A stretch of DNA of 64,000 nt from Bythopirellula goksoeyrii (GTDB lineage Bacteria; Planctomycetota; Planctomycetia; Pirellulales; Lacipirellulaceae): positions 966,338-1,030,337 of the forward strand of contig NZ_CP042913.1 of the NCBI RefSeq assembly GCF_008065115.1. Direction: 5' to 3'. The notes below the pieces were generated by a model. The model was given only the letters and a program-made list of their open reading frames with translations, was not told the origin of the DNA and did no database searches. Shown piece after piece: positions 1 to 64,000 of this stretch (the stretch's first letter is position 1; the number at the start of each line of letters is the position of its first letter). A program made the position numbers and the translations under genes.

Positions 1-2
1 TG

Positions 3-275
3 GTGCCTGAAGAGCGAACACGAACCGTGTGCGTCAACAAGTGCAGGACCGAAACTCGCACGGCTGACTATCAGGTCACCAACTACGTGAATGAGACCCG
101 AAGCAAGGAAGTGAACTACACAGTTTGCGTTCCTCAGGAAAGAACTCAGACCTATACGGTTTGTGTTCCAAGCCAGGTCGAGAAGCAGATCGAAGTGAAG
201 GTTTGCAAGATGGTATGTCAAGAAGTTCAGGAAGAAGTGCCTTGTGGCTGCAGCGGCTGCGGTTGCTGTAACTGA
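3..275 (+). CDS. YTV-type Cys-rich surface protein, 3' fragment
   Basis: This is the 3' part of a gene whose beginning lies before the window: the frame is open to the left edge and the first in-frame codon counted as a start is an internal GTG. The peptide repeats a short Thr/Val/Cys/Pro pattern (TVCVP, YTVCV, YQVTNYV) and ends in a Cys/Gly cluster CGCSGCGCC. Such YTV-like repeats are known from abundant cell-wall or surface proteins of Pirellula-type planctomycetes. A structural, disulfide-linked envelope role is inferred. A strong intrinsic terminator follows about 40 bases after the stop. Confidence 0.6.
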   Translation: MPEERTRTVCVNKCRTETRTADYQVTNYVNETRSKEVNYTVCVPQERTQTYTVCVPSQVEKQIEVKVCKMVCQEVQEEVPCGCSGCGCCN

Positions 276-314
276 TTCTTGTGCTTGCTCACTGTTGAGT
301 ATTGCTAGCTAATC

Positions 315-346
315 ACGGGGGCTGAGTTTTTTGACTCAGCCCCCGT
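315..346 (+). terminator. Rho-independent terminator
   Basis: A perfect 13-bp GC-rich stem (315-327 with 334-346) closes a 6-base loop and runs into TTTTC. It follows the Cys-rich surface protein gene and probably ends its transcript. Confidence 0.85.
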
Positions 347-518
347 TTTCTATTTGCACTCTGCAATCTATTTGATTTAAGTCCCCTTCTGCTAGCTTGA
401 TGGTACTGCTATCTGAGATCTCCCTTGTTAGGCACGATATGCATTGGCTATATCGATGCTCCCCCAAGCACCCGATTCTTTCTGTGCCAAGAGTCTGCTG
501 ACTCCTTGGCTGGCGGCC

Positions 519-1478
519 ATGTCGTACCTACGTATTACCGGAATCCCGATCCTGTTCGGGATGATATTCGCAAGCATGGCTTTCTGCTGCGCCTCAAAGA
601 TTAGTGCGGCGGGCGATACTAATGGCCCCGGAGTGTTGCCTCCACCAAGTACCAACTTGAAATTCCCCAACCCAACCGAATTTCCAGAGACTTTACTTCC
701 CCCGCCTACGACAACGGCTACCGAAGAATTTGCCGGGGAAGAGATTGAAGGAATCACTCCCTCTGAAGACTTGTTGGCTCCTATTCCCATTTACCATTGG
801 TACGAGGCCGGGTATTGGTTTGGTCCTACGCCATGGGATATCGGGATGGAATTTGGACTCAATGGCAGTGAGGGTGCGAATCAAACACAGAGCGTGACGG
901 TTGGAGGCCATTGGAAGCGCAAAACAAAAACGTGGAAATCCAACACCAAGATTGCCTACAACCGCAATTCTGCAAACCGCATCGAGACCCAGAACAACGC
1001 GCTTTTGGATACCCGCATCGACCGCCAGTTCGAAGAAACCCCTTGGTCCATGTTTGCATTGAACCAGTTACTCTACGACGAATTCCAGGCTTACGACCTA
1101 CGCGTGTCTCTCAACTCGGGTGTGGGATATCAATGGTTCGATACGGAGATCTTTGACTTGGAAACTCGTTTTGGTGCCGGTACTTCAAGAGAATTTGGTG
1201 GGCCAGACAACCGATGGACAAGGGAAGCCTTGTTTGGGATGGAAACCGAATACTCGATCAGCGCCACGCAACGACTTACAGCGAAAGCTGACTACTTCCC
1301 TGAATTCGAGCATTTCGGTCAATATCGTGTCGTTACGGATGCCGGCTGGGAGATTGATCTCGATCGACCTGCCAACGTGAGCCTGAAGTTCTCTGTGAAC
1401 GACCGTTACGACAGTACTCCCAACGGCGTGGATCCCAACTTGCTCAATTACTCTGCCCTCTTGATCTGGGGCCTGTGA
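519..1478 (+). CDS. secreted DUF481-like outer-membrane protein
   Basis: The ATG at 519 gives a clean signal peptide (SYLRITGIPILFGMIFASMAFCCAS). The frame is open further up through TTG 444 and ATG 456, but those starts put extra residues before the signal. After a Pro/Thr-rich spacer (about residues 35-85) the last 220 residues alternate polar and aromatic positions like a beta-barrel. They fit the DUF481/YdiY pattern: a WKSNTKIAYNRNSAN-like strand, then a GVGYQWFD strand, then a RFGAGTSREFG strand, ending in a C-terminal aromatic-Gly-Leu. That family is porin-like and of unknown function. Family assignment is from pattern only. Confidence 0.6.
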   Translation: MSYLRITGIPILFGMIFASMAFCCASKISAAGDTNGPGVLPPPSTNLKFPNPTEFPETLLPPPTTTATEEFAGEEIEGITPSEDLLAPIPIYHWYEAGYWFGPTPWDIGMEFGLNGSEGANQTQSVTVGGHWKRKTKTWKSNTKIAYNRNSANRIETQNNALLDTRIDRQFEETPWSMFALNQLLYDEFQAYDLRVSLNSGVGYQWFDTEIFDLETRFGAGTSREFGGPDNRWTREALFGMETEYSISATQRLTAKADYFPEFEHFGQYRVVTDAGWEIDLDRPANVSLKFSVNDRYDSTPNGVDPNLLNYSALLIWGL

Positions 1479-1503
1479 GCAACAGGGGACAGAAATCAGA
1501 ATT

Positions 1504-1565
1504 CTAGCCACAGGCGGAAGCCTGCGGTTTCTTTGTCAGAAAACCATCGGCTTCCACCGAAGGCA
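1504..1565. repeat. imperfect inverted repeat (GGCGGAAGCC family)
   Basis: Two arms, 1504-1530 and 1540-1565, are imperfect reverse complements of each other built on GGCGGAAGCCTGCGGTTT. The same consensus occurs at 29921-29982 and, as a short piece, near 19196-19214. It lies in the gap after the DUF481-like gene and may act as a transcript-end hairpin. It is probably a dispersed REP-like element. Confidence 0.6.
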
Positions 1566-1637
1566 AGCATACAGTAGCATAGTAGACTCGAAATTCGACC
1601 GTACTTGGTGATTTTTTTAGCCTCTGCGTCTGACTCA

Positions 1638-2090
1638 ATGACCGACCCACTGATCGACAATCTTCAGCAGACGCTGCATCGAGAGATGCCCATTACTAAG
1701 GCGATGGGCATCACTGTCCATGACTGGGATGGCCAGCGGCTCGCTATGCAAATGCCGCTCGAACCCAATCGCAATCATCAGTATTCCGCTTTTGCCGGCA
1801 GTCTCAATGCCCTCTGCACGGCGGTCGGCTGGGGCACGGTCGTCATGCTGCTAGAGTCCCAGGGCCTTACCGGAAATGTCGTCATCCGTCGGGGGAAGAT
1901 CCGGTATCTGCGGCCGGTCCGTACTCCCTTGTTTATTGCCAAAGGACTTCCGATTGACCCTGAGGAGTTGGAGTACTTCTACGCACTGCAGCGATCTAAA
2001 GGAAAAACTAAGATCGATATTTCGGCCACGATCGCCGACGACGCAGGACCCTACGTTTCGTTCACTGGGGCATACGTCGTACAAGAATAA
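1638..2090 (+). CDS. YiiD C-terminal-type thioesterase domain protein
   Basis: A 150-residue protein when started at ATG 1638; a TTG start at 1605 would add eleven residues. It resembles the hot-dog-like thioesterase domain found at the C-terminus of YiiD: an N-terminal helix, MGITVHDWDGQRLAMQMPL, then HQYSAFAGSLNALCTAVGWG with the family's characteristic Ala/Gly-rich helix, and a final strand pattern. Members are presumed acyl-CoA or acyl-ACP thioesterases, with no experimental substrate for this protein. It stands alone between two repeats/terminators. Confidence 0.7.
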   Translation: MTDPLIDNLQQTLHREMPITKAMGITVHDWDGQRLAMQMPLEPNRNHQYSAFAGSLNALCTAVGWGTVVMLLESQGLTGNVVIRRGKIRYLRPVRTPLFIAKGLPIDPEELEYFYALQRSKGKTKIDISATIADDAGPYVSFTGAYVVQE

Positions 2091-2286
2091 GCTTCCCAAT
2101 TTTGTTGCATACCAAAGAAACTGCCATATTGGCACCATCGCTTGGCTCTGGGAACTTCCGAATGCCAACAAGGCACTGCCACTTTGGCACGCCTGGCGAC
2201 GCTTCATTGCGCAAGTTATTTTTCAACAACAACTTACAGCGAATCCTTTGACGTTCAATTCCTTCGGCACGAGCCTTGCTGAATAG

Positions 2287-2308
2287 GTGATTGCGAATTC
2301 GGAATCAC
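2287..2308. promoter_or_regulatory. 22-bp palindrome upstream of hsp20
   Basis: The site reads GTGATT-N-CGAATTCG-N-AATCAC, symmetrical at 20 of 22 positions, 70 bases before the hsp20 start. The inner sequence TTGCGAATTC (2291-2300) recurs directly at 2335-2344, close to the ribosome binding site. The layout looks like a two-site operator for a heat-shock repressor. No known CIRCE or HAIR consensus matches. Confidence 0.4.
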
Positions 2309-2378
2309 TAACGGTGGGCACCTTCGCAGAGCCGTTGCGAATTCATAAAGAACTGAACTTTAGAAGGAGGTACACACA

Positions 2379-2813
2379 ATGTCCCAACAATGCATGACTC
2401 CCAAGAATCGACTGCGAGAGTTCTTACCCTCGAATTTGTCTGAGTTTGATTCTTTCCTGAACCAGGTTCTGGGGCCGAACGGTTTGCGGGCTGGTCAGAC
2501 TCCGGCTGGCCTGTGGGAAGATGATGGCTCTTACCACATCGAGCTCGACGTCCCTGGCGTGACTCGTGAGAACGTAGAGATCACCCTCGACAAGGGTACG
2601 CTTTCGATCAGTGCGGAGCGCAAGCACGAGGAAAGCGAAGCCACTCGTAAAGGTTGGCGAGAAGAGCGATTTTATGGGAAGGTGACTCGCGCATTTAGTC
2701 TTCCCGACACGATCGACAGCGAAAGTGTCAGCGCCGAGTTGACCGACGGTGTCCTGCGGGTGACGATTGCTAAGTCGCCAGCGGCACAACCCAAGAAGAT
2801 CGACGTGAAGTAA
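2379..2813 (+). CDS. small heat shock protein, Hsp20/alpha-crystallin family
   Basis: A 144-residue cytosolic ATP-independent holdase that binds unfolding proteins. A strong ribosome binding site (AAGGAGGT) sits 8 bases before the ATG. The alpha-crystallin domain spans about residues 45-140: WEDDGSYHIELDVPGVTRENVEITL at its start, and the conserved AELTDGVLRVTIAK (A-x-x-x-n-G-v-L) strand near the end. Length is normal for the family. A palindrome upstream suggests repressor control, and an intrinsic terminator follows the stop. Confidence 0.93.
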   Translation: MSQQCMTPKNRLREFLPSNLSEFDSFLNQVLGPNGLRAGQTPAGLWEDDGSYHIELDVPGVTRENVEITLDKGTLSISAERKHEESEATRKGWREERFYGKVTRAFSLPDTIDSESVSAELTDGVLRVTIAKSPAAQPKKIDVK

Positions 2814-2844
2814 TAGGTCGTCGACGCCAATAGTTATTGCCTTT

Positions 2845-2878
2845 CGGGGCCACGTCTAGTACGTGGCCCCGATTTTTT
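2845..2878 (+). terminator. Rho-independent terminator of hsp20
   Basis: An 11-bp perfect stem (CGGGGCCACGT at 2845-2855 with 2861-2871), a 5-base loop and six T follow hsp20 by about 30 bases. Confidence 0.88.
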
Positions 2879-2961
2879 GCGCCTCTTCAGAACAGGATCT
2901 TTTTACCCAGCTTCATGTATTCTCTCTCCCGTCAGGCGGGATAACCCGCTATTCTGTCCGC

Positions 2962-3777
2962 ATGCAATCCCTGCAATACACCAATGGCGAGTACCGTACG
3001 CCATCTCGAAAAATCTCGTGGTTGGCGCGCAAGTTTCCTTCACTCGCATTTCACGCTCGCTTCGTGATCATTGTGTTTCGCTCGAGCTGGCAGGCAATGC
3101 GCGGGAAGTATGACGACGCGGCCTGGAGTGATAGTAGCCTCGATGTGCTGCGAGCCCTTGAAGCAGTTGGAGTGCGTTTCGAGATAAGTGGCATCAACTA
3201 TCTCCGTGATGTTAAAGGGCCCTGCATGGTGATTGGCAATCACCAGAGTTCTCTGGAGACAATGATTCTCCCTTGCATTGTGCAGCCCATTAAGAAAGTG
3301 ACCTTTGTTGTAAAAAAAAGCCTTCTCAATTATCCAGTCTTTCGTCATGTAATGCGCTCACGCGATCCCATCGCCGTGACTCAATCCGATCCGCGACAGG
3401 ACTTGAAATCAATGCTAGAGGGTGGACTGGATAGACTCAGGCGCGGCATCTCTCTGATTGTGTTCCCAGAAGGAGAACGGTCTACCGTCTTTAACGCCCA
3501 GCGATTTAACACCATAGGCGTCAAGCTCGCGAGTCGTGCCGGTGTACCGATTGTACCTGTCGCCCTCGACACCGCTGCCTGGGGCCGGGGCAAACCGTTC
3601 GCCGATTTCGGATGCATCGATCCATCGCGCAAAGTACGCTTTGCCTTTGGCCCCGCTATCAAAGTCACCGGACGCGGGGCGGTGGAGCAAGAGGCAATTG
3701 TTCAGTTTCTGCAGCATCATCTGGAGGAGTGGAGTGATGAGAGTGGAGAATTGATTGAAAACGAACCGGTTTCATGA
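2962..3777 (+). CDS. 1-acyl-sn-glycerol-3-phosphate acyltransferase (PlsC family)
   Basis: Transfers an acyl chain to lysophosphatidic acid to make phosphatidic acid at the inner membrane. Seen: acceptor motif NHQSSLE (H-x4-E), the phosphate-binding FPEGERS motif, and the PIVPVALD strand, in the order and spacing of the family. The frame runs upstream to 2863, but that start lies inside the hsp20 terminator, so ATG 2962 is chosen (271 residues). The N-terminal LAFHARFVIIVF segment may anchor it to the membrane. A second, DUF374-type acyltransferase lies at 35.5 kb. Confidence 0.85.
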   Translation: MQSLQYTNGEYRTPSRKISWLARKFPSLAFHARFVIIVFRSSWQAMRGKYDDAAWSDSSLDVLRALEAVGVRFEISGINYLRDVKGPCMVIGNHQSSLETMILPCIVQPIKKVTFVVKKSLLNYPVFRHVMRSRDPIAVTQSDPRQDLKSMLEGGLDRLRRGISLIVFPEGERSTVFNAQRFNTIGVKLASRAGVPIVPVALDTAAWGRGKPFADFGCIDPSRKVRFAFGPAIKVTGRGAVEQEAIVQFLQHHLEEWSDESGELIENEPVS

Positions 3778-4395
3778 GCTTGCCGCAGTTTTGAACAGAA
3801 GACAGTAGTCATTGGGTACAATTGCATCAAAAGCAGAAACATCGACCTGACAATCACCGTCACGATGCGATTCGGACACCGCTGGCCCTCAAGGCCAACG
3901 TGAAACTTCTCCCGGCCATTTACTATTCAGTCGCAGAATTGCGGTGATTGTGCAGACTCTCGGCTACTCTAAGACTCAGGTTCGCAGGGTGCAGTTTACT
4001 GCTGTGAAACTCACCTTTGCGTCCAAGCCAAGTCCTTCAACCACCATCAGCTACGTCAAGATCGAGTCCGCAAGAAGTTTGGACATAAACTTTCCAGCTT
4101 GCAACAATCTGTTGAACATGAGACCACAACAAGAACTGAGCGAGAGAAGAAAAGTTTGAACCGCTGAACTTTGCTTATTTACGCTCATGAAATTTGCAAA
4201 ATTCGTGTTCCGGAGAGTATTTTCCTATCTCCTGAGTTTCCTTTGTAACCTCCTGTTTCATGATCTGATTGCGTCCCGTGGCCGCGATGGACCTTCACAT
4301 GGCCGTTGATGGAGTGCTAGGTAAGGGTGCGCACTCTACGTTTGGTGTAAATTTACCTGCTGCTGACTTTAGAGAGCGAGCTTCGGTCTTTGCAA
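3778..4395. other. gap without a convincing gene
   Basis: About 620 bases between the PlsC gene and the convergent dienelactone hydrolase gene. Two short frames (3944-4159 and 4269-4472) have no ribosome binding site, no recognisable family and atypical composition. No terminator, repeat or RNA gene was recognised. It could hold a decayed gene or a small RNA, but nothing specific supports either. Confidence 0.5.
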
Positions 4396-5178
4396 CTATT
4401 TTCCTAGCTTCCTCTCAAATAGCTCACGCATGGCCTGCCACGATTTTTCGTCGGCTTCTTTATTGTACTTGATCCCCGGCATTCCCACGGTATCAGCGCT
4501 GGGAACCGTGAAGCTATGGACCGCACCGGGGTAGGCGATGAATTCATAGACAACCCCGGCATCGTCTAACACCTTTTTGAATTTCGCCACTGCGTCCGCA
4601 TCAACAAAGGTATCATCTGCTCCATGGTTGATGAGCAGTTCTGCCTGGATTTGCTTCGCTTCCTCAAGAGTTGCCGCTGGGAGGGCCCCATGAAACGTGA
4701 CCACGGCATCGAGGTCTGCACCGGAATATGCGAGTTGCAAAGCGGTCGCACCGCCAAAGCAGTAGCCTATCGCGGCTAGTTTTGAGGTATCGCACTGGGG
4801 CTGAGATTTCAGCACGTCAAGCGCAGCCTGAGCACGCTTTCTCCACTGGTCAACATTGGCGCGGACTTCTCCAGCCATCTTGCCAGCATCGGCTGGATGC
4901 TCGGTGGTTCTTCCCTCTCCATAAATGTCCGCGGCAAAAGCAAGGTAGCCAAGCTCGGCGAGCTGCTCGGTCCGCGAGCGGGAGTAATCGTTGAGTCCCC
5001 ACCATTCATGAACGACGAGTACGCCAGGTCGTTTCCCTTCGACAGCGTCATCCCAGGCCAAGTAACCGTGGCACTCGACGTCGCCGTCCTGGTAAGTGAT
5101 GGTTTTTGTCTGGATATCGGCGTGAACAAGATTGGCAAGGAACAAGAGCAATAGAGTGAAAGCGAAGCGAATTGACAT
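4396..5178 (-). CDS. secreted dienelactone hydrolase family protein
   Basis: An alpha/beta hydrolase of 260 residues. Start at ATG 5178 is fixed by GGAGG six bases upstream and gives a signal peptide (SIRFAFTLLLLFLANLVHA). The nucleophile elbow is IGYCFGG, with the Cys typical of dienelactone hydrolases. The likely acid is in DDTFVD and the base is the His of GAVHSF. Also seen are VVHEWWGLNDY and the oxyanion region. Planctomycetes carry many secreted members of unknown substrate, so ester or lactone hydrolysis is all that can be said. Confidence 0.88.
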   Translation of the reverse strand: MSIRFAFTLLLLFLANLVHADIQTKTITYQDGDVECHGYLAWDDAVEGKRPGVLVVHEWWGLNDYSRSRTEQLAELGYLAFAADIYGEGRTTEHPADAGKMAGEVRANVDQWRKRAQAALDVLKSQPQCDTSKLAAIGYCFGGATALQLAYSGADLDAVVTFHGALPAATLEEAKQIQAELLINHGADDTFVDADAVAKFKKVLDDAGVVYEFIAYPGAVHSFTVPSADTVGMPGIKYNKEADEKSWQAMRELFERKLGK

Positions 5179-5377
5179 GGGAGCCTCCGTGAAAAAGTGG
5201 TGATGGGCAATTTCTTGCATTATTCGACAGAATGCATGAATCTACAACCAGTCACTTGGCGCGAGGCACATCTGCCTCCGAAAATAATGACTTCGCTCTC
5301 CCGGACCAAGGTGTTGGTCCGGCTAAGGACGCCGAAACTTGTTTGACTCTATTGTACATGTTCTCGATACTGGCAGC

Positions 5378-6106
5378 ATGTCGACAAGCATCCCACCACA
5401 ATTGGAAACAGTCTTCAGTGCCCGTGGTATCACGAAGGTGTATCACATGGGTGAAGTCGATGTGCATGCGCTTCGCGGGGTAGACCTTGATCTTTACAGT
5501 GGAGAGTTCGTCGTACTGCTGGGTCCCTCGGGAAGTGGTAAGAGCACTCTGCTGAACATTCTGGGCGGACTCGACTCGCCTAGCGAAGGAACCATCACTT
5601 ATCGCGACAAACAGCTCACCAGTTTTGACGATGCGGAGCTGACCAGCTATCGCCGGGAACATGTGGGATTTGTGTTTCAATTTTACAACTTGATTCCCAG
5701 CCTCACGGCTCGCGAAAATGTGGCGCTCATTACCGAAATATCTCGAGACCCCATGGATCCTGTCGACGCTCTGAAGATGGTCAATCTCAACGAGCGGATC
5801 GATCACTTTCCCGCGCAGATGTCCGGTGGCGAGCAGCAACGCGTGGCCATCGCTCGAGCAGTGGCCAAACGGCCGGCAGTCCTCTTGTGCGATGAACCAA
5901 CCGGGGCGCTCGATGTGGAAACAGGCATTCTGGTCCTCGATGCCATTCAGCGCATCAACGAAGAACTGGGCACGACCACTGCGGTCATCACCCATAATGC
6001 GGTAATCGCCGACATGGCCGACCGCGTGATTCACCTCTCCGGCGGGCACATCACGGGGATCGAGGAGAACTCAAGGAAGAAATCTGCTCACGAATTAACG
6101 TGGTAA
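5378..6106 (+). CDS. ABC transporter ATPase, LolD/MacB type, without permease
   Basis: A complete ABC ATPase of about 242 residues from ATG 5378. Walker A is [10 protein letters not shown]-loop [10 protein letters not shown], signature [14 protein letters not shown], Walker [13 protein letters not shown], and the H-loop TAVITHN. The [14 protein letters not shown] segment is typical of the LolD/MacB/FtsE branch, which powers lipoprotein release or export of peptides and drugs through FtsX-like permeases. No permease lies on either side: the upstream gene is divergent and unrelated, and the downstream gene is convergent with the two stops overlapping by 12 bases. The partner must be encoded elsewhere or is lost. 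Confidence 0.92.
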
Positions 6107-9100
6107 ATTGCGCCTCCATAGACAGAGGCTTCCTAAAATCAGCAGCAACCCTCCTGTTGGCTCTGGCACGGACGTCGCCGCAGCCATCAGAGGATGGCTT
6201 CCGAATTGGCGTTGCCAGAGGAGGAAGTCGCGGCCGTCGGTGTCGTTATCCCCATCCGCATCGCCGAGTTGGTTGAGCCCGTAAGCTCCCTGCCAGATAC
6301 TGAGATCTGTGGCATCGACATCACCGTCGTGATCGAAATCGGCCGAGAAGAACGGCGTGCTCACGACCTGCAATTGGACTGCATTGGCGAGGTAGTTGAG
6401 ATGAAACGTAAGTCCCGCCGGCATTCCCGAGACGTCGATTTGGTTGAATGTGCCAAACACGCCCGACGAGGCAGTGAGAATGTTGAAAGTGTTGCCCATC
6501 GCGGGTATGTAGGGACCGTCGATATCGATATTGAGATAGCCATGGAGCAGCGCCTGACCTGTGACAGCCAAGCGGTCGAACTCATTGAGCAGAGTGCCCG
6601 TGAGTTCGACGAACAATTCACCGGACTGCATCTGTTGGTAGTCTTTCACCGTGGCAGCACCAACTGCGTCGAATCCTGCGACACGAATCGTCCCTTCATT
6701 GACGAGCAGAGTGTTGATGTTCGCGGAATTGTCGGGAATCAAATGGCTACCGTCCGGGATGATGATCGCTCCGGCACCGCTGAATGTGGCGCCGGCATTG
6801 ATGCGTATGTTGTTATTTTCCAACCGCAAATTGCCGGTGAGTGTCGAGGTGTTCGTTGGCTGGAATGTCAAAAAATTGTTGACCGCGACCTTGATCGTTG
6901 ATGCGGCCCCTCCACCGACCGTCATCGTACCGCCGAGGTCGGTGGAATTGGTCGATTCGTAGGTCCCGCCGCTGGAGAGTTGCAGGCTGGAGCCCGGGTT
7001 GAAGTCGAGTGCAAAACCGTTCGTATATGCGGTGTGACTGTTGCTCGCCTCGACCGTTCCGGTAAAGCCGAAGGTCGCGTTATCGCGGAGTTCGATGTTG
7101 GCGAGCACGGCGTGTATCTTTCCCGTATTGGTCGTGCCATCCCAGTCGTTGTCGTTCGCGGCGGTCTGAAAGATGAGCGAATCGGCGATCGAGGCAAAGA
7201 GTTGGGTGTTGTTTACCACTCGTGCTGTGACGAGTCCGTGTCCGCTGATGCCAGCGGTGACGTCGTTAGTGATCGCGCCGCCGCTCAGCACGCCGCCGCT
7301 GAGTTGCACGCCGGTGGAGACGTTATTGTTCCAGGCGTTGGTGACGTGCAGTGTGCCATCCACGTCGAACGTACCAATAGTTCCGACGTCAACAATCGCA
7401 CCGTTGACCGTGAGCGTACCGTTGTCGGCCAGGAGCGAGGCCGTGCCGTCGAAGTCGATCCCCGTGTTGATCGTGCCGAAGCCGCGCAACACTCGGCTCG
7501 TGTCGGCGCCCAGCAAACCGGCTCCGTTGATCGTGCCGCCCGCGATCGTATTGGGATCGCTGAAGAGGGTGCCCCCCGCCAGTTGCAGTGGCTCGTTGGA
7601 CGTATTGATATTCACGATTCCGGTCGAGCCGATATCGACTCTCGCTGTCGTCCGCACATCGCCAGTCACATTGACGATGCCGATGATGTTCACGTCGCTA
7701 CCGGCGAGCAGCGTCGCCTCGGTGTTGTCGTTCACCAGATTCATTACACCTGAGAAGTTGAGCGTCCACTCGTCGTTGGGGTCGTCGAGGTTTACCGTCA
7801 GCACGCCCGTGCCGGCGCCGTTGTTGATATCGAGCGTGCTGATCCCCCCGCCGCTGTTGACGCGGCCAAAGCTCGCCATCGTCGCCGCGTTGATAACGAG
7901 AGGTGCATCAATGTTGATGACATCTCCCGTGAGGTCGTTGCCATCGAGGTCAACCGTGCCTCCGACCATGTTGAGCGTAACCGCCTCGTTCACGTTGACG
8001 GCGCCGTTGAACTGAATCTGACCAGCGCCGGTGAAACTGGCATTGTTGACACCATTAACAGTATCGAAATTCACGGTCGTACTGGTGACAAACTGCAAGA
8101 CTGCGCCCAATGCGACATTCACTTTGGCATCGGAATTGAAGTCAATCTGGGCCCCGATCTGCGAGATGCCGATGCCGCTGATGTTGAGTTCGGCGTCCAG
8201 TACGCCGGAGTCGTTGCCAATATCGATCGCGACACCGCTATAGCTGGGAATTTCGGAATCGACGCGACTTAAGTTGAGGGTGCCATCCATCACGAATTCG
8301 GGGTCTGTGATGCTGAGCAGCAAGTCGCCGCCGTTGAGGGTGATCGAGCCGTCGTAGCGATTGGTCACGGCGTCGGGATCGTAATCGGTAGTCCCGATTT
8401 GCAAGAATCCGCCGGCGTTAACCGTGATTGCATTGGTCAACGCATTATTTCCATCGAGGTTGAAGTTGTTCAGAGAGATAGTCACGGCGCGTCCTGCTCC
8501 GACCGTGATGCTGGAGGAAGTCGTGGGCATCGTAATGTTGGCTAGTGCGGTAACAGTGGCGTTATTGTTAAAAATCAGGTGGCCATTGTTTATGAGTGTT
8601 CCACCGCTCATATTGAACACGCTGTTGAATTGCAGCGTACCATCGGCATCAACGACGTTGATCGTTCCCCCGGATTGCGTAAAGGCACCTCCACTGATGA
8701 AAGAAGTCCCTGCAGGAACATCGGGCGTGGGGATCGGATTGTCAATGAAGCCGTTATTTGCGTTGAGTGTCCCGCCTGCCAATGTCCAAGAACTCAACGA
8801 ATCAATGGTCGAGTTCTGAAACAGATTCATTGTTCCATTAAAGTTGTCGGTCAGCGGCACGTTCAGGTCAAGCGTCTGATTGCGGTTGATGTTGACGACG
8901 CCCGTTTCGCTCGCGCCGTCGAGATCGACCCGGCCGCCGAGGCTCGAATCGTTGATCTGCAGAGTGCCAACGGGGGGTGGATTAAAAATAATCGCCGCTC
9001 GCGAAAGAGCCGTCAGTGTGCCATCGTTGATCAGCAGTGGCGTCGCCAAGGCGGGGGTATCCGCAAACGTAATCGTGCCATGGCCAGCGAGTGTTCCCCC

Positions 9101-9562
9101 CGCGTTGATGTCCAGCAATGAAGTTCCCGACTCCTCATCGAGGATGAGCGTACCACCGGTCAGTTCGACAGTACCGCCGGAGTTGATCGTGATGTCGTCG
9201 GCATTCAGCGTCGAGGCACCGCCGCCGACGAATAGGTTCGTGCTATTGCCGGTGAGTTGCACCAGACCGTCGACAGTCAGGTTGAAGTTGTTGGTGAAGA
9301 GGTCGATGCCATTTGACATCGTGAGCGCCAGAATCGAGTTCGCCGATCCCAGGTTGACCGAGTTCGCCGTATTAAAGATTGCCTCGTCGTCCGAGTCCGG
9401 CTCATCGGCCGGATTCCAGTTGGCGGTCGAACCGTTGTCGACCCAATCGCTATTGCCACCGATCCAAGTCCGCGCCGCAGCGTTCGTAGTCTCCTGAATA
9501 ACCAACATGAGAATTGAAGAAAGCAGAACTAGGCGCAGAACGCCCCTAGAAGAAGCACCCAT
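6095..9562 (-). CDS. giant beta-helix PEP-CTERM protein with dockerin-like segment
   Basis: A 1155-residue secreted protein. It has an N-terminal signal ([22 protein letters not shown]), then [19 protein letters not shown], the opening typical of planctomycete autotransporter-like passengers. About 950 residues of Gly/Asn/Thr-rich strand repeats (GG.L...G.I.N.G.) should fold as a beta-helix. Near the C-terminus lies a dockerin-like segment ([13 protein letters not shown]...[21 protein letters not shown]), then the sorting tail [32 protein letters not shown] tails are recognised by exosortase, which is not encoded here. No outer-membrane barrel is present. The start has GGAGGGGAG just upstream. 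Role probably in matrix or adhesion (inference). Confidence 0.85.
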
Positions 9563-9720
9563 CGCAACTCCCCTCCCAACAAACCAATGATGAAAGTTTC
9601 CCAGACTGCTGCGGATTACAGTCGCTAGTGCGGTAAGGGAAGCTTGAGCAGGCAGCTGGGATTATACCTAGCAACTCAGAAGATCGCTACACTTTGCGCA
9701 ACGTCTTACTGCGAAAGCTA

Positions 9721-12700
9721 TTAGGAGCGAAGCTGGCAGGGCAAATGCCCCTCTTTAGACCTTTCCCTCGGACCACCTCTGCGACCTTCCGAACACAGAA
9801 TAAATGTGATTACGAGTAGACCAATGGCCGAAGGCTCTGGCACATTGCTCGGCGTGATCGAAGGGTTCAAGGAAAAAACCGTGCCAACTTGCCGCTGCCA
9901 GATGAGAAAGTCGTTGCCATCGACGTCGCCATCCAGATCTGCGTCTCCTTGTGCATGACTTACACCAACTGAACCGTAGTTGAAGCTCCAAGCAATGTAG
10001 TCGGCGATATCGACATCCAGGTCACCATCGAAGTCAGCATAGGCGGTTTGTAACAAGTCGACGGTAATATCGTTTGGGCCATAAGTGATGCCGAGGAATT
10101 CGACTCCCGAGCCGAGATAGTCTCCCGGAGCAGGAACAGTACTGAACAGCGAAGGAATTCCTCCCCCAGCACTGAGGATCACATGAGAACTCGTGCCCAG
10201 TGAATTAAAGGGAGTATGGACGTCGATCGTCAACGCACCACTCAGATTTGCATTGCCGCCGATATCGACAAAGTCGTTCGTGAAGGAGGTGCCATCAACA
10301 TCGATATTCAATTCATTTCCTAAACCCATATTCAGACTCCCCGTGATCTTGAGCGCCGCTGGAGTGGGAGTGCCGGGGTTGACGTTGTCGTTGGGAGCGA
10401 TTGCTCCGTTGAGAAAAGTTACGTCACCGGTCACTACCCCACGTCCCGTCATCAATTCGTTCACTAGTAGGATAGGCGCCTGAATTTCGCCATTTACTTC
10501 GAAGATATTCTGGACCTGGAATGGGGTAAGAATTTCAAGTTTCGCTCCAGTATCTACGCGAGTTCGGCCAAGTCCGCTAAGATTTTGAACGCTTACCGTT
10601 CCCGCCGTGATTCGAAGCCCCCCCGTAATGACATTATTGGTCACCGCAATCGAATTGCCACCGACCGTGTCGGTAAAGGGATCGATGCCTGAGCCATCCA
10701 CTTCCACGGTGCCGTCATCGATTTGTATCCCACCACTAATGTTCACAGTTGCGCCTGGTTGGGCGCTGAATCGTAGTGGTGCATTGCCAAGCTTTAGCAA
10801 GACACCTGTGATGTCGAAGGTACCGTTGGCGTCGAGTTCAACATTGAGTGAACCATCGCCCAAGGGGCTGAAGCCGCCGAATAGTATGACTTCCGCCACA
10901 CCAGGACCGCTCTGATCATTGACGAACAACGAATGCACACGCCCCGGCTGGTCCTGCTCTTTGATGAGGGTCGCATTGTTCTGGATCCGCAAGATGATAT
11001 CATCCGGAAAAGCGCGGGCTGCATCATCCGTGCCTGGAAGATTGCCGATGCGAACCGCACCTTCCATGATATTCAGATCACCGCGGCCATCGTAACGAGA
11101 ACCATGTGCGTCACCGCCACTTGAGTCGCCTCCTAACCAGAGAGTACCCCTGCCCACTTTGTCGACGCGCCCATAGATTTCGTTCGGATCGCTCGCACCA
11201 GCAATCTTGAGATCCGTGTTCGTGTCTACCGAGAGTTTAGTGGTCGTCCCAGGGCTTGCGCGCAAAACTCGAAATCCCGCGTTGTCGAAGTTGGTAGCAT
11301 TGCCAATGGCTGCTGATGATACATCGAGGCTCGTTGTGAGCCCTGTGAAAACTAAGGGTCCCATTTGCCAATTGAAAGGACCTGGCTCGTATTCGGGCAA
11401 TTGATGCAACTGAACGTCACCCTGTGCAATGCGTAGTCCCCAGAGATTTTCCTGACCTAGCGGGGACCATGGCAGCAAGGGATTGAACTCCAGTCGGCCA
11501 GCTCCCTGCTTCGTCAAGGTTCCCTGTGGAGCGTCAGCGGTACTCATGTTCCCTTCAAAGATGACCGATTGGCCACTGAGCACCTCAATTCCCGCATTTG
11601 CGAATTGAAACGTATCGTGGAGATCGATGTTGTTGAGAATGTTCGTAGAAGAGGTGATCCGCAAAGTGGCCTGATCGGAAATATTCAGCGGTCCGGTTCC
11701 AAGTTGATTCGAATCGCTGATTTGCAAAATACTGCGGCCGACTACAGCGGTTCCGCCCGAGTGTAAATTGGGACGAGTCAGTTCAACGAACGCTTGATCG
11801 GTCGTGATCAGTACGACAGGATTGCCATTCGGATCGAGACCGTCATCGATGACAAACGTGGGATCCTGAGTGATCACGTTGGTTCCCCCTAGGGCAAACA
11901 GGTTCGACATCGGAGAGCCTCCGTCAAAACCACTGGCATCGAACGTTGTGTTCCCCAACGATCCCGTGAGCGTCGGTAAAAAAGAGATCACATGTGGCGT
12001 CGAGAACCCCAAGGCCCCACCAAAGAGTTGCGGACGTGAACCTGCATATGCGCCTATGAATGCTGGATTCAGCACCAGGGTACCGTGTTGGTAGTTTCCA
12101 CCCTGGTACTGAGAATTCGTGGCCACAATATCCAAAGCCGTTGCCGAGCCTACAGCTTGAGGATGCTCGAGCCACAACTGCTCCTGCTCCACTAGCACGG
12201 GACCAGTAAAAGTATTGATGTTGTTCAGTACAATCGAGCCCGTGTTTAGTCCAAATGGGAACTGAAGAGTCCTGAGCATGAAGAATGCTGTTGACGCACC
12301 ACTGATGGTTGAGTCCGTGAGCATCGTGTCAATTTCTAGTCGGCCTGTTCCTCCCATGAAGTAGGCTGGGAATCCTCCACCGGTATCAAAAGGCACGACA
12401 GGTGTTCCTGCTGCGATGCTGGCTAGACTAGGACTTCCCAGGCGATAGGAATTTGGCACCCCGTTGTTGAAATTGAGATCGATCGGCAAGGAGTAACCCG
12501 GCACGTTGTCGATGGCCAGTCCGGTCTCGCCCGGGTTAACGATACTTGGATCGACAGTAACTGCAGGGTCGAGTGTCGGATTGTACAACGGGCTGGTTGT
12601 TCCTATGGTGGCAAAGTGATGAAGGGTGACCTGTCCGGGAGGGCCACCAAACGGGCTCCCGACACTCAACGTTCCTCCGAAGACTTGGACTCCTCCTGAA

Positions 12701-13521
12701 TACAAGCCAGCGCCGTTGTTGGCTCGCAACGTGGCGAAATCGAAAACATCGATAGGCCCGGTGCCGACCAGGTCTCCGACAGACACAAACGACTCAGGTT
12801 CCACAAGCAGGAACCCATCATTTACCAGATTCCCAGGGGTTTGAACGAACGCCGCCACTTCGGCCCTACCAGCAGGACCGATGGTAAGATCTCCACTGAG
12901 GGAAAATACATCCTGCGTTGCCAGGAAGCCAAAATCTCCCAGTTTTGTATCGATATCAGTGGTAAGGCCATCGAGTTGAAAAAAAGAGCCAATAAGTTCG
13001 GCACGCCCAGAACCGGGAAGAAATGTGAGAGATTTACTGCCTAAGACTCGGGAAGCGATTCGGAATACGTCTCCAGCTGAGCCCTGATGATCAACCTCCA
13101 CATCGTCATTGAACTGGAGTGACGAGAGGCTCTCAGCGAAGGTAAGTGAATAGCCTGGCGCGGCATCGAGTTTGATAGGCACAGCCGCTCCGCCATTGTC
13201 GAGTTCGAAAGCCAGAAAGGGATGCAGAGGTTCGTCATCGGCAATCACAACGTCCCCGGGAGCATTGAGGAGGTCAAGCGAACTGATCGCGATGGCACCA
13301 TCCATTTGAATCGGGACTTGTGGTATTCCAAAGTTCGCATCAAAGAAGGCAGAATTCCCCGGCACTTGAGGGGCAATGCCTGCGTCCCAGTTTGACCCGT
13401 CGAGCCATGTCTCACCGTCCCCCAGGCCGGTCCAGATTTGGCCGAGCCCTTCTGTACTAAACCCAACGAACGAAGTTCCAAACACAAGCGCGCTTGACAG
13501 GCTCAGAAGATAACGACGCAT
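9721..13521 (-). CDS. giant beta-helix PEP-CTERM protein with dockerin-like segment
   Basis: A 1266-residue secreted relative of the next gene downstream on the same strand, 158 bases away. Signal peptide RRYLLSLSSALVFGTSFVGFSTEGLG is followed by IWTGLGDGETWLDGSNWD and a long low-complexity strand-repeat body. The dockerin-like DFDGDLDVDIADYIAWSF...DADLDGDVDGNDFLIWQRQVG comes next, then VPEPSAIGLLVITFILCS. After the hydrophobic stretch it carries a long basic tail of about 22 residues (EGRRGGPRERSK...), longer than the usual few Arg. GGAGG precedes the ATG. The two genes may be co-transcribed. Function unknown; surface/biofilm is inference. Confidence 0.83.
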   Translation of the reverse strand: MRRYLLSLSSALVFGTSFVGFSTEGLGQIWTGLGDGETWLDGSNWDAGIAPQVPGNSAFFDANFGIPQVPIQMDGAIAISSLDLLNAPGDVVIADDEPLHPFLAFELDNGGAAVPIKLDAAPGYSLTFAESLSSLQFNDDVEVDHQGSAGDVFRIASRVLGSKSLTFLPGSGRAELIGSFFQLDGLTTDIDTKLGDFGFLATQDVFSLSGDLTIGPAGRAEVAAFVQTPGNLVNDGFLLVEPESFVSVGDLVGTGPIDVFDFATLRANNGAGLYSGGVQVFGGTLSVGSPFGGPPGQVTLHHFATIGTTSPLYNPTLDPAVTVDPSIVNPGETGLAIDNVPGYSLPIDLNFNNGVPNSYRLGSPSLASIAAGTPVVPFDTGGGFPAYFMGGTGRLEIDTMLTDSTISGASTAFFMLRTLQFPFGLNTGSIVLNNINTFTGPVLVEQEQLWLEHPQAVGSATALDIVATNSQYQGGNYQHGTLVLNPAFIGAYAGSRPQLFGGALGFSTPHVISFLPTLTGSLGNTTFDASGFDGGSPMSNLFALGGTNVITQDPTFVIDDGLDPNGNPVVLITTDQAFVELTRPNLHSGGTAVVGRSILQISDSNQLGTGPLNISDQATLRITSSTNILNNIDLHDTFQFANAGIEVLSGQSVIFEGNMSTADAPQGTLTKQGAGRLEFNPLLPWSPLGQENLWGLRIAQGDVQLHQLPEYEPGPFNWQMGPLVFTGLTTSLDVSSAAIGNATNFDNAGFRVLRASPGTTTKLSVDTNTDLKIAGASDPNEIYGRVDKVGRGTLWLGGDSSGGDAHGSRYDGRGDLNIMEGAVRIGNLPGTDDAARAFPDDIILRIQNNATLIKEQDQPGRVHSLFVNDQSGPGVAEVILFGGFSPLGDGSLNVELDANGTFDITGVLLKLGNAPLRFSAQPGATVNISGGIQIDDGTVEVDGSGIDPFTDTVGGNSIAVTNNVITGGLRITAGTVSVQNLSGLGRTRVDTGAKLEILTPFQVQNIFEVNGEIQAPILLVNELMTGRGVVTGDVTFLNGAIAPNDNVNPGTPTPAALKITGSLNMGLGNELNIDVDGTSFTNDFVDIGGNANLSGALTIDVHTPFNSLGTSSHVILSAGGGIPSLFSTVPAPGDYLGSGVEFLGITYGPNDITVDLLQTAYADFDGDLDVDIADYIAWSFNYGSVGVSHAQGDADLDGDVDGNDFLIWQRQVGTVFSLNPSITPSNVPEPSAIGLLVITFILCSEGRRGGPRERSKEGHLPCQLRS

Positions 13522-13680
13522 CGAAATGCCTCCGTCAAAAAAGAAGAGATAACAGACTTGCTGCTCCCCCTATCCTTGCAGCGCCAGCAATATAACACCA
13601 AGCCAGGTAATTAACTAGCAAATTCTTTGAAATAAAATGGGGAGTTTCTGATCCAATGCAATGAATTACAGCATCCTTAT

Positions 13681-14289
13681 TCAGTGTGCGAAGAACTCCC
13701 TTATTCCCGTGAGAACGAATTGAATACCCATCGCGATCACGATCAAGCCCATGAACTGGGTCGCCGTGCTACGGACTAGACCGCCCCCTTTTGTGTGACT
13801 GCCCATCGAGATCGCCAACAAAATCCATAGCCACATCCCTATCGCGGCTACAACGACGGCGACTAGTGCAGTGACAGGAAATGCATTCTTGCCGTGAGCT
13901 GCTGCCAGGGTGATGACACCGGTAATCGTACCTGGACTTGCTGCAAACAGAATGAGAGGAGCAAGCGATGGTTTTTGGCTTTTTTCTGCTCGCGTTTCTT
14001 GCTGCTGTTCACTCGAAGTGTTGCTCAACATAGAGAAACCGATCCAAGACAGTACCCCTCCCCCTGCGACTGAGAATGCGTCAAGCGAAACGCCGAACAA
14101 ATGCAGGATCCTTGTACCGACCAATGCTGCCAGTATCAGGATTACCAGGACCGTGAGGCTAGCCATGGTTGCGTCGATCAACAGATCGCGTCGTGGACGG
14201 TTCCCCTCCACCCGCATAAAGATTGCCCCGCACATGACGGGATTCACCAGGGCTAGCACGGTTGCAATGGCCTGTAGTTGTAGTTCCAT
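13681..14289 (-). CDS. MarC family integral membrane protein
   Basis: About 202 residues with six predicted membrane segments in the MarC arrangement: ALVNPVMCGAIFM at the N-terminus, SVAGGGVLSWIGFSML in segment 3, LAPLILFAASPGTITGVITLA in segment 4, and a final FMGLIVIAMGIQFVLTGIREF. ATG 14289 is preferred because GAGGT lies 8 bases upstream; an upstream GTG at 14304 overlaps that site. The family has no established substrate despite its historical link to multidrug resistance. It is divergent from the phytochelatin synthase gene, sharing a 138-base promoter region. Confidence 0.85.
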   Translation of the reverse strand: MELQLQAIATVLALVNPVMCGAIFMRVEGNRPRRDLLIDATMASLTVLVILILAALVGTRILHLFGVSLDAFSVAGGGVLSWIGFSMLSNTSSEQQQETRAEKSQKPSLAPLILFAASPGTITGVITLAAAHGKNAFPVTALVAVVVAAIGMWLWILLAISMGSHTKGGGLVRSTATQFMGLIVIAMGIQFVLTGIREFFAH

Positions 14290-14427
14290 TGTGTGGGACC
14301 TCACTTGTCGTACCGGTCTCTATGAGACCAGCGTAAAGTTAGATGATGCACTTGTACTTTGTAAACGAATAGCCCAAAATCCTCGGAGCTGTTTCCGCAG
14401 ATCGCTCGGTACGGACTCTTCCCCCTT

Positions 14428-15090
14428 ATGGCAGACATCAATCCTGTTTACTTTGACACTGAAGAAGGTGCCTCGCTGTTCAATAGTGCGGACGTCAAAG
14501 GGCACTTTTGGACAATCTGCCGATTTTTTATCAGCGAGAAGTATTTAACCTACTGCGGTATAGCCAGCGGTGTCACGATTCTGAATTCGCTAGGATTGGA
14601 GGCCCCAGATGAGCCGCAAATTTATCCGTACAAAATGTTTACACAGGATAACTTGTTCACCGACGAAGTGTTGCATCGTCGCCGCCCGCTGGATGTCGAA
14701 AAGGGGGGTAATACGCTCGAACAACTTGCCAATATCTTGAGCGTGTTCGATATCCAAGTTGATGTCTGTTTTGCAGACTCCATGGATGTTGGTGCCTGTC
14801 GCAATCTTCTCATCGAGACTTTGAAGGCGCCGAACCGACGTGTCATTATCGATTTTGGTCGACGGACTCTCGGCCAGAAGGGCAACGGGCACTTCTCACC
14901 GCTGGCTGCCTACCACTCGGGAGAAGACCGTTTCCTCTTGATGGACGTGGCTCGCTACAAGTTGCCGCCATGCTGGGTCAAGGGGGAGATGTTGTACAAC
15001 GCTATGACTGACATTGATTCGACCTCTGGGAGAAGCCGTGGCTTCCTGGTTGCCAGCAATCGGGAAGTATCGCCAATTTTGCCCGCTTAA
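14428..15090 (+). CDS. bacterial phytochelatin synthase-like peptidase
   Basis: A papain-like enzyme of 220 residues corresponding to the catalytic N-terminal domain of phytochelatin synthase. The triad is complete: Cys43 in YCGIAS, His155 in GNGHFSPLAAYH, Asp173 in MDVARYKLPPCWV. The terminal SIDSTSGRSRGFLVAS-like stretch also matches the family. Single-domain bacterial homologues (for example Nostoc alr0975) mainly hydrolyse glutathione to gamma-Glu-Cys and make phytochelatin poorly. The Cys-rich C-terminal sensor domain of plants is absent. Small His-rich and zinc-ribbon membrane proteins lie just downstream, so a role in metal or thiol-peptide turnover is plausible. Confidence 0.88.
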   Translation: MADINPVYFDTEEGASLFNSADVKGHFWTICRFFISEKYLTYCGIASGVTILNSLGLEAPDEPQIYPYKMFTQDNLFTDEVLHRRRPLDVEKGGNTLEQLANILSVFDIQVDVCFADSMDVGACRNLLIETLKAPNRRVIIDFGRRTLGQKGNGHFSPLAAYHSGEDRFLLMDVARYKLPPCWVKGEMLYNAMTDIDSTSGRSRGFLVASNREVSPILPA

Positions 15091-15120
15091 ATGGTTGCAC
15101 ACCACATACGGATTAAAGGT

Positions 15121-15333
15121 CTAACCAAGCAGTAACCAGAGGCTAAAGAATAAAATCAGAGCAACCACCGCAAGCCCCAACAGGATCCCGATTCCCCCTG
15201 CAAAGAGTCCCACAGGGGAGGCTCCCGACAGGCAGTTGCTGCAAGCCTCCATCTGAGTCGTAACGGGGTCAATCAAAAGGGGAGACCCACACTTGGGACA
15301 CTTGCCCCAGTTTTCGTTTGTGTCAGTAGGCAT
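15121..15333 (-). CDS. small zinc-ribbon membrane protein
   Basis: Seventy residues: a four-Cys ribbon (CPKCGSPL...CSNC) at residues 12-34, then a Gly-rich hydrophobic segment (GLFAGGIGILLGLAVVALILFFSLWLLLG) forming one or two membrane helices. The zinc ribbon would face the cytoplasm. No named family recognised. It lies convergent to the phytochelatin synthase gene, 30 bases apart, and downstream of the His-rich peptide gene on the same strand. Confidence 0.6.
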   Translation of the reverse strand: MPTDTNENWGKCPKCGSPLLIDPVTTQMEACSNCLSGASPVGLFAGGIGILLGLAVVALILFFSLWLLLG

Positions 15334-15396
15334 ATTGAAACTCCAGAAATTGACGCTGTGGTCTGGCTATCAGCAAAGTACCTGGCTGCTCTCGAG

Positions 15397-15606
15397 CTAC
15401 AATGCATCCGCCGCGGGGACCTGCTCACCATCACCTGCTGGTTCGAGTGACTCATCCATGGTCATGACGTAGAGTACGATGGCAACCAACATGGCAATAA
15501 CGCCCCAGAATCGCCAATCGCGGTGAATCCCCGAGCCCGAAGAAGCTTTCTGATGATTGTGGTTGTGAGAGTCGGAGTGTTTGTGATTGTGATTCTTCTG
15601 GGTCAT
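15397..15606 (-). CDS. small His-rich single-pass membrane protein
   Basis: Sixty-nine residues. The first 20 carry eight His alternating with Asn, Ser and Lys (NHNHKHSDSHNHNH), a typical metal-chelating sequence, followed by one membrane helix (WGVIAMLVAIVLYVMTM) and a short acidic tail. No family recognised. It sits upstream of the zinc-ribbon membrane gene in the same direction, so the two may form an operon. A metal buffer or chaperone at the membrane is inference. Confidence 0.6.
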   Translation of the reverse strand: MTQKNHNHKHSDSHNHNHQKASSGSGIHRDWRFWGVIAMLVAIVLYVMTMDESLEPAGDGEQVPAADAL

Positions 15607-15693
15607 GGAATACTTTCTCTCTCTGCATGAATTAGCAATGAACAGTCGTCATGAAAGGGAATAATATACTAGCAAACAGCTACACATGGCTAC

Positions 15694-16494
15694 TCAATTT
15701 CTTTGGCGAAGGGCCTCGTAAAACAATACCGCGGCTGTAGTTGAAACATTCAGGCTGTCCGCAATGCCCTGCATGGGAAGTCGCACCCCCGCAATATCGG
15801 CTTGTTGCCATGCATCGGTCAGTCCATTTGCTTCGCTTCCAAGCACAATAGCAATCCCCTGGGAATAGTCGATATCGGTGTAAAGTCGGTCTACCTCAGG
15901 TCGGGCGGCGATCAGAGCAACTCCCCATTCCCGGAGTCGGGCAAGCGTTTCCGCAGGCGACGCTGTACAAACTTGCTTCGAGAAGACAGTCCCCACGCTG
16001 GCACGGATTGTGTTGGGATTGAAGAGGTCTGTCTGCGGATCAACGATGATCACCGCATCGACGCCAGCACCGTCGGCCGAGCGAAGGATTGCTCCTACGT
16101 TACCCGGTTTTTCGAGGCGCTCCAAGACGGCTATCAGTGGATTCGCCGGAATCTCGAGTACGTTGATGTTTCGCGCCGGGGTATTGGCAATTACCACCAC
16201 GCCATCGCCCCGCGCTCCAAAGGCCAGTTTTTCGAATACATCACCTGTCACCTCAGCTACAATAGCCGCCGATTCGTCCAAGCGAGTGAGTAGTTGTTGT
16301 ACCGTGGGCGAATTGCATAAGGATGGACAAAGAAACACTTCTACTACATCGATTCCTGCGTCAAGTGCACGACCAATCTCTCGCACCCCGTCGATAATAA
16401 ACCGCTGCTGTTTCCCACGCTGTCGCGCATCACGCAGTTTGACCGCCTGCTTGACGCGTTCATTTTGCCGACTGGTAATTTCGTGACGAGCCAT
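15694..16494 (-). CDS. TrmH/SpoU family RNA 2'-O-methyltransferase
   Basis: A 266-residue SPOUT methyltransferase using SAM to methylate a ribose in rRNA or tRNA. Residues 1-100 form the substrate-binding domain beginning TSRQNERVKQAVKLRDARQRGKQQRFI. The three SpoU motifs follow: LERLEKPGNVGAILRSADGAG, IVLGSEANGL, and LPMQGIADSLNVSTTAAVLFYE. These define the trefoil knot and SAM pocket. Length matches 23S rRNA-type members (RlmB/TsnR-like), but the exact target nucleotide cannot be told. Confidence 0.9.
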   Translation of the reverse strand: MARHEITSRQNERVKQAVKLRDARQRGKQQRFIIDGVREIGRALDAGIDVVEVFLCPSLCNSPTVQQLLTRLDESAAIVAEVTGDVFEKLAFGARGDGVVVIANTPARNINVLEIPANPLIAVLERLEKPGNVGAILRSADGAGVDAVIIVDPQTDLFNPNTIRASVGTVFSKQVCTASPAETLARLREWGVALIAARPEVDRLYTDIDYSQGIAIVLGSEANGLTDAWQQADIAGVRLPMQGIADSLNVSTTAAVLFYEALRQRN

Positions 16495-16537
16495 AATGTT
16501 TCAGCCGCTATGCATCGCGTCGCACGGTATTCAAAAC

Positions 16538-17407
16538 TTACCCCGGCCAGTGTGCGAAATCTCCACTTGCCAGCTTTCGGCCACTTGATGTCTTAAGATA
16601 CAGCGTACCGCTCTTGGGCGGTTGGCCACAGTGGCCAAATAGACCATCCGAGAGATAGGCACTCAATTCTGCTGGTCCGATACTAGGAGTATGGCATGTT
16701 AACAGCACGAACTTGGGTCGACTCTCTGTGAGTTCTTTGCAGAGATTCAACAGCGGCAGCAGATCACGCTTGATCGACCAGCCTTCACCTTTGGGGCCAT
16801 GGCCATAACTGGGGGGATCGAGAATCACTGCGTCATACGTATTCCCCCGTTTCACTTCTCGCTGGCAAAACTTGACTGCATCCTCCACAATCCAACGTAT
16901 CGGTGCCTCAGCCAAGCCAGATAGCTCTGCGTTCTCCCGAGCCCGAGCGACCATAGACTTCGCAGCGTCGACATGCGTGACCTCCGCCCCTGCCACCGCC
17001 GCCGTCAGCGTACTTCCTCCCGTATATCCAAATAGATTCAGAACCTTTGCCGCTTGCGGCTTAGCGGCCTGTCGCGCAATCCACTGCCAATTGCCCAACT
17101 GTTCTGGAAAGACGCCAATCTGTCCCGAGGGCAACGGCGAGAGCAACATTCTGAATTGCTTGCCTTCAGTGAGAGTCACCGGGAATTCCACCGATGCTTT
17201 CGGCCACTTCTTGATCGCCGGTTTCCAAGAGCCTTCGGTCGTGCGGCTACCGGTATATCGAGCGGAAACCGATTCCCACAAATCTGGCTGAGTTTGTGCC
17301 CCATCGGCACCTGGCGCTGGACGATCGAGCACCCAGGGACCAAAGCGTTCGAGCTTGCGACCTGCGCCACAGTCGAGCAGTTCGTAGGCCGGTTCAATAA
17401 GAAGCAT
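16538..17407 (-). CDS. class I SAM-dependent methyltransferase, RlmI/RlmK-like
   Basis: About 289 residues from ATG 17407 (the frame opens at 17437). The Rossmann core shows motif I VLNLFGYTGGSTLTAAVAGAEVTHVDAAKSM and the DPPSYG motif, typical of the RlmI/RlmK 23S rRNA methyltransferase group (PF10672-type). The PUA domain of E. coli RlmI is absent; the N-terminal 100 residues are a beta-rich segment. It lies 43 bases downstream of the SpoU gene's start on the same strand, suggesting an rRNA-modification pair. Confidence 0.85.
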   Translation of the reverse strand: MLLIEPAYELLDCGAGRKLERFGPWVLDRPAPGADGAQTQPDLWESVSARYTGSRTTEGSWKPAIKKWPKASVEFPVTLTEGKQFRMLLSPLPSGQIGVFPEQLGNWQWIARQAAKPQAAKVLNLFGYTGGSTLTAAVAGAEVTHVDAAKSMVARARENAELSGLAEAPIRWIVEDAVKFCQREVKRGNTYDAVILDPPSYGHGPKGEGWSIKRDLLPLLNLCKELTESRPKFVLLTCHTPSIGPAELSAYLSDGLFGHCGQPPKSGTLYLKTSSGRKLASGDFAHWPG

Positions 17408-17478
17408 GTTTATCAAGCCATAGATTCTATCGCCCAATCATTTGAAGACTGATTGAGAAAGGAGCATGAAATACTGAC

Positions 17479-19062
17479 CTAGCTACGGATGAAATATCTC
17501 GCCATTGAGAAGAATCCTGCAACGAGCAGCACGAGGACTGCTGAAAGTGTATTTGGCTCTGGTATGGCAACTAAACTTGAAGAAAACACACCTGCGCCAT
17601 CGGCAAAAATTGCTGAAAACAGTACTTTGCCTTTATCGCTTATTAGGCCCTGGTCAGGAGAACGCAATCCAATTACCGTGCGATAGTCCGGATTCGCAGC
17701 ATCACCAACGTTAATGGAATCTCCAGTGCGGACAATTAATTTGAGAATTCCATTTTGGTCTAATGCCCATATTCCAGAAGAATTAGGATCTATCACACCA
17801 TTACCAAATATTCGACCAAAAAAAGCAACTTGCCCTAGTTCATTCATGGTCCAATCGTAGAACTCGGCAAAACGAGAGCTTGGGGTTCCTGGTGCGAAGC
17901 TATTTCGCATGGCGACTAAACCTATGTCTCCTTCGGAGTCTACCTTCCATATACCACGATCCTGGGAACTACCTGTGTCCAGCAAGGCATCTAATGCATA
18001 CTCACTGCTATTATTAAATTCAAAGTCGTAAATGGTACGAAACTGAAAACTTGTTCCAGGCAAAGAAACATCTGACCGAAATAGCTGCGTCAAATTACCA
18101 GTTGAGTCTTCTTGCCAGATGCTTTGATAATCGATTGTTCCATTCAAATCCGCGTCGATTGCAGAAGTGAAAGCTATTTTTTCTTTGTTGTTGAATTTCG
18201 GATTGCCGATCTCGGTGAATCGCCCTGTTGAATCGGGAGTAAGATCCCCTTTGCGTACGACCAATTCTAATTGCCCGATCTGTTTCTCCTTCCAGATACC
18301 TGCATTTCGAGTACCGTCACCAAAGGGAAGCAATCCAAGAAAAGCCGTCTCTCCAAGATTATTTAACGAAACCGGCCTAAATGAAGTGAAGTGGGTATCC
18401 GTGCCTGGGGCATTTTCATTCCTGAGTGTAATTAAGCGTAATCCACCTCCTCCAGCGTCTGTCCAAATGCCTTGATCAAACGAATCAAATATATCAGCAT
18501 GAATTGACACTTCCCCCAAGTCGTTAAAGGACAAGTCGACGAATACTGAAGACAAATGATCGAAGACGCCGTTTGTTCCTGGAGCGTTGCCTCCTGCCCG
18601 CGCAACTAGTTCCAATTGTCCAGAGGCATCTGCTTTCCAAATTCCGGAAAAGAAATCGGGGCCGGCATCATTCGGATCGAAGAAACCATATAAGACAATT
18701 TGACCTTGGGCATTAATTACTGGATCGACCATAAAGCGAAAGGAAAGAGTTGTCGCAGGAGCAATGGAACCGCCGAGGGCTACTAATGATAGTGCAGGCG
18801 AACCTCCAGTCCAAAGACCTTCGGAGTTGTCAGAATCAATTCCAGGTCCTGTTAGCCTGCCTCTGAAAACAGCTTGACCGAATGCATTCCCTGAGAAGCC
18901 ATTCTCAGCAACATTTTGAGTTAGCACCCCAGTTGTCCCTGGCATAATGTCGCCTGTAATTGCTATTTTCTGGATAGTGTCAATATTCCAGACTGCCGCT
19001 TCACAAGTCATTAACGATGCTAAGATAGCTAGAAAAAGGTTTACTAGAAAAAACGGCTTCAT
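17479..19062 (-). CDS. PEP-CTERM protein with seven propeller-like repeats
   Basis: A 527-residue secreted protein with signal KPFFLVNLFLAILASLMTCEA. The body has seven repeats of about 60-65 residues, each with GLW or (S/Q/A/R)(G/S)IW, a hydrophobic xLVxRxG strand, and usually APGT. Seven such units fit one beta-propeller. The tail IPEPNTLSAVLVLLVAGFFSMARYFIRS is a PEP-CTERM signal. The family resembles planctomycete choice-anchored proteins of unknown function. Base composition is visibly more AT-rich than neighbouring genes. Confidence 0.75.
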   Translation of the reverse strand: MKPFFLVNLFLAILASLMTCEAAVWNIDTIQKIAITGDIMPGTTGVLTQNVAENGFSGNAFGQAVFRGRLTGPGIDSDNSEGLWTGGSPALSLVALGGSIAPATTLSFRFMVDPVINAQGQIVLYGFFDPNDAGPDFFSGIWKADASGQLELVARAGGNAPGTNGVFDHLSSVFVDLSFNDLGEVSIHADIFDSFDQGIWTDAGGGGLRLITLRNENAPGTDTHFTSFRPVSLNNLGETAFLGLLPFGDGTRNAGIWKEKQIGQLELVVRKGDLTPDSTGRFTEIGNPKFNNKEKIAFTSAIDADLNGTIDYQSIWQEDSTGNLTQLFRSDVSLPGTSFQFRTIYDFEFNNSSEYALDALLDTGSSQDRGIWKVDSEGDIGLVAMRNSFAPGTPSSRFAEFYDWTMNELGQVAFFGRIFGNGVIDPNSSGIWALDQNGILKLIVRTGDSINVGDAANPDYRTVIGLRSPDQGLISDKGKVLFSAIFADGAGVFSSSLVAIPEPNTLSAVLVLLVAGFFSMARYFIRS

Positions 19063-19227
19063 GAGCGTATCCCAATGGCGAATTTAGTTATGTGTTGTCA
19101 CTAACCAATCTAAGAAGAAATAACTACATCAGAGATGTAATCGTTACTTTCCATCTTAATCTTCTGATTTACTGATGTCGAACGCCTTAATCCCTCGGCT
19201 ACCGCCGACGGTTCCATGGTAACATCA

Positions 19228-19893
19228 TTACTGCAAGTGCGGTCGCAATAACTCCGCCCACAGCTCGTAACCTTTTTCGTTCATATGCAAGCCATCACCG
19301 AGAAATATATCTGGTTTCGGCGTACCGTTGTCACCGAGCATGACTGACCAGACATCGACGAACGTGAGTTGATCATCTGCCGCACAATCGGCGGCGATCA
19401 GGTTATTCGCTGATTTCATTGTTTCGGCCATACTCCAGCGTGCGATGCTTGGTTTGATGGCGACATAAGCGAGTCGTGCATCGGGCAATTCCGTTTTGAA
19501 CTTTTCGACGAAGGCGCGGAAGTCGGCATGGACCTGCTCGGCAGTGTTGCCGTTGGCCACGTCATTGTCGCCGGCGTAGAACACGACAAGCCGCGGTTTG
19601 TGTTTGCCGATGAGGTCGTTGAAATAGTGTGTCGAATCGATGATCTCGGACCCACCAAAGCCTCGGTTCAAGAAGCCCCCTTCGGGGAACGACTTTTTGA
19701 GATCCCACATCCGAATGCTGGAACTGCCCGCGAAAACCACTCCGCCGGGCTTGGTAGGTTGCTCCTGGTCAGTTGCGAGGAAGGCATCGATATTCGTCTG
19801 CCAGCGCGCAGGATCGCGGCCTGTTTCCGCAGAAATGGCCTGAAATACCTGCGATAGCATCAACAGAATGATAAAAGTGCTGCGGATTACCAT
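19228..19893 (-). CDS. secreted SGNH/GDSL hydrolase family protein
   Basis: A 221-residue esterase-fold protein with an N-terminal signal (IRSTFIILLMLSQVFQAISA). Block I is FAGSSSIRMWD with the nucleophile Ser, block II NRGFGGSE with the oxyanion Gly, block III YAGDND with Asn, and block V DGLHMNEKGY with the catalytic Asp and His. This set is typical of planctomycete SGNH hydrolases acting on acylated or acetylated carbohydrates, but the substrate is unknown. AGGAGC precedes the ATG. Confidence 0.85.
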   Translation of the reverse strand: MVIRSTFIILLMLSQVFQAISAETGRDPARWQTNIDAFLATDQEQPTKPGGVVFAGSSSIRMWDLKKSFPEGGFLNRGFGGSEIIDSTHYFNDLIGKHKPRLVVFYAGDNDVANGNTAEQVHADFRAFVEKFKTELPDARLAYVAIKPSIARWSMAETMKSANNLIAADCAADDQLTFVDVWSVMLGDNGTPKPDIFLGDGLHMNEKGYELWAELLRPHLQ

Positions 19894-20029
19894 GAAAGCG
19901 TAGCTCCTAATAGAAAACGTCAGTTGGTTCTTCTCGCCAGAGGCGTATAATGGGTGGTTCGCTATTTCCTGCCATGTGACTTACTGAGTCGCGGCTGAAG
20001 CCCCACCCTTGAATTTGCCACACGGACGT

Positions 20030-23000
20030 ATGCCCGCCTCAGATATCATCATCAAAGGTGCCCGCGAACACAACCTCCGCGGCGTCGACCTCTCACTTCC
20101 CCGCAACAAACTCATCTGCCTCACAGGCGTGAGTGGCAGCGGGAAAAGTTCCCTTGCCTTCGACACACTTTATGCTGAAGGACAGCGGCGCTATGTCGAG
20201 AGTCTCTCGACGTTTGCCAGGCAATTCCTGGGCCAAATGCCCAAGCCCGAGGTGGACCACATCAGTGGCCTGAGTCCGTCGATCTCGATCGCCCAAAAGG
20301 CGGCTGGCAACAATCCGCGATCGACCGTGGGAACAATCACCGAAATCTACGATTTTCTGCGGGTACTCTACGCTCGTGTTGGACAGGGGCACTGCCCTCA
20401 GTGCCAACGACCGATCACGGCGCAATCCCGCGAAGAAATCATTGCTCGCATTCAATCGCTCCCCGCTAAGGCAGATTTCATGGTGCTGGCCCCCGTTGTG
20501 CGAGGGCAAAAGGGAGAATTTCGCGACCTGTTTGAAGATCTGCTCAAGAAAGGATTCGTCCGCGCACGTGTCGATGGCCAGGTGGTACAACTCTCAGATA
20601 ATCTCTCGCTCGACCGTCAAATGCGGCACGACATTGAGGTGGTGATCGATCGGCTCGTGAACGGACCGTCGATCCGCACTCGATTGGGTGAAGCGGTGGA
20701 CTTTGCTCTCAAACTGGGCGAGGGAACTCTGATTATCGCCGCGGAAGAGGACAGTGCCGCTGAAGCGGCACCGCCGTCGAAGTCTAGTAAAAAGGCTAAG
20801 CGAGGGACCGGCGTCCAAACAGGCGACATGGTTGTTTCGGCGGACTATGCCTGCAACTACTGCGGATTGAGTTTTCAGCCCCCCTCGCCGCAAATGTTCA
20901 GCTTCAACAGTCCGCGAGGAATGTGCCTCGAGTGTGATGGTCTGGGGACGATGTTCAGCTTCGATCCCGAGAAGCTGGTCCCCGATCCGACTAAATCGCT
21001 CTCCCAAGGGTGCATCGAATTGATCGGCCCCTGGAAAGACCTTGGGCGGTGGAAGCGTCACATCTACAAGGGTGTCGCCGACACGATGGAGCGCAAACTT
21101 GAACTGCCCGAAGGGTCACTTACCGACACTCCTTGGCAAGAAATGACCGAAGAGTTTCGATACCTCTGGCTCTGGGGCACCGGCGAAGAGCACATTACCT
21201 ACACTTGGCGTGCCGGCAAGAATTCCCAGAAGTATGGTGGCACGTTCGACGGGATAATTCCTGAGCTATTGGAAAAGTATCGCGGCGCCAAAAGCAAAAC
21301 GCTCATTGCCAAACTCGAAGAGTTTATGAACGTGATCCGTTGCCCCGACTGCCTTGGCGAGAGACTCAATCCCCAGGCGTCGGCAGTGACGCTCACTACG
21401 GCACACCCGAAGTTCGCTGACAAGCCGCAAGGAACCCTTCCTGTTGTCTGCTCGCTTCCGATCGATGAAGCGAAGGAGTTTTTCAGCGGTCTGGTGCTCG
21501 ACGAAACCCAACAGAAAATCGCCAGCGAAGTGCTCAAAGAGATTCGCGGTCGTTTGGGGTTCCTCACGAATGTGGGGCTCGATTATCTGTCGCTGGGACG
21601 CACTGCTCCCACGCTTTCAGGTGGCGAGACCCAGCGAATTCGCCTCGCCGGGCAAATTGGCTGCGGACTGGTTGGGGTGCTCTACATTCTCGACGAACCC
21701 TCGATTGGTCTGCATCCTCGTGACAATGAACGGCTCCTTTCGACCCTCGAACAACTTCGAGATCAGGGCAATACGGTCGTTGTGGTCGAGCATGATGAAG
21801 ACACCATGCGGGCCGCCGACCTGGTGGTCGACTTCGGCCCCGGTGCAGGAGTGCGCGGCGGGGAACTCATGGCAGTCGGCACGGCTGACGAAGTGGCGAA
21901 AAACAAGAAGAGCGTGACGGGAGCCTATCTGTCTGGAAGTCGAAAGATTGAAGTACCGCAGCAAAGGAGGATCGATGCCCTGCCAGAGTCGAAACTCATC
22001 ATCCATGGTGCGCGACACAACAATCTGAAGAACGTCACCATGGAAATCCCCTTGGGGGCGTTTGTGTGTGTGACGGGTGCAAGTGGCAGCGGCAAGAGCT
22101 CGCTGGTAAGCGACATTCTGGTCGAAGCCCTCCGCCGTGATCTCAACGGCGGCAACGGCGAACCGGGCGAACACGACCGCATTGAAGGGCTCGAACATCT
22201 CGACAAGATGATTGCCATCGACCAGTCTCCGATCGGCCGCACCCCGCGATCGAATCCAGCGACCTACATCAAAGTGTTTGACGAGATTCGCAAGCTTTAC
22301 ACCCAGCTTCCCGAGGCGAAGCGGCGAGGATACAAGCCGGGGCGGTTCAGTTTCAATGTAACCGGCGGTCGATGTGAGGCATGCAGTGGCAACGGCTCGA
22401 ACAAACTGGAAATGGATTTTCTCGCCGACGTGTGGATCACCTGCAATGTGTGTCAGGGGCACCGTTTCAATCACGAGTCCTTACAGATTCGTTACAAAGA
22501 AAAATCTATTGCCGACGTACTGGAAATGGACGTGCAGCAGGCGCTCGATCATTTCGAAAATATCCCATTGATCCGCAACAAGCTAGAAACTTTACATGCG
22601 GTGGGGCTTGATTATCTCAAGCTGGGGCAACCCTCTCCCACGCTTTCCGGCGGTGAGGCCCAGCGGATCAAGCTCGCCCGTGAATTGGTGAAGAAGTCAA
22701 CTGGCCGCACACTCTATCTACTTGACGAACCCACGACCGGCCTGCACTTTGCCGATATTGAGCTTCTGCTCAAAGTTCTGCACGAATTCGTCGACGCTGG
22801 AAACACGGTATTGGTCGTCGAGCACAATCTTGACGTAGTGAAAACCGCCGATTGGGTCATCGACGTCGGCCCCGACGGTGGTAAACACGGCGGCGAAATC
22901 ATCGCCACCGGCACCCCTGAGCAAATCGTTGGAATGCGGAATGCGGAATGCGGAATGCGGAATAAAAAAAACAATTCCGCGTTCGTTTCCCCTACCGCAC

Positions 23001-26000
23001 TCGCGCTCGCCCCCTACCTCAACGGCAAGTCCCGCAGCAAACCCAAATCCGCCACCCGCGAAACCGTCAAACAAGCCACTCACATCACCGTGGAAGGCGC
23101 CAGCGAACACAATCTCCGCGATGTGAGCGTGAAAATCCCTCGGGATGAGTTTACCGTCTTCTGCGGCCCGAGCGGCAGCGGCAAGAGCTCGCTCGCCATG
23201 GATACGATTTACGCTGAAGGCCAGCGGCGCTACGTGGAGAGCCTGAGTTCCTACGCCCGCCAGTTCGTCGGCCAACTGCAAAAACCGCGTGTCGAGTCGA
23301 TCGAGGGCTTGTCCCCTGCGATAGCCATCGAACAACGCACAACGGGCCACTCTCCTCGCTCGACTGTCGGAACCGTCACGGAGATTTACGACTACTTCCG
23401 GATATTGATGTCGCGGTTGGGACAAATGTACTGCCCCGATTGCGATGTCCCGGTCGGCACTCAGAGTGTCGATGAAGTAATCGAATCCCTGCTTGCCGAA
23501 CCGGAAGGAACGAAGCTCTACCTGATGGCCCCCGTGGAACTCGCCGCCGGGCAAAAGTATGAGGAACTCTGGCAATCCCTTCGTTCGAGCGGGTTCTTGC
23601 GTGTACGAATCGACGACAAGACCGTCGAATTGGAGTCCGTACCCGAGATCGATCGCCGGCGTAAGCATAAGATCGAAGTGATTGCAGACCGTGTGACAAT
23701 TCGTCGCGACAACCGGAGTCGTCTGGCGGAAAGCGTCGAGAGTGCTCTTTCCTTGGGTCGAGGCGTGATGGTCACCGTCGTGGTCGAGGAGGACCTCCCG
23801 GAAGCGCGTTGGCGAACCAAGGTTCATAGCCAACACCGTTCCTGTGGAAAGTGCGGACGGAGTTTTGAAGCACTTTCGCCTCATCACTTTTCGTTCAACA
23901 ACACGCTCGGTTGGTGCGGAGCTTGTGAGGGCTTGGGAACCGAGATCGGTGCCAATCCGGCCGCTCTTTTGCGCAGCACCCAACTCACACTCGCCGAAGG
24001 AGCCATCTTGGCGTGGCCAGGGGTCGAACAACCACTGTTCGCCGCGATGCTCGCCGCGCTGTCGGACCATACGGGACTTCCCACCGATGTTCCATTTGAA
24101 CAACTCTCTCCGCGGCATCGCCGCATCGTGCTCTACGGCACGGGAGATGATTGGATCCAATGTGACCACAAAGCCGCGACCGCTGGTCGCGCCAATGGAA
24201 AAAACAAAAAGGAACGCGACCAGCGGTCGCGGCTCTATGGGGCATTCCTATTCCAATACAAAGGTCTCTATCCTGCGCTGGAGGAGGCATCGCGGATGTC
24301 CCCGCGCCTCAGAGCGCAGCTCGATCATCTTGTCGACGAAATCGAATGCAGCGAGTGCGGTGGGAGTCGTTTGCGCGATGATGCCTCATCCGTTAAGTTT
24401 CAAGGCCGCACAATCGGCGAGTATTGCCGACTGCCACTGGGACGCTTGCTTCCCGAAATCGAGGCGTGGACACTCACGGCGAGTCAGCAAAAAGTTGCCG
24501 GCGAGTTGGTCCGAGAGATCAGCAATCGGCTCACCTTCCTACTGGAAGTGGGTCTGGAGTATCTCACGATTGGCCGTTCGGCACCGACACTCTCCGGTGG
24601 CGAGTCGCAGCGAATTCGCTTGGCAAGCCAAGTGGGGAGCGGCCTGTGCGGAGTACTTTACGTACTCGACGAACCCACAGTCGGGCTGCATCCACGCGAT
24701 AACACCCGACTAATCTCTGCGCTGCACAAACTCCGCGATCTGGGCAACACGCTATTGGTCGTGGAACACGACCGCGACGTGGTCGAGAGTGCCAATCAGC
24801 TGCTGGATTTCGGTCCCGCCGCAGGGCGACTCGGTGGCGAAGTGGTGGCGCGAGGCACTCCCGCCGAGGTTGCCAAGCGACGTGGCTCCGTGACGGGTCC
24901 GTACTTGTCGGGAAAGAAGGCGATCCCCGTACCGACTAATCGACGTTTGGATTCCGGGCCGCTGAAGCGGCCTCGGCCAAAGAAGAAAAAGACGGCCGAG
25001 CCCGCTTCAGCGGGCCGGTCTTCAGCGCAGTCAACCACATTACGCGTCCAAGGCGCCCGCCACAACAACCTCAAGAACATCACCGTCGACTTCCCTCTCG
25101 GCACACTCACCGCCGTCACCGGCGTGAGTGGAAGCGGCAAGAGTTCGCTCGTCGAAGACGTGCTTTACAATCAACTCGCCAAGACACTTCATCGAGCCGG
25201 CACCAATCCCGGCGGGCATGACCGCATCGTAGGCATCCAAAATATCGACAAAGTCATCCGCGTCGATCAACGAGCACTGGGCAACTCGCCCTCGTCCAAT
25301 CCGGCCACGTACACGGGCGTGTTCGAGTTGATCCGAAACCTGTTCGCCCAGCTGCCCGAGGCGAAACTGCGGGGTTATTCGGCCCGCCGCTTTAGCTTCA
25401 ATGTCCCTGGCGGCCGCTGCGATGCCTGTGAAGGTGCCGGGCAACGGTGCATCGAGATGCACTTCCTACCCGACGTGTGGGTCGATTGCGAGGTGTGCCA
25501 TGGTAAGCGGTTCAATCCTGATACCCTCAACGTGCAATATCGCGGCCGATCCATCGCCGACGTTTTAGAGATGTCGTGCGGTGAGGCGTTGGAACTTTTT
25601 GAAAATATCCCAAAGATCCGTCGTACTTTGCAAACCTTGTGCGATGTGGGGCTCGACTATGTAGCACTCGGCCAGAGCGCTGCAACGCTATCGGGAGGGG
25701 AGGCCCAGCGAGTGAAACTCGCCGCAGAATTGTCTCGCCCCGATACCGGCCGGACTCTGTACATTCTCGACGAACCTACCACAGGCTTGCACTTCGACGA
25801 CATCGCCAAACTTCTCGATGTACTTCATCGTCTGGTCGATCTTGGCAACACAGTTCTCGTCATCGAACACAACCTCGACGTGATCAAGCAAGCCGACTGG
25901 ATTATCGACATCGGCCCCGAAGCTGGCGCCGAAGGAGGCCAAGTCGTCGTCACCGGCACCCCCGAGCAGATCATCGAGACGGCCGAGACCGCTTCAGCGG

Positions 26001-27136
26001 CCCGGAAGACCCCGCCGATGGTTTCCCACACCGCCACCGCCCTCGCCCCCGTCCTCGCCGCTGGCCCCCACAAAAAACGCAAGCCCTTCAACTTCGAAAC
26101 TCTAAACGAACAGCGTGAAGGGGACGTCGAAATCAATGACCTCGGCGGTTCGATCAAAATGCCCTGGGAAGTTGATGGTCGCCGTTGGCACACTCGCGAT
26201 CGCGTAAGCCGCAGTGGGGCACCGTGTCACTGGGATGGCAAGATACTCGACCGCGTCGAACGCCGCATCCAAGAGCTTGGCGACTTTGCCTCGACGAACT
26301 GGAACACACGCACCATCGTCGAGATCGCCACGGCGAAGAAATCCGAGGGTTGGTTTTTCCATGCGATCACGGGCGAACCATGGCTGTTGAAAATGAAATT
26401 CCGCACTGCCAAAAAGACTTTCCAGCGAGACGAGCTGGCAGTCGCACTCGATTTGAAGCCGCTCAACGATATCCCCGAGATCGAATCGTATGGACGTACG
26501 CCTCGGGTAAAATGTAAAAACCTGCGAGCACCGTTTCAAGAAGTGGAAATCCGGGCGTTCAGTTGGGAGGAAATTGACACACCCGAGTTTTGGAAGTTCC
26601 TCGAGCAGGCGGTCTCTGGGTTTCGCAAATTATCTGAGCGCACTCCCCAAGATCCCGAAGACGTGATGCCCTGGAAGGTCCTAGGCCGCAAGTGGCACTT
26701 GGCCCGCAAGGGATTCCCACCCGGCAAGAAACCCGCCTGGAATCTCGAAGTCCTTGAAGAACTCCTGGAATTACTTGGCGAAGTCGCCAGTGAAGCCGCA
26801 GGTGAGGATAATCCTTCCCAACCCCAATTCCTCTGGAACAACCAGCAAGTCATCAACGTGATGGTCCCCCAGCAACGTCAACCATGGGCCACGATCTACA
26901 CCAAGCAACTCGCCGGAGTCGATCTGGTGCTCAACGGTCCAACGGGTGCATTCACTACCGACCGCATCGCCGACCTTGCCGCCAACCGCGCCATCAAATC
27001 GAGTGAGAACGAACTCGACCAGGTGAAGCTCCGCTTCATCACCGGAGAGGATCTCCTCAACGGCGACCTGCCCGAATTCTTGACAGAGCATCTGGCAGCG
27101 GTTGCCGGGACCTCAGAAAGTATTGCTGCGAATTGA
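20030..27136 (+). CDS. uvrA: doubled UvrA excinuclease subunit with extra C-terminal domain
   Basis: UvrA finds bulky DNA lesions and loads UvrB. This protein is about 2368 residues from ATG 20030 (a TTG at 20009 is possible), about 2.5 times a normal UvrA, because two whole UvrA units are fused. Unit 1 (residues 1-970) has Walker A at 33 and 683 and ABC signatures at 529 ([13 protein letters not shown]) and 872. Unit 2 (about 1010-1975) has Walker A at 1046 and 1698 and signatures at 1521 and 1887. Zinc-binding CxxC pairs (CNYC/CLEC, CEAC/CNVC, CGKC/CGAC, CDAC/CEVC) look intact in both, so neither half is obviously dead. A tail from about 2015 contains two copies of an unrecognised module, at 2044 ([11 protein letters not shown]) and 2213 ([11 protein letters not shown]). 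Linkers contain palindromic and tandem repeats. UvrB and UvrC are not here. Confidence 0.93.
20754..20771. repeat. 18-bp palindrome inside uvrA (GCTGAAGC core)
   Basis: GTGCCGCT-GA-AGCGGCAC is symmetrical except for the two central bases. It encodes part of [18 protein letters not shown], a low-complexity insertion in UvrA unit 1 just before the zinc-binding CNYC. The core recurs at 24956-25016, 25981-26003 and in gyrA at 61423-61440. Confidence 0.6.
22931..22963. repeat. 7-bp tandem repeat (GGAATGC)x4.7 inside uvrA
   Basis: Four full copies of GGAATGC plus GGAAT lie in the linker between the two UvrA units, encoding [13 protein letters not shown] matching inverted piece ATTCCGC at 22974-22980 can pair with the last copy across an A-rich loop. 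Seven is not a multiple of three, so gain or loss of a single copy would break the frame. Confidence 0.85.
24172..24234. repeat. 20-bp perfect inverted repeat inside uvrA
   Basis: Arms 24172-24191 and 24215-24234 are exact reverse complements (core CGCGACCAGCGGTCGCG), separated by 23 A-rich bases. The element encodes [21 protein letters not shown], an insertion in UvrA unit 2. Each arm also contains its own smaller palindrome. Confidence 0.85.
24956..25016. repeat. 23-bp inverted repeat inside uvrA (GCTGAAGC core)
   Basis: Arms 24956-24978 and 24994-25016 pair at 21 of 23 positions. Each arm contains a CCGCTGAAGCGG-type palindrome. The element encodes the linker [23 protein letters not shown] between the two ABC halves of UvrA unit 2. 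A third related arm lies at 25981-26003 in the linker before the C-terminal tail, encoding AETASAARK. Confidence 0.8.
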
Positions 27137-27154
27137 ATGGAGTGAACTCCGACC

Positions 27155-28303
27155 CTACGCGCCCAATTCCAGATTAGGTTCAGCGGAAACGTTGTCATTC
27201 TCCCGCGCTCGCCTCCACAGGGTGCCTAGTACCTCGTGTAATGACTCGGCCTGGCAGTGACGATAGGGAGAATCCGCTGGCAGGTCGCGGATCAAGCGGC
27301 GATGGGCTTCAGCCAACGCGTGATAAGGCATCGTCGGAAAAATATGGTGCAATGCGTGATATCGCAAACCGATCGGTGCCCACAAACCGCCGGTGAAGGG
27401 ATGCTTGGGGTAATTCACCGAGTCGAGCATTTGCTCAACAAATGTCATCTCGTGCTCTCCCAAATGAGTCCAGCGATGGGCACCCAAAGTACGCAGCGCG
27501 TTAATTGCTAAGACGAACACACCCGTGAGATAAGCATGAAGCAGGAATGACGGCGGCAACGTCTCTTCGAACAATAGACCACCGGCCCATACCATCCGCA
27601 CTGCCACCAGCCAGATAAACAGAAACACCAAAACTTCTTGAAAACGAATCGTCCGCAGTGTCTTATTCGTCGGCAGTGGGCGAATATACGTGGGATCCAT
27701 GATCATGGAAGACGCGTGGCGATGGACCCATTTTCGCAAAGTGGGGCTGATCCAGGTCAGCGGAGTCAGCACCCCAAAACGAAAAACGGCTACCACGGGA
27801 ATGACAAAAATCTGCGAGAGGTAGAAGAGAATCTGCCAGGCTGGCAAGCGGGCAAGCGGAATGTATTCGCCGTCTTCTTTCGTGCCATAGTGCTTGCGGC
27901 GATGGTGATCGAGGTGGGTGTAGTACACAAATGTCGGAATTAGAAACGGGATTCCGCACAGCAGGTTCCACACAAAGCGAAACGCTGTGAATTCCCCCGC
28001 TCGAATATGCACCAACTCATGAATGAATAGCGAGCATCGGTAGATCAATAGCGAGGAGATCACAAAGGCCACGATACGCACAGGCCAATGCCAGGCAACG
28101 TTTGTGGTGATCAGTTCAGGAAAATCGACCACTTGAAAGCTGGCCATTGCCACGATCCAGCTCACGAGAAAGTCGGGCCAGTAGATCCAAGGATTCGGCG
28201 TGAAGTACTCGCCAACAATGCGGCGGGCCTCAGAGAGCGAGAATTCGCCCGAATGGTGCTCGGTATCGGCAGTGATAGCAGTTGAGTCAATTGCTTGCGA
28301 CAT
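27155..28303 (-). CDS. membrane fatty acid desaturase
   Basis: A 382-residue di-iron membrane enzyme that puts a double bond into fatty acyl chains using O2 and electrons. The His boxes are HELVH, HLDHHRRKH, and HALHH with the later AEAH, in family order, between membrane segments. It is convergent with uvrA (18 bases apart) and divergent from a ketoacyl-synthase homologue 340 bases away, giving a loose lipid context. The substrate (acyl-lipid, acyl-CoA or a carotenoid-like chain) cannot be told. Confidence 0.9.
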   Translation of the reverse strand: MSQAIDSTAITADTEHHSGEFSLSEARRIVGEYFTPNPWIYWPDFLVSWIVAMASFQVVDFPELITTNVAWHWPVRIVAFVISSLLIYRCSLFIHELVHIRAGEFTAFRFVWNLLCGIPFLIPTFVYYTHLDHHRRKHYGTKEDGEYIPLARLPAWQILFYLSQIFVIPVVAVFRFGVLTPLTWISPTLRKWVHRHASSMIMDPTYIRPLPTNKTLRTIRFQEVLVFLFIWLVAVRMVWAGGLLFEETLPPSFLLHAYLTGVFVLAINALRTLGAHRWTHLGEHEMTFVEQMLDSVNYPKHPFTGGLWAPIGLRYHALHHIFPTMPYHALAEAHRRLIRDLPADSPYRHCQAESLHEVLGTLWRRARENDNVSAEPNLELGA

Positions 28304-28644
28304 GGTCGAATCAGAAAGAAATGCCAGTGATCAAACTCATGGGTGAGATATTAAGGCAACAAACGATAAATAGGAGATGACTGGATGGGACTTCCCTTGG
28401 ACAGTCTACGGCGAACATAACTCTAGGTCGGCTTTGCCAGACCATTTATTCGCTTTATCCTGAAGTTTATCTCTTAAGGGCTGAATTATCCAGTAAATGC
28501 GGCCCGTTTCAGACTGTTGTTGACGACCGATTCGGGCGATAAACTGTTGTTTCAAAGGCGTACATGGGGTGACTGGTTGCAAGCAGCCAGAGCACCTCTC
28601 AACGGGCTCTCAGAGTCTCAATTTTAGCGGTGTGAGTCGAATTC
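28304..28644. other. divergent intergenic region, no gene seen
   Basis: About 340 bases between the desaturase and the ketoacyl-synthase homologue, which are divergent; both promoters should lie here. A small hairpin (GGTCGGCTTTGCCAGACC, about 28427-28445) is visible. No tRNA, repeat or convincing small gene was recognised. Confidence 0.4.
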
Positions 28645-29886
28645 GTGCAAGAAGTTGTCATCACGGGAATGGGAATTGTCTGCCCGCTGGGGATCGGCTC
28701 AGAGGCCGTGTGGTCGGCGATAGAGAACCGCGAGAGTGGCATACGGACTGTCCCCCGGTTGGTAGAAGCCGGCTTCCCGATAACCATTGGAGGAGAGGTT
28801 CCCGACTTTGACGGCAAACAGTATGTGAAGCCCCGCAAAAGCCTCAAAGTGATGTGCCGTGAGACCCAATTGGCTTTTACCGCCGCTGAGCTTGCATGGG
28901 CAGATGCCAAGCTCGACGAAGCTAAGATCGACTCGGAACGATTGGGTGTCGTCTTGGGTTCAAGTGTCTTCCGCTCTGAATTGCCTGACCTTACAGCCCT
29001 TTACCAAGAAGCAAGTAACAACGGTAAGTTTGACTTCACACGATGGGACTCGGCCATAAAACAGCTCTATCCCCTATGGATGCTGAAATACTTGCCAAAC
29101 ATGGCGTCTTGTCATGTTGGCATTGCCAAAGACGCTCGCGGTCCAAACAACACTATCGTCGAGGGAGACGTTTCGTCGCTGCTGGCGATCATCGAAGCTG
29201 CTGATACCATTGCGCGCGGACATGCCGATGTGATGCTGACTGGAGCAACCGGCTCGCTATTAGCTTGGGTCGACGTCTGTTGGCACGGTGGGGCGCGCAT
29301 GACTCGCAATGACAACCCTGATGCTGCCAGTCGTCCTTTTGACTCAGCCCGCGATGGTTTTGTGATGAGCGAAGGGTCCGCAGTCTTGGTGCTCGAAAGT
29401 CTGGCCCACGCTGAGCAACGCGGTGCTAAGATTCTCGGTCGTATTTTGGGCTACGGTCGCCGGGCAGAAGCAGTACCCCGCGGCAAGCTACCTACCGGGC
29501 AGTCGATTCGTCAGTCAATCCGGGCGGCACTTGAGATGGGACATGTCTCGCCAGACGAGGTTGGCCATGTCAACGCCCACGGACTCAGCACGATTGAAGA
29601 CGATGCTATAGAAGCCGAGGCTATCCAAGCGGAACTAAAGGATGTAAGTGTAACCGCGCCCAAGAGTTTTGTTGGCAACAGCGGGGCCTCGGGAGGTGCC
29701 ATTGAACTGGCAATCAGCCTATTAGGACTCCAGAAGAATCTCATTCCGCCAACGCTGAACTGTGACGACCCCACGGCAGGATTGAATGTGGCGTGCTCTG
29801 CTCAATTGCCCAAGTCGGCAACTATGTTGGCACTCAATCACAAACTCACGGGGCAAGCTGTCTCGTTGTTGGTAGGCGGAGCTTAA
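28645..29886 (+). CDS. beta-ketoacyl-ACP synthase homologue lacking catalytic Cys
   Basis: A thiolase-fold protein of 413 residues with normal FabF length and architecture (VVITGMGIVCPLG at the start, VNAHGLSTIEDDAIEAEA, GNSGASGGAIELA). GTG 28645 is the likely start. In FabF the nucleophile lies in STACATS; here the aligned segment is IVEGDVSS, placing Asp where Cys should be. The first active-site His is kept (VNAHG) but the second position is Asn (KSFVGN). It therefore cannot do ordinary Claisen condensation. Chain-length-factor-like or decarboxylase-like partners of true synthases show similar loss. The role here is unknown. Confidence 0.82.
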   Translation: MQEVVITGMGIVCPLGIGSEAVWSAIENRESGIRTVPRLVEAGFPITIGGEVPDFDGKQYVKPRKSLKVMCRETQLAFTAAELAWADAKLDEAKIDSERLGVVLGSSVFRSELPDLTALYQEASNNGKFDFTRWDSAIKQLYPLWMLKYLPNMASCHVGIAKDARGPNNTIVEGDVSSLLAIIEAADTIARGHADVMLTGATGSLLAWVDVCWHGGARMTRNDNPDAASRPFDSARDGFVMSEGSAVLVLESLAHAEQRGAKILGRILGYGRRAEAVPRGKLPTGQSIRQSIRAALEMGHVSPDEVGHVNAHGLSTIEDDAIEAEAIQAELKDVSVTAPKSFVGNSGASGGAIELAISLLGLQKNLIPPTLNCDDPTAGLNVACSAQLPKSATMLALNHKLTGQAVSLLVGGA

Positions 29887-29920
29887 GCAACTTTAATTGC
29901 GTCTGATGTGAGATGTTTCT

Positions 29921-29982
29921 CAGCCGTCGGCGGAAACCCGCGGTTAGCCCCCGATCAAACCGCAGGCTTCCGCCAGCGGCTA
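29921..29982. repeat. inverted repeat overlapping 3' end of metalloprotease gene
   Basis: Arms 29921-29945 and 29957-29982 are imperfect reverse complements on the GGCGGAAGCCTGCGGTTT consensus, the same family as 1504-1565. The right arm lies in the coding end of the minus-strand metalloprotease and supplies its last codons (SRWRKPAV and stop). It may serve as a bidirectional terminator between the two convergent genes. Confidence 0.7.
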
Positions 29983-30935
29983 GTAAGGAGAGATGCGAAT
30001 ACGGCCCCAAGCATCAGATATGTTGCTGTCTCAGGTACTGCATGGTTGGTTGCTGTAAGAGCCATTCCGGTTCCGTAACCTCTCTGCCATGAAAAGAAAT
30101 CGGATCCGTCGCTATCACCATCGCCATCGGCATCTCCGCTGGCGCTGACTGCATAGGCACCTCGCCAGAGCGTCAAATCCGCCTCATTGACCATACCATC
30201 TCCAGAGAAATCGCCCATGGGAGGAGCTTCTTGGAGGAAGAAAGTGCTTATCGCAAAAACATCGTTGATTTGCTGTTGGGTCATCTGATCGCTCGTACCG
30301 CCAGGACTCATCAGGTTGGGGATTTTCGAGGGCGTATGGCTCAACCCCAGATTGTGTCCAATCTCGTGGGCTATCACCCCGGCTACCTGATCGCGACCAT
30401 TCTGCGTGGACAACTTGGAACTTCCTATGTAGGCGGCGATTCCATTTCCTCCTACGTACCCGATGCCAGCGACATAACTTGAACCGAGCTTCTTGAAACC
30501 GGGGGCGACTTCTACAAAGAACAAATTGATAACCCGATAGTCAACATGTAGTTTTCCCGCCGTCCCTGCATAGTTAACGATCTGGGCGAGGTCTGCCTGC
30601 GGACGCACTACGTCAGGAGACAAGAGGCCTTGATAAGCAAAGCTGCTGGCATACTGGGTAACACTTGGCAAGAAGCGAATGTCGATACCCGCTTGAGCCC
30701 AGATCGAGTCGACCCCGGCTTCGATACTCGCGCGCTGCTCGGCAGTGCCAAATGCAGTCGCGGTTTGTGACCCATCGGTAAGCGAAGTCTGAATAAGCTG
30801 CACTTCAACCCGGTGGGTGATGGGGAGCGGTGGATCAACGATCAGTGTCGCATGTACTGTGTTCGACCAAGCGCAGACGCTCAGCAGCGCCAGTACATGC
30901 GCAATCTGCGCATGGCGGCAGGAACGTTTCGACAT
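29955..30935 (-). CDS. secreted matrixin-like metalloprotease with dockerin-like and PEP-CTERM-like tail
   Basis: A zinc peptidase of 326 residues from ATG 30935, which has GAGG upstream; the frame opens at 30968. After the signal peptide the catalytic motif is AHEIGHNLGLSH (HExxHxxGxxH), followed by the Met-turn NLMSPGG, as in metzincins. Then comes a dockerin-like segment (GDFSGDGMVNEADLTLW...DADGDGDSDGSDFFSWQRGYG) and VPETATYLMLGAVFASLLTSRWRKPAV, a PEP-CTERM variant with VPET instead of VPEP. The final basic residues are encoded by a dispersed repeat. Confidence 0.83.
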   Translation of the reverse strand: MSKRSCRHAQIAHVLALLSVCAWSNTVHATLIVDPPLPITHRVEVQLIQTSLTDGSQTATAFGTAEQRASIEAGVDSIWAQAGIDIRFLPSVTQYASSFAYQGLLSPDVVRPQADLAQIVNYAGTAGKLHVDYRVINLFFVEVAPGFKKLGSSYVAGIGYVGGNGIAAYIGSSKLSTQNGRDQVAGVIAHEIGHNLGLSHTPSKIPNLMSPGGTSDQMTQQQINDVFAISTFFLQEAPPMGDFSGDGMVNEADLTLWRGAYAVSASGDADGDGDSDGSDFFSWQRGYGTGMALTATNHAVPETATYLMLGAVFASLLTSRWRKPAV

Positions 30936-31059
30936 GGAGAGCCTCTCCTCAAAGTTTGCGGCTTGCAAAACACTGCGTTCCGGGGCAGTGCGACGGACAA
31001 GATGACTCGATTATTCCAAAATAGTAGGGAGACTGCAAGTTTTGTTCTCGCAGGCAATG

Positions 31060-31554
31060 CTATCCCCGACGCATTGCTCGATCGATATCCCGCTGCATTT
31101 CCTGCTTCTTCATCGTTTCCCGCTTGTCGTAGAGTTTCTTTCCCTTACAAAGCCCGAGGAGAACTTTGGCCCTGCCAGACTTGAAATACATCTTCAGCGG
31201 GACCAGCGTCAGATTCTTCTCCGTGGCCAGAGCGGCAAACTTGTTCATTTCCCGGCGGTGCATGAGTAGCTTGCGACGCCGCTTAGGAACGTGATTCAAT
31301 TGGTGCGAAAAGCTGTATTCCTGGATGTCGCAACCCACGAGCCAGACTTCCCCCTTTTCCAGCCGCGCATAGGCTTCTTCGAGTGAAAGCTGACCATTGC
31401 GCAGGCTTTTTACTTCACTTCCCACCAGCACGATGCCACACTCCAAGGTGTCGATCACCGTGTAGTTGTGTCGCGCCTTGCGATTGTCGGAAATGACCTT
31501 CTCGTTCTTGTCGCCCTTCGTGGCTGACGACTTCTCTTTCTTGTGCTTGGCCGT
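31060..31554 (-). CDS. smpB: SsrA-binding protein SmpB with apparent ACG start
   Basis: SmpB carries tmRNA to stalled ribosomes. The conserved core is complete: VISDNRKARHNYTVIDTLECGIVLVGSEVKSLR, the GCDIQEYSF strand, HVPKRRRKLLMHRREM, and the basic C-terminal tail ending DKRETMKKQEMQRDIDRAMRRG. No ATG, GTG or TTG exists near the expected N-terminus. An excellent ribosome binding site (GGGGAGG) is placed 8-9 bases before an ACG at 31554, which would give MAKHKKEK and a normal 164-residue SmpB. The only usual start in frame is TTG 31665, which adds 37 residues coded inside an inverted repeat. Confidence 0.85.
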   Translation of the reverse strand, partial: TAKHKKEKSSATKGDKNEKVISDNRKARHNYTVIDTLECGIVLVGSEVKSLRNGQLSLEEAYARLEKGEVWLVGCDIQEYSFSHQLNHVPKRRRKLLMHRREMNKFAALATEKNLTLVPLKMYFKSGRAKVLLGLCKGKKLYDKRETMKKQEMQRDIDRAMRRG

Positions 31555-31668
31555 AACTAGTCCCTCCCCATGGTGCAGTGAGCTACTGAGTATACCAAAA
31601 GGAGGGAAACTCTTCCTAGCCAGAGCCTTGCCTCGAATAAACGGGAAGGTACCACAGCGCAGCAAAAC

Positions 31669-31716
31669 GCGATTTGAGGCCGCCAGAGGGAGGCGTATGG
31701 GCGAACCTCAAATCGC
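31669..31716. repeat. inverted repeat between smpB and a small gene
   Basis: An 11-bp perfect inverted repeat (GCGATTTGAGG at 31669-31679 with 31706-31716) encloses a GC-rich loop containing CGCCAGAGGGAGGCG, itself a small hairpin. Flanking bases (about 31650-31740) continue as an imperfect match. It is probably a mobile palindromic element. Confidence 0.7.
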
Positions 31717-31749
31717 GGAGGCGGCTGTTTTCATACCACTTTGGGTCGA

Positions 31750-32064
31750 TCACTCCGCGAGCGGAGGCGGGGTGTTGATGCCCGGTTGGGCCGGAAATCC
31801 AGTTGGGGGGAAGAAATCTGACAACGAACCCAAGACAGGCGACTTCGGTTTCTGCTGTGGCTCGTTGAACAACTCCTGCAAGTCGGAATGCAGTTCTACG
31901 CATTGGACATATCGCTGGCGGACCTCAGAATTGGCTAGCAGTTTTTCCAGCCTTTGGGTACTTGCGGCGTCTATGTTTTCATCCAGAAGCCCCCAAATAA
32001 GGGCTTCGGCTTCATCCAATAGCTGTTGAGAGTTTTCAGTTGGATTGGGATTATCGGGACTCAT
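31750..32064 (-). CDS. small protein resembling N-terminus of planctomycete FecR-like regulators
   Basis: A 104-residue protein with AAGGA before the ATG. Residues 12-70 form an acidic helical region (LLDEAEALIWGLLDENIDAAS...LANSEVRQRYVQCVELHSDLQELF). It resembles the first segment of planctomycete FecR/LamG-type anti-sigma-like proteins, which normally continue into a membrane helix and a secreted domain. Here it ends after a Pro-rich stretch with no membrane segment, so it may be a truncated or minimal form. No cognate sigma gene is adjacent. Assignment is tentative. Confidence 0.5.
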   Translation of the reverse strand: MSPDNPNPTENSQQLLDEAEALIWGLLDENIDAASTQRLEKLLANSEVRQRYVQCVELHSDLQELFNEPQQKPKSPVLGSLSDFFPPTGFPAQPGINTPPPLAE

Positions 32065-32494
32065 GTCATATTTCCTTCTCAGCTCAAAATCGGAGACGAT
32101 CCAGTCGAAAACCCATACTGCTAACGCGTCCGTTGTTCCTATCAGTGTGACCCTCCTTAAGGATGGACTAGCATTATTAAGAACGTATTACTTGCGCGTT
32201 GGATTTCCGTGAACTTGCTAGGCAATGGACTGCCTTCTGGGGTAGGCTCCTAGGGGGGAGAAAAGTAATCGCAAATGATGTGCCGATGTACAGAATTCGC
32301 CATTTCCCGGCAATGGCGGTTCCCCCATGCTGGCACTTGAGTAGATGGTGCCCAATCTCATGGCACCTTCGCCCGGAAAAGAAGCCTTCGTGCGGGAATC
32401 ACCTAGTAGAATGCTGCCGTGTTAGTCGATCGGCAAATCAAAGAGGCCGGGCATGATACTAGTGTCTGGCCCAAGTGGCGGTGGAGAAAATTGC
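32065..32494. other. gap without a recognised gene
   Basis: About 430 bases between two minus-strand genes. A plus-strand frame at 32199-32456 and a minus-strand open stretch around 32200-32420 exist, but neither has a ribosome binding site or a recognised family. The promoter of the small acidic protein gene should be at its left end. Possibly remains of a gene. Confidence 0.4.
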
Positions 32495-33757
32495 TCAAGC
32501 AGGACGAGAGCCTCGCAAACTGAATGCACAGCAGGCAAGTCCCAAGAAGAGTACTGCGCTCGTCGGCTCGGGAATCGTCACCTCGTAGCCGATCAAATCG
32601 AAGGAGCGCATGTCGTTTTGTCGGATTGGAGAAATCTCTCCAAATGCCAGTGTCGGATCCATGATTCCCAACCCTAGATGGTCCTTCCAATGGCTCGCCT
32701 GTCGGCCATCGCCAGCAAATGAACCCGTGGCAAAGCGTATCTCGGTTCCTCCCCCAAAGCTTCCATCAATTTGATCAAAAATCGCATCATAACCGGGAAT
32801 CATCCAGCGCGGAGTCGTCGTAAACTCAGCGGCTGTGGTTGGGTTGAGAATCGTACCTGGTGGAAAAAAGGATGAGGCATTGCCGCTCTCAAAGCGAAAA
32901 AGATCTAACGAAGTTGGTGCCACGTCTAAGGCAACTTGCCCCTGGCTAAGTACAAAATCAACGTAATCGACGTCGGAAATGAATCCCAAAATATGGCCGA
33001 TCTCATGCGCCGCCACGCTTTCGAAATCAAATGTTCCCGCATTAACACCATCACTGTTGTCAAAATCGAAAGGAAGCGTATTACTGAAAACTATGTTGCC
33101 GTCCGAAGCGCCAAACTGGAAGTCAAGGTCGCCAAAGCGATTATCGAAGTTCAGCGCCTTGGCATTCGCTTTGGTAACTTGCAGGGTACCATCAAACCCA
33201 AACCCTGGCGCAGCAAATGCCGTCGCTTCGACTGATGTGGGGAGAAAGGCAACGATTCCATCATCCGCTTCTCCGTCAGCCGCGTCATCGACCATCGCAT
33301 TGCGGATCACATCATAATCATCAAACAAGAGTACGGAATCCGCTCCACCGATGATGCCTGCATCCAGGGGTGCGAGATCCGCATCAATCGTCACGACTAT
33401 GGGGTCAGCAATAAAAGCTTCCCACTGCTGAGCCGCGCGATTAAATGCAGCCATGGCGGGGGCATTCGCTGAAAGAACTGGACCTGGATTGATGATAATG
33501 TTGAAAGAACCAAGCGCGGCTATTTCTCTACTATCAACCGATAGGGAAGAGGAAGCAAACGACCGGGAAGAAGAAGTCGGGCGACTCATTGGCAGCGGCA
33601 CGAGTTGGGAAGTAATCAATGCGGACTGCTGGCTCCGACCATCATCAATGGCTACAGAGAGTGCTGACGAAGAAAACCAAGAAAAGACTATTCCTGAAAA
33701 CGCGCAGCATAGGATTGGCCGCAGAGCGACAAGAAACGGAACTGACTTCAAATTCAT
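32495..33757 (-). CDS. NF038122-type secreted metalloprotease with PEP-CTERM tail
   Basis: A 420-residue secreted zinc protease. A signal peptide (about residues 1-37) precedes NIIINPGPVLSANAPAMAAFNRAAQQWEAFIADPI, the usual opening of this family. The catalytic motif is AAHEIGHILGFISDVD, a metzincin-like HExxHxxG followed by an Asp-rich loop. The tail IPEPTSAVLFLGLACCAFSLRGSRPA is a PEP-CTERM signal. GGGGGAG precedes the ATG. This is the second PEP-CTERM-type metalloprotease within 4 kb, and a role in trimming surface or matrix proteins is inferred. Confidence 0.85.
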   Translation of the reverse strand: MNLKSVPFLVALRPILCCAFSGIVFSWFSSSALSVAIDDGRSQQSALITSQLVPLPMSRPTSSSRSFASSSLSVDSREIAALGSFNIIINPGPVLSANAPAMAAFNRAAQQWEAFIADPIVVTIDADLAPLDAGIIGGADSVLLFDDYDVIRNAMVDDAADGEADDGIVAFLPTSVEATAFAAPGFGFDGTLQVTKANAKALNFDNRFGDLDFQFGASDGNIVFSNTLPFDFDNSDGVNAGTFDFESVAAHEIGHILGFISDVDYVDFVLSQGQVALDVAPTSLDLFRFESGNASSFFPPGTILNPTTAAEFTTTPRWMIPGYDAIFDQIDGSFGGGTEIRFATGSFAGDGRQASHWKDHLGLGIMDPTLAFGEISPIRQNDMRSFDLIGYEVTIPEPTSAVLFLGLACCAFSLRGSRPA

Positions 33758-33953
33758 TAGACTCCCCCTTGATGAGAACTACGACCCAAGCAATAGGGTC
33801 CGCAGCGCTCATGAATTTCAGGCTACGACATATCCTGTTGTAACCTGTAGAGAATCCGAGTCAATTATTCAGGTAAGAAAATAGGTGAAAAGCACCTATT
33901 TCGCATTCTGCCCTGAATTGTCAGAAGCAAAAACTGCAAGAGAAGGCTGGAAA

Positions 33954-34475
33954 TCAGGCTTCGGCAAGGCCGTTGAGCTCATCGCAGTCACAGTCAGGAC
34001 CACACTCCCCGTGGGACTCGCTCATTTCGATTTCTTCCGGGGTAGCTTCGCGAACCTCACAAACCTTGACATCAAAACACAACGTTAATCCTGCCAAGGG
34101 ATGGTTGCCGTCGACTGTCACGGTCTCGTCATCAAAGTCGACCACCGTGACGATAACGTCCTCTTCTTCCTCTTCGTCCGCGAGCGCGAATTGCATGCCG
34201 ACTTCCAAATCATCCACGTCGGCAAACTCGTCGCGGGGCATGGCAAGGCACAATTCCTCCAGCCGTTCCCCGTAAGCATCGGGGGGGGAAATCGTAACTT
34301 GGAGTGTGTCCCCAGCTTCACGTCCCTCCAAGGCTTTCTCTAGTCCGGGGATGATCTCCTGCATGCCATGCAGATACGTAAGAGGACCCTCATCGCCGCT
34401 GGAATCGATTTCATCGCCGGATTGATCCGTGAGGCGGTACTCGATGGCGACGATCTTATGTTTGGCAATTTGCAT
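33954..34475 (-). CDS. slyD: FKBP-type peptidyl-prolyl isomerase, SlyD-like
   Basis: A prolyl isomerase/chaperone of 173 residues starting at ATG 34475. The FKBP part is interrupted by an insert-in-flap domain (YGERLEELCLAMPRDEFADVDDLEVGMQFALA...VDGNHPLAGLTLCFDVKV), as in SlyD. The catalytic part shows IEYRLTDQSGDEIDSS and GPLTYLHGMQEIIPGLEKALEG. The tail has a short metal-binding set (HGECGPDCDCDE), smaller than in E. coli SlyD but likely able to bind nickel or zinc. A terminator separates it from the upstream gene. Confidence 0.92.
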   Translation of the reverse strand: MQIAKHKIVAIEYRLTDQSGDEIDSSGDEGPLTYLHGMQEIIPGLEKALEGREAGDTLQVTISPPDAYGERLEELCLAMPRDEFADVDDLEVGMQFALADEEEEEDVIVTVVDFDDETVTVDGNHPLAGLTLCFDVKVCEVREATPEEIEMSESHGECGPDCDCDELNGLAEA

Positions 34476-34492
34476 GGGATTGTCTTGTGCTA

Positions 34493-34548
34493 GAAAGAAA
34501 AAACCCCTCCACAGAACAACCCTCGTCAAAGGGAATCTGTGGAAGGGG
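34493..34548 (-). terminator. Rho-independent terminator (minus strand)
   Basis: On the minus strand a 12-bp stem with one bulge (34548-34536 with 34515-34504) runs into TTTTTTC. It ends the small 72-residue protein gene just before slyD. Confidence 0.8.
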
Positions 34549-34556
34549 AGTGTAAG

Positions 34557-34775
34557 TTAGGCCAAAACTTCAGACTTCATTGCCGCAAAGCCAGTCTCGG
34601 TGAGGCTGTAGCCTCCCTTGAAACTCTCCTGAAAGAGGAGGTCTCTTTCTGTCAACTGGCGCAAAGAAGTATGGTGCTTGTCCCATAAGGGGCCATGGAA
34701 ACAGAGCATCTCGCCCTCATCCATAAGATACTGACGAAACACTTCCATTACAGACTTCTCGGCGGCAGTTAGCAT
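34557..34775 (-). CDS. small conserved-looking winged-helix-like protein
   Basis: Seventy-two residues with AGGGA before the ATG. The sequence AAEKSVMEVFRQYLMDEGEML...TSLRQLTERDLLFQESFKGGYSLTETGFAAM has the helix-helix-helix-wing pattern of small winged-helix proteins, ending in the SLTETG-type wing common in MarR/PadR-like folds. DNA binding is possible but unproved. A clear terminator follows, so it is its own transcript unit. Confidence 0.6.
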   Translation of the reverse strand: MLTAAEKSVMEVFRQYLMDEGEMLCFHGPLWDKHHTSLRQLTERDLLFQESFKGGYSLTETGFAAMKSEVLA

Positions 34776-34887
34776 GACTTCCCTACGGTTAATGACTATC
34801 TAAGTGTGTAATCCGAACCTGCCGCGCTGTTTCTGATTCTTGAAAAACCAGAAAGCTCGGGAGATTCATCGAACTTCCGACCCGGCT

Positions 34888-35214
34888 CTAGTAGCGACGA
34901 CCACCTCCGCCACCGCCACCACCACCACCACGATATCCACCGCCGCCACCGCCACGGGGACGCTCTTCACGAGGACGCGCTTCGTTCACCTTGAGGGGGC
35001 GACCGTCATGCTCCTTGTCATTGAGTGCTTCCACGGCTGCGTCGGCATCCGCGCCGTTTTCCATTTCAACAAATCCGAATCCTTTGCTCCTGCCCGATTC
35101 TCGATCCATGATCACGTCGGCACTGCGGACTGGCCCGAAGGGTGAAAACAAGGCCTCCAGATCCGCGTTCGTCACACCATAACTTAGATTTCCACAATAA
35201 AGCTTCTTACCCAC
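34888..35214 (-). CDS. RRM-type glycine-rich RNA-binding protein
   Basis: One RNA recognition motif (residues 2-78) with RNP2 [10 protein letters not shown] and RNP1 KGFGFVEM, followed by an Arg/Gly tail ([16 protein letters not shown]...). Such proteins in cyanobacteria and planctomycetes are cold-induced RNA chaperones. GTG 35214 (or TTG 35217) is chosen because GAGGAG lies just upstream and the family usually starts close to the first strand; the frame is open to 35370. A hairpin in the leader (35242-35263, GGCCCC/GGGGCC) could regulate translation. Confidence 0.88.
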
Positions 35215-35483
35215 CAAAACTCTCCTCGAAAACGCAAACTCGGCCCCACTCAATCTCGGGGCCACAAGAGCAGACCCACACGGGGGCCTATACGCAACAA
35301 CCGGCGAATGAGTCTTCGGGCCCTTCTTGAGAGAGGAGAGCGGCGGTAACCCGTTCGACGAGCCGAGCAACCGAATATTTTACGATATTTGCCACAAAGT
35401 TGGTATGGTTATTTCCCCAGAAAATATGCAATTCTTGTCCCCCTGCTGTTTTTCTCGCATAATCGCATCCTCGCCAGGACCAG

Positions 35484-36221
35484 ATGTCTCCCCCAGAGGG
35501 AAGATTCGAGCCTGCATTTCTTACCGACCCAGCCAAACTTCCCATTGCAACCTCTGGCCCAGCTCTTATGAAAACGTCTACTAGAATTGCTGGCCATCTA
35601 ATAGCCTCTCTCGTGGGAGTCCTCAGACGCACATGTCGGATGCGACTGCACGACGACCCGCGACCCGAGTTGCGTCTAGCAGGAAAACCCTATGTTTTTG
35701 CTGTGCTGCATGCCCACCAACTTGCCACCGTGCTCGATGCCGAAACGGATGTCGCTGCCATGGTGTCGCAATCGGCCGATGGTGACCTCTTGGTACCCGT
35801 TCTTAAGTCAGTTGGAGTCCTACCCATTCGAGGATCGAGCCGACAGCGTGGCAGAGACAAGGGAGGCCTGAAAGCGCTCGACGAAATGATCGCGCATGTG
35901 GAGAGTGGCAAGCCAGCCTACATTGCGATCGACGGACCGCGTGGCCCTCGCAATCGAGTTCGCAAAGGGATCGCCCAACTCTCCATGAGCACCGGCGCCC
36001 CCGTTCTCGCTGCAGTCGCCATCCCTACGCGCCGGTGGATAGTGGGCAGGGCATGGGACCGGATGCAAATCCCTAAACCTTTCAGCACCATCGACGGCTA
36101 CTTTGCCGAGCCACTTTATCCAGGCGAAGAGGAAAGCGTCGAACAATTCCGCCGCCGCATCGAAGCGACAATCAACGCACTCGAAGCCGAGCACGATCCG
36201 ACTGAAGCGCCTCAGCCATAA
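35484..36221 (+). CDS. DUF374-type lysophospholipid acyltransferase family protein
   Basis: A 245-residue protein from ATG 35484 (a shorter start is ATG 35568). It matches the DUF374 branch of acyltransferases: VFAVLHAHQLATV with the catalytic His, MVSQSADGDLLVPVLKSVGVLPIRGSSRQRG, and YIAIDGPRGPRNRVRKGIAQLSMSTGAPVL. The family resembles lipid A late acyltransferases in fold and may act in outer-membrane lipid assembly; the substrate is unknown. Confidence 0.85.
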   Translation: MSPPEGRFEPAFLTDPAKLPIATSGPALMKTSTRIAGHLIASLVGVLRRTCRMRLHDDPRPELRLAGKPYVFAVLHAHQLATVLDAETDVAAMVSQSADGDLLVPVLKSVGVLPIRGSSRQRGRDKGGLKALDEMIAHVESGKPAYIAIDGPRGPRNRVRKGIAQLSMSTGAPVLAAVAIPTRRWIVGRAWDRMQIPKPFSTIDGYFAEPLYPGEEESVEQFRRRIEATINALEAEHDPTEAPQP

Positions 36222-36254
36222 AAGCGTGCACTCCGGTCGCGATAGTTCCTCGCC

Positions 36255-37751
36255 TCATTGCTTGACGGCGTTTCGCCGATTATCTCGTTTGCTAAACCAT
36301 GCAGGAATAGCAAGTAAATGCAGGGCAGTGGCAATCACACTCAGCGTGGTCAATGGCACAAACGTTTGGAGTTTAGTCAATTGATTGGGATAGTGGTAAT
36401 CAAACGCCACGGCAGGCGACACGGTGGCATGCACAAAGATGACCAACATTACGCAATTACCGATCGTAGACGGCCAGAATGCCCACCACTTCTCACGTTT
36501 CAATATGAGACCGAGCAATCCCAGAGGCAGATGCATGGTAGCTGCAACGAAGAGAATGTCTAACAGGCTCTTACTCACTTCGCTCGCAGGTATCGCACCG
36601 GTTAGCGAAGCCAAAGCTCCTACTACCGCTACCCAGGCCAATACTCCAGCTTGTAGCCAAAACGAAAACTTTCCGGCAGCGATCAGGCGTGCTGGCCGCC
36701 TACACCAACGGGAAAACTTATCTACCCAGTTCGAAGGCTGGGCTTGGATTGGCGCGCCGCAGAGGTAGCAATTCAGATCATCTCGCAATTCGGCCGCGGA
36801 GGCATAACGATCTCGGGGTTGTTTCTCCAGGCATTTGCAGCAAATAGTCTGCAAATCGTCGGGCACCTCGGCAGCGTGGTCCGGGAATGCCACCGACTGA
36901 TCACTCCGCAGTTTATCGAGTATTTCGACATAGCTGTCGCCTTCATAGGGCGTTTTGAGCAGAAGTAGTTCGTAGAGCAACACGCCCAACGCGTAGACAT
37001 CTGTCGCTTGGGTGACCTGAGGTGAGTCGCGTTCAAGTTGCTCCGGCGCCATATAGAGCGGCGTACCTACCAGGAGGCTCGAACGTGTATCGTGCAAACT
37101 CGCTTGCACCAACTTCGCCAAACCAAAATCGGTCAATCGCGGCTCATAGTCGGCAAGCTCAGCAGAAGGTGAAGATGTATCGCATGGCTCGAGCATAATG
37201 TTGCTTGGCTTCAGATCGCGATGCAATACTCCCTGCTGGTGGGCATAGTGGACTGCCTCAGCTAATTGGGCAACGAATTCTGCCGCCTGCTGCGGCTCGA
37301 CTGGTGTCTTACGAGCGGCGAGCCAATCGCCCAAATCAGGACCAACGCAATAGGCAGACGCAATATAGGGGACGGGACCTGTGAATTGAGCATCGAAGAT
37401 CGGCACAATCGCTGGATGATCCAACTGGGCAGCGGTCGTCGCTTCGCCTTCAAATCGTTTGAGCCGCTCGGCGTCGATCAGCACTTCAGGACGAGGGAGC
37501 TTGAGTGCCACCTCGCGGTTGAGTTCCGCATCGTATGCCAAAAAGACGACTCCGAATGAACCGTGGCCTACGATTCTCTCAATGCGATATTTGCCAACCG
37601 TTCGGGTTGTATGACTCGGAGTAAATGAAGTGGATAGCGAAGCGTTTTGTTCCCAAAGCTCGTTGAGCCGCTCAACTACTTCGTCGGCCGAAGGTCGCAC
37701 GTCCGCCGTTGGCGTTGTTTCGTTCTCTTGATTGGGAAGTTGTCGTTGCAT
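36255..37751 (-). CDS. membrane Ser/Thr protein kinase (downstream paralogue)
   Basis: Hanks-type kinase of about 498 residues. The kinase domain (about 52-320) shows the Gly loop VGHGSFGVVFLAYD, Lys in VALKLPRPE, catalytic loop VLHRDLKPSNIM, TDFG, and MAPEQ. C-terminal to it are four or so hydrophobic segments (about 365-480), so the kinase is cytosolic and anchored. It lies 66 bases downstream of a near-identical paralogue and probably belongs to the same operon as the sigma factor gene upstream. Catalytic residues are all present. Target unknown. Confidence 0.9.
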   Translation of the reverse strand: MQRQLPNQENETTPTADVRPSADEVVERLNELWEQNASLSTSFTPSHTTRTVGKYRIERIVGHGSFGVVFLAYDAELNREVALKLPRPEVLIDAERLKRFEGEATTAAQLDHPAIVPIFDAQFTGPVPYIASAYCVGPDLGDWLAARKTPVEPQQAAEFVAQLAEAVHYAHQQGVLHRDLKPSNIMLEPCDTSSPSAELADYEPRLTDFGLAKLVQASLHDTRSSLLVGTPLYMAPEQLERDSPQVTQATDVYALGVLLYELLLLKTPYEGDSYVEILDKLRSDQSVAFPDHAAEVPDDLQTICCKCLEKQPRDRYASAAELRDDLNCYLCGAPIQAQPSNWVDKFSRWCRRPARLIAAGKFSFWLQAGVLAWVAVVGALASLTGAIPASEVSKSLLDILFVAATMHLPLGLLGLILKREKWWAFWPSTIGNCVMLVIFVHATVSPAVAFDYHYPNQLTKLQTFVPLTTLSVIATALHLLAIPAWFSKRDNRRNAVKQ

Positions 37752-37817
37752 GGCCAATTGTCAACTGATTGCTCGCCGATTTAAGCACACAATTTGTTGC
37801 CGCTTTGTGCTCCTATG

Positions 37818-39323
37818 TTAGTTCAAGTTTGCTATCGAGCCGGTGCTCTGTTTTCGCCAGACTCCCCACCAGGCACAACCGTACAAGAAAAGTTGTAGCG
37901 CTCCGCCGACGAGGATCAGCATGCTGTTGCTCCACTCGAAATAGGCGTTCCCCTCGTACTGATCCGCAAACATGGGAATAACGCCCAACACTGAAAGTAG
38001 GGGGAGCAAAAAAAAGAAGCTTGCGTAGATCGTTGCGCACGACAAGAAAGCAAAGTTGCCCCGGCGGCTCCACCAACTCAGTGCAATCATCAATCCATCA
38101 TGCACACAGATAACCAAGAGTGCTTGAATCGTGACGTTCCAGCGCTGGGGGAGGTTCAGAGATGTCGAATCAGGTAGCAACCACAGGCCCAACACCGCAC
38201 CGATCATCCAAAGTGCGTATAAGACGTTCAGACCGATGCTGAACGTCACCGCGTTGGAAAGCCGATTCGGGTGGCGGCACCAGCGGAGGAAAAGCTGCAG
38301 TATGTTCGGCGAACTTGCTGCGATAGGTTCACCAGCAACGAATCGCGAGAGATCCTTCGCCAACTCCGCCGCTGCAGGATAACGATCGCGTGGATCTTTC
38401 TCCAAGCATTTGCCGCAAATCGTCTCCAATTCGCGCGGCAGGCTGGCTCGACATTCTCCAAGTTTGCGTGGCTGTTCGGTTTGGATACTGTCGAAGACCT
38501 TGAAATACGAGTTGCCGTCATACGGAAGCTCTAGAGAAAGCAATTCGAACAACATGACTCCCAGCGCATGCACATCGGTGGCAGCGGAGACTTGCCCAGA
38601 ATCCCCCACTATTTGTTCCGGCGCCATGTAAAGCGGCGTACCCACCAGGAGGCTCGAGCGTGTGTCGTGCAAACTTGCTTCGATCAGTTTGGCCAAACCA
38701 AAATCGGTCAAGCGCGGTTCATAGTCGGCAAGCTCAGCAGAAGGTGACAATGTATCGTGGGGCTCGAGCATAATGTTGCTCGGCTTCAGATCGCGATGCA
38801 GCACTCCCTGCTGGTGGGCATAGTGGACTGCCTCAGCTAATTGGGCAACGAATTCTGCCGCCTGCTGCGGCTCGACAGGAGTCTTGCGAGCGGCGAGCCA
38901 GTCGCCCAAATCAGGACCGCTGCAATAGGCTGACGCAATATAGGGGACGGGACCGGTGAATTCGGCATCAAAGATCGGCACAATGGCAGGATGATCCAAC
39001 CGGGCAGCGGTCGTCGCTTCGCCTTCAAAGCGATTGAGCCGCTCGGCGTCGATCAGCACTTCAGGACGAGGGAGCTTGAGTGCCACCTCGCGGTCCAGCT
39101 CCGGATCATACGCTTGATACACTACGCCAAAGGAACCACGACCAACAATTCTTTGCAGGATATACTTGCCAACCCGTTGCCCGACATGGTCGCCAGAGAA
39201 ATCAGAGAGTTCCGGCGTTTCCTCTGACCACAAGTGGTCGAGCCGCTGGACCACTTCCGCAATCGAGGGACGTCCTCCCTCGGGTTCGACAGGATCATTT
39301 TGCTCGGGGTGCGCTTGATGCAT
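37818..39323 (-). CDS. membrane Ser/Thr protein kinase (upstream paralogue)
   Basis: A 501-residue kinase with the same layout as its downstream neighbour: Gly loop VGRGSFGVVYQAYD, VALKLPRPE, VLHRDLKPSNIM, TDFG, MAPEQ, then a region with four hydrophobic segments. The kinase domains are almost identical over about 170 residues while the membrane parts are quite different. Its start overlaps the end of the sigma factor gene by 29 bases, implying translational coupling. Confidence 0.9.
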   Translation of the reverse strand: MHQAHPEQNDPVEPEGGRPSIAEVVQRLDHLWSEETPELSDFSGDHVGQRVGKYILQRIVGRGSFGVVYQAYDPELDREVALKLPRPEVLIDAERLNRFEGEATTAARLDHPAIVPIFDAEFTGPVPYIASAYCSGPDLGDWLAARKTPVEPQQAAEFVAQLAEAVHYAHQQGVLHRDLKPSNIMLEPHDTLSPSAELADYEPRLTDFGLAKLIEASLHDTRSSLLVGTPLYMAPEQIVGDSGQVSAATDVHALGVMLFELLSLELPYDGNSYFKVFDSIQTEQPRKLGECRASLPRELETICGKCLEKDPRDRYPAAAELAKDLSRFVAGEPIAASSPNILQLFLRWCRHPNRLSNAVTFSIGLNVLYALWMIGAVLGLWLLPDSTSLNLPQRWNVTIQALLVICVHDGLMIALSWWSRRGNFAFLSCATIYASFFFLLPLLSVLGVIPMFADQYEGNAYFEWSNSMLILVGGALQLFLYGCAWWGVWRKQSTGSIANLN

Positions 39324-39915
39324 GGTCAGAAGTCAATTGGTCTCTAAGCTGTTCGACGGTTCGAGACCAAAGCTTACGGGCCGCGACTTCGGTCATTTCG
39401 AGTTGTTTGGCGATCTCTTGATAAGTGAGTCCCTGCCGATGGCGGAGCTCGATGATTTGCCGTTGCCTGGGGGGAAGTTTTGCGATAGCTCGCAGCAGTT
39501 CTTCATCGGTCTCTCGTCGGCGAATCAAACTGCTTGCCGAGCGCATCTCTCCCGCGCCACAATCCAGTTCCTCCGCCGATACCTCGCGCGAAGTATCACG
39601 GGCTTGCGTGTCGCGAAAGCGGCGAGCGGAGTCGATCAAATTGTGTTCGATCAACCGCTTGATCCATGCGCGGAATTCCGCTTCCGTCCTGCCACGGAAA
39701 GACCGGAAATCGTCGACCGCATCGAGCATGGTATCTTGCACGACATCCGAGGCCCCCAGCTTCGCCTGCAGATCGGTGCCCAATCCATTGTCAGCCATGA
39801 TCCAGAGATAGTGCCTCAACTGCTCGCATACCTGGCCCAAAGCTTCATCGTCCCCGTTTCGCGCAGCGGCGAGCAAAGCAGGCCAATCCTCGATAACGGC
39901 GGCGTCCGTATTCAT
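39295..39915 (-). CDS. ECF-type RNA polymerase sigma factor
   Basis: A sigma-70 family factor of about 206 residues from ATG 39915 (the frame opens at TTG 39969). Region 2 is LGASDVVQDTMLDAVDDFRSFRGRTEAEFRAWIKRLIEHNLIDSARRF; region 4 is LPPRQRQIIELRHRQGLTYQEIAKQLEMTEVAARKLWSRTVEQL. This type in planctomycetes is commonly encoded beside Ser/Thr kinases, and here the coding regions overlap. No anti-sigma gene is present, so phosphorylation by the kinases may control it (inference). Confidence 0.9.
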   Translation of the reverse strand: MNTDAAVIEDWPALLAAARNGDDEALGQVCEQLRHYLWIMADNGLGTDLQAKLGASDVVQDTMLDAVDDFRSFRGRTEAEFRAWIKRLIEHNLIDSARRFRDTQARDTSREVSAEELDCGAGEMRSASSLIRRRETDEELLRAIAKLPPRQRQIIELRHRQGLTYQEIAKQLEMTEVAARKLWSRTVEQLRDQLTSDHASSAPRAK

Positions 39916-40267
39916 AAGGGCGTCTGGAGAGGCAGTGTGTGACAAGAAATCTAGAGAAAATTCACCCAAGCATCGCCGTTCCGGCCCCCATTATAGCCGA
40001 GACAAACAATCGCTGCCAATTCTCCGAACTGCCGTTCTGCAGCCCTTTTGAAGATTTTTTGTGGGATAAATGGGATATTTTTGGTCACACGCTGGCATAC
40101 ATCCCGCCTTGTGGGTAGCAGAAAACCCTCTCTAGCTGGTCACGGCCACAAACTAGGCAGTTTTGCTTCTTATCCAGAAATCGCATTAGATCCGGCGAGT
40201 TTTGGAAGGGTTATAAGAAGCAGTCAAACTTAATTAGTGAACTACACAAGAACGAAACGGGGAATCA
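39916..40267. other. divergent promoter region between sigma operon and PEP-CTERM run
   Basis: About 350 bases between the minus-strand sigma/kinase operon and the plus-strand PEP-CTERM run. Both promoters should be here. Nothing else is recognised; no clear -35/-10 pair could be fixed by eye. Confidence 0.4.
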
Positions 40268-41011
40268 ATGAAGTTTTCGATTTGTCCCATCTCGGCGTCC
40301 CGTGCTCCGTCTGGGGGCACCGTACTTTTCAGTTGCTTCTGCTCCCTAATACTTGTCAGCATTTGTTCTGCTGATTTGGTGATCGAGAGCGACCAGCGAC
40401 TTTCACATATTCCAGAGCGTATTGAGCGGATTGTCAATCATGGCACTTTCGTTGGCTCAGCCAGCAATGTCTTCCAGCTAGGCCCGACCACACGAGTCAG
40501 CGGGAGTGGCCGGTTTGAAAACACGCTGATGTATGGTGTGTTCGCTCCCGGTAATAGCCCCGGCGTCACCACGGGATTGAACCAGGCGTTCGGCGGAACG
40601 CTTGAAATCGAGCTGGGCGGCACGACTCCCGGCTTTGGCAGTGGCCGACACTACCAGATCAATGACGATGGCACGATCACGCTGGTGGATGATCTGCCGG
40701 TGCTCTCGATTCTTTCTTTCGAAAGCTATGTCCCCAACCCGGGAGACGAATTCGAGGTGCTCACCTGGCAGAATGGCTTAGTGGGTAATTTCAGCAACAC
40801 GCTCATCGATAGCACGTTTACGACGAGCAACATCACCTTCGAACAAATCATCACCAATCCCACCGGAGTGGGCAATCTCACGCTGCGGGCGGTGGCCGTG
40901 CCCGAGGCGCGGGTCATCTATCTGTGGTTGGCTTTGAGTGCCGTGGTTCTATTAAGGCATAAACTAGCAAGCCAACATCAGCACCCGACAAGTCTGAATC
41001 TCCGTTCCTAA
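40268..41011 (+). CDS. PEP-CTERM-like secreted protein, short passenger
   Basis: A 247-residue protein with signal VLFSCFCSLILVSICSA. The middle matches the last part of beta-helix passengers (RFENTLMYGVFAPGNSPGVTTGLNQAFGGTLEIELGGTTPG), then DEFEVLTWQNGLVGNFSNTLID. The tail AVPEARVIYLWLALSAVVLLRHK looks like a PEP-CTERM signal with VPEA. It shares the ENTL...FAPG/SPG...LGGTTPG stretch with the larger gene downstream and looks like a shortened copy of it. First of five consecutive surface-protein genes. Confidence 0.72.
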   Translation: MKFSICPISASRAPSGGTVLFSCFCSLILVSICSADLVIESDQRLSHIPERIERIVNHGTFVGSASNVFQLGPTTRVSGSGRFENTLMYGVFAPGNSPGVTTGLNQAFGGTLEIELGGTTPGFGSGRHYQINDDGTITLVDDLPVLSILSFESYVPNPGDEFEVLTWQNGLVGNFSNTLIDSTFTTSNITFEQIITNPTGVGNLTLRAVAVPEARVIYLWLALSAVVLLRHKLASQHQHPTSLNLRS

Positions 41012-41046
41012 CGAGCCCCCACTTCTTAACTCTGAAGTCTTCCAAT

Positions 41047-43209
41047 ATGAATCAGATTATTTGTTTACTTCGCTCTTTCTTTCAGATCGCTCTCATATCT
41101 GCGTTAATAGGTGCTATCGACTTTTCGCATGCTGCGCAGGTAACTACCCCTTTCGTTGGTGAGAACTTCGAGAGTTTTGAGGGGATTGTTCCTGGTGGGT
41201 CCGTCCACGATTACGGCTCCAACTGGCTGGCGTTCTCCTCGCCCTATACTTTTTCCAGCGGTGCCACCTTCACCTATCCGGCTTTCGGTCCAAATAGTAA
41301 TTATCTCGGGGACTGGGCATTCCATGATAGCGCGACTTTCCAGAGCATGCACTGGAACGCTTCGCAAGTCCCTGATGGGAGCGCTTGGTTTGGAGTGAGT
41401 GGGCAATCAGCAATGGAGTTCACTTTCGATTCGCCCATGACGCGTGTAGGAGTGAACCCACTTACTACAGGCAACTTCAGGATATCTGCTTTCGACTCCT
41501 CGAATAACTTGATCGAGACACATTCCTACGGGCAGACTCCTGGCGTTGTGCAATCCTCGCCTCCGAATGCTTCCACAGGAAGTTGGAAAACATTTTTCGC
41601 AGGTATCCGCGCCAATGGCATTAAGAGGGTCCGGTTTGAAGCAGGCGGCGGTTTTGCACTTGATGGTTTGACCTTCGACAATTCTAGAACGGTCCTCCTG
41701 ACAGAATCTTCCGTTGCCACGTGGAATACACCCTCCGACTGGGAACACGGCTTGGTGCCAATTGCATCGGATGATGTGGTTGTCTCCTCTGCGAGCGGTA
41801 ATCTTTCCTTGCAAGGTCCGAATGCGCCAATCAGTGTTCTGTCGCTAACTCTCTCGGCTCAACCAGGGGCATCCGCGCAACTAGGGCTGCAATCTTCGGG
41901 ATCGATCACAACATCCGCTACACGCGGCGTGTTGCTTCAAAAAGGTGCTGAGATTGCTGGGCCAGGTGAAATCATCGGCGATTTTGTGGGTGAGCAAGGC
42001 TCGACGATCTTTGCCACACCGGGACAACTTAAGCTGGGAAGAACCACTTACTCCGGCTTCCGCACGGCAGGGCAAATCATTCTAGTTGACGGTGCAATTT
42101 TGCAACTCAATTCACTTTCCTTAGCATCTCTGGGTTCCAGTACCCAAATGTTTGGCGGGACTCTTTCAGCTTCCAACGGCGTGAGTCTCGGTTCAGGAAA
42201 TGCCATCCATGGCCGCGGAACGGTTGCAGCACGCCTTTCCGCACAGAACGGTTCCACAATTGCCGCTACTGGCGGCCTTTCGCTCGGAGACTCGAATTCG
42301 CCTGCCGGTTTTTATAGTGATGGTGAACTCCACACAAGCGATAACACGGTCACTATCAACGACTCCAACGATGCCGTACTTGGCTCGTTGACTTCATTGG
42401 GCGATGGTACCAACGGTGGCACGTTGGTGGCAGGTACCGCAGTTTCGACTGATACCGCGCCGCATTTTCTCGTGGAACAGGGGAAGAACGTCATCGGCCG
42501 AGGAAACATTGTGGGCAACTTCAAGAACAATGGCCATGTTGTGGGGGATGGCGATTCCAGCGTGAGTGAACGAATCGTGTTCGATTCTCCGTGGATCGTC
42601 AGTGGTATCGGTACCTTTGCCAACACCTTGGTCAATGGCACATTCTCCCCTGGTCTCAGCCCGGCGGTCGTCGAAGGAGAAAACTTCGCCTTTGCTGGGA
42701 AGGTCCAGATGGAATTGGGCGGCACAACGCCCGGCTCGGGTTCCCAGAGCCATGACCAGATCATCGACTTGGAGACAATGGAACTTCTCAGCGGAGTTGA
42801 CCTCGAACTCAAACCTTGGAACGGTTTCCAGCCCCAAGTAGGCGACACCTTTGAACTCTTGCGATCCAGTCAAAGCCTGCTCGGCGCCTTCGACGACGTG
42901 TTGATCGATCCTTACTTTCAATCGCTGGGCATCGGTTTCGATCTAGAGTACTCGCCCAATTCGTTGTCTGTCGTGGCCGTCTCCGCAGGACTCTCAGGAG
43001 ACTTCGACGCCGATGGCGATGTCGACGGACGTGACTTCCTTGCCTGGCAACGTGACCCCAGTGTCGGCGACCTCGCCGACTGGCAAGCGAACTACGGGGC
43101 AGAGAGTTCGCTGGAGAATATCGCCGCGATTCCCGAACCTGCTGGCGGGCTGTTGCTTGCTGTTGCAACGCTTACTGCGTTTGTTCGGCAGCGACCAGTG
43201 CAAGTCTAA
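41047..43209 (+). CDS. PEP-CTERM protein, beta-helix passenger with dockerin-like end
   Basis: A 720-residue secreted protein. Signal FFQIALISALIGAIDFSHA; an N-terminal beta-sandwich-like part (about 30-220, FENFESFEGIVPGGSVHDYGSNWLAFSSP) that resembles carbohydrate- or lectin-like domains; a strand-repeat body; then the FANTLVNGTFSPGLSPA...LGGTTPGSGS block. The dockerin-like GDFDADGDVDGRDFLAWQRDPSVGDLADWQANYG precedes IPEPAGGLLLAVATLTAFVRQRPVQV. It is 35 bases after the previous gene and 21 before the next. Confidence 0.8.
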   Translation: MNQIICLLRSFFQIALISALIGAIDFSHAAQVTTPFVGENFESFEGIVPGGSVHDYGSNWLAFSSPYTFSSGATFTYPAFGPNSNYLGDWAFHDSATFQSMHWNASQVPDGSAWFGVSGQSAMEFTFDSPMTRVGVNPLTTGNFRISAFDSSNNLIETHSYGQTPGVVQSSPPNASTGSWKTFFAGIRANGIKRVRFEAGGGFALDGLTFDNSRTVLLTESSVATWNTPSDWEHGLVPIASDDVVVSSASGNLSLQGPNAPISVLSLTLSAQPGASAQLGLQSSGSITTSATRGVLLQKGAEIAGPGEIIGDFVGEQGSTIFATPGQLKLGRTTYSGFRTAGQIILVDGAILQLNSLSLASLGSSTQMFGGTLSASNGVSLGSGNAIHGRGTVAARLSAQNGSTIAATGGLSLGDSNSPAGFYSDGELHTSDNTVTINDSNDAVLGSLTSLGDGTNGGTLVAGTAVSTDTAPHFLVEQGKNVIGRGNIVGNFKNNGHVVGDGDSSVSERIVFDSPWIVSGIGTFANTLVNGTFSPGLSPAVVEGENFAFAGKVQMELGGTTPGSGSQSHDQIIDLETMELLSGVDLELKPWNGFQPQVGDTFELLRSSQSLLGAFDDVLIDPYFQSLGIGFDLEYSPNSLSVVAVSAGLSGDFDADGDVDGRDFLAWQRDPSVGDLADWQANYGAESSLENIAAIPEPAGGLLLAVATLTAFVRQRPVQV

Positions 43210-43230
43210 CCCTATTGAGGAATAAACAAG

Positions 43231-44388
43231 ATGCCCCGCCACTCTCGCTTGCCAATTGCCCTGACATTCTGCATTATGACGTTTACTTTTGCCAGGACAG
43301 CGCTGGCGGTTGACATTATTTGGAGCGATTCAAATACCGATCAGATACTACGGGCACCGCTCGATGGCAGCGGCCCAGTCGTGGAACTCTATGGGTCCAG
43401 CGACTACCCGGGAGCACCAAGTGCTTTAAGTCCAAGAGACGTCGCAGTCGACGGTGACTACATCTATTGGGCCGATTTCAGCACAGACCAAATCCTTCGT
43501 GGGCCATTGGATGGTAGCGGGCCAGTGACCGCGCTGTACGACAGTCTCGACGGTGTGTCTAGTGCTCATGGCCTGGCAGTACAGGGAGGATTCTTGTATT
43601 GGACCGCATTTCCCAACGAGCTGATCCAACGCGGATCCATTGATGGAACTGCCCCTGTCGTTGATCTGTTCGACCTAGTCGACGATGATCTGGGGAAACC
43701 ATATGACTTAGCAATCGACGGTGACTTTCTCTATTGGACTGGCATCACGGGTCATATTCTCCGTGGTCCCTTGGATGGCTCGGGTGCCGTCGTTGAACTT
43801 TTCGGAGTAGCCGACCTCCCGGGTGGATCTCATTACCTTAGGGGAATCGCAACTGACGGTGAATACGTGTACTGGACCGACACGGCCTCCGATCAGATCT
43901 TGCGGGGCGCAATTGATGGCAGCGGATCAGTGATCGAATTGTACAACGCTGCCGACCACCCCGGTTCGCCGACCAATATTAGCGCATATGGAATAGTTGC
44001 AAATGACGATTTCCTCTACTGGACTGACGGGGGGTCCGACTCGATCCTTATGGCACCAGCTGATGGCAGTGGTCCTGTCACGCAGCTGTACACAGCATCG
44101 CCATTTCCGAATTTCCTTGTCATTCGAGATTCAGCGGGTGACTTTGACAAAAACGGCGATACCGATGGCAACGACTTCCTCGCCTGGCTGCGCGGCGACT
44201 CGCCCAATCCGTTGAGCGCCTCCGACTTGGCCGAATGGCAAGCGAACTACGGGGCAGAGAGTTCGCTAGGAGTCAGTTTGCTAGTCAATGGAGTCACGAT
44301 CCCCGAACCCACCAGCGGGCTGCTGCTTGTCTTCGCAATGTTTACCGCGTTTGCTCGGCAATGCCCAGTGCTAGCTCAACATCATTGA
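43231..44388 (+). CDS. PEP-CTERM protein with six YWTD-type propeller repeats
   Basis: A 385-residue secreted protein. Signal LTFCIMTFTFARTALA. Six repeats of roughly 45 residues carry (I/L/V)YW(A/T)(D/G) with DQILRGPLDGSGPVVELY, like the YWTD blades of LDL-receptor six-bladed propellers. Dockerin-like DFDKNGDTDGNDFLAWLRG...ADLAEWQANYG and IPEPTSGLLLVFAMFTAFARQ end the protein. Its 3' end shares over 30 identical bases with that of the preceding gene. Confidence 0.82.
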   Translation: MPRHSRLPIALTFCIMTFTFARTALAVDIIWSDSNTDQILRAPLDGSGPVVELYGSSDYPGAPSALSPRDVAVDGDYIYWADFSTDQILRGPLDGSGPVTALYDSLDGVSSAHGLAVQGGFLYWTAFPNELIQRGSIDGTAPVVDLFDLVDDDLGKPYDLAIDGDFLYWTGITGHILRGPLDGSGAVVELFGVADLPGGSHYLRGIATDGEYVYWTDTASDQILRGAIDGSGSVIELYNAADHPGSPTNISAYGIVANDDFLYWTDGGSDSILMAPADGSGPVTQLYTASPFPNFLVIRDSAGDFDKNGDTDGNDFLAWLRGDSPNPLSASDLAEWQANYGAESSLGVSLLVNGVTIPEPTSGLLLVFAMFTAFARQCPVLAQHH

Positions 44389-44398
44389 GGAACCAACG

Positions 44399-45865
44399 AT
44401 GATTCTTCGATCTTGTCTTTTCTCCAAGTCATTTCGCTGTCTTGCACCTTCCGCCTGCGCCCTGTTGCTGGTGTTTGGATCGAACGATGCCCTGTTTGCT
44501 ATTGGCAACCTGCTGCATACCTTCGACGACCCCACGGTCACCACAAGCGACAGCTTTGGCTGGAGCGTCGCCATCGACGGTGACTACGCGCTCGTTGGGG
44601 CACGCCGCGACGACACCCATGGCACCAATGTTGGCCAGGCGCACCTGTTCGACATATCGACCGGCAACCTGCTGCACACGTTCGACAACCCTACGGTCGG
44701 TGCGGAACTGTTTGGCAATAGTGTTGCCATCGCCGGCGACTACGTCCTCATTGGTACGATTCAAAATCTGTCCTCCTCCGACGCCCCTCAAGGTCAGGCC
44801 CACCTGTTCGACGCGGTCACCGGCAATCTGCTGCACACCTTCGATGATCCCACGGTCACCAGCAGCGACCTTTTTGGCTTTAGCGTCGCCATCGACGGCC
44901 ACTACGTCCTTATCGGGGATCACAGAGACGACACGAACGGCGTTGATTCTGGTCAGGCCCACCTGTTCGACGCCGTTACCGGCAACCTTTTGCGCACCTT
45001 CGACGATCCGGTGGTCAACCCGAATGGATGGGGAGGGGATCTATTCGGCTTTAGCGTCGCGATCGACGGCGACAACGTTCTCATCGGGGCGGCTCAAGAT
45101 CTGGAAGACAGAGATGTTGGTCAGGCTCGCCTGTTCGACGCCGTCACCGGCAACCTGCTGCACACCTTTGAAGCTCCTACGGCCAATTTGAGCACCGCTT
45201 TTGGCACGAGCGTCGCCATCGACGGCAACTACGTCCTCGTCGGGGCACCGGAAGACTCCACGAACGGCAGTCGTGCAGGCCGGGCCCACTTGTTCGACGC
45301 TGTCACCGGCATTCTGCTACATACCTTCAATGACCCCACGCCCTCCACATTCGACTACTTTGGTGAAAGTGTCGCCATCGACGGCAACCACGTCCTCATC
45401 GGCACGTCTGGAGACGACACGAATGGCAGATTTGTTGGCCAGGTCCACTTGTTCGACGCAGTCACGGGCAACCTGCTCCATACCTTCAACGACCCTACGA
45501 TCACCACAAGCGACAGTTTTGGCTGGAGCGTCGCCATCGAGGGTGACAACGTCCTCATTGGGGCGATACAAGACGACACAACAGGCGCTAATATTGGTCA
45601 GGCCCACCTGTTCACGTTGGTGGAAGATCCGTTGCCCGACGGTGATTTCAACGGCGATGGGATCGTCGATGGTCATGACTTCCTCGCCTGGCAACGCAAT
45701 CCGAGCATTGGCGACCTGGCTGACTGGCAAGCGAACTACGACGCAAATGGTTCGGTGGATAATCTCGTGACTATTCCAGAACCCGCCTGCGGCTTATTGC
45801 TAATCTTAGGCGCCACGGTTAGCATCGGTAGGCACGGATCAGAGTTGAAGAACCGAAGTCGCTGA
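44399..45865 (+). CDS. PEP-CTERM protein with seven FG-GAP-like repeats
   Basis: A 488-residue secreted protein, 10 bases after the previous gene. Seven repeats of about 52-56 residues (GNLLHTFDDPTVTTSDSFGWSVAIDGD, then VLIG, then GQAHLFDAVT) match the FG-GAP family seen in integrin-like seven-bladed propellers. Repeat 7 is almost identical to repeat 1. It ends with GDFNGDGIVDGHDFLAWQRNPSIGDLADWQANYD and IPEPACGLLLILGATVSIGRHGSE. The role is unknown. Confidence 0.82.
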   Translation: MILRSCLFSKSFRCLAPSACALLLVFGSNDALFAIGNLLHTFDDPTVTTSDSFGWSVAIDGDYALVGARRDDTHGTNVGQAHLFDISTGNLLHTFDNPTVGAELFGNSVAIAGDYVLIGTIQNLSSSDAPQGQAHLFDAVTGNLLHTFDDPTVTSSDLFGFSVAIDGHYVLIGDHRDDTNGVDSGQAHLFDAVTGNLLRTFDDPVVNPNGWGGDLFGFSVAIDGDNVLIGAAQDLEDRDVGQARLFDAVTGNLLHTFEAPTANLSTAFGTSVAIDGNYVLVGAPEDSTNGSRAGRAHLFDAVTGILLHTFNDPTPSTFDYFGESVAIDGNHVLIGTSGDDTNGRFVGQVHLFDAVTGNLLHTFNDPTITTSDSFGWSVAIEGDNVLIGAIQDDTTGANIGQAHLFTLVEDPLPDGDFNGDGIVDGHDFLAWQRNPSIGDLADWQANYDANGSVDNLVTIPEPACGLLLILGATVSIGRHGSELKNRSR

Positions 45866-45896
45866 GCAGTCCTCTAACTACCACGTGGAAACTCTT

Positions 45897-47066
45897 ATGC
45901 GATGCTACCTCCTGACTATGTTCGGGTTCGTCATCCCAGCCATCTCGTGCGTGGCAGCGCAAGATTTTGTCTTGCCGATTGGCGGGACTCCTTACGAAGA
46001 TTGGACCATCGTCAACTACGTGGACCTGGACCCCTCGAGCGACATCGAGGACTGGAGGGGCGGGGGTTACACCTACAATGGCCACAACGCAATCGACTTT
46101 ACGTTGCCGAATTTTGCCGCCATGGATGCCGGCGTCGATGTGTACGCGGCGCGCTCGGGCACGGTCATTCACATCAACGATGGGGAGTACGATCGTTGGT
46201 CCCGAGTGAATCCGAACCCCGGGGATCTACCGAACTATGTGGTGATTGACCATGGCGGGGGAATCGTCACGGAATACTTGCATCTGAAGAACTCTTCGAT
46301 ACCAGTCGCGGTGGGACAGAGCGTATCGGCGGGTCAAAAGATCGGCGAGGTCGGTAGTTCGGGCTACTCAAGTGACGCGCACCTGCACTTTGCCGTCTAT
46401 GATTCGGGAACCGTGGTGGAGACCTACCTGGATCCTGCTTCCTGGTGGGAGTCGCCCCTGGCGTATGCGGGCGACGTGGCTGGTACGCTTGATTTTGGCA
46501 TCGTTGACCACATTCCGACGACCGCGGAGTTAGTCGATCGACCCATCGACCACGACGTTTTTTATCGCTCCGACGGAAGCGGACAAGTAGCCTACAGTTG
46601 GGTGAATCTGTTTGGATTCGATCCAGGGGACGACCTGGACTACTATTTCTACCGGCCCGACGGTTCGGAGCAGGCGCATTGGCACTGGACAACGGGTGAG
46701 ATCCGCTACGGGTGGTGGTATGCAGGCATCGGCCTGCCTGCCGTTCCGGCACTTGGCGAGTGGACCTTAACCGCCCAGCGAAACGGCACCACGCTGTACT
46801 CGGATTCCTTCTGGGTCCATACAAGCCCTGGCGACTTCACCGGCGACGGGATCGTCGACGGCAATGACTTCCTCACCTGGCAGCGTGACCCGAATATTGG
46901 CAACCTCGCCGACTGGCAAGCGAACTACGGAGATGGGGGTATGCTCACCGGCACTTTGGCAGTGCCTGAACCGACAACGCTGGCCGTTGTTTGCATTGCT
47001 TTGATCTTCACCGGTAGTTTGCCAGTGTTCCGGTCTTATCGATTTCGATTGGGAGCTAACTCATGA
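45897..47066 (+). CDS. secreted M23 (LytM-type) peptidase with PEP-CTERM tail
   Basis: About 389 residues from ATG 45897 (GTG 45885 is possible). Signal CYLLTMFGFVIPAISCVAA, then an M23 domain (about 60-185) with the zinc ligands HNAIDF (HxxxD) and HLHF (HxH) and the usual VYAARSGTVI and GQKIGEVGSSG. These enzymes cut peptide cross-links in peptidoglycan or Gly-rich proteins. A beta domain follows, then the dockerin-like GDFTGDGIVDGNDFLTWQRDPNIGNLADWQANYG, then VPEPTTLAVVCIALIFTGSLPVFRSYRFR. Last of the five-gene run. Confidence 0.85.
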   Translation: MRCYLLTMFGFVIPAISCVAAQDFVLPIGGTPYEDWTIVNYVDLDPSSDIEDWRGGGYTYNGHNAIDFTLPNFAAMDAGVDVYAARSGTVIHINDGEYDRWSRVNPNPGDLPNYVVIDHGGGIVTEYLHLKNSSIPVAVGQSVSAGQKIGEVGSSGYSSDAHLHFAVYDSGTVVETYLDPASWWESPLAYAGDVAGTLDFGIVDHIPTTAELVDRPIDHDVFYRSDGSGQVAYSWVNLFGFDPGDDLDYYFYRPDGSEQAHWHWTTGEIRYGWWYAGIGLPAVPALGEWTLTAQRNGTTLYSDSFWVHTSPGDFTGDGIVDGNDFLTWQRDPNIGNLADWQANYGDGGMLTGTLAVPEPTTLAVVCIALIFTGSLPVFRSYRFRLGANS

Positions 47067-47141
47067 CGCGACTATTTGCTGAAGCGTTACAAAGAAAGCA
47101 ACTTGCTACATTGGGAATGACGTTTCTGCTACAGTATCGCT

Positions 47142-49001
47142 ATGGTCAACGCGCTCGCCGTCTTGCTGTTCTCGTCTCTTACCTGCGTAGGCTTGTTGGC
47201 GATTTGGGCAGCGACTTCTCCGCAGCATTGGTTCCTGCGGACGGTGCTGTTTCTGGGTGTGATGTCGCTGGTGCTTCTGATCCCGGCCTACGAGCCGTTT
47301 GTGGTGTTTCTATTGCAGGGAACTGTTGTCGCGACGGGGGTGCAACTGGCCAACTGGTGGCGGAACAGAGATGTTAAAGCCGAGCGTACAGGTGCGCGGT
47401 TTGGCTTGCGGACGATTCTTCTGGCGATGGTGCCTCTGGCGATACTCACGGCGGTCGTCGCAAAGTTACCAGAACTCAACGTCCGCGGCTGGCAGAGCGT
47501 GGTGCTCATCGGACTAGTGGCAGGACTGGCGACCCTCACGGGACTGTGGATAGCTCGGGGTACAGTCCTCCACTGGTGGTGGCGGCTGCTCGTTGGGATC
47601 GTGTTTGCGGGAATACTCTCCCTGATGCTGGTTTGGAGAGATTGGTTTATTGCTGGAGTATACTTTTGGCAGTGGCCTCCCCCTATGGAAGATGGAGTAA
47701 ACTATCCTGGGTTTGGCTTATCAGAATATCGCATTGTTGCCGAACATCATCAGGCAATCTGGGGCTTAATAGTATCTGCCATTGCTTTCTGTGCTGCGGG
47801 AGTGCTGACGATAGTAACTCATTTGAAGCTATCTGTAGGACGAACAATGGAACGTACGGCAAGGCGTATCAGAAAAACTCTCTTAGGTACTTGCCTGCTA
47901 GTAGTAGGGTTGATTTTGACCGTACCTCCAGCCATCACCTACTACCAATTGATGAATCCACTACCGATTCCGGAGAATGACCTACCTGATCCCAATGGTT
48001 ACGACGACTTTGTCGCCGCGACGAGACTATTGCCTGCAAACCCAACAGTCGAAGCTGTGGCCTTCGATCCCGATACAGCCTCCCAAGCACAATTGAAATC
48101 GGCCCTCGCCGAGGTAGCACCCTCATTAGAACTAGTTCGCAAAGGTTTGGGCAAACAAGTCTGGGAACCTCTGGATTTCACTAACAATGACGAAGACTTT
48201 AGTACGATATATGCGTTTCGGACACTCATGCGAGCCTTGAACGCAGACGTGATCGTGGCGGAGCGGAAGGGTGATCCCAGTCTCGCCGCCGAAGTTTCAT
48301 CACAATTGGTGAGCTTTGGCAACTGTCTTAGTCTGGGAGCGACGGTCAGTGGTGCACATCTAGGGATCGCTTGTGCACAAGTAGGATGCGGGAATCTTTA
48401 TCGAATCTTAGACAAGGTTTCTCCAATCGATTGTGTTCAAGTTGCTTCTGCATTGGCTAGTTGCGAAAGTTTGCTTGATTCTCCACAGGATGTACTCCAC
48501 AGACAATGTGTCTGGACACAACACGCTATGGGATGGACTGTGCACTTGGGGCATATTCTTTTGCAAACTGTCTCCAAGGTCGATTCCTATGATATATTCG
48601 GCTATCACACTATCGACCGATGCCATAGAGCCATTATGCGCCTCTTGCAACTCGAATATGCCCTGCGAGCGTGGAGGGCTGAGAATAGTGATTGGCCTGA
48701 GGCACTAGACGAAATGGTTCCCCAGTTCATTTCTGCTGTTCCACTCGATCCGTTCTCCACCGAGGGCAAACCATTGCAATATATCCGCACTGAAGATGGC
48801 TATGTGCTCTACAGCATCGGGCAGAACGAAATCGACGAAGGTGGCAAGGCCCCCGACGATGAAGGAATTGGCTGGCGCGGCCCTGAAACAGGCGATCTAC
48901 GGCTCGATATTCATTTCGCCCCAGATCCTTCCCAAAGTACAGGGGCGGTGAGTACCGGAAACGCAGAAACCGAGATGCAAGAATCTTCCGCAAATGAGTA
49001 A
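47142..49001 (+). CDS. large membrane protein with pseudopilin-like C-terminal segment
   Basis: A 619-residue protein with about seven hydrophobic segments before residue 275. A long soluble region (280-600) follows. Near the end LEYALRAWRAENSDWPEALDEMVPQFISAVPLDPFSTEGKPLQYIRTEDGYVLYSIGQNEIDEGG resembles the soluble part of type II secretion pseudopilins (GxxPx(S)L...VP.DPF.G.PL.Y....gY.LYS.G.nG.DdgG). Similar architectures are frequent in planctomycetes, but no function is known. It starts 75 bases after the peptidase gene. Confidence 0.65.
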   Translation: MVNALAVLLFSSLTCVGLLAIWAATSPQHWFLRTVLFLGVMSLVLLIPAYEPFVVFLLQGTVVATGVQLANWWRNRDVKAERTGARFGLRTILLAMVPLAILTAVVAKLPELNVRGWQSVVLIGLVAGLATLTGLWIARGTVLHWWWRLLVGIVFAGILSLMLVWRDWFIAGVYFWQWPPPMEDGVNYPGFGLSEYRIVAEHHQAIWGLIVSAIAFCAAGVLTIVTHLKLSVGRTMERTARRIRKTLLGTCLLVVGLILTVPPAITYYQLMNPLPIPENDLPDPNGYDDFVAATRLLPANPTVEAVAFDPDTASQAQLKSALAEVAPSLELVRKGLGKQVWEPLDFTNNDEDFSTIYAFRTLMRALNADVIVAERKGDPSLAAEVSSQLVSFGNCLSLGATVSGAHLGIACAQVGCGNLYRILDKVSPIDCVQVASALASCESLLDSPQDVLHRQCVWTQHAMGWTVHLGHILLQTVSKVDSYDIFGYHTIDRCHRAIMRLLQLEYALRAWRAENSDWPEALDEMVPQFISAVPLDPFSTEGKPLQYIRTEDGYVLYSIGQNEIDEGGKAPDDEGIGWRGPETGDLRLDIHFAPDPSQSTGAVSTGNAETEMQESSANE

Positions 49002-49162
49002 ATACCCAGGATCTTCGCCCCCACTGTGACTCGTGCCACACGGCTTTGGGAGAATCTTCTTGTAAGTCGCATTCAGCTAAGATATATTGCTGGGCGTTGG
49101 GGACTGTCGCCACCGAACCCCCATCTTGTGACCACCACTATCTTTTCTGGAGGGTGCTCGTG

Positions 49163-49681
49163 ATGCGAAATCTATTTCTTTGTTGTGCGATCGCGTTTCT
49201 TTTCCTGGTGAGCCTCTGCTCGACATCTCAGGCCGCTATGTTGACGGCAGATATTTTTCTCGATGGACTCCAAGAAGATCCGCCGGTAGCTACACCGGGA
49301 ACGGGGACCGGTACGGCAACATTTGACACGGTCTCCGGTGCCCTCAGCGTCTCTGGTACCTTTTCCGACTTGATTGGTACGACCACAATCGCACATGTCC
49401 ACGGTTATTCAGCGGTCAACGTTGCATCGGGGGTCGTATTCGGGATCACCGTTGACCTTGGTGTCACATCTGGATCGTTTAGCGGAAATGGAGTCATTCC
49501 TGCCGGCAACATCGCGGACGTCCTCAATGGTCTTTCGTATGTAAACATCCATTCCACGTTTAAGAGTGGTGGGGAGATTCGTGGTCAGATCATGAACTTT
49601 GTGCCTGAACCTACGAGTATCCTCCTCGGTGTCGCAGGGTTGGGGCTATTGCTCCTGCGGAGGAATCGACCCGCTTGTTGA
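49163..49681 (+). CDS. CHRD-domain PEP-CTERM protein
   Basis: A 172-residue secreted protein starting at ATG 49163, with GGAGGG about 9 bases upstream; the frame opens at 49046. Signal NLFLCCAIAFLFLVSLCSTSQA, then a CHRD domain (about 25-145): LDGLQEDPPVATPGTGTGTATFD, AHVHGYSAVN, and YVNIHSTFKSGGEIRGQI. The tail FVPEPTSILLGVAGLGLLLLRRNRP is a typical PEP-CTERM signal. The CHRD fold is found in chordin and many bacterial secreted proteins; bacterial function is unknown. Confidence 0.9.
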   Translation: MRNLFLCCAIAFLFLVSLCSTSQAAMLTADIFLDGLQEDPPVATPGTGTGTATFDTVSGALSVSGTFSDLIGTTTIAHVHGYSAVNVASGVVFGITVDLGVTSGSFSGNGVIPAGNIADVLNGLSYVNIHSTFKSGGEIRGQIMNFVPEPTSILLGVAGLGLLLLRRNRPAC

Positions 49682-49739
49682 TGTAGGCCGCGAACAAGCG
49701 GTGCGGAGTTTCGGCGTGGAGACGACTTGCACTGGCGCG

Positions 49740-49797
49740 AACGCGCTCCGCTTTTGCCGAGCTCCACTCGGCGGACGCGTCGCGGCTAACCATGGTT
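49740..49797. repeat. palindromic element, GTTAGCCGCGACGCG family
   Basis: Read on the minus strand the element opens with GTTAGCCGCGACGCG and contains a 6-bp stem with a 5-base loop (49756-49761 with 49767-49772). The same opening and the same stem-loop geometry occur at 63796-63847. It overlaps the last codons of the DUF4432 gene by a few bases. Confidence 0.7.
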
Positions 49798-50892
49798 GCG
49801 TAAGGATTGCTCTACGGCGTTCACTTCGCTAGTCGATGTTAACCAATCGACGGCGACTTCGGCGTTCCAGGTTTCGCCTGGAGCAAGAGTAACCACTCGG
49901 CCAGACGCTTCTTCCTCAGATCGTGTCTTAGGAAAGTTGGTGGCAGGCTCGAGACCTGTGACGTAGCCGTCGGTGTTGGCGACCATGTTCTTCCACAGCG
50001 TGAAACAGGGAAGCTCTTTGTTGCTGAAGCGAATTGCAGAACCTGCTGTACCCTCTGCATTTTTGAGTAAAACCTGAGTGCGGCCGTCCTCGCCGGCAGT
50101 CAGCTTCATGGCATAACACTCCTCTGGTGCTCCTGCTACAGGTGGGCCCATGGTTTCCCAACCTTCCGTGTTTGGTTCGCTGGTAAGTGATTCGATCGTG
50201 TCGACGTGAGTAACGATCTTTGAACCCGGCACAAGCAGCGGATCACCCACATTTATGTGGTAGAGCATCTGCATCGTGGCAGGCGTACCGCCGTAGTTCT
50301 CGACTTCGTCGTTGATGGTAAACGACGTGGAATCGAAGTTCATAGTGAGCGTTGCCGTGAGGCGCAGCTTTTGGAAATGGAACCGGGTTTCCTCGACAAC
50401 TCCCCGCAATTTGATTGTTCCAGCTTTCTCGTCCACAGTCACTTCAACATGGTGGGCTGGACGATTGGCGATACGACCATGCAGTGGATATTTGAGTCGC
50501 CCTTTCTCGTCGAACTCAGGTGCGCCATTGCTCTCCAGTCCACATCGCACCACGAGTTCATCGAACCCCTCCAACCAACCGAATCCGCTTTCGTCGGTTA
50601 TCGGAACAAACATCGGATGGACAGGACCGCGAACCGGAGAGCGCCAGCCGAGTGTTTGGTCGTCACCAATTGTTGCTTTCCAGATCCCCATGCCTCGCGT
50701 CGGGAGGACGAAGAGACTCATGCGCCCGTTGTTGATCTCGATGAGATCGACCCCTTCGCTCAAGCCACCGTGGAGCGTGCGCTGGGTAATTCTCCAATTG
50801 CCTACGGCAGCAATATCAGCGGGCACTAGATCAAAGTCGCTTTCGTGAATGCCGCGTGTGGAGTCGATGAGTGTCCAGGTTTTGGCAAGCAT
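49786..50892 (-). CDS. DUF4432 aldose-epimerase-like protein
   Basis: A 368-residue galactose-mutarotase-fold protein of the DUF4432 family. Visible pieces are VLPTRGMGIWKATIGDDQTLGWRSPVRGPVHP, GWLEGFDELVVRCGLESNGAP, PLHGRIANRPAH, and the final NFPKTRSEEEASGRVVTLAPGETWNAEV. The family is found in sugar catabolism loci and is presumed to act on or bind free sugars; activity is unproved. It is 30 bases downstream of the AraC-type regulator on the same strand, so probably co-transcribed. Confidence 0.88.
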   Translation of the reverse strand: MLAKTWTLIDSTRGIHESDFDLVPADIAAVGNWRITQRTLHGGLSEGVDLIEINNGRMSLFVLPTRGMGIWKATIGDDQTLGWRSPVRGPVHPMFVPITDESGFGWLEGFDELVVRCGLESNGAPEFDEKGRLKYPLHGRIANRPAHHVEVTVDEKAGTIKLRGVVEETRFHFQKLRLTATLTMNFDSTSFTINDEVENYGGTPATMQMLYHINVGDPLLVPGSKIVTHVDTIESLTSEPNTEGWETMGPPVAGAPEECYAMKLTAGEDGRTQVLLKNAEGTAGSAIRFSNKELPCFTLWKNMVANTDGYVTGLEPATNFPKTRSEEEASGRVVTLAPGETWNAEVAVDWLTSTSEVNAVEQSLRNHG

Positions 50893-50922
50893 AATGTGAA
50901 TCCGATGGATAAGTTGAGTGGG

Positions 50923-51717
50923 TTAGAGATCAATGCTCTCTTGGAGAAGACCGTCAATGCTACTGACCCATTGTTCGCGATAAGTCTTGGGGGTGACATT
51001 CATTGTCTTTTTGAACTGTCGAACAAAATGGCTAGCGTCGCAAAATCCCGTGCGGCTGGCAATCGTTTCCATGCTGTCGGAAGTCGATCGCAAATGGGAA
51101 CAAGCCGCATTGATGCGAACCCGGTTGATATATTGAGCAGGCGTAATTCTGAATAGTTGTTTGAAAGTACGGTTGAATTGACTGACCGAAAGATGGACCA
51201 GTTTGGCGAGAGAATCAAGGGTTATTTTCTCCGGAAAGTGATTGCTGATGTGCATGATGGCCTGACTGAGGCGTTGATACGGTGCCAGTGTCGCCCCTGC
51301 CTTTTCAAGATCGTGCATGATCCCCGCCACGCCGATGGGCCGATTCTGTTTGTCGTAGAGTGGAATCTTGGTTTCTACGTACCATCGCAGTACACCCATC
51401 GCATCGGGTACGCCACACACATGATCCGAAAGGGGCCTGCCGGATGCCATCACTTGTTGGTCTTGGTGGCGATAGCGGTCGGCTACTTCGGGCAAGAAGA
51501 AATCGTAGTCCGTTTTTCCAATGACTTCGGCCTCGCTTTTTACACCCAAAACCTCGAGCAATGCCCGATTGATGTGCATGAATTGGCCTTGGCAGTCCTT
51601 GGCAAAAAAGTAAATGGCGGGCAGATGATCCAATAGCTCCATCAGGGGGCCGGGACTTTCCAGGTGCGAAAGAAACTCTTTTTGAGGTAAGTCGAAATGG
51701 GTGGCGGTCGAATTCAT
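50923..51717 (-). CDS. PAS-AraC family transcriptional regulator
   Basis: About 264 residues from ATG 51717. A PAS sensor (residues about 20-135: LLDHLPAIYFFAKDCQGQFMHINRALLEVLGVKSEAEVIGKTDYDFF) is followed by an AraC DNA-binding domain with two helix-turn-helix units (LAKLVHLSVSQFNRTFKQLFRITPAQYINRVRI; METIASRTGFCDASHFVRQFKKTMNVTPKTYRE). This is the usual regulator of planctomycete sugar loci. It is divergent from the cupin gene, 200 bases apart, and probably controls both sides. Confidence 0.92.
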   Translation of the reverse strand: MNSTATHFDLPQKEFLSHLESPGPLMELLDHLPAIYFFAKDCQGQFMHINRALLEVLGVKSEAEVIGKTDYDFFLPEVADRYRHQDQQVMASGRPLSDHVCGVPDAMGVLRWYVETKIPLYDKQNRPIGVAGIMHDLEKAGATLAPYQRLSQAIMHISNHFPEKITLDSLAKLVHLSVSQFNRTFKQLFRITPAQYINRVRINAACSHLRSTSDSMETIASRTGFCDASHFVRQFKKTMNVTPKTYREQWVSSIDGLLQESIDL

Positions 51718-51918
51718 GCGCAGATTGTACCATAACATGGCAGCATTATACATTGATGCATGCCGGTCTTTTTCTAGATAATGGGGCTCTCGTAGCTTGT
51801 CTTGATGAATTGATTATCCAGGAGATACTGGATGCAGTCCCTTTCCAACGGAAACGGACTAGCTTTCAAACCCCTTGGCTCAACAGGCTCTCTTTATTGA
51901 ATAGGAAAGTATGGCGCG

Positions 51919-53139
51919 ATGAGTAATCAGGCACTAGCAAACAAAGCGTTGGACCAGGGGCAAGGGGTTGTGAGATTAACTCCCACTTGGGTGCCCCGTT
52001 CATTCTGTATTCCGGGCAAGAGGATCAAGCTTCATCCGGATGACTACTATGCCTTGGGTGGGAATCGAGGGGGTATCGACGAGCGCTGGTTTTCCTCTAC
52101 CACACCGGCTGACAATGGGCCGCTCACGAGCAAGAACGAAGGACTGAGTCATATCGTCGTCGAAGATGGTGGCAATACGGATCTGCTGGTGCTGCGGGAT
52201 GCTGTCGACGAACTCAAAGGAAAATTGATTGGCGAAGAACTGTGGAACGCTCACAAGTGCTGGCCCATGTATTCCAAGTTTTTTGACAACCAGGGTGCGC
52301 TACCATTCCATATCCACCACAACGACGAATACGCGGCGCGGGTCAACGCCATGGGAAAACCCGAGGCGTACTACTTCCCGCCCCAGGTGAACAACCACGG
52401 GGGAGACTTTCCTTACACCTTCTTCGGTTTTCAACCGGGCGTCACCAAAGATCAGGTGCGCGAGACGCTGGTAAACTTCACCAAAGGTGCCAATCGCATT
52501 ACCGATCTCTCGGCAGCCCACTGCCTCACCCCCGGTACGGGCTGGGATGTCCCCCCCGGTATTCTCCACGCACCGGGGAGTCTTTGCACCTACGAGCCAC
52601 AAAAGGCCTCCGACGTGTATGCGATGTACGAATCGGTCTCGCACGACAAAGTGATCCCCGAGGAACTCCTATGGAAAGACACGCCCAAAGATCAGGTCGG
52701 CAATTTCGATTACCTGATTGAAGTGATCGACTGGGAGAAAAACATCGATCCAAATTTCAAAGCCAACCACTTTATGGCACCGATTCCCGTTGCTGAATTT
52801 GAACAGATGCGGGCCGAAGGATACGAGGAAAAGTGGATCTGCTACCGCAGTGAGGCGTATAGTGCGAAGGAATTGACGGTTTTGCCTGGTCGCAAGGTAA
52901 CGATCAAAGATGCTGGGGCCTATGGTCTCATCGTGCTGCAAGGCCACGGTAAGCTGGGGATTTGGGACATTGAAACACCCTCGTTGATTCGCTTCGGGCA
53001 GCTGACGCACGACGAGTATTTCGTCTCCGCCGAGGTAGCGAAAGAAGGGGTTACCATCTCGAATCCTACTCAAACGGATCCGATCGTGATGCTCAAGCAT
53101 TTCGGTCCAGGAGTAAATCCGGTGTTGTCGCCGGCATAG
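51919..53139 (+). CDS. cupin sugar isomerase-like protein (phosphomannose isomerase fold)
   Basis: A 406-residue protein with a type-I mannose-6-phosphate-isomerase-like double cupin. The metal site is PFHIHHNDE (two His and one Glu) with the later GILHAPGS His, as in zinc isomerases. A C-terminal cupin (about 310-400, VLPGRKVTIKDAGAYGLIVLQGHGKLG) follows. The substrate is unknown; context with a TIM-barrel isomerase and a Gfo/Idh dehydrogenase suggests a free or keto sugar. First gene of the plus-strand half of the locus. Confidence 0.72.
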   Translation: MSNQALANKALDQGQGVVRLTPTWVPRSFCIPGKRIKLHPDDYYALGGNRGGIDERWFSSTTPADNGPLTSKNEGLSHIVVEDGGNTDLLVLRDAVDELKGKLIGEELWNAHKCWPMYSKFFDNQGALPFHIHHNDEYAARVNAMGKPEAYYFPPQVNNHGGDFPYTFFGFQPGVTKDQVRETLVNFTKGANRITDLSAAHCLTPGTGWDVPPGILHAPGSLCTYEPQKASDVYAMYESVSHDKVIPEELLWKDTPKDQVGNFDYLIEVIDWEKNIDPNFKANHFMAPIPVAEFEQMRAEGYEEKWICYRSEAYSAKELTVLPGRKVTIKDAGAYGLIVLQGHGKLGIWDIETPSLIRFGQLTHDEYFVSAEVAKEGVTISNPTQTDPIVMLKHFGPGVNPVLSPA

Positions 53140-53166
53140 CACAAGTGACTTTTTTTGATGTATGTC

Positions 53167-53272
53167 GTCATCTCGAAACGGACTGTCATCCCGTGGGATC
53201 TCTTAAATCGTTTTCAATGCGGACACGCTTCACTACCCGGATTCCTCAGTCGTGTAGCTCCTTCGGAATGAC
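53167..53272. repeat. inverted repeat element, GTCATTCCGA type
   Basis: The minus strand opens GTCATTCCGAAGGAGCTAC and has GAGGAATCCGGG, while the other end reads GGGATGACAGTCCGTTTCGAGATGAC. These are degenerate terminal inverted repeats of the GTCATTCCGAgcGAAGCGAGGAATC element class found between genes in many bacterial phyla. It fills the gap between the cupin and isomerase genes. Confidence 0.65.
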
Positions 53273-53298
53273 AAATCTAATGTAATGAAAGAATAACA

Positions 53299-54348
53299 AT
53301 GACCTCCTTTCACAATTTCCCAAAGCTCCACAACGCCGCTTGGCCAGGCTTGGTAGGCAAGGGGGGCGATGGCGAGCCTCCCATTGATTTGGACACCATG
53401 CTTGATTTGACCGCGGCGGCGGAAGTCAACGGAGTTCGGTTTGATGGGATCGACTTGTTTCTGTTCGATCCGCACGTAAATATCGATTCGACCGACCAAC
53501 AGATTCAAACACTGGCTGAGAAAGTTTCCTCGCGCGGGTTGGTCATCGGCACACTTGTCGCCCCCGTCTGGCCTCCCACCGGCGGTGGGTCAGCGATGGG
53601 CGAGTCTGCAGAGCGCGATCTCTTTCTGCAGCAAGTGGAAAAAGCTTGTCGAATTGGTGCCCGCTTGAAATCGCTAGGTATTCGGCCCTACGGTTGCATA
53701 CGAATCGATTCAGCAGCTGACCCAGGCTCGTGGGCTAATGATCCAGCAAAGAATCAACAGTTGATTGCCGACACCTTTGGTCGCGCATGCGACATTGCAG
53801 AAAGGCACGGCGAGCGTCTCGCGGCGGAAGGTGAAATCTGCTGGGGGGGAATGCATAGCTGGCGGCGGATGGTCGAATTATTGCAACTCGTTAATCGACC
53901 CCAGACACTCGGTTTCCAGGCGGATATGGCCCACACGCTGCTTTATCTCTTGGGTCACAATGCCCCCGAGGATGCCCTCTTGAGTGCGGACCATGATTGG
54001 AAGAACGAGGACCTATTCTACAAAAAGTATCAAGAGCTAACGGATGCCTTGCGGCCGTGGACGATCGATTTCCATGTCGCCCAGAACGATGCCACCGTCT
54101 TTGGCTCTGGATCGCACGACAAGACCGGTCGGCATTGCTTGCCAGACGACCCCAACGGCAAGCTGGACATCACCAAGGCGGCAGGCTATTGGCTGCGGGA
54201 TACATCTGGAGAACTGACCAAGGCGTGCCAACACATCTGCTGGGATGGCTGTATGTTTCCCAACGAAGTGATGCAAGACCCGGCAACCTGGAACAAGATC
54301 TTGGCAGCTATGATCAGTGTGCGTGAAGCACATGGATGGTCAGATTAA
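53299..54348 (+). CDS. TIM-barrel sugar (phosphate) isomerase/epimerase
   Basis: A 349-residue xylose-isomerase-like barrel. Likely metal ligands are in [15 protein letters not shown] (Glu) and [10 protein letters not shown] (Asp), with later His/Asp positions around [10 protein letters not shown]. Such enzymes isomerise, epimerise or dehydrate sugars and keto-sugars. The gene lies between the cupin and Gfo/Idh genes in the same direction, so the product probably acts on the same intermediate. Confidence 0.88.
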
Positions 54349-54364
54349 AAGTAGAAGAATTTTT

Positions 54365-54456
54365 AACGCAGAGTCCGCAGAGACGAAGAGGAAGTGAGGA
54401 TGTAGCACAAAAGGACTTTTCTCTGCGAAACTTTGCGGCTCTGCGAACTCTGCGTT
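54365..54456. repeat. inverted repeat element, ACGCAGAG type
   Basis: AACGCAGAGT at 54365-54374 pairs exactly with ACTCTGCGTT at 54447-54456, and internal CGCAGAG/CTCTGCG units continue the symmetry. This is the widespread AACGCAGAGACGCAGAG intergenic repeat type. It sits between the isomerase stop and the dehydrogenase start, and the open frame of the latter runs through it. Confidence 0.75.
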
Positions 54457-54488
54457 TAGGAAATGATGAACTACTCAACGCACCAATA

Positions 54489-55649
54489 ATGAATGAGGAA
54501 TACTTTCAAGTGACAAAACCACTATCTATTGGCATGGTTGGCCATGGTTTTATGGCCCGAGCGCATACGAATGCTTACAAGCGAGTCAGTGATTTCTTTC
54601 CTGAGTTGGCCTACCGGCCTGTCTTGCAGGCTGCCTGTGGTCGGGACGAGGCTAAGGTCAAAGCGTTTGCCGAGCAGTGGGGCTACGCTTCGCACGAAAC
54701 CGATTGGCGAAAACTCATCTCGCGCGACGATATCGACGCGGTTGATATTTGCGTACCCAACAATCTGCACAAAGAGATCGCCATAGCAGCGGCCAAAGCA
54801 GGGAAGATGATACTCTGCGAGAAACCACTCTCCATGACGGTCGCCGAAGGCGAGGAAATGTGCAAGGCAGTTGAGGCTGCTGGAGTTGCCAACATGGTAT
54901 GGTACAACTACCGGCGTATCCCCGCCGTCACGCTGGCCAAACAGCTCATCGACTCCGGCCGGTTGGGCCGCATTTACCACTTTCGCGCCAATTTCTTGCA
55001 AGACTGGACCATCTCCGGTGATGTGCCCCAAGGAGGTGCTGCAACATGGCGGCTCGATTCGGCGGCGGCTGGGTCAGGTGTCACAGGCGACTTGCTATCG
55101 CACTGCATCGACACTGCCCTGTGGCTCAACGGGCAAATCAAAGATGTCAGTGCGATGACCGAAACCTTTGTCAAAGAGCGCCTCCACGCCGAGACGGGGG
55201 AGGTACAGCCCGTGGGAATCGACGATGCGTGTGCATTCCTGTGTCATTTCGACAACGGATCGCTGGGGCTGTTTGAGTCGACTCGCTACGCGCGGGGTCA
55301 CAAGGCCCTCTTCACATTTGAAATCAATGGCGAAAACGCCTCGATTCGCTGGGACCTACACGATTTGAATCGGTTAGAATACTTCGATCACGGCGACGAC
55401 TCGATCGTGCGCGGCTGGCGCACCGTCCACGTCACCGAGGGAGAGATGCCGTATATGAACCGTTGGTGGGTGCCTGGATTGAGCATCGGTTACGAACACA
55501 GTTTCGTCCACCAAGTGGCCGACTTCCTGGAGGATCTCGAAAAAGGTCGACCTTGCCAACCTGATTTTCGTAGTGCTCTCCAGACTCAAGCCGTCTGCGA
55601 GGCGGTCCTCAATTCGGGCAAGTCTCGCGAATGGGTTGCTGTTTCTTAA
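54489..55649 (+). CDS. Gfo/Idh/MocA family NAD(P)-dependent oxidoreductase
   Basis: A 386-residue dehydrogenase from ATG 54489; the frame is open to 54336 but that part is a repeat. The dinucleotide fold is [19 protein letters not shown], and the family's EKP signature is LCEKPLSM with the catalytic Lys. The C-terminal half has the usual large beta-sheet ([16 protein letters not shown], where His and Asp lie near the active site). Members oxidise sugar C-3 or C-1 hydroxyls, and several take part in 3-keto-glycoside formation or removal. The specific substrate is not visible. Confidence 0.9.
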
Positions 55650-55665
55650 TCTACTGTCTTAGCCG

Positions 55666-55679
55666 TCGCCCGAAGGCGA
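55666..55679. repeat. small hairpin before the DUF1080 fusion gene
   Basis: TCGCC-CGAA-GGCGA, a perfect 5-bp stem with a 4-base loop, inside TAGCCGTCGCCCGAAGGCGATGGTTT-like sequence that resembles other short repeats here. It could be a remnant repeat or a weak attenuator in the 77-base gap. Confidence 0.4.
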
Positions 55680-55726
55680 TGGTTTGTTATTGTGTCACTA
55701 CCCGCTGAATCAAGAGATGTTGACAG

Positions 55727-58700
55727 ATGCTACCAATCAAACGAACTCTTTGTGCCCTGGTTGGCGTCGTGGCACTCACTCTCAGCCAGATGCAGCCACA
55801 TGCTAGTGCTGAGGACCAATCACTTTTCAACGGTCGCGACCTCACAGGTTGGTCGGGCAACGCAAAACTGTGGTCCGTTCGCGACGGTCAGATCGTAGGC
55901 TCGACGGTCGACAACCCAATTAAGGCGAACACGTTTCTCGTCTGGGAAGGGGGAGAAGTCGGCGATTTTCGTTTGACCTACAAAGCGAGAATCGAAGGCG
56001 ACAACAATTCCGGCGTCCAATATCGCAGCACGCTCGCTGACCCCGAAACCTGGAAAGTCGTTGGCTACCAGGCGGATATGCATGCGAATCCCGAATACTT
56101 GGCGATGCTCTACAGCGAAGGAACCGGGCGCGGGATCGTCGCCACGCGTGGGCAAAAAGTCGTCGTGGAGGAAGCCACTGGCCAACCAAAGGTCGTCGGA
56201 AAGACGGCGGATCCAACTCCCGTCGATGTTACACAGTGGCACGACTACGAGATCATTGCCCGAGGCAATCATCTGATTCACAAGCTTGATGGCAAAGTGA
56301 CGGTGGATGTCACCGACAATCACAAAGAAAATCTCGACCGCGGCATTCTCGCACTGCAAGTCCACACCGGACCACCTATGACCGTGTTCTTCAAGGACAT
56401 TGTGCTGGAAAAATTTGAGGATGGTGCAGAGGAAACCGAAGCAACTAACACTTCCGAGCAAGGAGCGCAGAATTCAAAACAAGACCAGCCCTCAGAGATT
56501 GAAACCGTGGCTAAAGGTTTCAAAGTGGAAAAGGTGTTCGAGGTTCCTCCTTCCATGGGTTCTTGGGTCTCGCTGGCCGTAGACAATAGGGGACGGTTGA
56601 TTGCCTCAGATCAGCAAGATGCGGGGATGTTCTTGATCAAGCCAGCAAAGCTGGGGACCTCGGAAAAAACTCAGGTACAGAAACTGCCGGTCGAGATTAG
56701 CGGTGCTCAAGGGTTGGTCTGGGCGTTCGACGCGCTCTACATGATGGTCAACAATGGTTCGACCCCAGGTCTACACCGATTGACGGACACAAACGACGAT
56801 GGGCTGGTGGACTCGGACGAGTATCTAATGGAGGTTTCCGGAAGGGGTGAACATGGACCTCATGCGGTGGTTCTCGCTCCGGATGGCAAGTCTTTGTATG
56901 TAGCAGGTGGCAATCATACACCCCTTCCCAAGCAGATCGCCGGTAGCCGCCTGCCACAGAATTGGGACGAAGATCTTCTGTTGCCCCGACAATGGGATGC
57001 TCGTGGACATGCCAAAGGAATCCTCGCCCCCGGGGGATGGATTTGCCAAGTTGATCCCACAGGAAAGCAGTGGGAAGTCGTAAGCAGCGGTTATCGCAAT
57101 GAGTATGACATTGCATTCAACGACGATGGAGAACTATTCGCCTACGATGCCGACATGGAATGGGACTTTGGCATGCCCTGGTATCGTCCAACCCGGCTTG
57201 TCCACAGCACCAGTGGCAGTGAATTTGGCTGGCGGAGTGGTTCTGGAAAGTGGCCCGAGTATTACGAAGATTCCCTTCCGGCCGTTGTTGATTTTGGCCC
57301 TGGATCGCCGACAGGAATTATCTTCGGCTATGGTGCCAAATTCCCAGCAAAATACCAAAAGGCCTTGTTCCTCTTGGATTGGACCTTTGGAACGATCTAT
57401 GCAGTTCACCTGACTCCCGAGGGATCGAGTTACTCGGGAGACGCGGAGGAATTCATCACAGGCCGACCCCTACCGGTGACAGATGCCGTGATCGGTGATG
57501 ATGGGGCATTATATTTTACCGTGGGTGGTCGAGGCGTTGATTCGGCTCTCTATCGTGTGACCTATGTGGGTGACGAGCCGACGACTCCTGTTTCGGGTAG
57601 CGATCCAGCGAACAGCGAATTGAGGGACCTACGCCATAAGCTCGAGGCGATGCAGGGCCACGGCGGGGGTGACCTCGAACTGATCTTTGCCAATTTGGGA
57701 AACCCGGATCGATTTATCCGCTATGCGGCCCGAGTTGCCTTGGAGTCTCAACCGATCGACGATTGGCGTGAACAGGCCCTATCGCTATCCAATCCTCGTG
57801 CCACGATTTCGGCCATGATTGCTCTGGCTCGGCAAGGAGGATCCACTGAAAAAGTGCCTGCTCTAGAGGCACTCAACAAGATTGATATCAGCACTCTTGA
57901 TGAGTCAGAAAAGCTGGCGTTGCTGCGAGCTTACGGCTTGGTATTTATTCGCCTCGGAGAACCCGATGAAGGGACTCGTCAGCAACTGATCGCTAAGTGG
58001 GGCCCTCTCTATGCATCACCGGGAAACTCGGATCACTTCAACTTCGAGTTGGCTCAGTTGCTGGTCTATCTTCGGGACTCTGAGGTAATTGGCAAGACGT
58101 TGACCTTAATGGACAGCCTTGGGCCCGAGCGCATACCTGATTGGGCTGAACTGGTGAAACGTAACGAAGTCTATGGCAGCACGATTCAAAGCATGCTGGA
58201 CGATATGCCACCGCTCCGCGCGATTCATTTTGCCTTTGTGTTGAGAAATGCCAAAGATGGCTGGACGCTTCCGCAGCGGCAAAAGTATTTCCAATTCTTC
58301 CCGAAAGCTGCTCAGCACCCGGGGGGTGCGAGCTATGCGGGTTTTCTAGATAACATGCGAGATGAAGCCTACGCAACTTGTTCACCCTCTGAAAAAGTAT
58401 TGCTGGAACCGATCTTGAGCCAATCACTGACTGCCGAACCATTCCAAGCCACCGCGCCGGTTGGACCTGGTCGGCAATGGACAAAGGCAGAGGCACTAAA
58501 GGTGCTGAGTGGAAACCTGAAAGGCCGCGACAAGGAAAGCGGCCGCAACTTGTTTCATGCCACCTCCTGTGCCAAATGCCATCGTTTTCGGGGCGAGGGA
58601 GGAGCCATTGGCCCCGATCTGTCGACGGTTGCCAACAAGTTTTCGCTCTCGGATGTGCTCGATTCCCTTTTGGAACCAAGCAAGGTCATCTCCGACCAGT

Positions 58701-58936
58701 ACGATTCGCAACAGGTGTTGACTGCAGATGGCCTGCTTCTACAAGGTCGGGTGATTGAACTTGATGATGAATATCAAGTCTACACAGCGGACCCCGATGC
58801 ACCTCCCGCGATCATTCCACGTGAAGATGTCGAAGAAATCAATCCTTCCAATATCTCTCAGATGCCCACGGGGCTGATCGACACACTTAATGATGAAGAA
58901 TTGAAAGACTTGGTTGCCTATCTGATGGGAAAATAG
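55727..58936 (+). CDS. secreted DUF1080 - propeller - HEAT - cytochrome c fusion
   Basis: A 1069-residue exported protein. Signal RTLCALVGVVALTLSQMQPHASA. Residues 28-215 are a DUF1080/3-keto-disaccharide hydrolase domain (SLFNGRDLTGWSG, NNSGVQYRS, WHDYEIIARGNHLIHKLDGK, LALQVHTGPP). An acidic linker leads to a propeller (about 265-620, PVC-type sorbosone-dehydrogenase-like: GYRNEYDIAFNDDGELFAYDADMEWDFGMPWYRP). Helical repeats (about 640-900) are HEAT-like. A C-terminal heme domain contains CAKCH (948-952), GPDLSTVANK and a MPTGL axial Met. It would cut a 3-keto-glycoside and pass electrons in the periplasm (inference). Confidence 0.88.
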   Translation: MLPIKRTLCALVGVVALTLSQMQPHASAEDQSLFNGRDLTGWSGNAKLWSVRDGQIVGSTVDNPIKANTFLVWEGGEVGDFRLTYKARIEGDNNSGVQYRSTLADPETWKVVGYQADMHANPEYLAMLYSEGTGRGIVATRGQKVVVEEATGQPKVVGKTADPTPVDVTQWHDYEIIARGNHLIHKLDGKVTVDVTDNHKENLDRGILALQVHTGPPMTVFFKDIVLEKFEDGAEETEATNTSEQGAQNSKQDQPSEIETVAKGFKVEKVFEVPPSMGSWVSLAVDNRGRLIASDQQDAGMFLIKPAKLGTSEKTQVQKLPVEISGAQGLVWAFDALYMMVNNGSTPGLHRLTDTNDDGLVDSDEYLMEVSGRGEHGPHAVVLAPDGKSLYVAGGNHTPLPKQIAGSRLPQNWDEDLLLPRQWDARGHAKGILAPGGWICQVDPTGKQWEVVSSGYRNEYDIAFNDDGELFAYDADMEWDFGMPWYRPTRLVHSTSGSEFGWRSGSGKWPEYYEDSLPAVVDFGPGSPTGIIFGYGAKFPAKYQKALFLLDWTFGTIYAVHLTPEGSSYSGDAEEFITGRPLPVTDAVIGDDGALYFTVGGRGVDSALYRVTYVGDEPTTPVSGSDPANSELRDLRHKLEAMQGHGGGDLELIFANLGNPDRFIRYAARVALESQPIDDWREQALSLSNPRATISAMIALARQGGSTEKVPALEALNKIDISTLDESEKLALLRAYGLVFIRLGEPDEGTRQQLIAKWGPLYASPGNSDHFNFELAQLLVYLRDSEVIGKTLTLMDSLGPERIPDWAELVKRNEVYGSTIQSMLDDMPPLRAIHFAFVLRNAKDGWTLPQRQKYFQFFPKAAQHPGGASYAGFLDNMRDEAYATCSPSEKVLLEPILSQSLTAEPFQATAPVGPGRQWTKAEALKVLSGNLKGRDKESGRNLFHATSCAKCHRFRGEGGAIGPDLSTVANKFSLSDVLDSLLEPSKVISDQYDSQQVLTADGLLLQGRVIELDDEYQVYTADPDAPPAIIPREDVEEINPSNISQMPTGLIDTLNDEELKDLVAYLMGK

Positions 58937-59085
58937 AGCCTGTTTGCGAGGTTTTCAGGCCGTTGTTGGAGGGGGAAAAAACTGGTAAAATTTGGGCTTT
59001 TCCAAGGTATGCCGTGCGAGGCGTTTCCTCACGGCTGATCTGATTCTGAAGTGGCGTTTTTCCTGCTGCGAAAGGACTCCCCCAC

Positions 59086-61812
59086 GTGTCGACCGACTCC
59101 AGCGATCCTCAAGAACCTTCCTTCGATCCCGCGCATGCGATTGCCGCTCGGTTGATTGATTTGCCGATCGAAGATGAGCTAAAAGCCAGCTACCTCACCT
59201 ACGCGATGAGCGTGATTGTGAGCCGTGCGCTGCCCGATGTACGCGATGGCCTCAAGCCTTCGCAACGACGCATTTTGGTGGCGATGAACGACCTAAATCT
59301 CACACCTGGTGCAGGTCGTGTGAAGTGTGCCAAAATCTCAGGCGACACGAGCGGTAACTACCATCCCCACGGCGAAAGCGTGATCTATCCCACGCTCGTG
59401 CGTATGGCCCAAGAATGGAACATGCGCCACGTGCTGATCGACAAGCAGGGAAACTTCGGTTCGATCGCCGGCCTGCCCCCGGCAGCCATGCGATATACCG
59501 AAGCGCGAATGTCCCCTTTTGCCGCACTGATGCTCGACGATCTCAAACTCGACACGGTGGATTTCGTCCCCACGTACGATGAGCGCCACAGCGAGCCGAC
59601 CGTATTGCCGGCGAAGTTTCCCAACCTGTTGGTCAACGGCGCCAACGGTATCGCCGTTGGTATGGCAACCAGCATCCCCCCCCACAATCTGGGCGAAGTT
59701 TGCCGCGGTGTCATTGCACTTCTGGACAATCCCGAGATCACGGTGCAGGAACTGATGGAGCATGTCCCGGGACCTGATTTTCCTACAGGCGGCATCATCT
59801 GTGGCCGGTCGTCAATCTGGAAAGGCTACGAAACAGGCCGCAGCACGATCGTCGTTCGTGCCCGCACTTCCATCGAGGAAACGGGGAAGAAAACTCGGAT
59901 TATCATTCACGAAATCCCCTACCAACAAGCCCGCGACCGGGTCGAGGAACGCATCGCCCAACTGGCCCAGGATGGCAAGATCCCAGGCATCTCTGCTACC
60001 CGTAACGAAAGCGATCTCAAAGAGCCTGTTCGGCTGATACTGGAGCTTAAGCGAGATGCCGATCCCGATGTGGTGTTGAACCAACTCTACAAATTCTCAC
60101 CTCTGCAGGAGACTTTCTCGGTCATTTTCCTTTCCCTGGTGGACGGAAAGCCTCGTGTGCTGACGCTCAAGGAAATGCTGGGTGAGTTTATCCGTCACCG
60201 CGAGACGGTTATCCGCCGCCGCACGCTCTTCCTGTTGGCCAAGGCTCGCAAGCGAAAACATACCGTCCAGGGCCTCTTGCTCGCCCACGCTAATATCGAT
60301 GAAGTGATTCGCGTTATTCGAGCCTCGAAGACCCAGCCAGAGGCCAAGCAGGCTCTCATGGCGATCAAGACTCCCGGGGCACTGCTCGAGAGGGCACTCG
60401 GGGCCGAAGGATACGCCCAGTTTCAAGAGGAACGTGGCGTGGCCGAGGAGTATTCGCTCTCGCCAGTGCAGGCTGACGCGATCCTCCGCATGACCTTGGG
60501 TCAGTTGGTCAATCTCGAACAAGAAAAGCTTGCCGAGGAGCATGGCAAGCTAATGGAAGAAATTACAGAGCATGTTGGCATTCTGGGCGACCAGGAGAAA
60601 ATCCGCAGCATCATCCGCGAAGATTGCGAAATGCTGATCGCCAAGCATTCGGACCCCCGTCGCACTGAGATTTCTAACGAAGAAATTGGTGACGTTGATC
60701 TGGAAGACCTGATCGAAGAAGAGCAGATGGTCGTTTCGATTTCGCACAATGGCTATATCAAGAGAACCCCGTCGAGTGTTTACCGTGCTCAGCGCCGGGG
60801 AGGCAAGGGCATCAAGGGAGCCAAGGTCGACGAGGATGATCCCGTTGAGCATCTGTTTGTCACCAGTACCCACGACTATTTACTGTTCTTCACGTCGAAA
60901 GGCAAAGTCTATTGGCAAAAAGTGTATAACTTGCCCCAGCTTTCCCGGGATGCGAAAGGGAGGGCCGTGGTGAATCTGTTGAATCTGGCCGAAGACGAAA
61001 GCATCACCGACTGCCGGGCGGTCCGCGATTTTGATCTGCCCGATCACTATTTGATCATGGCCACTAAGCAAGGTTTGGTGAAAAAGACAGAACTCAAAGC
61101 ATACAGTCGCCCTCTCAAGAGCGGCATCATCGCTATTAAGCTTCGCGAAGACGACGAGTTGGTCGACGTGGCCATTACCAAGAGCGGCGATGAATTGGTC
61201 CTCTCTACTGCCAAGGGGATGGCGATTCGCTTCAACGAGTCGGACGCCCGTCCGATGGGCCGCAATACTAGCGGGGTTAAAGGAATCAAGCTCTCCAAGG
61301 GGGACAGCCTGGTGGGAATGGTCGTCGCCGATCCCGATGCGACCTTGCTCACCGCTTGCGCCAACGGCTACGGCAAGCGAACCCCCTTCGGCCCCAACGC
61401 GATCCCTGAATCCACCTCTGATGAGCCTGCTTCAGCGGGCGACGAATCGGATTCTGAAGACGAAACCAGCAGCTCCTTCCGCTATCGCACGCAGAATCGT
61501 GGCGGCAAGGGAGTCCGCGATATCAAAACCACTGAGCGCAACGGCCCCGTGGTTGATATCGTCCGGGTCGATGACCAAGACGAGCTGATGATGATGACCG
61601 CCCGCGGCAAAATCCAACGGGTCAAAGTGAGCGACTTCAACCCCATCGGCCGCAACACGCAAGGCGTACGCATCATGACGCTTGATGAAGGGGACACTCT
61701 CACCGCTGTGGTACGTGTCCCACAGGAAGAAACGGTGGAGGCTGAGGTACTCTCTGCAGATCCTGATGCTGTAGAACCGCCATCAACGGACGAGACGCCC
61801 CCAGGCGAGTGA
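59086..61812 (+). CDS. gyrA: DNA gyrase subunit A
   Basis: A 908-residue type II topoisomerase subunit that cuts and rejoins DNA. GTG 59086 starts it. The catalytic Tyr is residue 137 ([10 protein letters not shown]), after the winged-helix region [11 protein letters not shown]. The C-terminal pinwheel carries the GyrA box QRRGGKG (about residue 568), which marks gyrase rather than ParC. Between blades lies an acidic insert ([22 protein letters not shown], about 775-797) partly encoded by a palindromic repeat of the kind seen in uvrA. gyrB is not in the window. Confidence 0.93.
61423..61440. repeat. GCTTCAGCGGGC palindromic repeat inside gyrA
   Basis: GAGCCTGCTTCAGCGGGC matches the arm at 24999-25015 in uvrA at most positions and encodes EPASAG in both proteins. 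It falls in an acidic surface insertion of the GyrA C-terminal domain. Confidence 0.6.
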
Positions 61813-61828
61813 TTGAAACCAGTTTCTC

Positions 61829-62569
61829 TCAGAATTCCAACACGAGTCCATCCGTGCCTATTTCCGTTTTAGGAAAAATCTTCTTGGCTGCAGCCAAGGG
61901 GAGCGCGGAGTCATCAGCAAGCGCAGGGTTGATGTGTACCAAGACCAGGCGGCCCACCTCAGCGGCTTTGGCAACTTGTACAACGGGCGTGATGCAACTG
62001 TGACCTGTTAACTCGGCCTGTTCAGGCTCCGTGTCATCAAAGAAGCATTCATGGATCAAGAGATCGACTCCACGAATTCGCTCGATGTAATCAACGTCCG
62101 GGGCGGCAACCGTATCGGTCACGTAGGCCATGGAGCGGTCAGGCCAATCGATACGGTACCCCACCGAGCCTCCTGGGTGCCGCAGCGGAAAATGTGTGAG
62201 CACTCCGCCGTCGGCCAAGGTGATTCGTGGTTCGAGTGGGCACATCTTAAGTGGCGGATCGACGGGAAACAATAATTCTGAAAATAGATGCGACCGCAGT
62301 GCCTCAAGTTTCTCGGGTTCACCGTGCACGGTGACAGTCTCAAGAGAGGTTCCTGCTAAGATACCGAAAATGAACGTGAGTCCCATCACATGGTCCAAAT
62401 GAGCATGCGAAAGATACACATCAAGCGTGTCGGTACATAAGTAATCATTGACCCTGTACATCGCCGATCCGGCATCAAAGACGACTCCCAATTCCGGCAA
62501 CATCAAACAGGCCGTATGCCTGCGATCGTTGGGGTGGTAGCCGCTTGTTCCCAGTAAAACTAATTTCAT
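61829..62569 (-). CDS. MBL-fold metallo-hydrolase, RNase Z-like branch
   Basis: A 246-residue metallo-beta-lactamase-fold protein from ATG 62569. The zinc motif is SHAHLDHVMG (HxHxDH). Further ligands are in YVTDTV, ECFFDD, and GHSCITPVVQVAKAAEVGRLVLVHINP. The layout resembles the RNase Z/PhnP phosphodiesterase branch, but the exosite loop is short, so tRNA processing is uncertain. It is convergent with gyrA, 16 bases apart. Confidence 0.85.
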   Translation of the reverse strand: MKLVLLGTSGYHPNDRRHTACLMLPELGVVFDAGSAMYRVNDYLCTDTLDVYLSHAHLDHVMGLTFIFGILAGTSLETVTVHGEPEKLEALRSHLFSELLFPVDPPLKMCPLEPRITLADGGVLTHFPLRHPGGSVGYRIDWPDRSMAYVTDTVAAPDVDYIERIRGVDLLIHECFFDDTEPEQAELTGHSCITPVVQVAKAAEVGRLVLVHINPALADDSALPLAAAKKIFPKTEIGTDGLVLEF

Positions 62570-62736
62570 AGGGGTCCCGGATGAGTCCTTGATCTGTTGC
62601 GTACCTAATTCCACGCAATAGTGCAAAGCTAGGGCGGTCTGCTATTGTACAGGGAGTGGGGCAGCCAATCTATTGCAACCTACTGCAAAGGGCGTGCCCT
62701 ACACATCTCAATCCTAGCATTTTTCTCGGAGCGAAT

Positions 62737-63792
62737 ATGCAGAGCGGAAGCATTCTCAATCGACTACCGGTGATTATTATCGCTCTTTTGGCAGTCTCAG
62801 CGGCGGTGGGGCTGACGATCGCGTTGCAAAATTCCCCCAAGGGACCCGTGGTGGTGATTTATACTGCCCTGGATGAGCAATTCTCACGCCCGATACTCGA
62901 TAAATTCACTGAGCAAACGGGAATTCGTGTGCTCGCCAAGTACGACACCGAGTCTACCAAGAGCGTCGGGCTTACCCAGGCTCTGTTTGCCGAACGTTCG
63001 AGGCCTCGTTGCGATGTGTTCTGGAACAACGAGATGGTCAATACCCTGCGTCTGGCGCGAGACGGTCTGTTGCAGGATCGCGACAGTTCCCTCTACGCGG
63101 AATTTCCAACCGAATACCGCTCAAAGGAGAATCTTTGGTGTGGATTCGCCGCCCGCGCGCGCGTTCTGCTGGTGAATACAGACCTCGTTTCCGATCAGGA
63201 TTTCCCTTCAGGTATTGAAGACCTCTGCGATCCCATGTGGAAAGATCGTGTAGGAATCGCCAAGCCACTCGCCGGCACCACGGCCAGCCACGCAGCTTGC
63301 CTCTTCGCGGTTTGGGGCGAAGAACGAACCAAAGATTTCTTTCGACGCTTGAAGGCGAACGCCCAAGTTCTCGGTGGCAACAAACAGGTCGCCCGCGCCG
63401 TGGCGACCGGTTCTCTGGCCTTCGGCATCACCGATACCGACGACGCACTCATTGAACTCGAAGCGGGATTCCCTGTCGCGATCATCTATCCCGATCAGGA
63501 GGAAGATCAGCTGGGCACTCTTTTCATTCCCAATACAGTTGCGATGGTCAAGGGTGCCCCGCACGAAAAGTCTGCACAGAAGTTGATCGAATTTCTGCTC
63601 TCTCCTGAAGTTGAAGAAATACTGGCTGCCGGACCTAGCGCACAAATCCCACTCAGGCCAGGAGTGCCAAAAAGCGATCGTGTGGAGTCGCCCGCCACGG
63701 TCAAGGCGATGCAAGTTGATTTCCAAAAAGCCGCGGCCACGTGGAATGCTGCGGCGCAGTTTTTACGCAGCGAATTCGCAACGGCCGAGTGA
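62737..63792 (+). CDS. iron-type extracellular solute-binding protein
   Basis: A 351-residue periplasmic binding protein (AfuA/FbpA-like), membrane-tethered or secreted by LNRLPVIIIALLAVSAAVGLTIAL. It shows VVIYTALDEQFSRPILDKFTEQTGI, DVFWNNEMVNTLRLARDGLL, and GSLAFGITDTDDALIELEAGFPVAIIYPDQ, all typical of Fe(III) ABC transporter receptors. The ATG at 62737 has GGAG upstream. No permease or ATPase gene follows before the window ends. Confidence 0.85.
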   Translation: MQSGSILNRLPVIIIALLAVSAAVGLTIALQNSPKGPVVVIYTALDEQFSRPILDKFTEQTGIRVLAKYDTESTKSVGLTQALFAERSRPRCDVFWNNEMVNTLRLARDGLLQDRDSSLYAEFPTEYRSKENLWCGFAARARVLLVNTDLVSDQDFPSGIEDLCDPMWKDRVGIAKPLAGTTASHAACLFAVWGEERTKDFFRRLKANAQVLGGNKQVARAVATGSLAFGITDTDDALIELEAGFPVAIIYPDQEEDQLGTLFIPNTVAMVKGAPHEKSAQKLIEFLLSPEVEEILAAGPSAQIPLRPGVPKSDRVESPATVKAMQVDFQKAAATWNAAAQFLRSEFATAE

Positions 63793-63906
63793 TTTGTTAG
63801 CCGCGACGCGCCGCGAAGTCCTGCTTCGCAAAGTGGAGCGCGCCCAGCGCGGCAACGTAGCAAGGTCGTCAGCAAGTGTCTCTTCGCAATCTCTAGCACG
63901 TGCCAT
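63763..63906 (-). pseudogene. antitoxin remnant read through a palindromic repeat
   Basis: An ideal ribosome binding site (GGAGG, 5 bases before ATG 63906) starts MARARDCEETLADDLATL, which resembles the N-terminus of HigA-like addiction-module antidotes. After about 18 residues the frame runs into a palindromic element (63796-63847) and then into sequence antisense to the end of the binding-protein gene. The helix-turn-helix expected of a HigA antitoxin is missing. The start overlaps the toxin gene by 14 bases, as is usual in such operons. Confidence 0.45.
63796..63847. repeat. palindromic element, GTTAGCCGCGACGCG family
   Basis: It starts GTTAGCCGCGACGCG and contains a 6-bp stem with a 5-base loop (63813-63818 with 63824-63829), the same design as 49740-49797 read on the other strand. 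It interrupts the antitoxin remnant. Confidence 0.7.
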
Positions 63907-64000
63907 AATTATCCTCCGACCCTCGGGCTTTATGGTCAGCCCAATACGCTTTTGCTGTTTCGATATCGCGATCACAGTAGACTCGATAACCAGGCCCGTA
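63893..64000 (-). CDS. RelE/HigB-like toxin, C-terminal fragment at window edge
   Basis: The minus strand from the window edge reads YGPGYRVYC-DRDIETAKAYWADHK and stops at 63893. YGPGYR(V/I)Y and DI..A...W are hallmark pieces of HigB-type addiction-module killers. In the family a strand with LLCGGDKSSQ normally lies between them; here about 15-17 residues are missing, so the toxin may be inactivated by an in-frame deletion. The 5' part lies outside the window. Confidence 0.5.
   Translation of the reverse strand, partial: YGPGYRVYCDRDIETAKAYWADHKARGSEDNYGTC

Follow-up and report, generated by a model that had tools for sequence, protein, structure and literature searches.

A ketosynthase-like gene with aspartate in place of the catalytic cysteine, adjacent to a membrane desaturase gene, in Bythopirellula goksoeyrii

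Genes at the locus

The DNA analyzed was a stretch of 64,000 nucleotides from Bythopirellula goksoeyrii (contig NZ_CP042913.1, positions 966,338 to 1,030,337), referred to as the window. It contains a gene encoding a ketosynthase (KS)-like protein without the catalytic cysteine and, next to it, a gene encoding a membrane fatty-acid desaturase (Table 1). The stretch between their start codons presumably holds both promoters. No other match to this kind of desaturase turned up in the genome, and comparison with solved structures gave no match for the protein. On the plus strand, a 2375-amino acid frame (20009-27136) contains stretches of the UvrA interaction domain and of the UvrA DNA-binding domain, two of each, and is thus a head-to-tail fusion of two UvrA copies; long frames related to it lie near the desaturase in two other loci (L048, L049). 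The frame at 29955-30968 on the minus strand encodes a reprolysin-like metallopeptidase, with what we take to be dockerin-type repeats and a PEP-CTERM-like tail.

Table 1. Coordinates of the KS-like gene, its active-site codons and the adjacent features in the window
Feature	Coordinates	Strand	Remark
Membrane fatty-acid desaturase (PF00487)	27155..28303	-	head to head with KS-like gene
Intergenic stretch between divergent start codons	28304..28644	.	341 bases
Cysteine-less ketosynthase-like gene (KS-beta-like)	28645..29886	+	413 amino acids, GTG start
Asp175 codon, catalytic Cys position	29167..29169	+	alignment to KAS II
His312 codon, counterpart of first active-site His (NAHG)	29578..29580	+
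Lys340 codon, counterpart of active-site Lys (PKS)	29662..29664	+
Asn345 codon (GN), counterpart of second active-site His	29677..29679	+
Loop 398-404, NHKLTGQ, replacing the FGFGG gating loop	29836..29856	+

Active-site positions of the KS-like protein

The start residue of the KS-like protein matches that of its two nearest named relatives, and residues 3-256 match the N-terminal and residues 267-373 the C-terminal ketoacyl-synt domain of Pfam. In phmmer alignments to the solved KAS II chains 1j3n and 4ls5, D175 fell on the catalytic cysteine column in a gap-free vicinity, and the KAS II alignment placed N345 at the position of the second histidine. A reading made beforehand from the sequence alone had proposed that aspartate replaces the cysteine, that the second active-site histidine is asparagine and that the first histidine is retained (H312, in NAHG); all three assignments held. 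Another cysteine at the nucleophile position would have spoken against that reading, and none was seen by sequence alignment, the nearest cysteines being C156 and C212. An alignment slip at Asp175 was ruled out by the gap-free KAS II alignment and by the lack of any other nearby cysteine.

Compared with the FabF/KAS II enzymes, the protein scored 280.7 bits against the FabF model TIGR03150 (cut-off 493.75), has Asp175 instead of the catalytic cysteine and, of the two histidines and lysine, keeps His312 and Lys340, with Asn345 at the second histidine. Like the KS-beta subunits or chain-length factors (CLFs), with which the sequence-only reading had rightly compared it, it combines a KS signature (both Pfam domains) with the loss of the nucleophile; classical CLFs carry glutamine at this site, where the window protein has aspartate. 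KS-Q malonyl decarboxylases combine glutamine with both histidines, and here Asp175 and Asn345 stand in their places. Cysteine-less KS folds with glutamine do decarboxylate, and with His312 and Lys340 present the window protein might make starter units from malonyl-ACP as KS-Q domains do. We consider this highly improbable: the residue is acidic, not glutamine, and the second histidine, which is required for decarboxylation in active KSs according to the portions of PMC2649909 used here, is missing from the window protein and present in 40 of 134 distinct cysteine-less genes.

The nucleophile site in relatives and phylogeny

The closest named relative found was that of Bythopirellula polymerisocia Pla144 (86% identity); among the matches listed, relatives in the window's order were 39 to 86% identical and stop-free. 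When KS genes were recounted by tblastn across every fetched locus, 197 were obtained; two short ones were set aside, and 173 were distinct, 134 without and 39 with the cysteine. At the nucleophile site, the 134 cysteine-less genes have Glu (70), Asp (59), Ser (2), Asn (2) or Gly (1). The first histidine is kept in 112 and the lysine in 124, and the second-histidine position is Asn in 80 and His in 40, making the acid, with Asp and Glu pooled, the most constant of the four active-site positions. Cys, His, Lys and His are all present in 39/39 genes with the cysteine. Since an acid occurs in 129 of the 134 and the listed matches at 39-86% identity are stop-free, loss of the cysteine is more than chance. 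Conservation of the aspartate among orthologs, which the earlier reading had proposed to check, thus extends to Asp or Glu; its description of aspartate together with the His-to-Asn change as unusual does not hold within planctomycetes, given these counts and the Asp and Glu published for Rhodopirellula baltica in 2009 (PMC2649909).

The FGG loop is retained in 5/134 cysteine-less genes (L166, L171, L172, L173, L174), all in tandem loci outside the window's class, and the gating loop varies in 5/39 genes with the cysteine. As L166 has the FGFGG loop and no cysteine, loop and cysteine were not lost together. Two relatives of family f15 (L057, 8651-9913; L117, 8049-9311) have Ser aligned at the nucleophile site with both histidines and the lysine kept; the alignment is unsure there because an Asp lies one residue ahead of the Ser.

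In a tree of 100 rows, 92 cysteine-less rows formed one clade (SH-aLRT 99), with 15 state changes at the site. A second tree of 132 rows, to which sequences of other families were added, was built by a quick method with LG+G4 and without bootstrap, and two long branches meet in its outgroup; its 105 cysteine-less rows also formed one clade (99), with five cysteine-bearing upstream sequences of family f34 as sister (99). The KS-beta clade (110 rows, SH-aLRT 99) stands beside a KS-alpha clade of 15 rows (SH-aLRT 98) that joins the downstream cysteine-bearing synthases of the tandem loci with a synthase of the window's own genome (L005); the downstream gene of L165 is absent from the tree. Of the 134 distinct cysteine-less genes, 105 entered the trees and 29 did not, genes overlapped by longer antisense frames having been missed in gene calling.

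With gaps set aside, 22 columns were at frequency 1.00 in the 105 aligned cysteine-less rows. P143, L144, L147, L150, P151 and N152 are at this frequency and variable in KS-alpha; in FabF, this stretch belongs to the dimer interface and acyl pocket. The loss of catalytic residues might point to a decaying gene without function, and we regard this as almost certainly wrong: the window gene and, among the matches listed, its relatives are stop-free, these columns are invariant and gene order is conserved. The pseudogene reading is contradicted by this conservation.

Tandem pairs outside the window's class

Of 216 genomes sampled from the phylum and searched, 26 matched at 1e-62 or better; the 13 of these outside the window's class were all fetched. 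The counts that follow could shift with matches from other genomes that were weaker or went unscored. All eight cysteine-less loci found outside the class, from six families, have the cysteine-less gene first and a cysteine-bearing synthase downstream, no more than about 60 bp away in seven; in L169 a small ORF lies between. In family f34 a tandem KS pair is present in 5/5 loci and the upstream synthase bears the cysteine. The layout outside the class is that of a KS-beta/KS-alpha (chain-length-factor) pair, and family f34, with the cysteine in both partners, may represent a stage before its loss. Hotdog and acyl carrier protein (ACP) matches precede the pair in five of the eight cysteine-less loci, the same five that retain the FGG loop, and, more weakly, in the five f34 loci; L166 and L174 additionally have an SDR reductase, and the KS pairs of L168, L169 and L170 are without hotdog or ACP matches. 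The hotdog/ACP/KS cluster was checked with Pfam on L041, L172, L166 and L174.

Gene neighborhood within the window's order

In the window's order, 89 loci were examined, 88 of them with a window-type gene scoring at least 250 bits; some genomes gave two loci. These are best matches, non-random and not independent of each other, and because many contigs are short the neighbor counts are lower bounds. At least 27/88 loci, from nine families, have a related desaturase gene on the upstream side, arranged head to head (match-to-match gaps 134-656 bp, divergent in 27/27), so the nearby desaturase pointed out in the sequence-only reading recurs across families. A GNAT acyltransferase gene lies upstream on the same strand in at least 15 loci (15/15), and an epimerase-like gene is divergent in at least 10 (10/10). 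KS-alpha at 260 bits or more was found within 9.5 kb of the window-type gene in 0/88 loci. On the question raised in the sequence-only reading, whether an intact synthase is the usual neighbor, the loci are divided: one is present in 13/13 genomes found and fetched outside the class (eight cysteine-less pairs and five with both cysteines), and none adjoins the gene in the window or, as KS-alpha at this score, in the 88 loci of the order. Looser linkage does occur: a genome of the same genus (G131) has the KS-alpha cluster and the KS-beta/desaturase pair within ~15 kb (L180), and two f18 genomes have a second KS-alpha 7-9 kb from the window-type gene (L178, L179).

The best GNAT and epimerase matches in the window's own genome adjoin each other, far from the window. 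Two such pairs were seen away from it (L150, 8586-10959; L151, 8670-10810), and no serine palmitoyltransferase was recognized by eye beside the pairs in these two stretches. The GNAT protein had no match below E 0.1 among solved structures (best 0.16). Fifteen listed of its 44 plasmid homologs are named hypothetical protein, dATP pyrophosphohydrolase or GNAT, names that leave its role unsettled.

Other ketosynthases of the genome and co-occurrence

Six sites in the window's own genome accounted for the seven KS matches found there, namely the window gene, a Glu paralog (C1:5324590), three cysteine-bearing synthases and a large PKS-like frame of 3736 amino acids that contains two of the matches. 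One of the synthases lies in a run read by eye as fabD-fabG-acp-fabF (L040); the FabF of this genome is at C1:5291877-5293094. Another, the KS-alpha (L005/L041; G000 C1:6323486-6324757), follows two FabA-like hotdog genes and an ACP gene identified with Pfam; the same order hotdog-ACP-hotdog-KS-alpha, without a beta gene, occurs in G017 (L175). The Glu paralog (L004) is a second cysteine-less protein, with Glu at the nucleophile site. Its gene (L039 = G000 C1:5316000-5334000, 8567-9877) stands directly before nusA (Pfam) and an infB-like frame (by eye). Eleven Glu-type loci of the order were fetched with flanks; nusA was matched in six and a fabF-type gene in four.

The four with the fabF-type gene (L124, L129, L130, L138) have it within ~5.5 kb of the Glu paralog and on the same strand. 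This arrangement, and the occurrence of window-type genes in genomes without KS-alpha, would agree with the cysteine-less protein being a CLF-like subunit that pairs with the housekeeping FabF instead of KS-alpha and tunes ordinary fatty acid synthesis. We consider such a pairing unlikely for the window gene, because the linkage to fabF concerns its Glu paralog and the sister group of the cysteine-less clade is KS-alpha rather than FabF.

Co-occurrence was scored across 146 genomes at lines set by us (window-type gene 1e-90, KS-alpha 1e-150, Glu paralog 1e-100, desaturase 1e-50). KS-alpha at its line or better was present in 138 genomes, the Glu paralog in 136 and the desaturase in 81. A window-type match better than its line was absent from 25, of which 22 have KS-alpha and 23 the Glu paralog; some absences may reflect assembly gaps or diverged copies, L132 (G060) being inside the clade though below the line. 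At 1e-60, 145/146 genomes match the window gene, which is not a count of cysteine-less genes because matches of similar strength include cysteine-bearing synthases (L159, L163, L165, L167, L175). Eight genomes are without KS-alpha, and five of these have a window-type match (G011, G030, G037, G052 and G085, with G037 73% and G085 62% complete). Because the window copy and KS-alpha each occur without the other in some genomes, they are not obligate partners; neither is the desaturase, considering its presence in 81/146 genomes and beside the gene in 27/88 loci. By this pattern, the window gene appears to be a specialized copy, independent of KS-alpha in some genomes.

A protein that is unlinked from KS-alpha, linked to lipid genes and present in five of the eight genomes without KS-alpha might also work alone. 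As a stand-alone homodimer it could bind acyl-ACP and use Asp/Glu as a general base, with His312 and Lys340, for a non-condensing step, for example an acyl transfer, that feeds the desaturase and the GNAT acyltransferase. The near-constant acid, the frequent retention of the lysine and the first histidine, and the 15 state changes at the site are consistent with this. However, the histidine is lost in 22/134 and the lysine in 10/134 genes, with the acid mostly retained (L080, L084 and L092, for instance, have Asp together with a Thr replacing Lys), the gating loop is replaced, and no KS-fold enzyme with this catalytic set was found in the literature searched, which was mostly without subscription journals. 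We hold the stand-alone enzyme to be possible and rather doubtful. Also rather doubtful, and offered tentatively, is the idea that this carboxylate-bearing pseudo-ketosynthase, freed from its synthase partner, is an acyl-ACP docking or handover factor for the membrane desaturase and the GNAT acyltransferase. If so, a KS fold would present chains rather than build them, as part of a so far undescribed lipid pathway of planctomycetes.

Proposed function

The reading that we prefer, with confidence about evenly balanced, is that the window protein belongs, as a non-catalytic subunit resembling KS-beta (chain-length factor), to a planctomycete type II synthase of fatty acids or polyketides, and that it acts in trans. 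Duplication of a synthase gene would have produced two copies in tandem. The upstream one would have lost its cysteine, once on the 132-row tree, with a carboxylate becoming fixed where the nucleophile had been, and the downstream one would have stayed the condensing enzyme (KS-alpha). In the window's class, the cysteine-less copy would then have left the operon and given several paralogs, one of which, the window copy, became linked to the membrane desaturase and, in some families, also to the GNAT acyltransferase and epimerase-like genes.

On the basis of the protein's sequence, its clade, the tandem ancestry of that clade and the conserved gene order, we infer that it forms a dimer and may pair in trans with an intact KS, shape a shared acyl pocket and dock the acyl carrier protein. 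Such a pairing would set which chain is made or passed to the desaturase, the window copy probably being specialized for one lipid. The carboxylate might hold the dead site in shape, possibly locked with Lys340 and His312.

Evidence for a subunit of this kind comes from the sister clades of KS-alpha and KS-beta, the tandem order in 8/8 cysteine-less loci and the 5/5 pairs of f34, the own-genome KS-alpha cluster that is without a beta gene, the invariant positions from P143 to N152, the ~15 kb linkage in L180 and the known KS-CLF polyene sets. Against it, the near-constant acid seems more than a dead scaffold needs, the glutamine of the classical type is absent, neither KS-alpha nor the desaturase is obligate, and L166 keeps its FGFGG loop.

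The tandem ancestry, the family with both cysteines and the desaturase linkage make the questions of the KS partner and of the lipid directly testable. If the pairing in trans is true, CLF-like subunits with an acid for glutamine are widespread in the lipid synthesis of a whole bacterial order.

Comparison with known systems

The Asp/Glu substitution at the nucleophile site is not new. It was published in 2009 for two FabF paralogs of R. baltica in which Cys163 is replaced, by Asp163 in RB3714 and by Glu163 in RB4527; a different substrate and function were suggested for such paralogs (Rattray et al., 2009, PMC2649909, as excerpted). RB4527 shares His298, Lys328 and Asn333 with the pattern of the own-genome Glu paralog; placement of both proteins in the present clades is a guess from the residues of Table 2 of that paper. 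Unlike the loci described here, the two genes are given no function, pairing with a cysteine-bearing synthase or desaturase linkage in the excerpts of that paper. In the literature searched, mostly without subscription journals, no function for the R. baltica cysteine-less paralogs since 2009 was found, nor a paper on KS pairing or desaturase linkage of the cysteine-less gene. What is new is the origin of the cysteine-less copy, its tandem ancestry, and its gene context.

Five loci, with two FabA-like hotdog genes, ACP, KS-beta and KS-alpha, two of them also with an SDR reductase, resemble the highly reducing type II PKSs and the aryl polyene pair ApeO-ApeC, as far as these are covered in the excerpts of PMC10698177 and PMC8358021. 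Polyenes are known to be made by KS-CLF together with KR and DH (PMC10698177, in part), and KS-CLF systems are also treated in the excerpts of PMC7949117 and PMC10132072. The window contains no highly reducing type II PKS gene set (KS-CLF, KR, DH, ACP).

In cispentacin biosynthesis, AmcF-AmcG combines an active KS with a KS-like partner that is without functional motifs and without some of the secondary structures of CLFs, according to the passages used of PMC10698177; the window protein scored 126.9 bits against the AmcF model (cut-off 325). The GNAT-fold and NAD-dependent epimerase-like genes of some families form a pair similar in kind to the bacterial ceramide genes cerS (N-acyltransferase) and cerR as given in parts of PMC11324152 and PMC11334938. 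The likeness is one of gene type, and a ceramide pathway is on this account a tentative lead.

A further likeness, in layout, lies outside the window's class. As in type II PKSs with KS-beta/CLF, a cysteine-less KS homolog lies there beside an intact KS and belongs to a clade sister to that KS. The planctomycete proteins differ in having Asp/Glu instead of Gln, the window gene is without an adjacent KS, and the heterodimer is putative here. In classical type II PKS clusters KS-alpha comes first, whereas in the planctomycete tandems beta precedes alpha.
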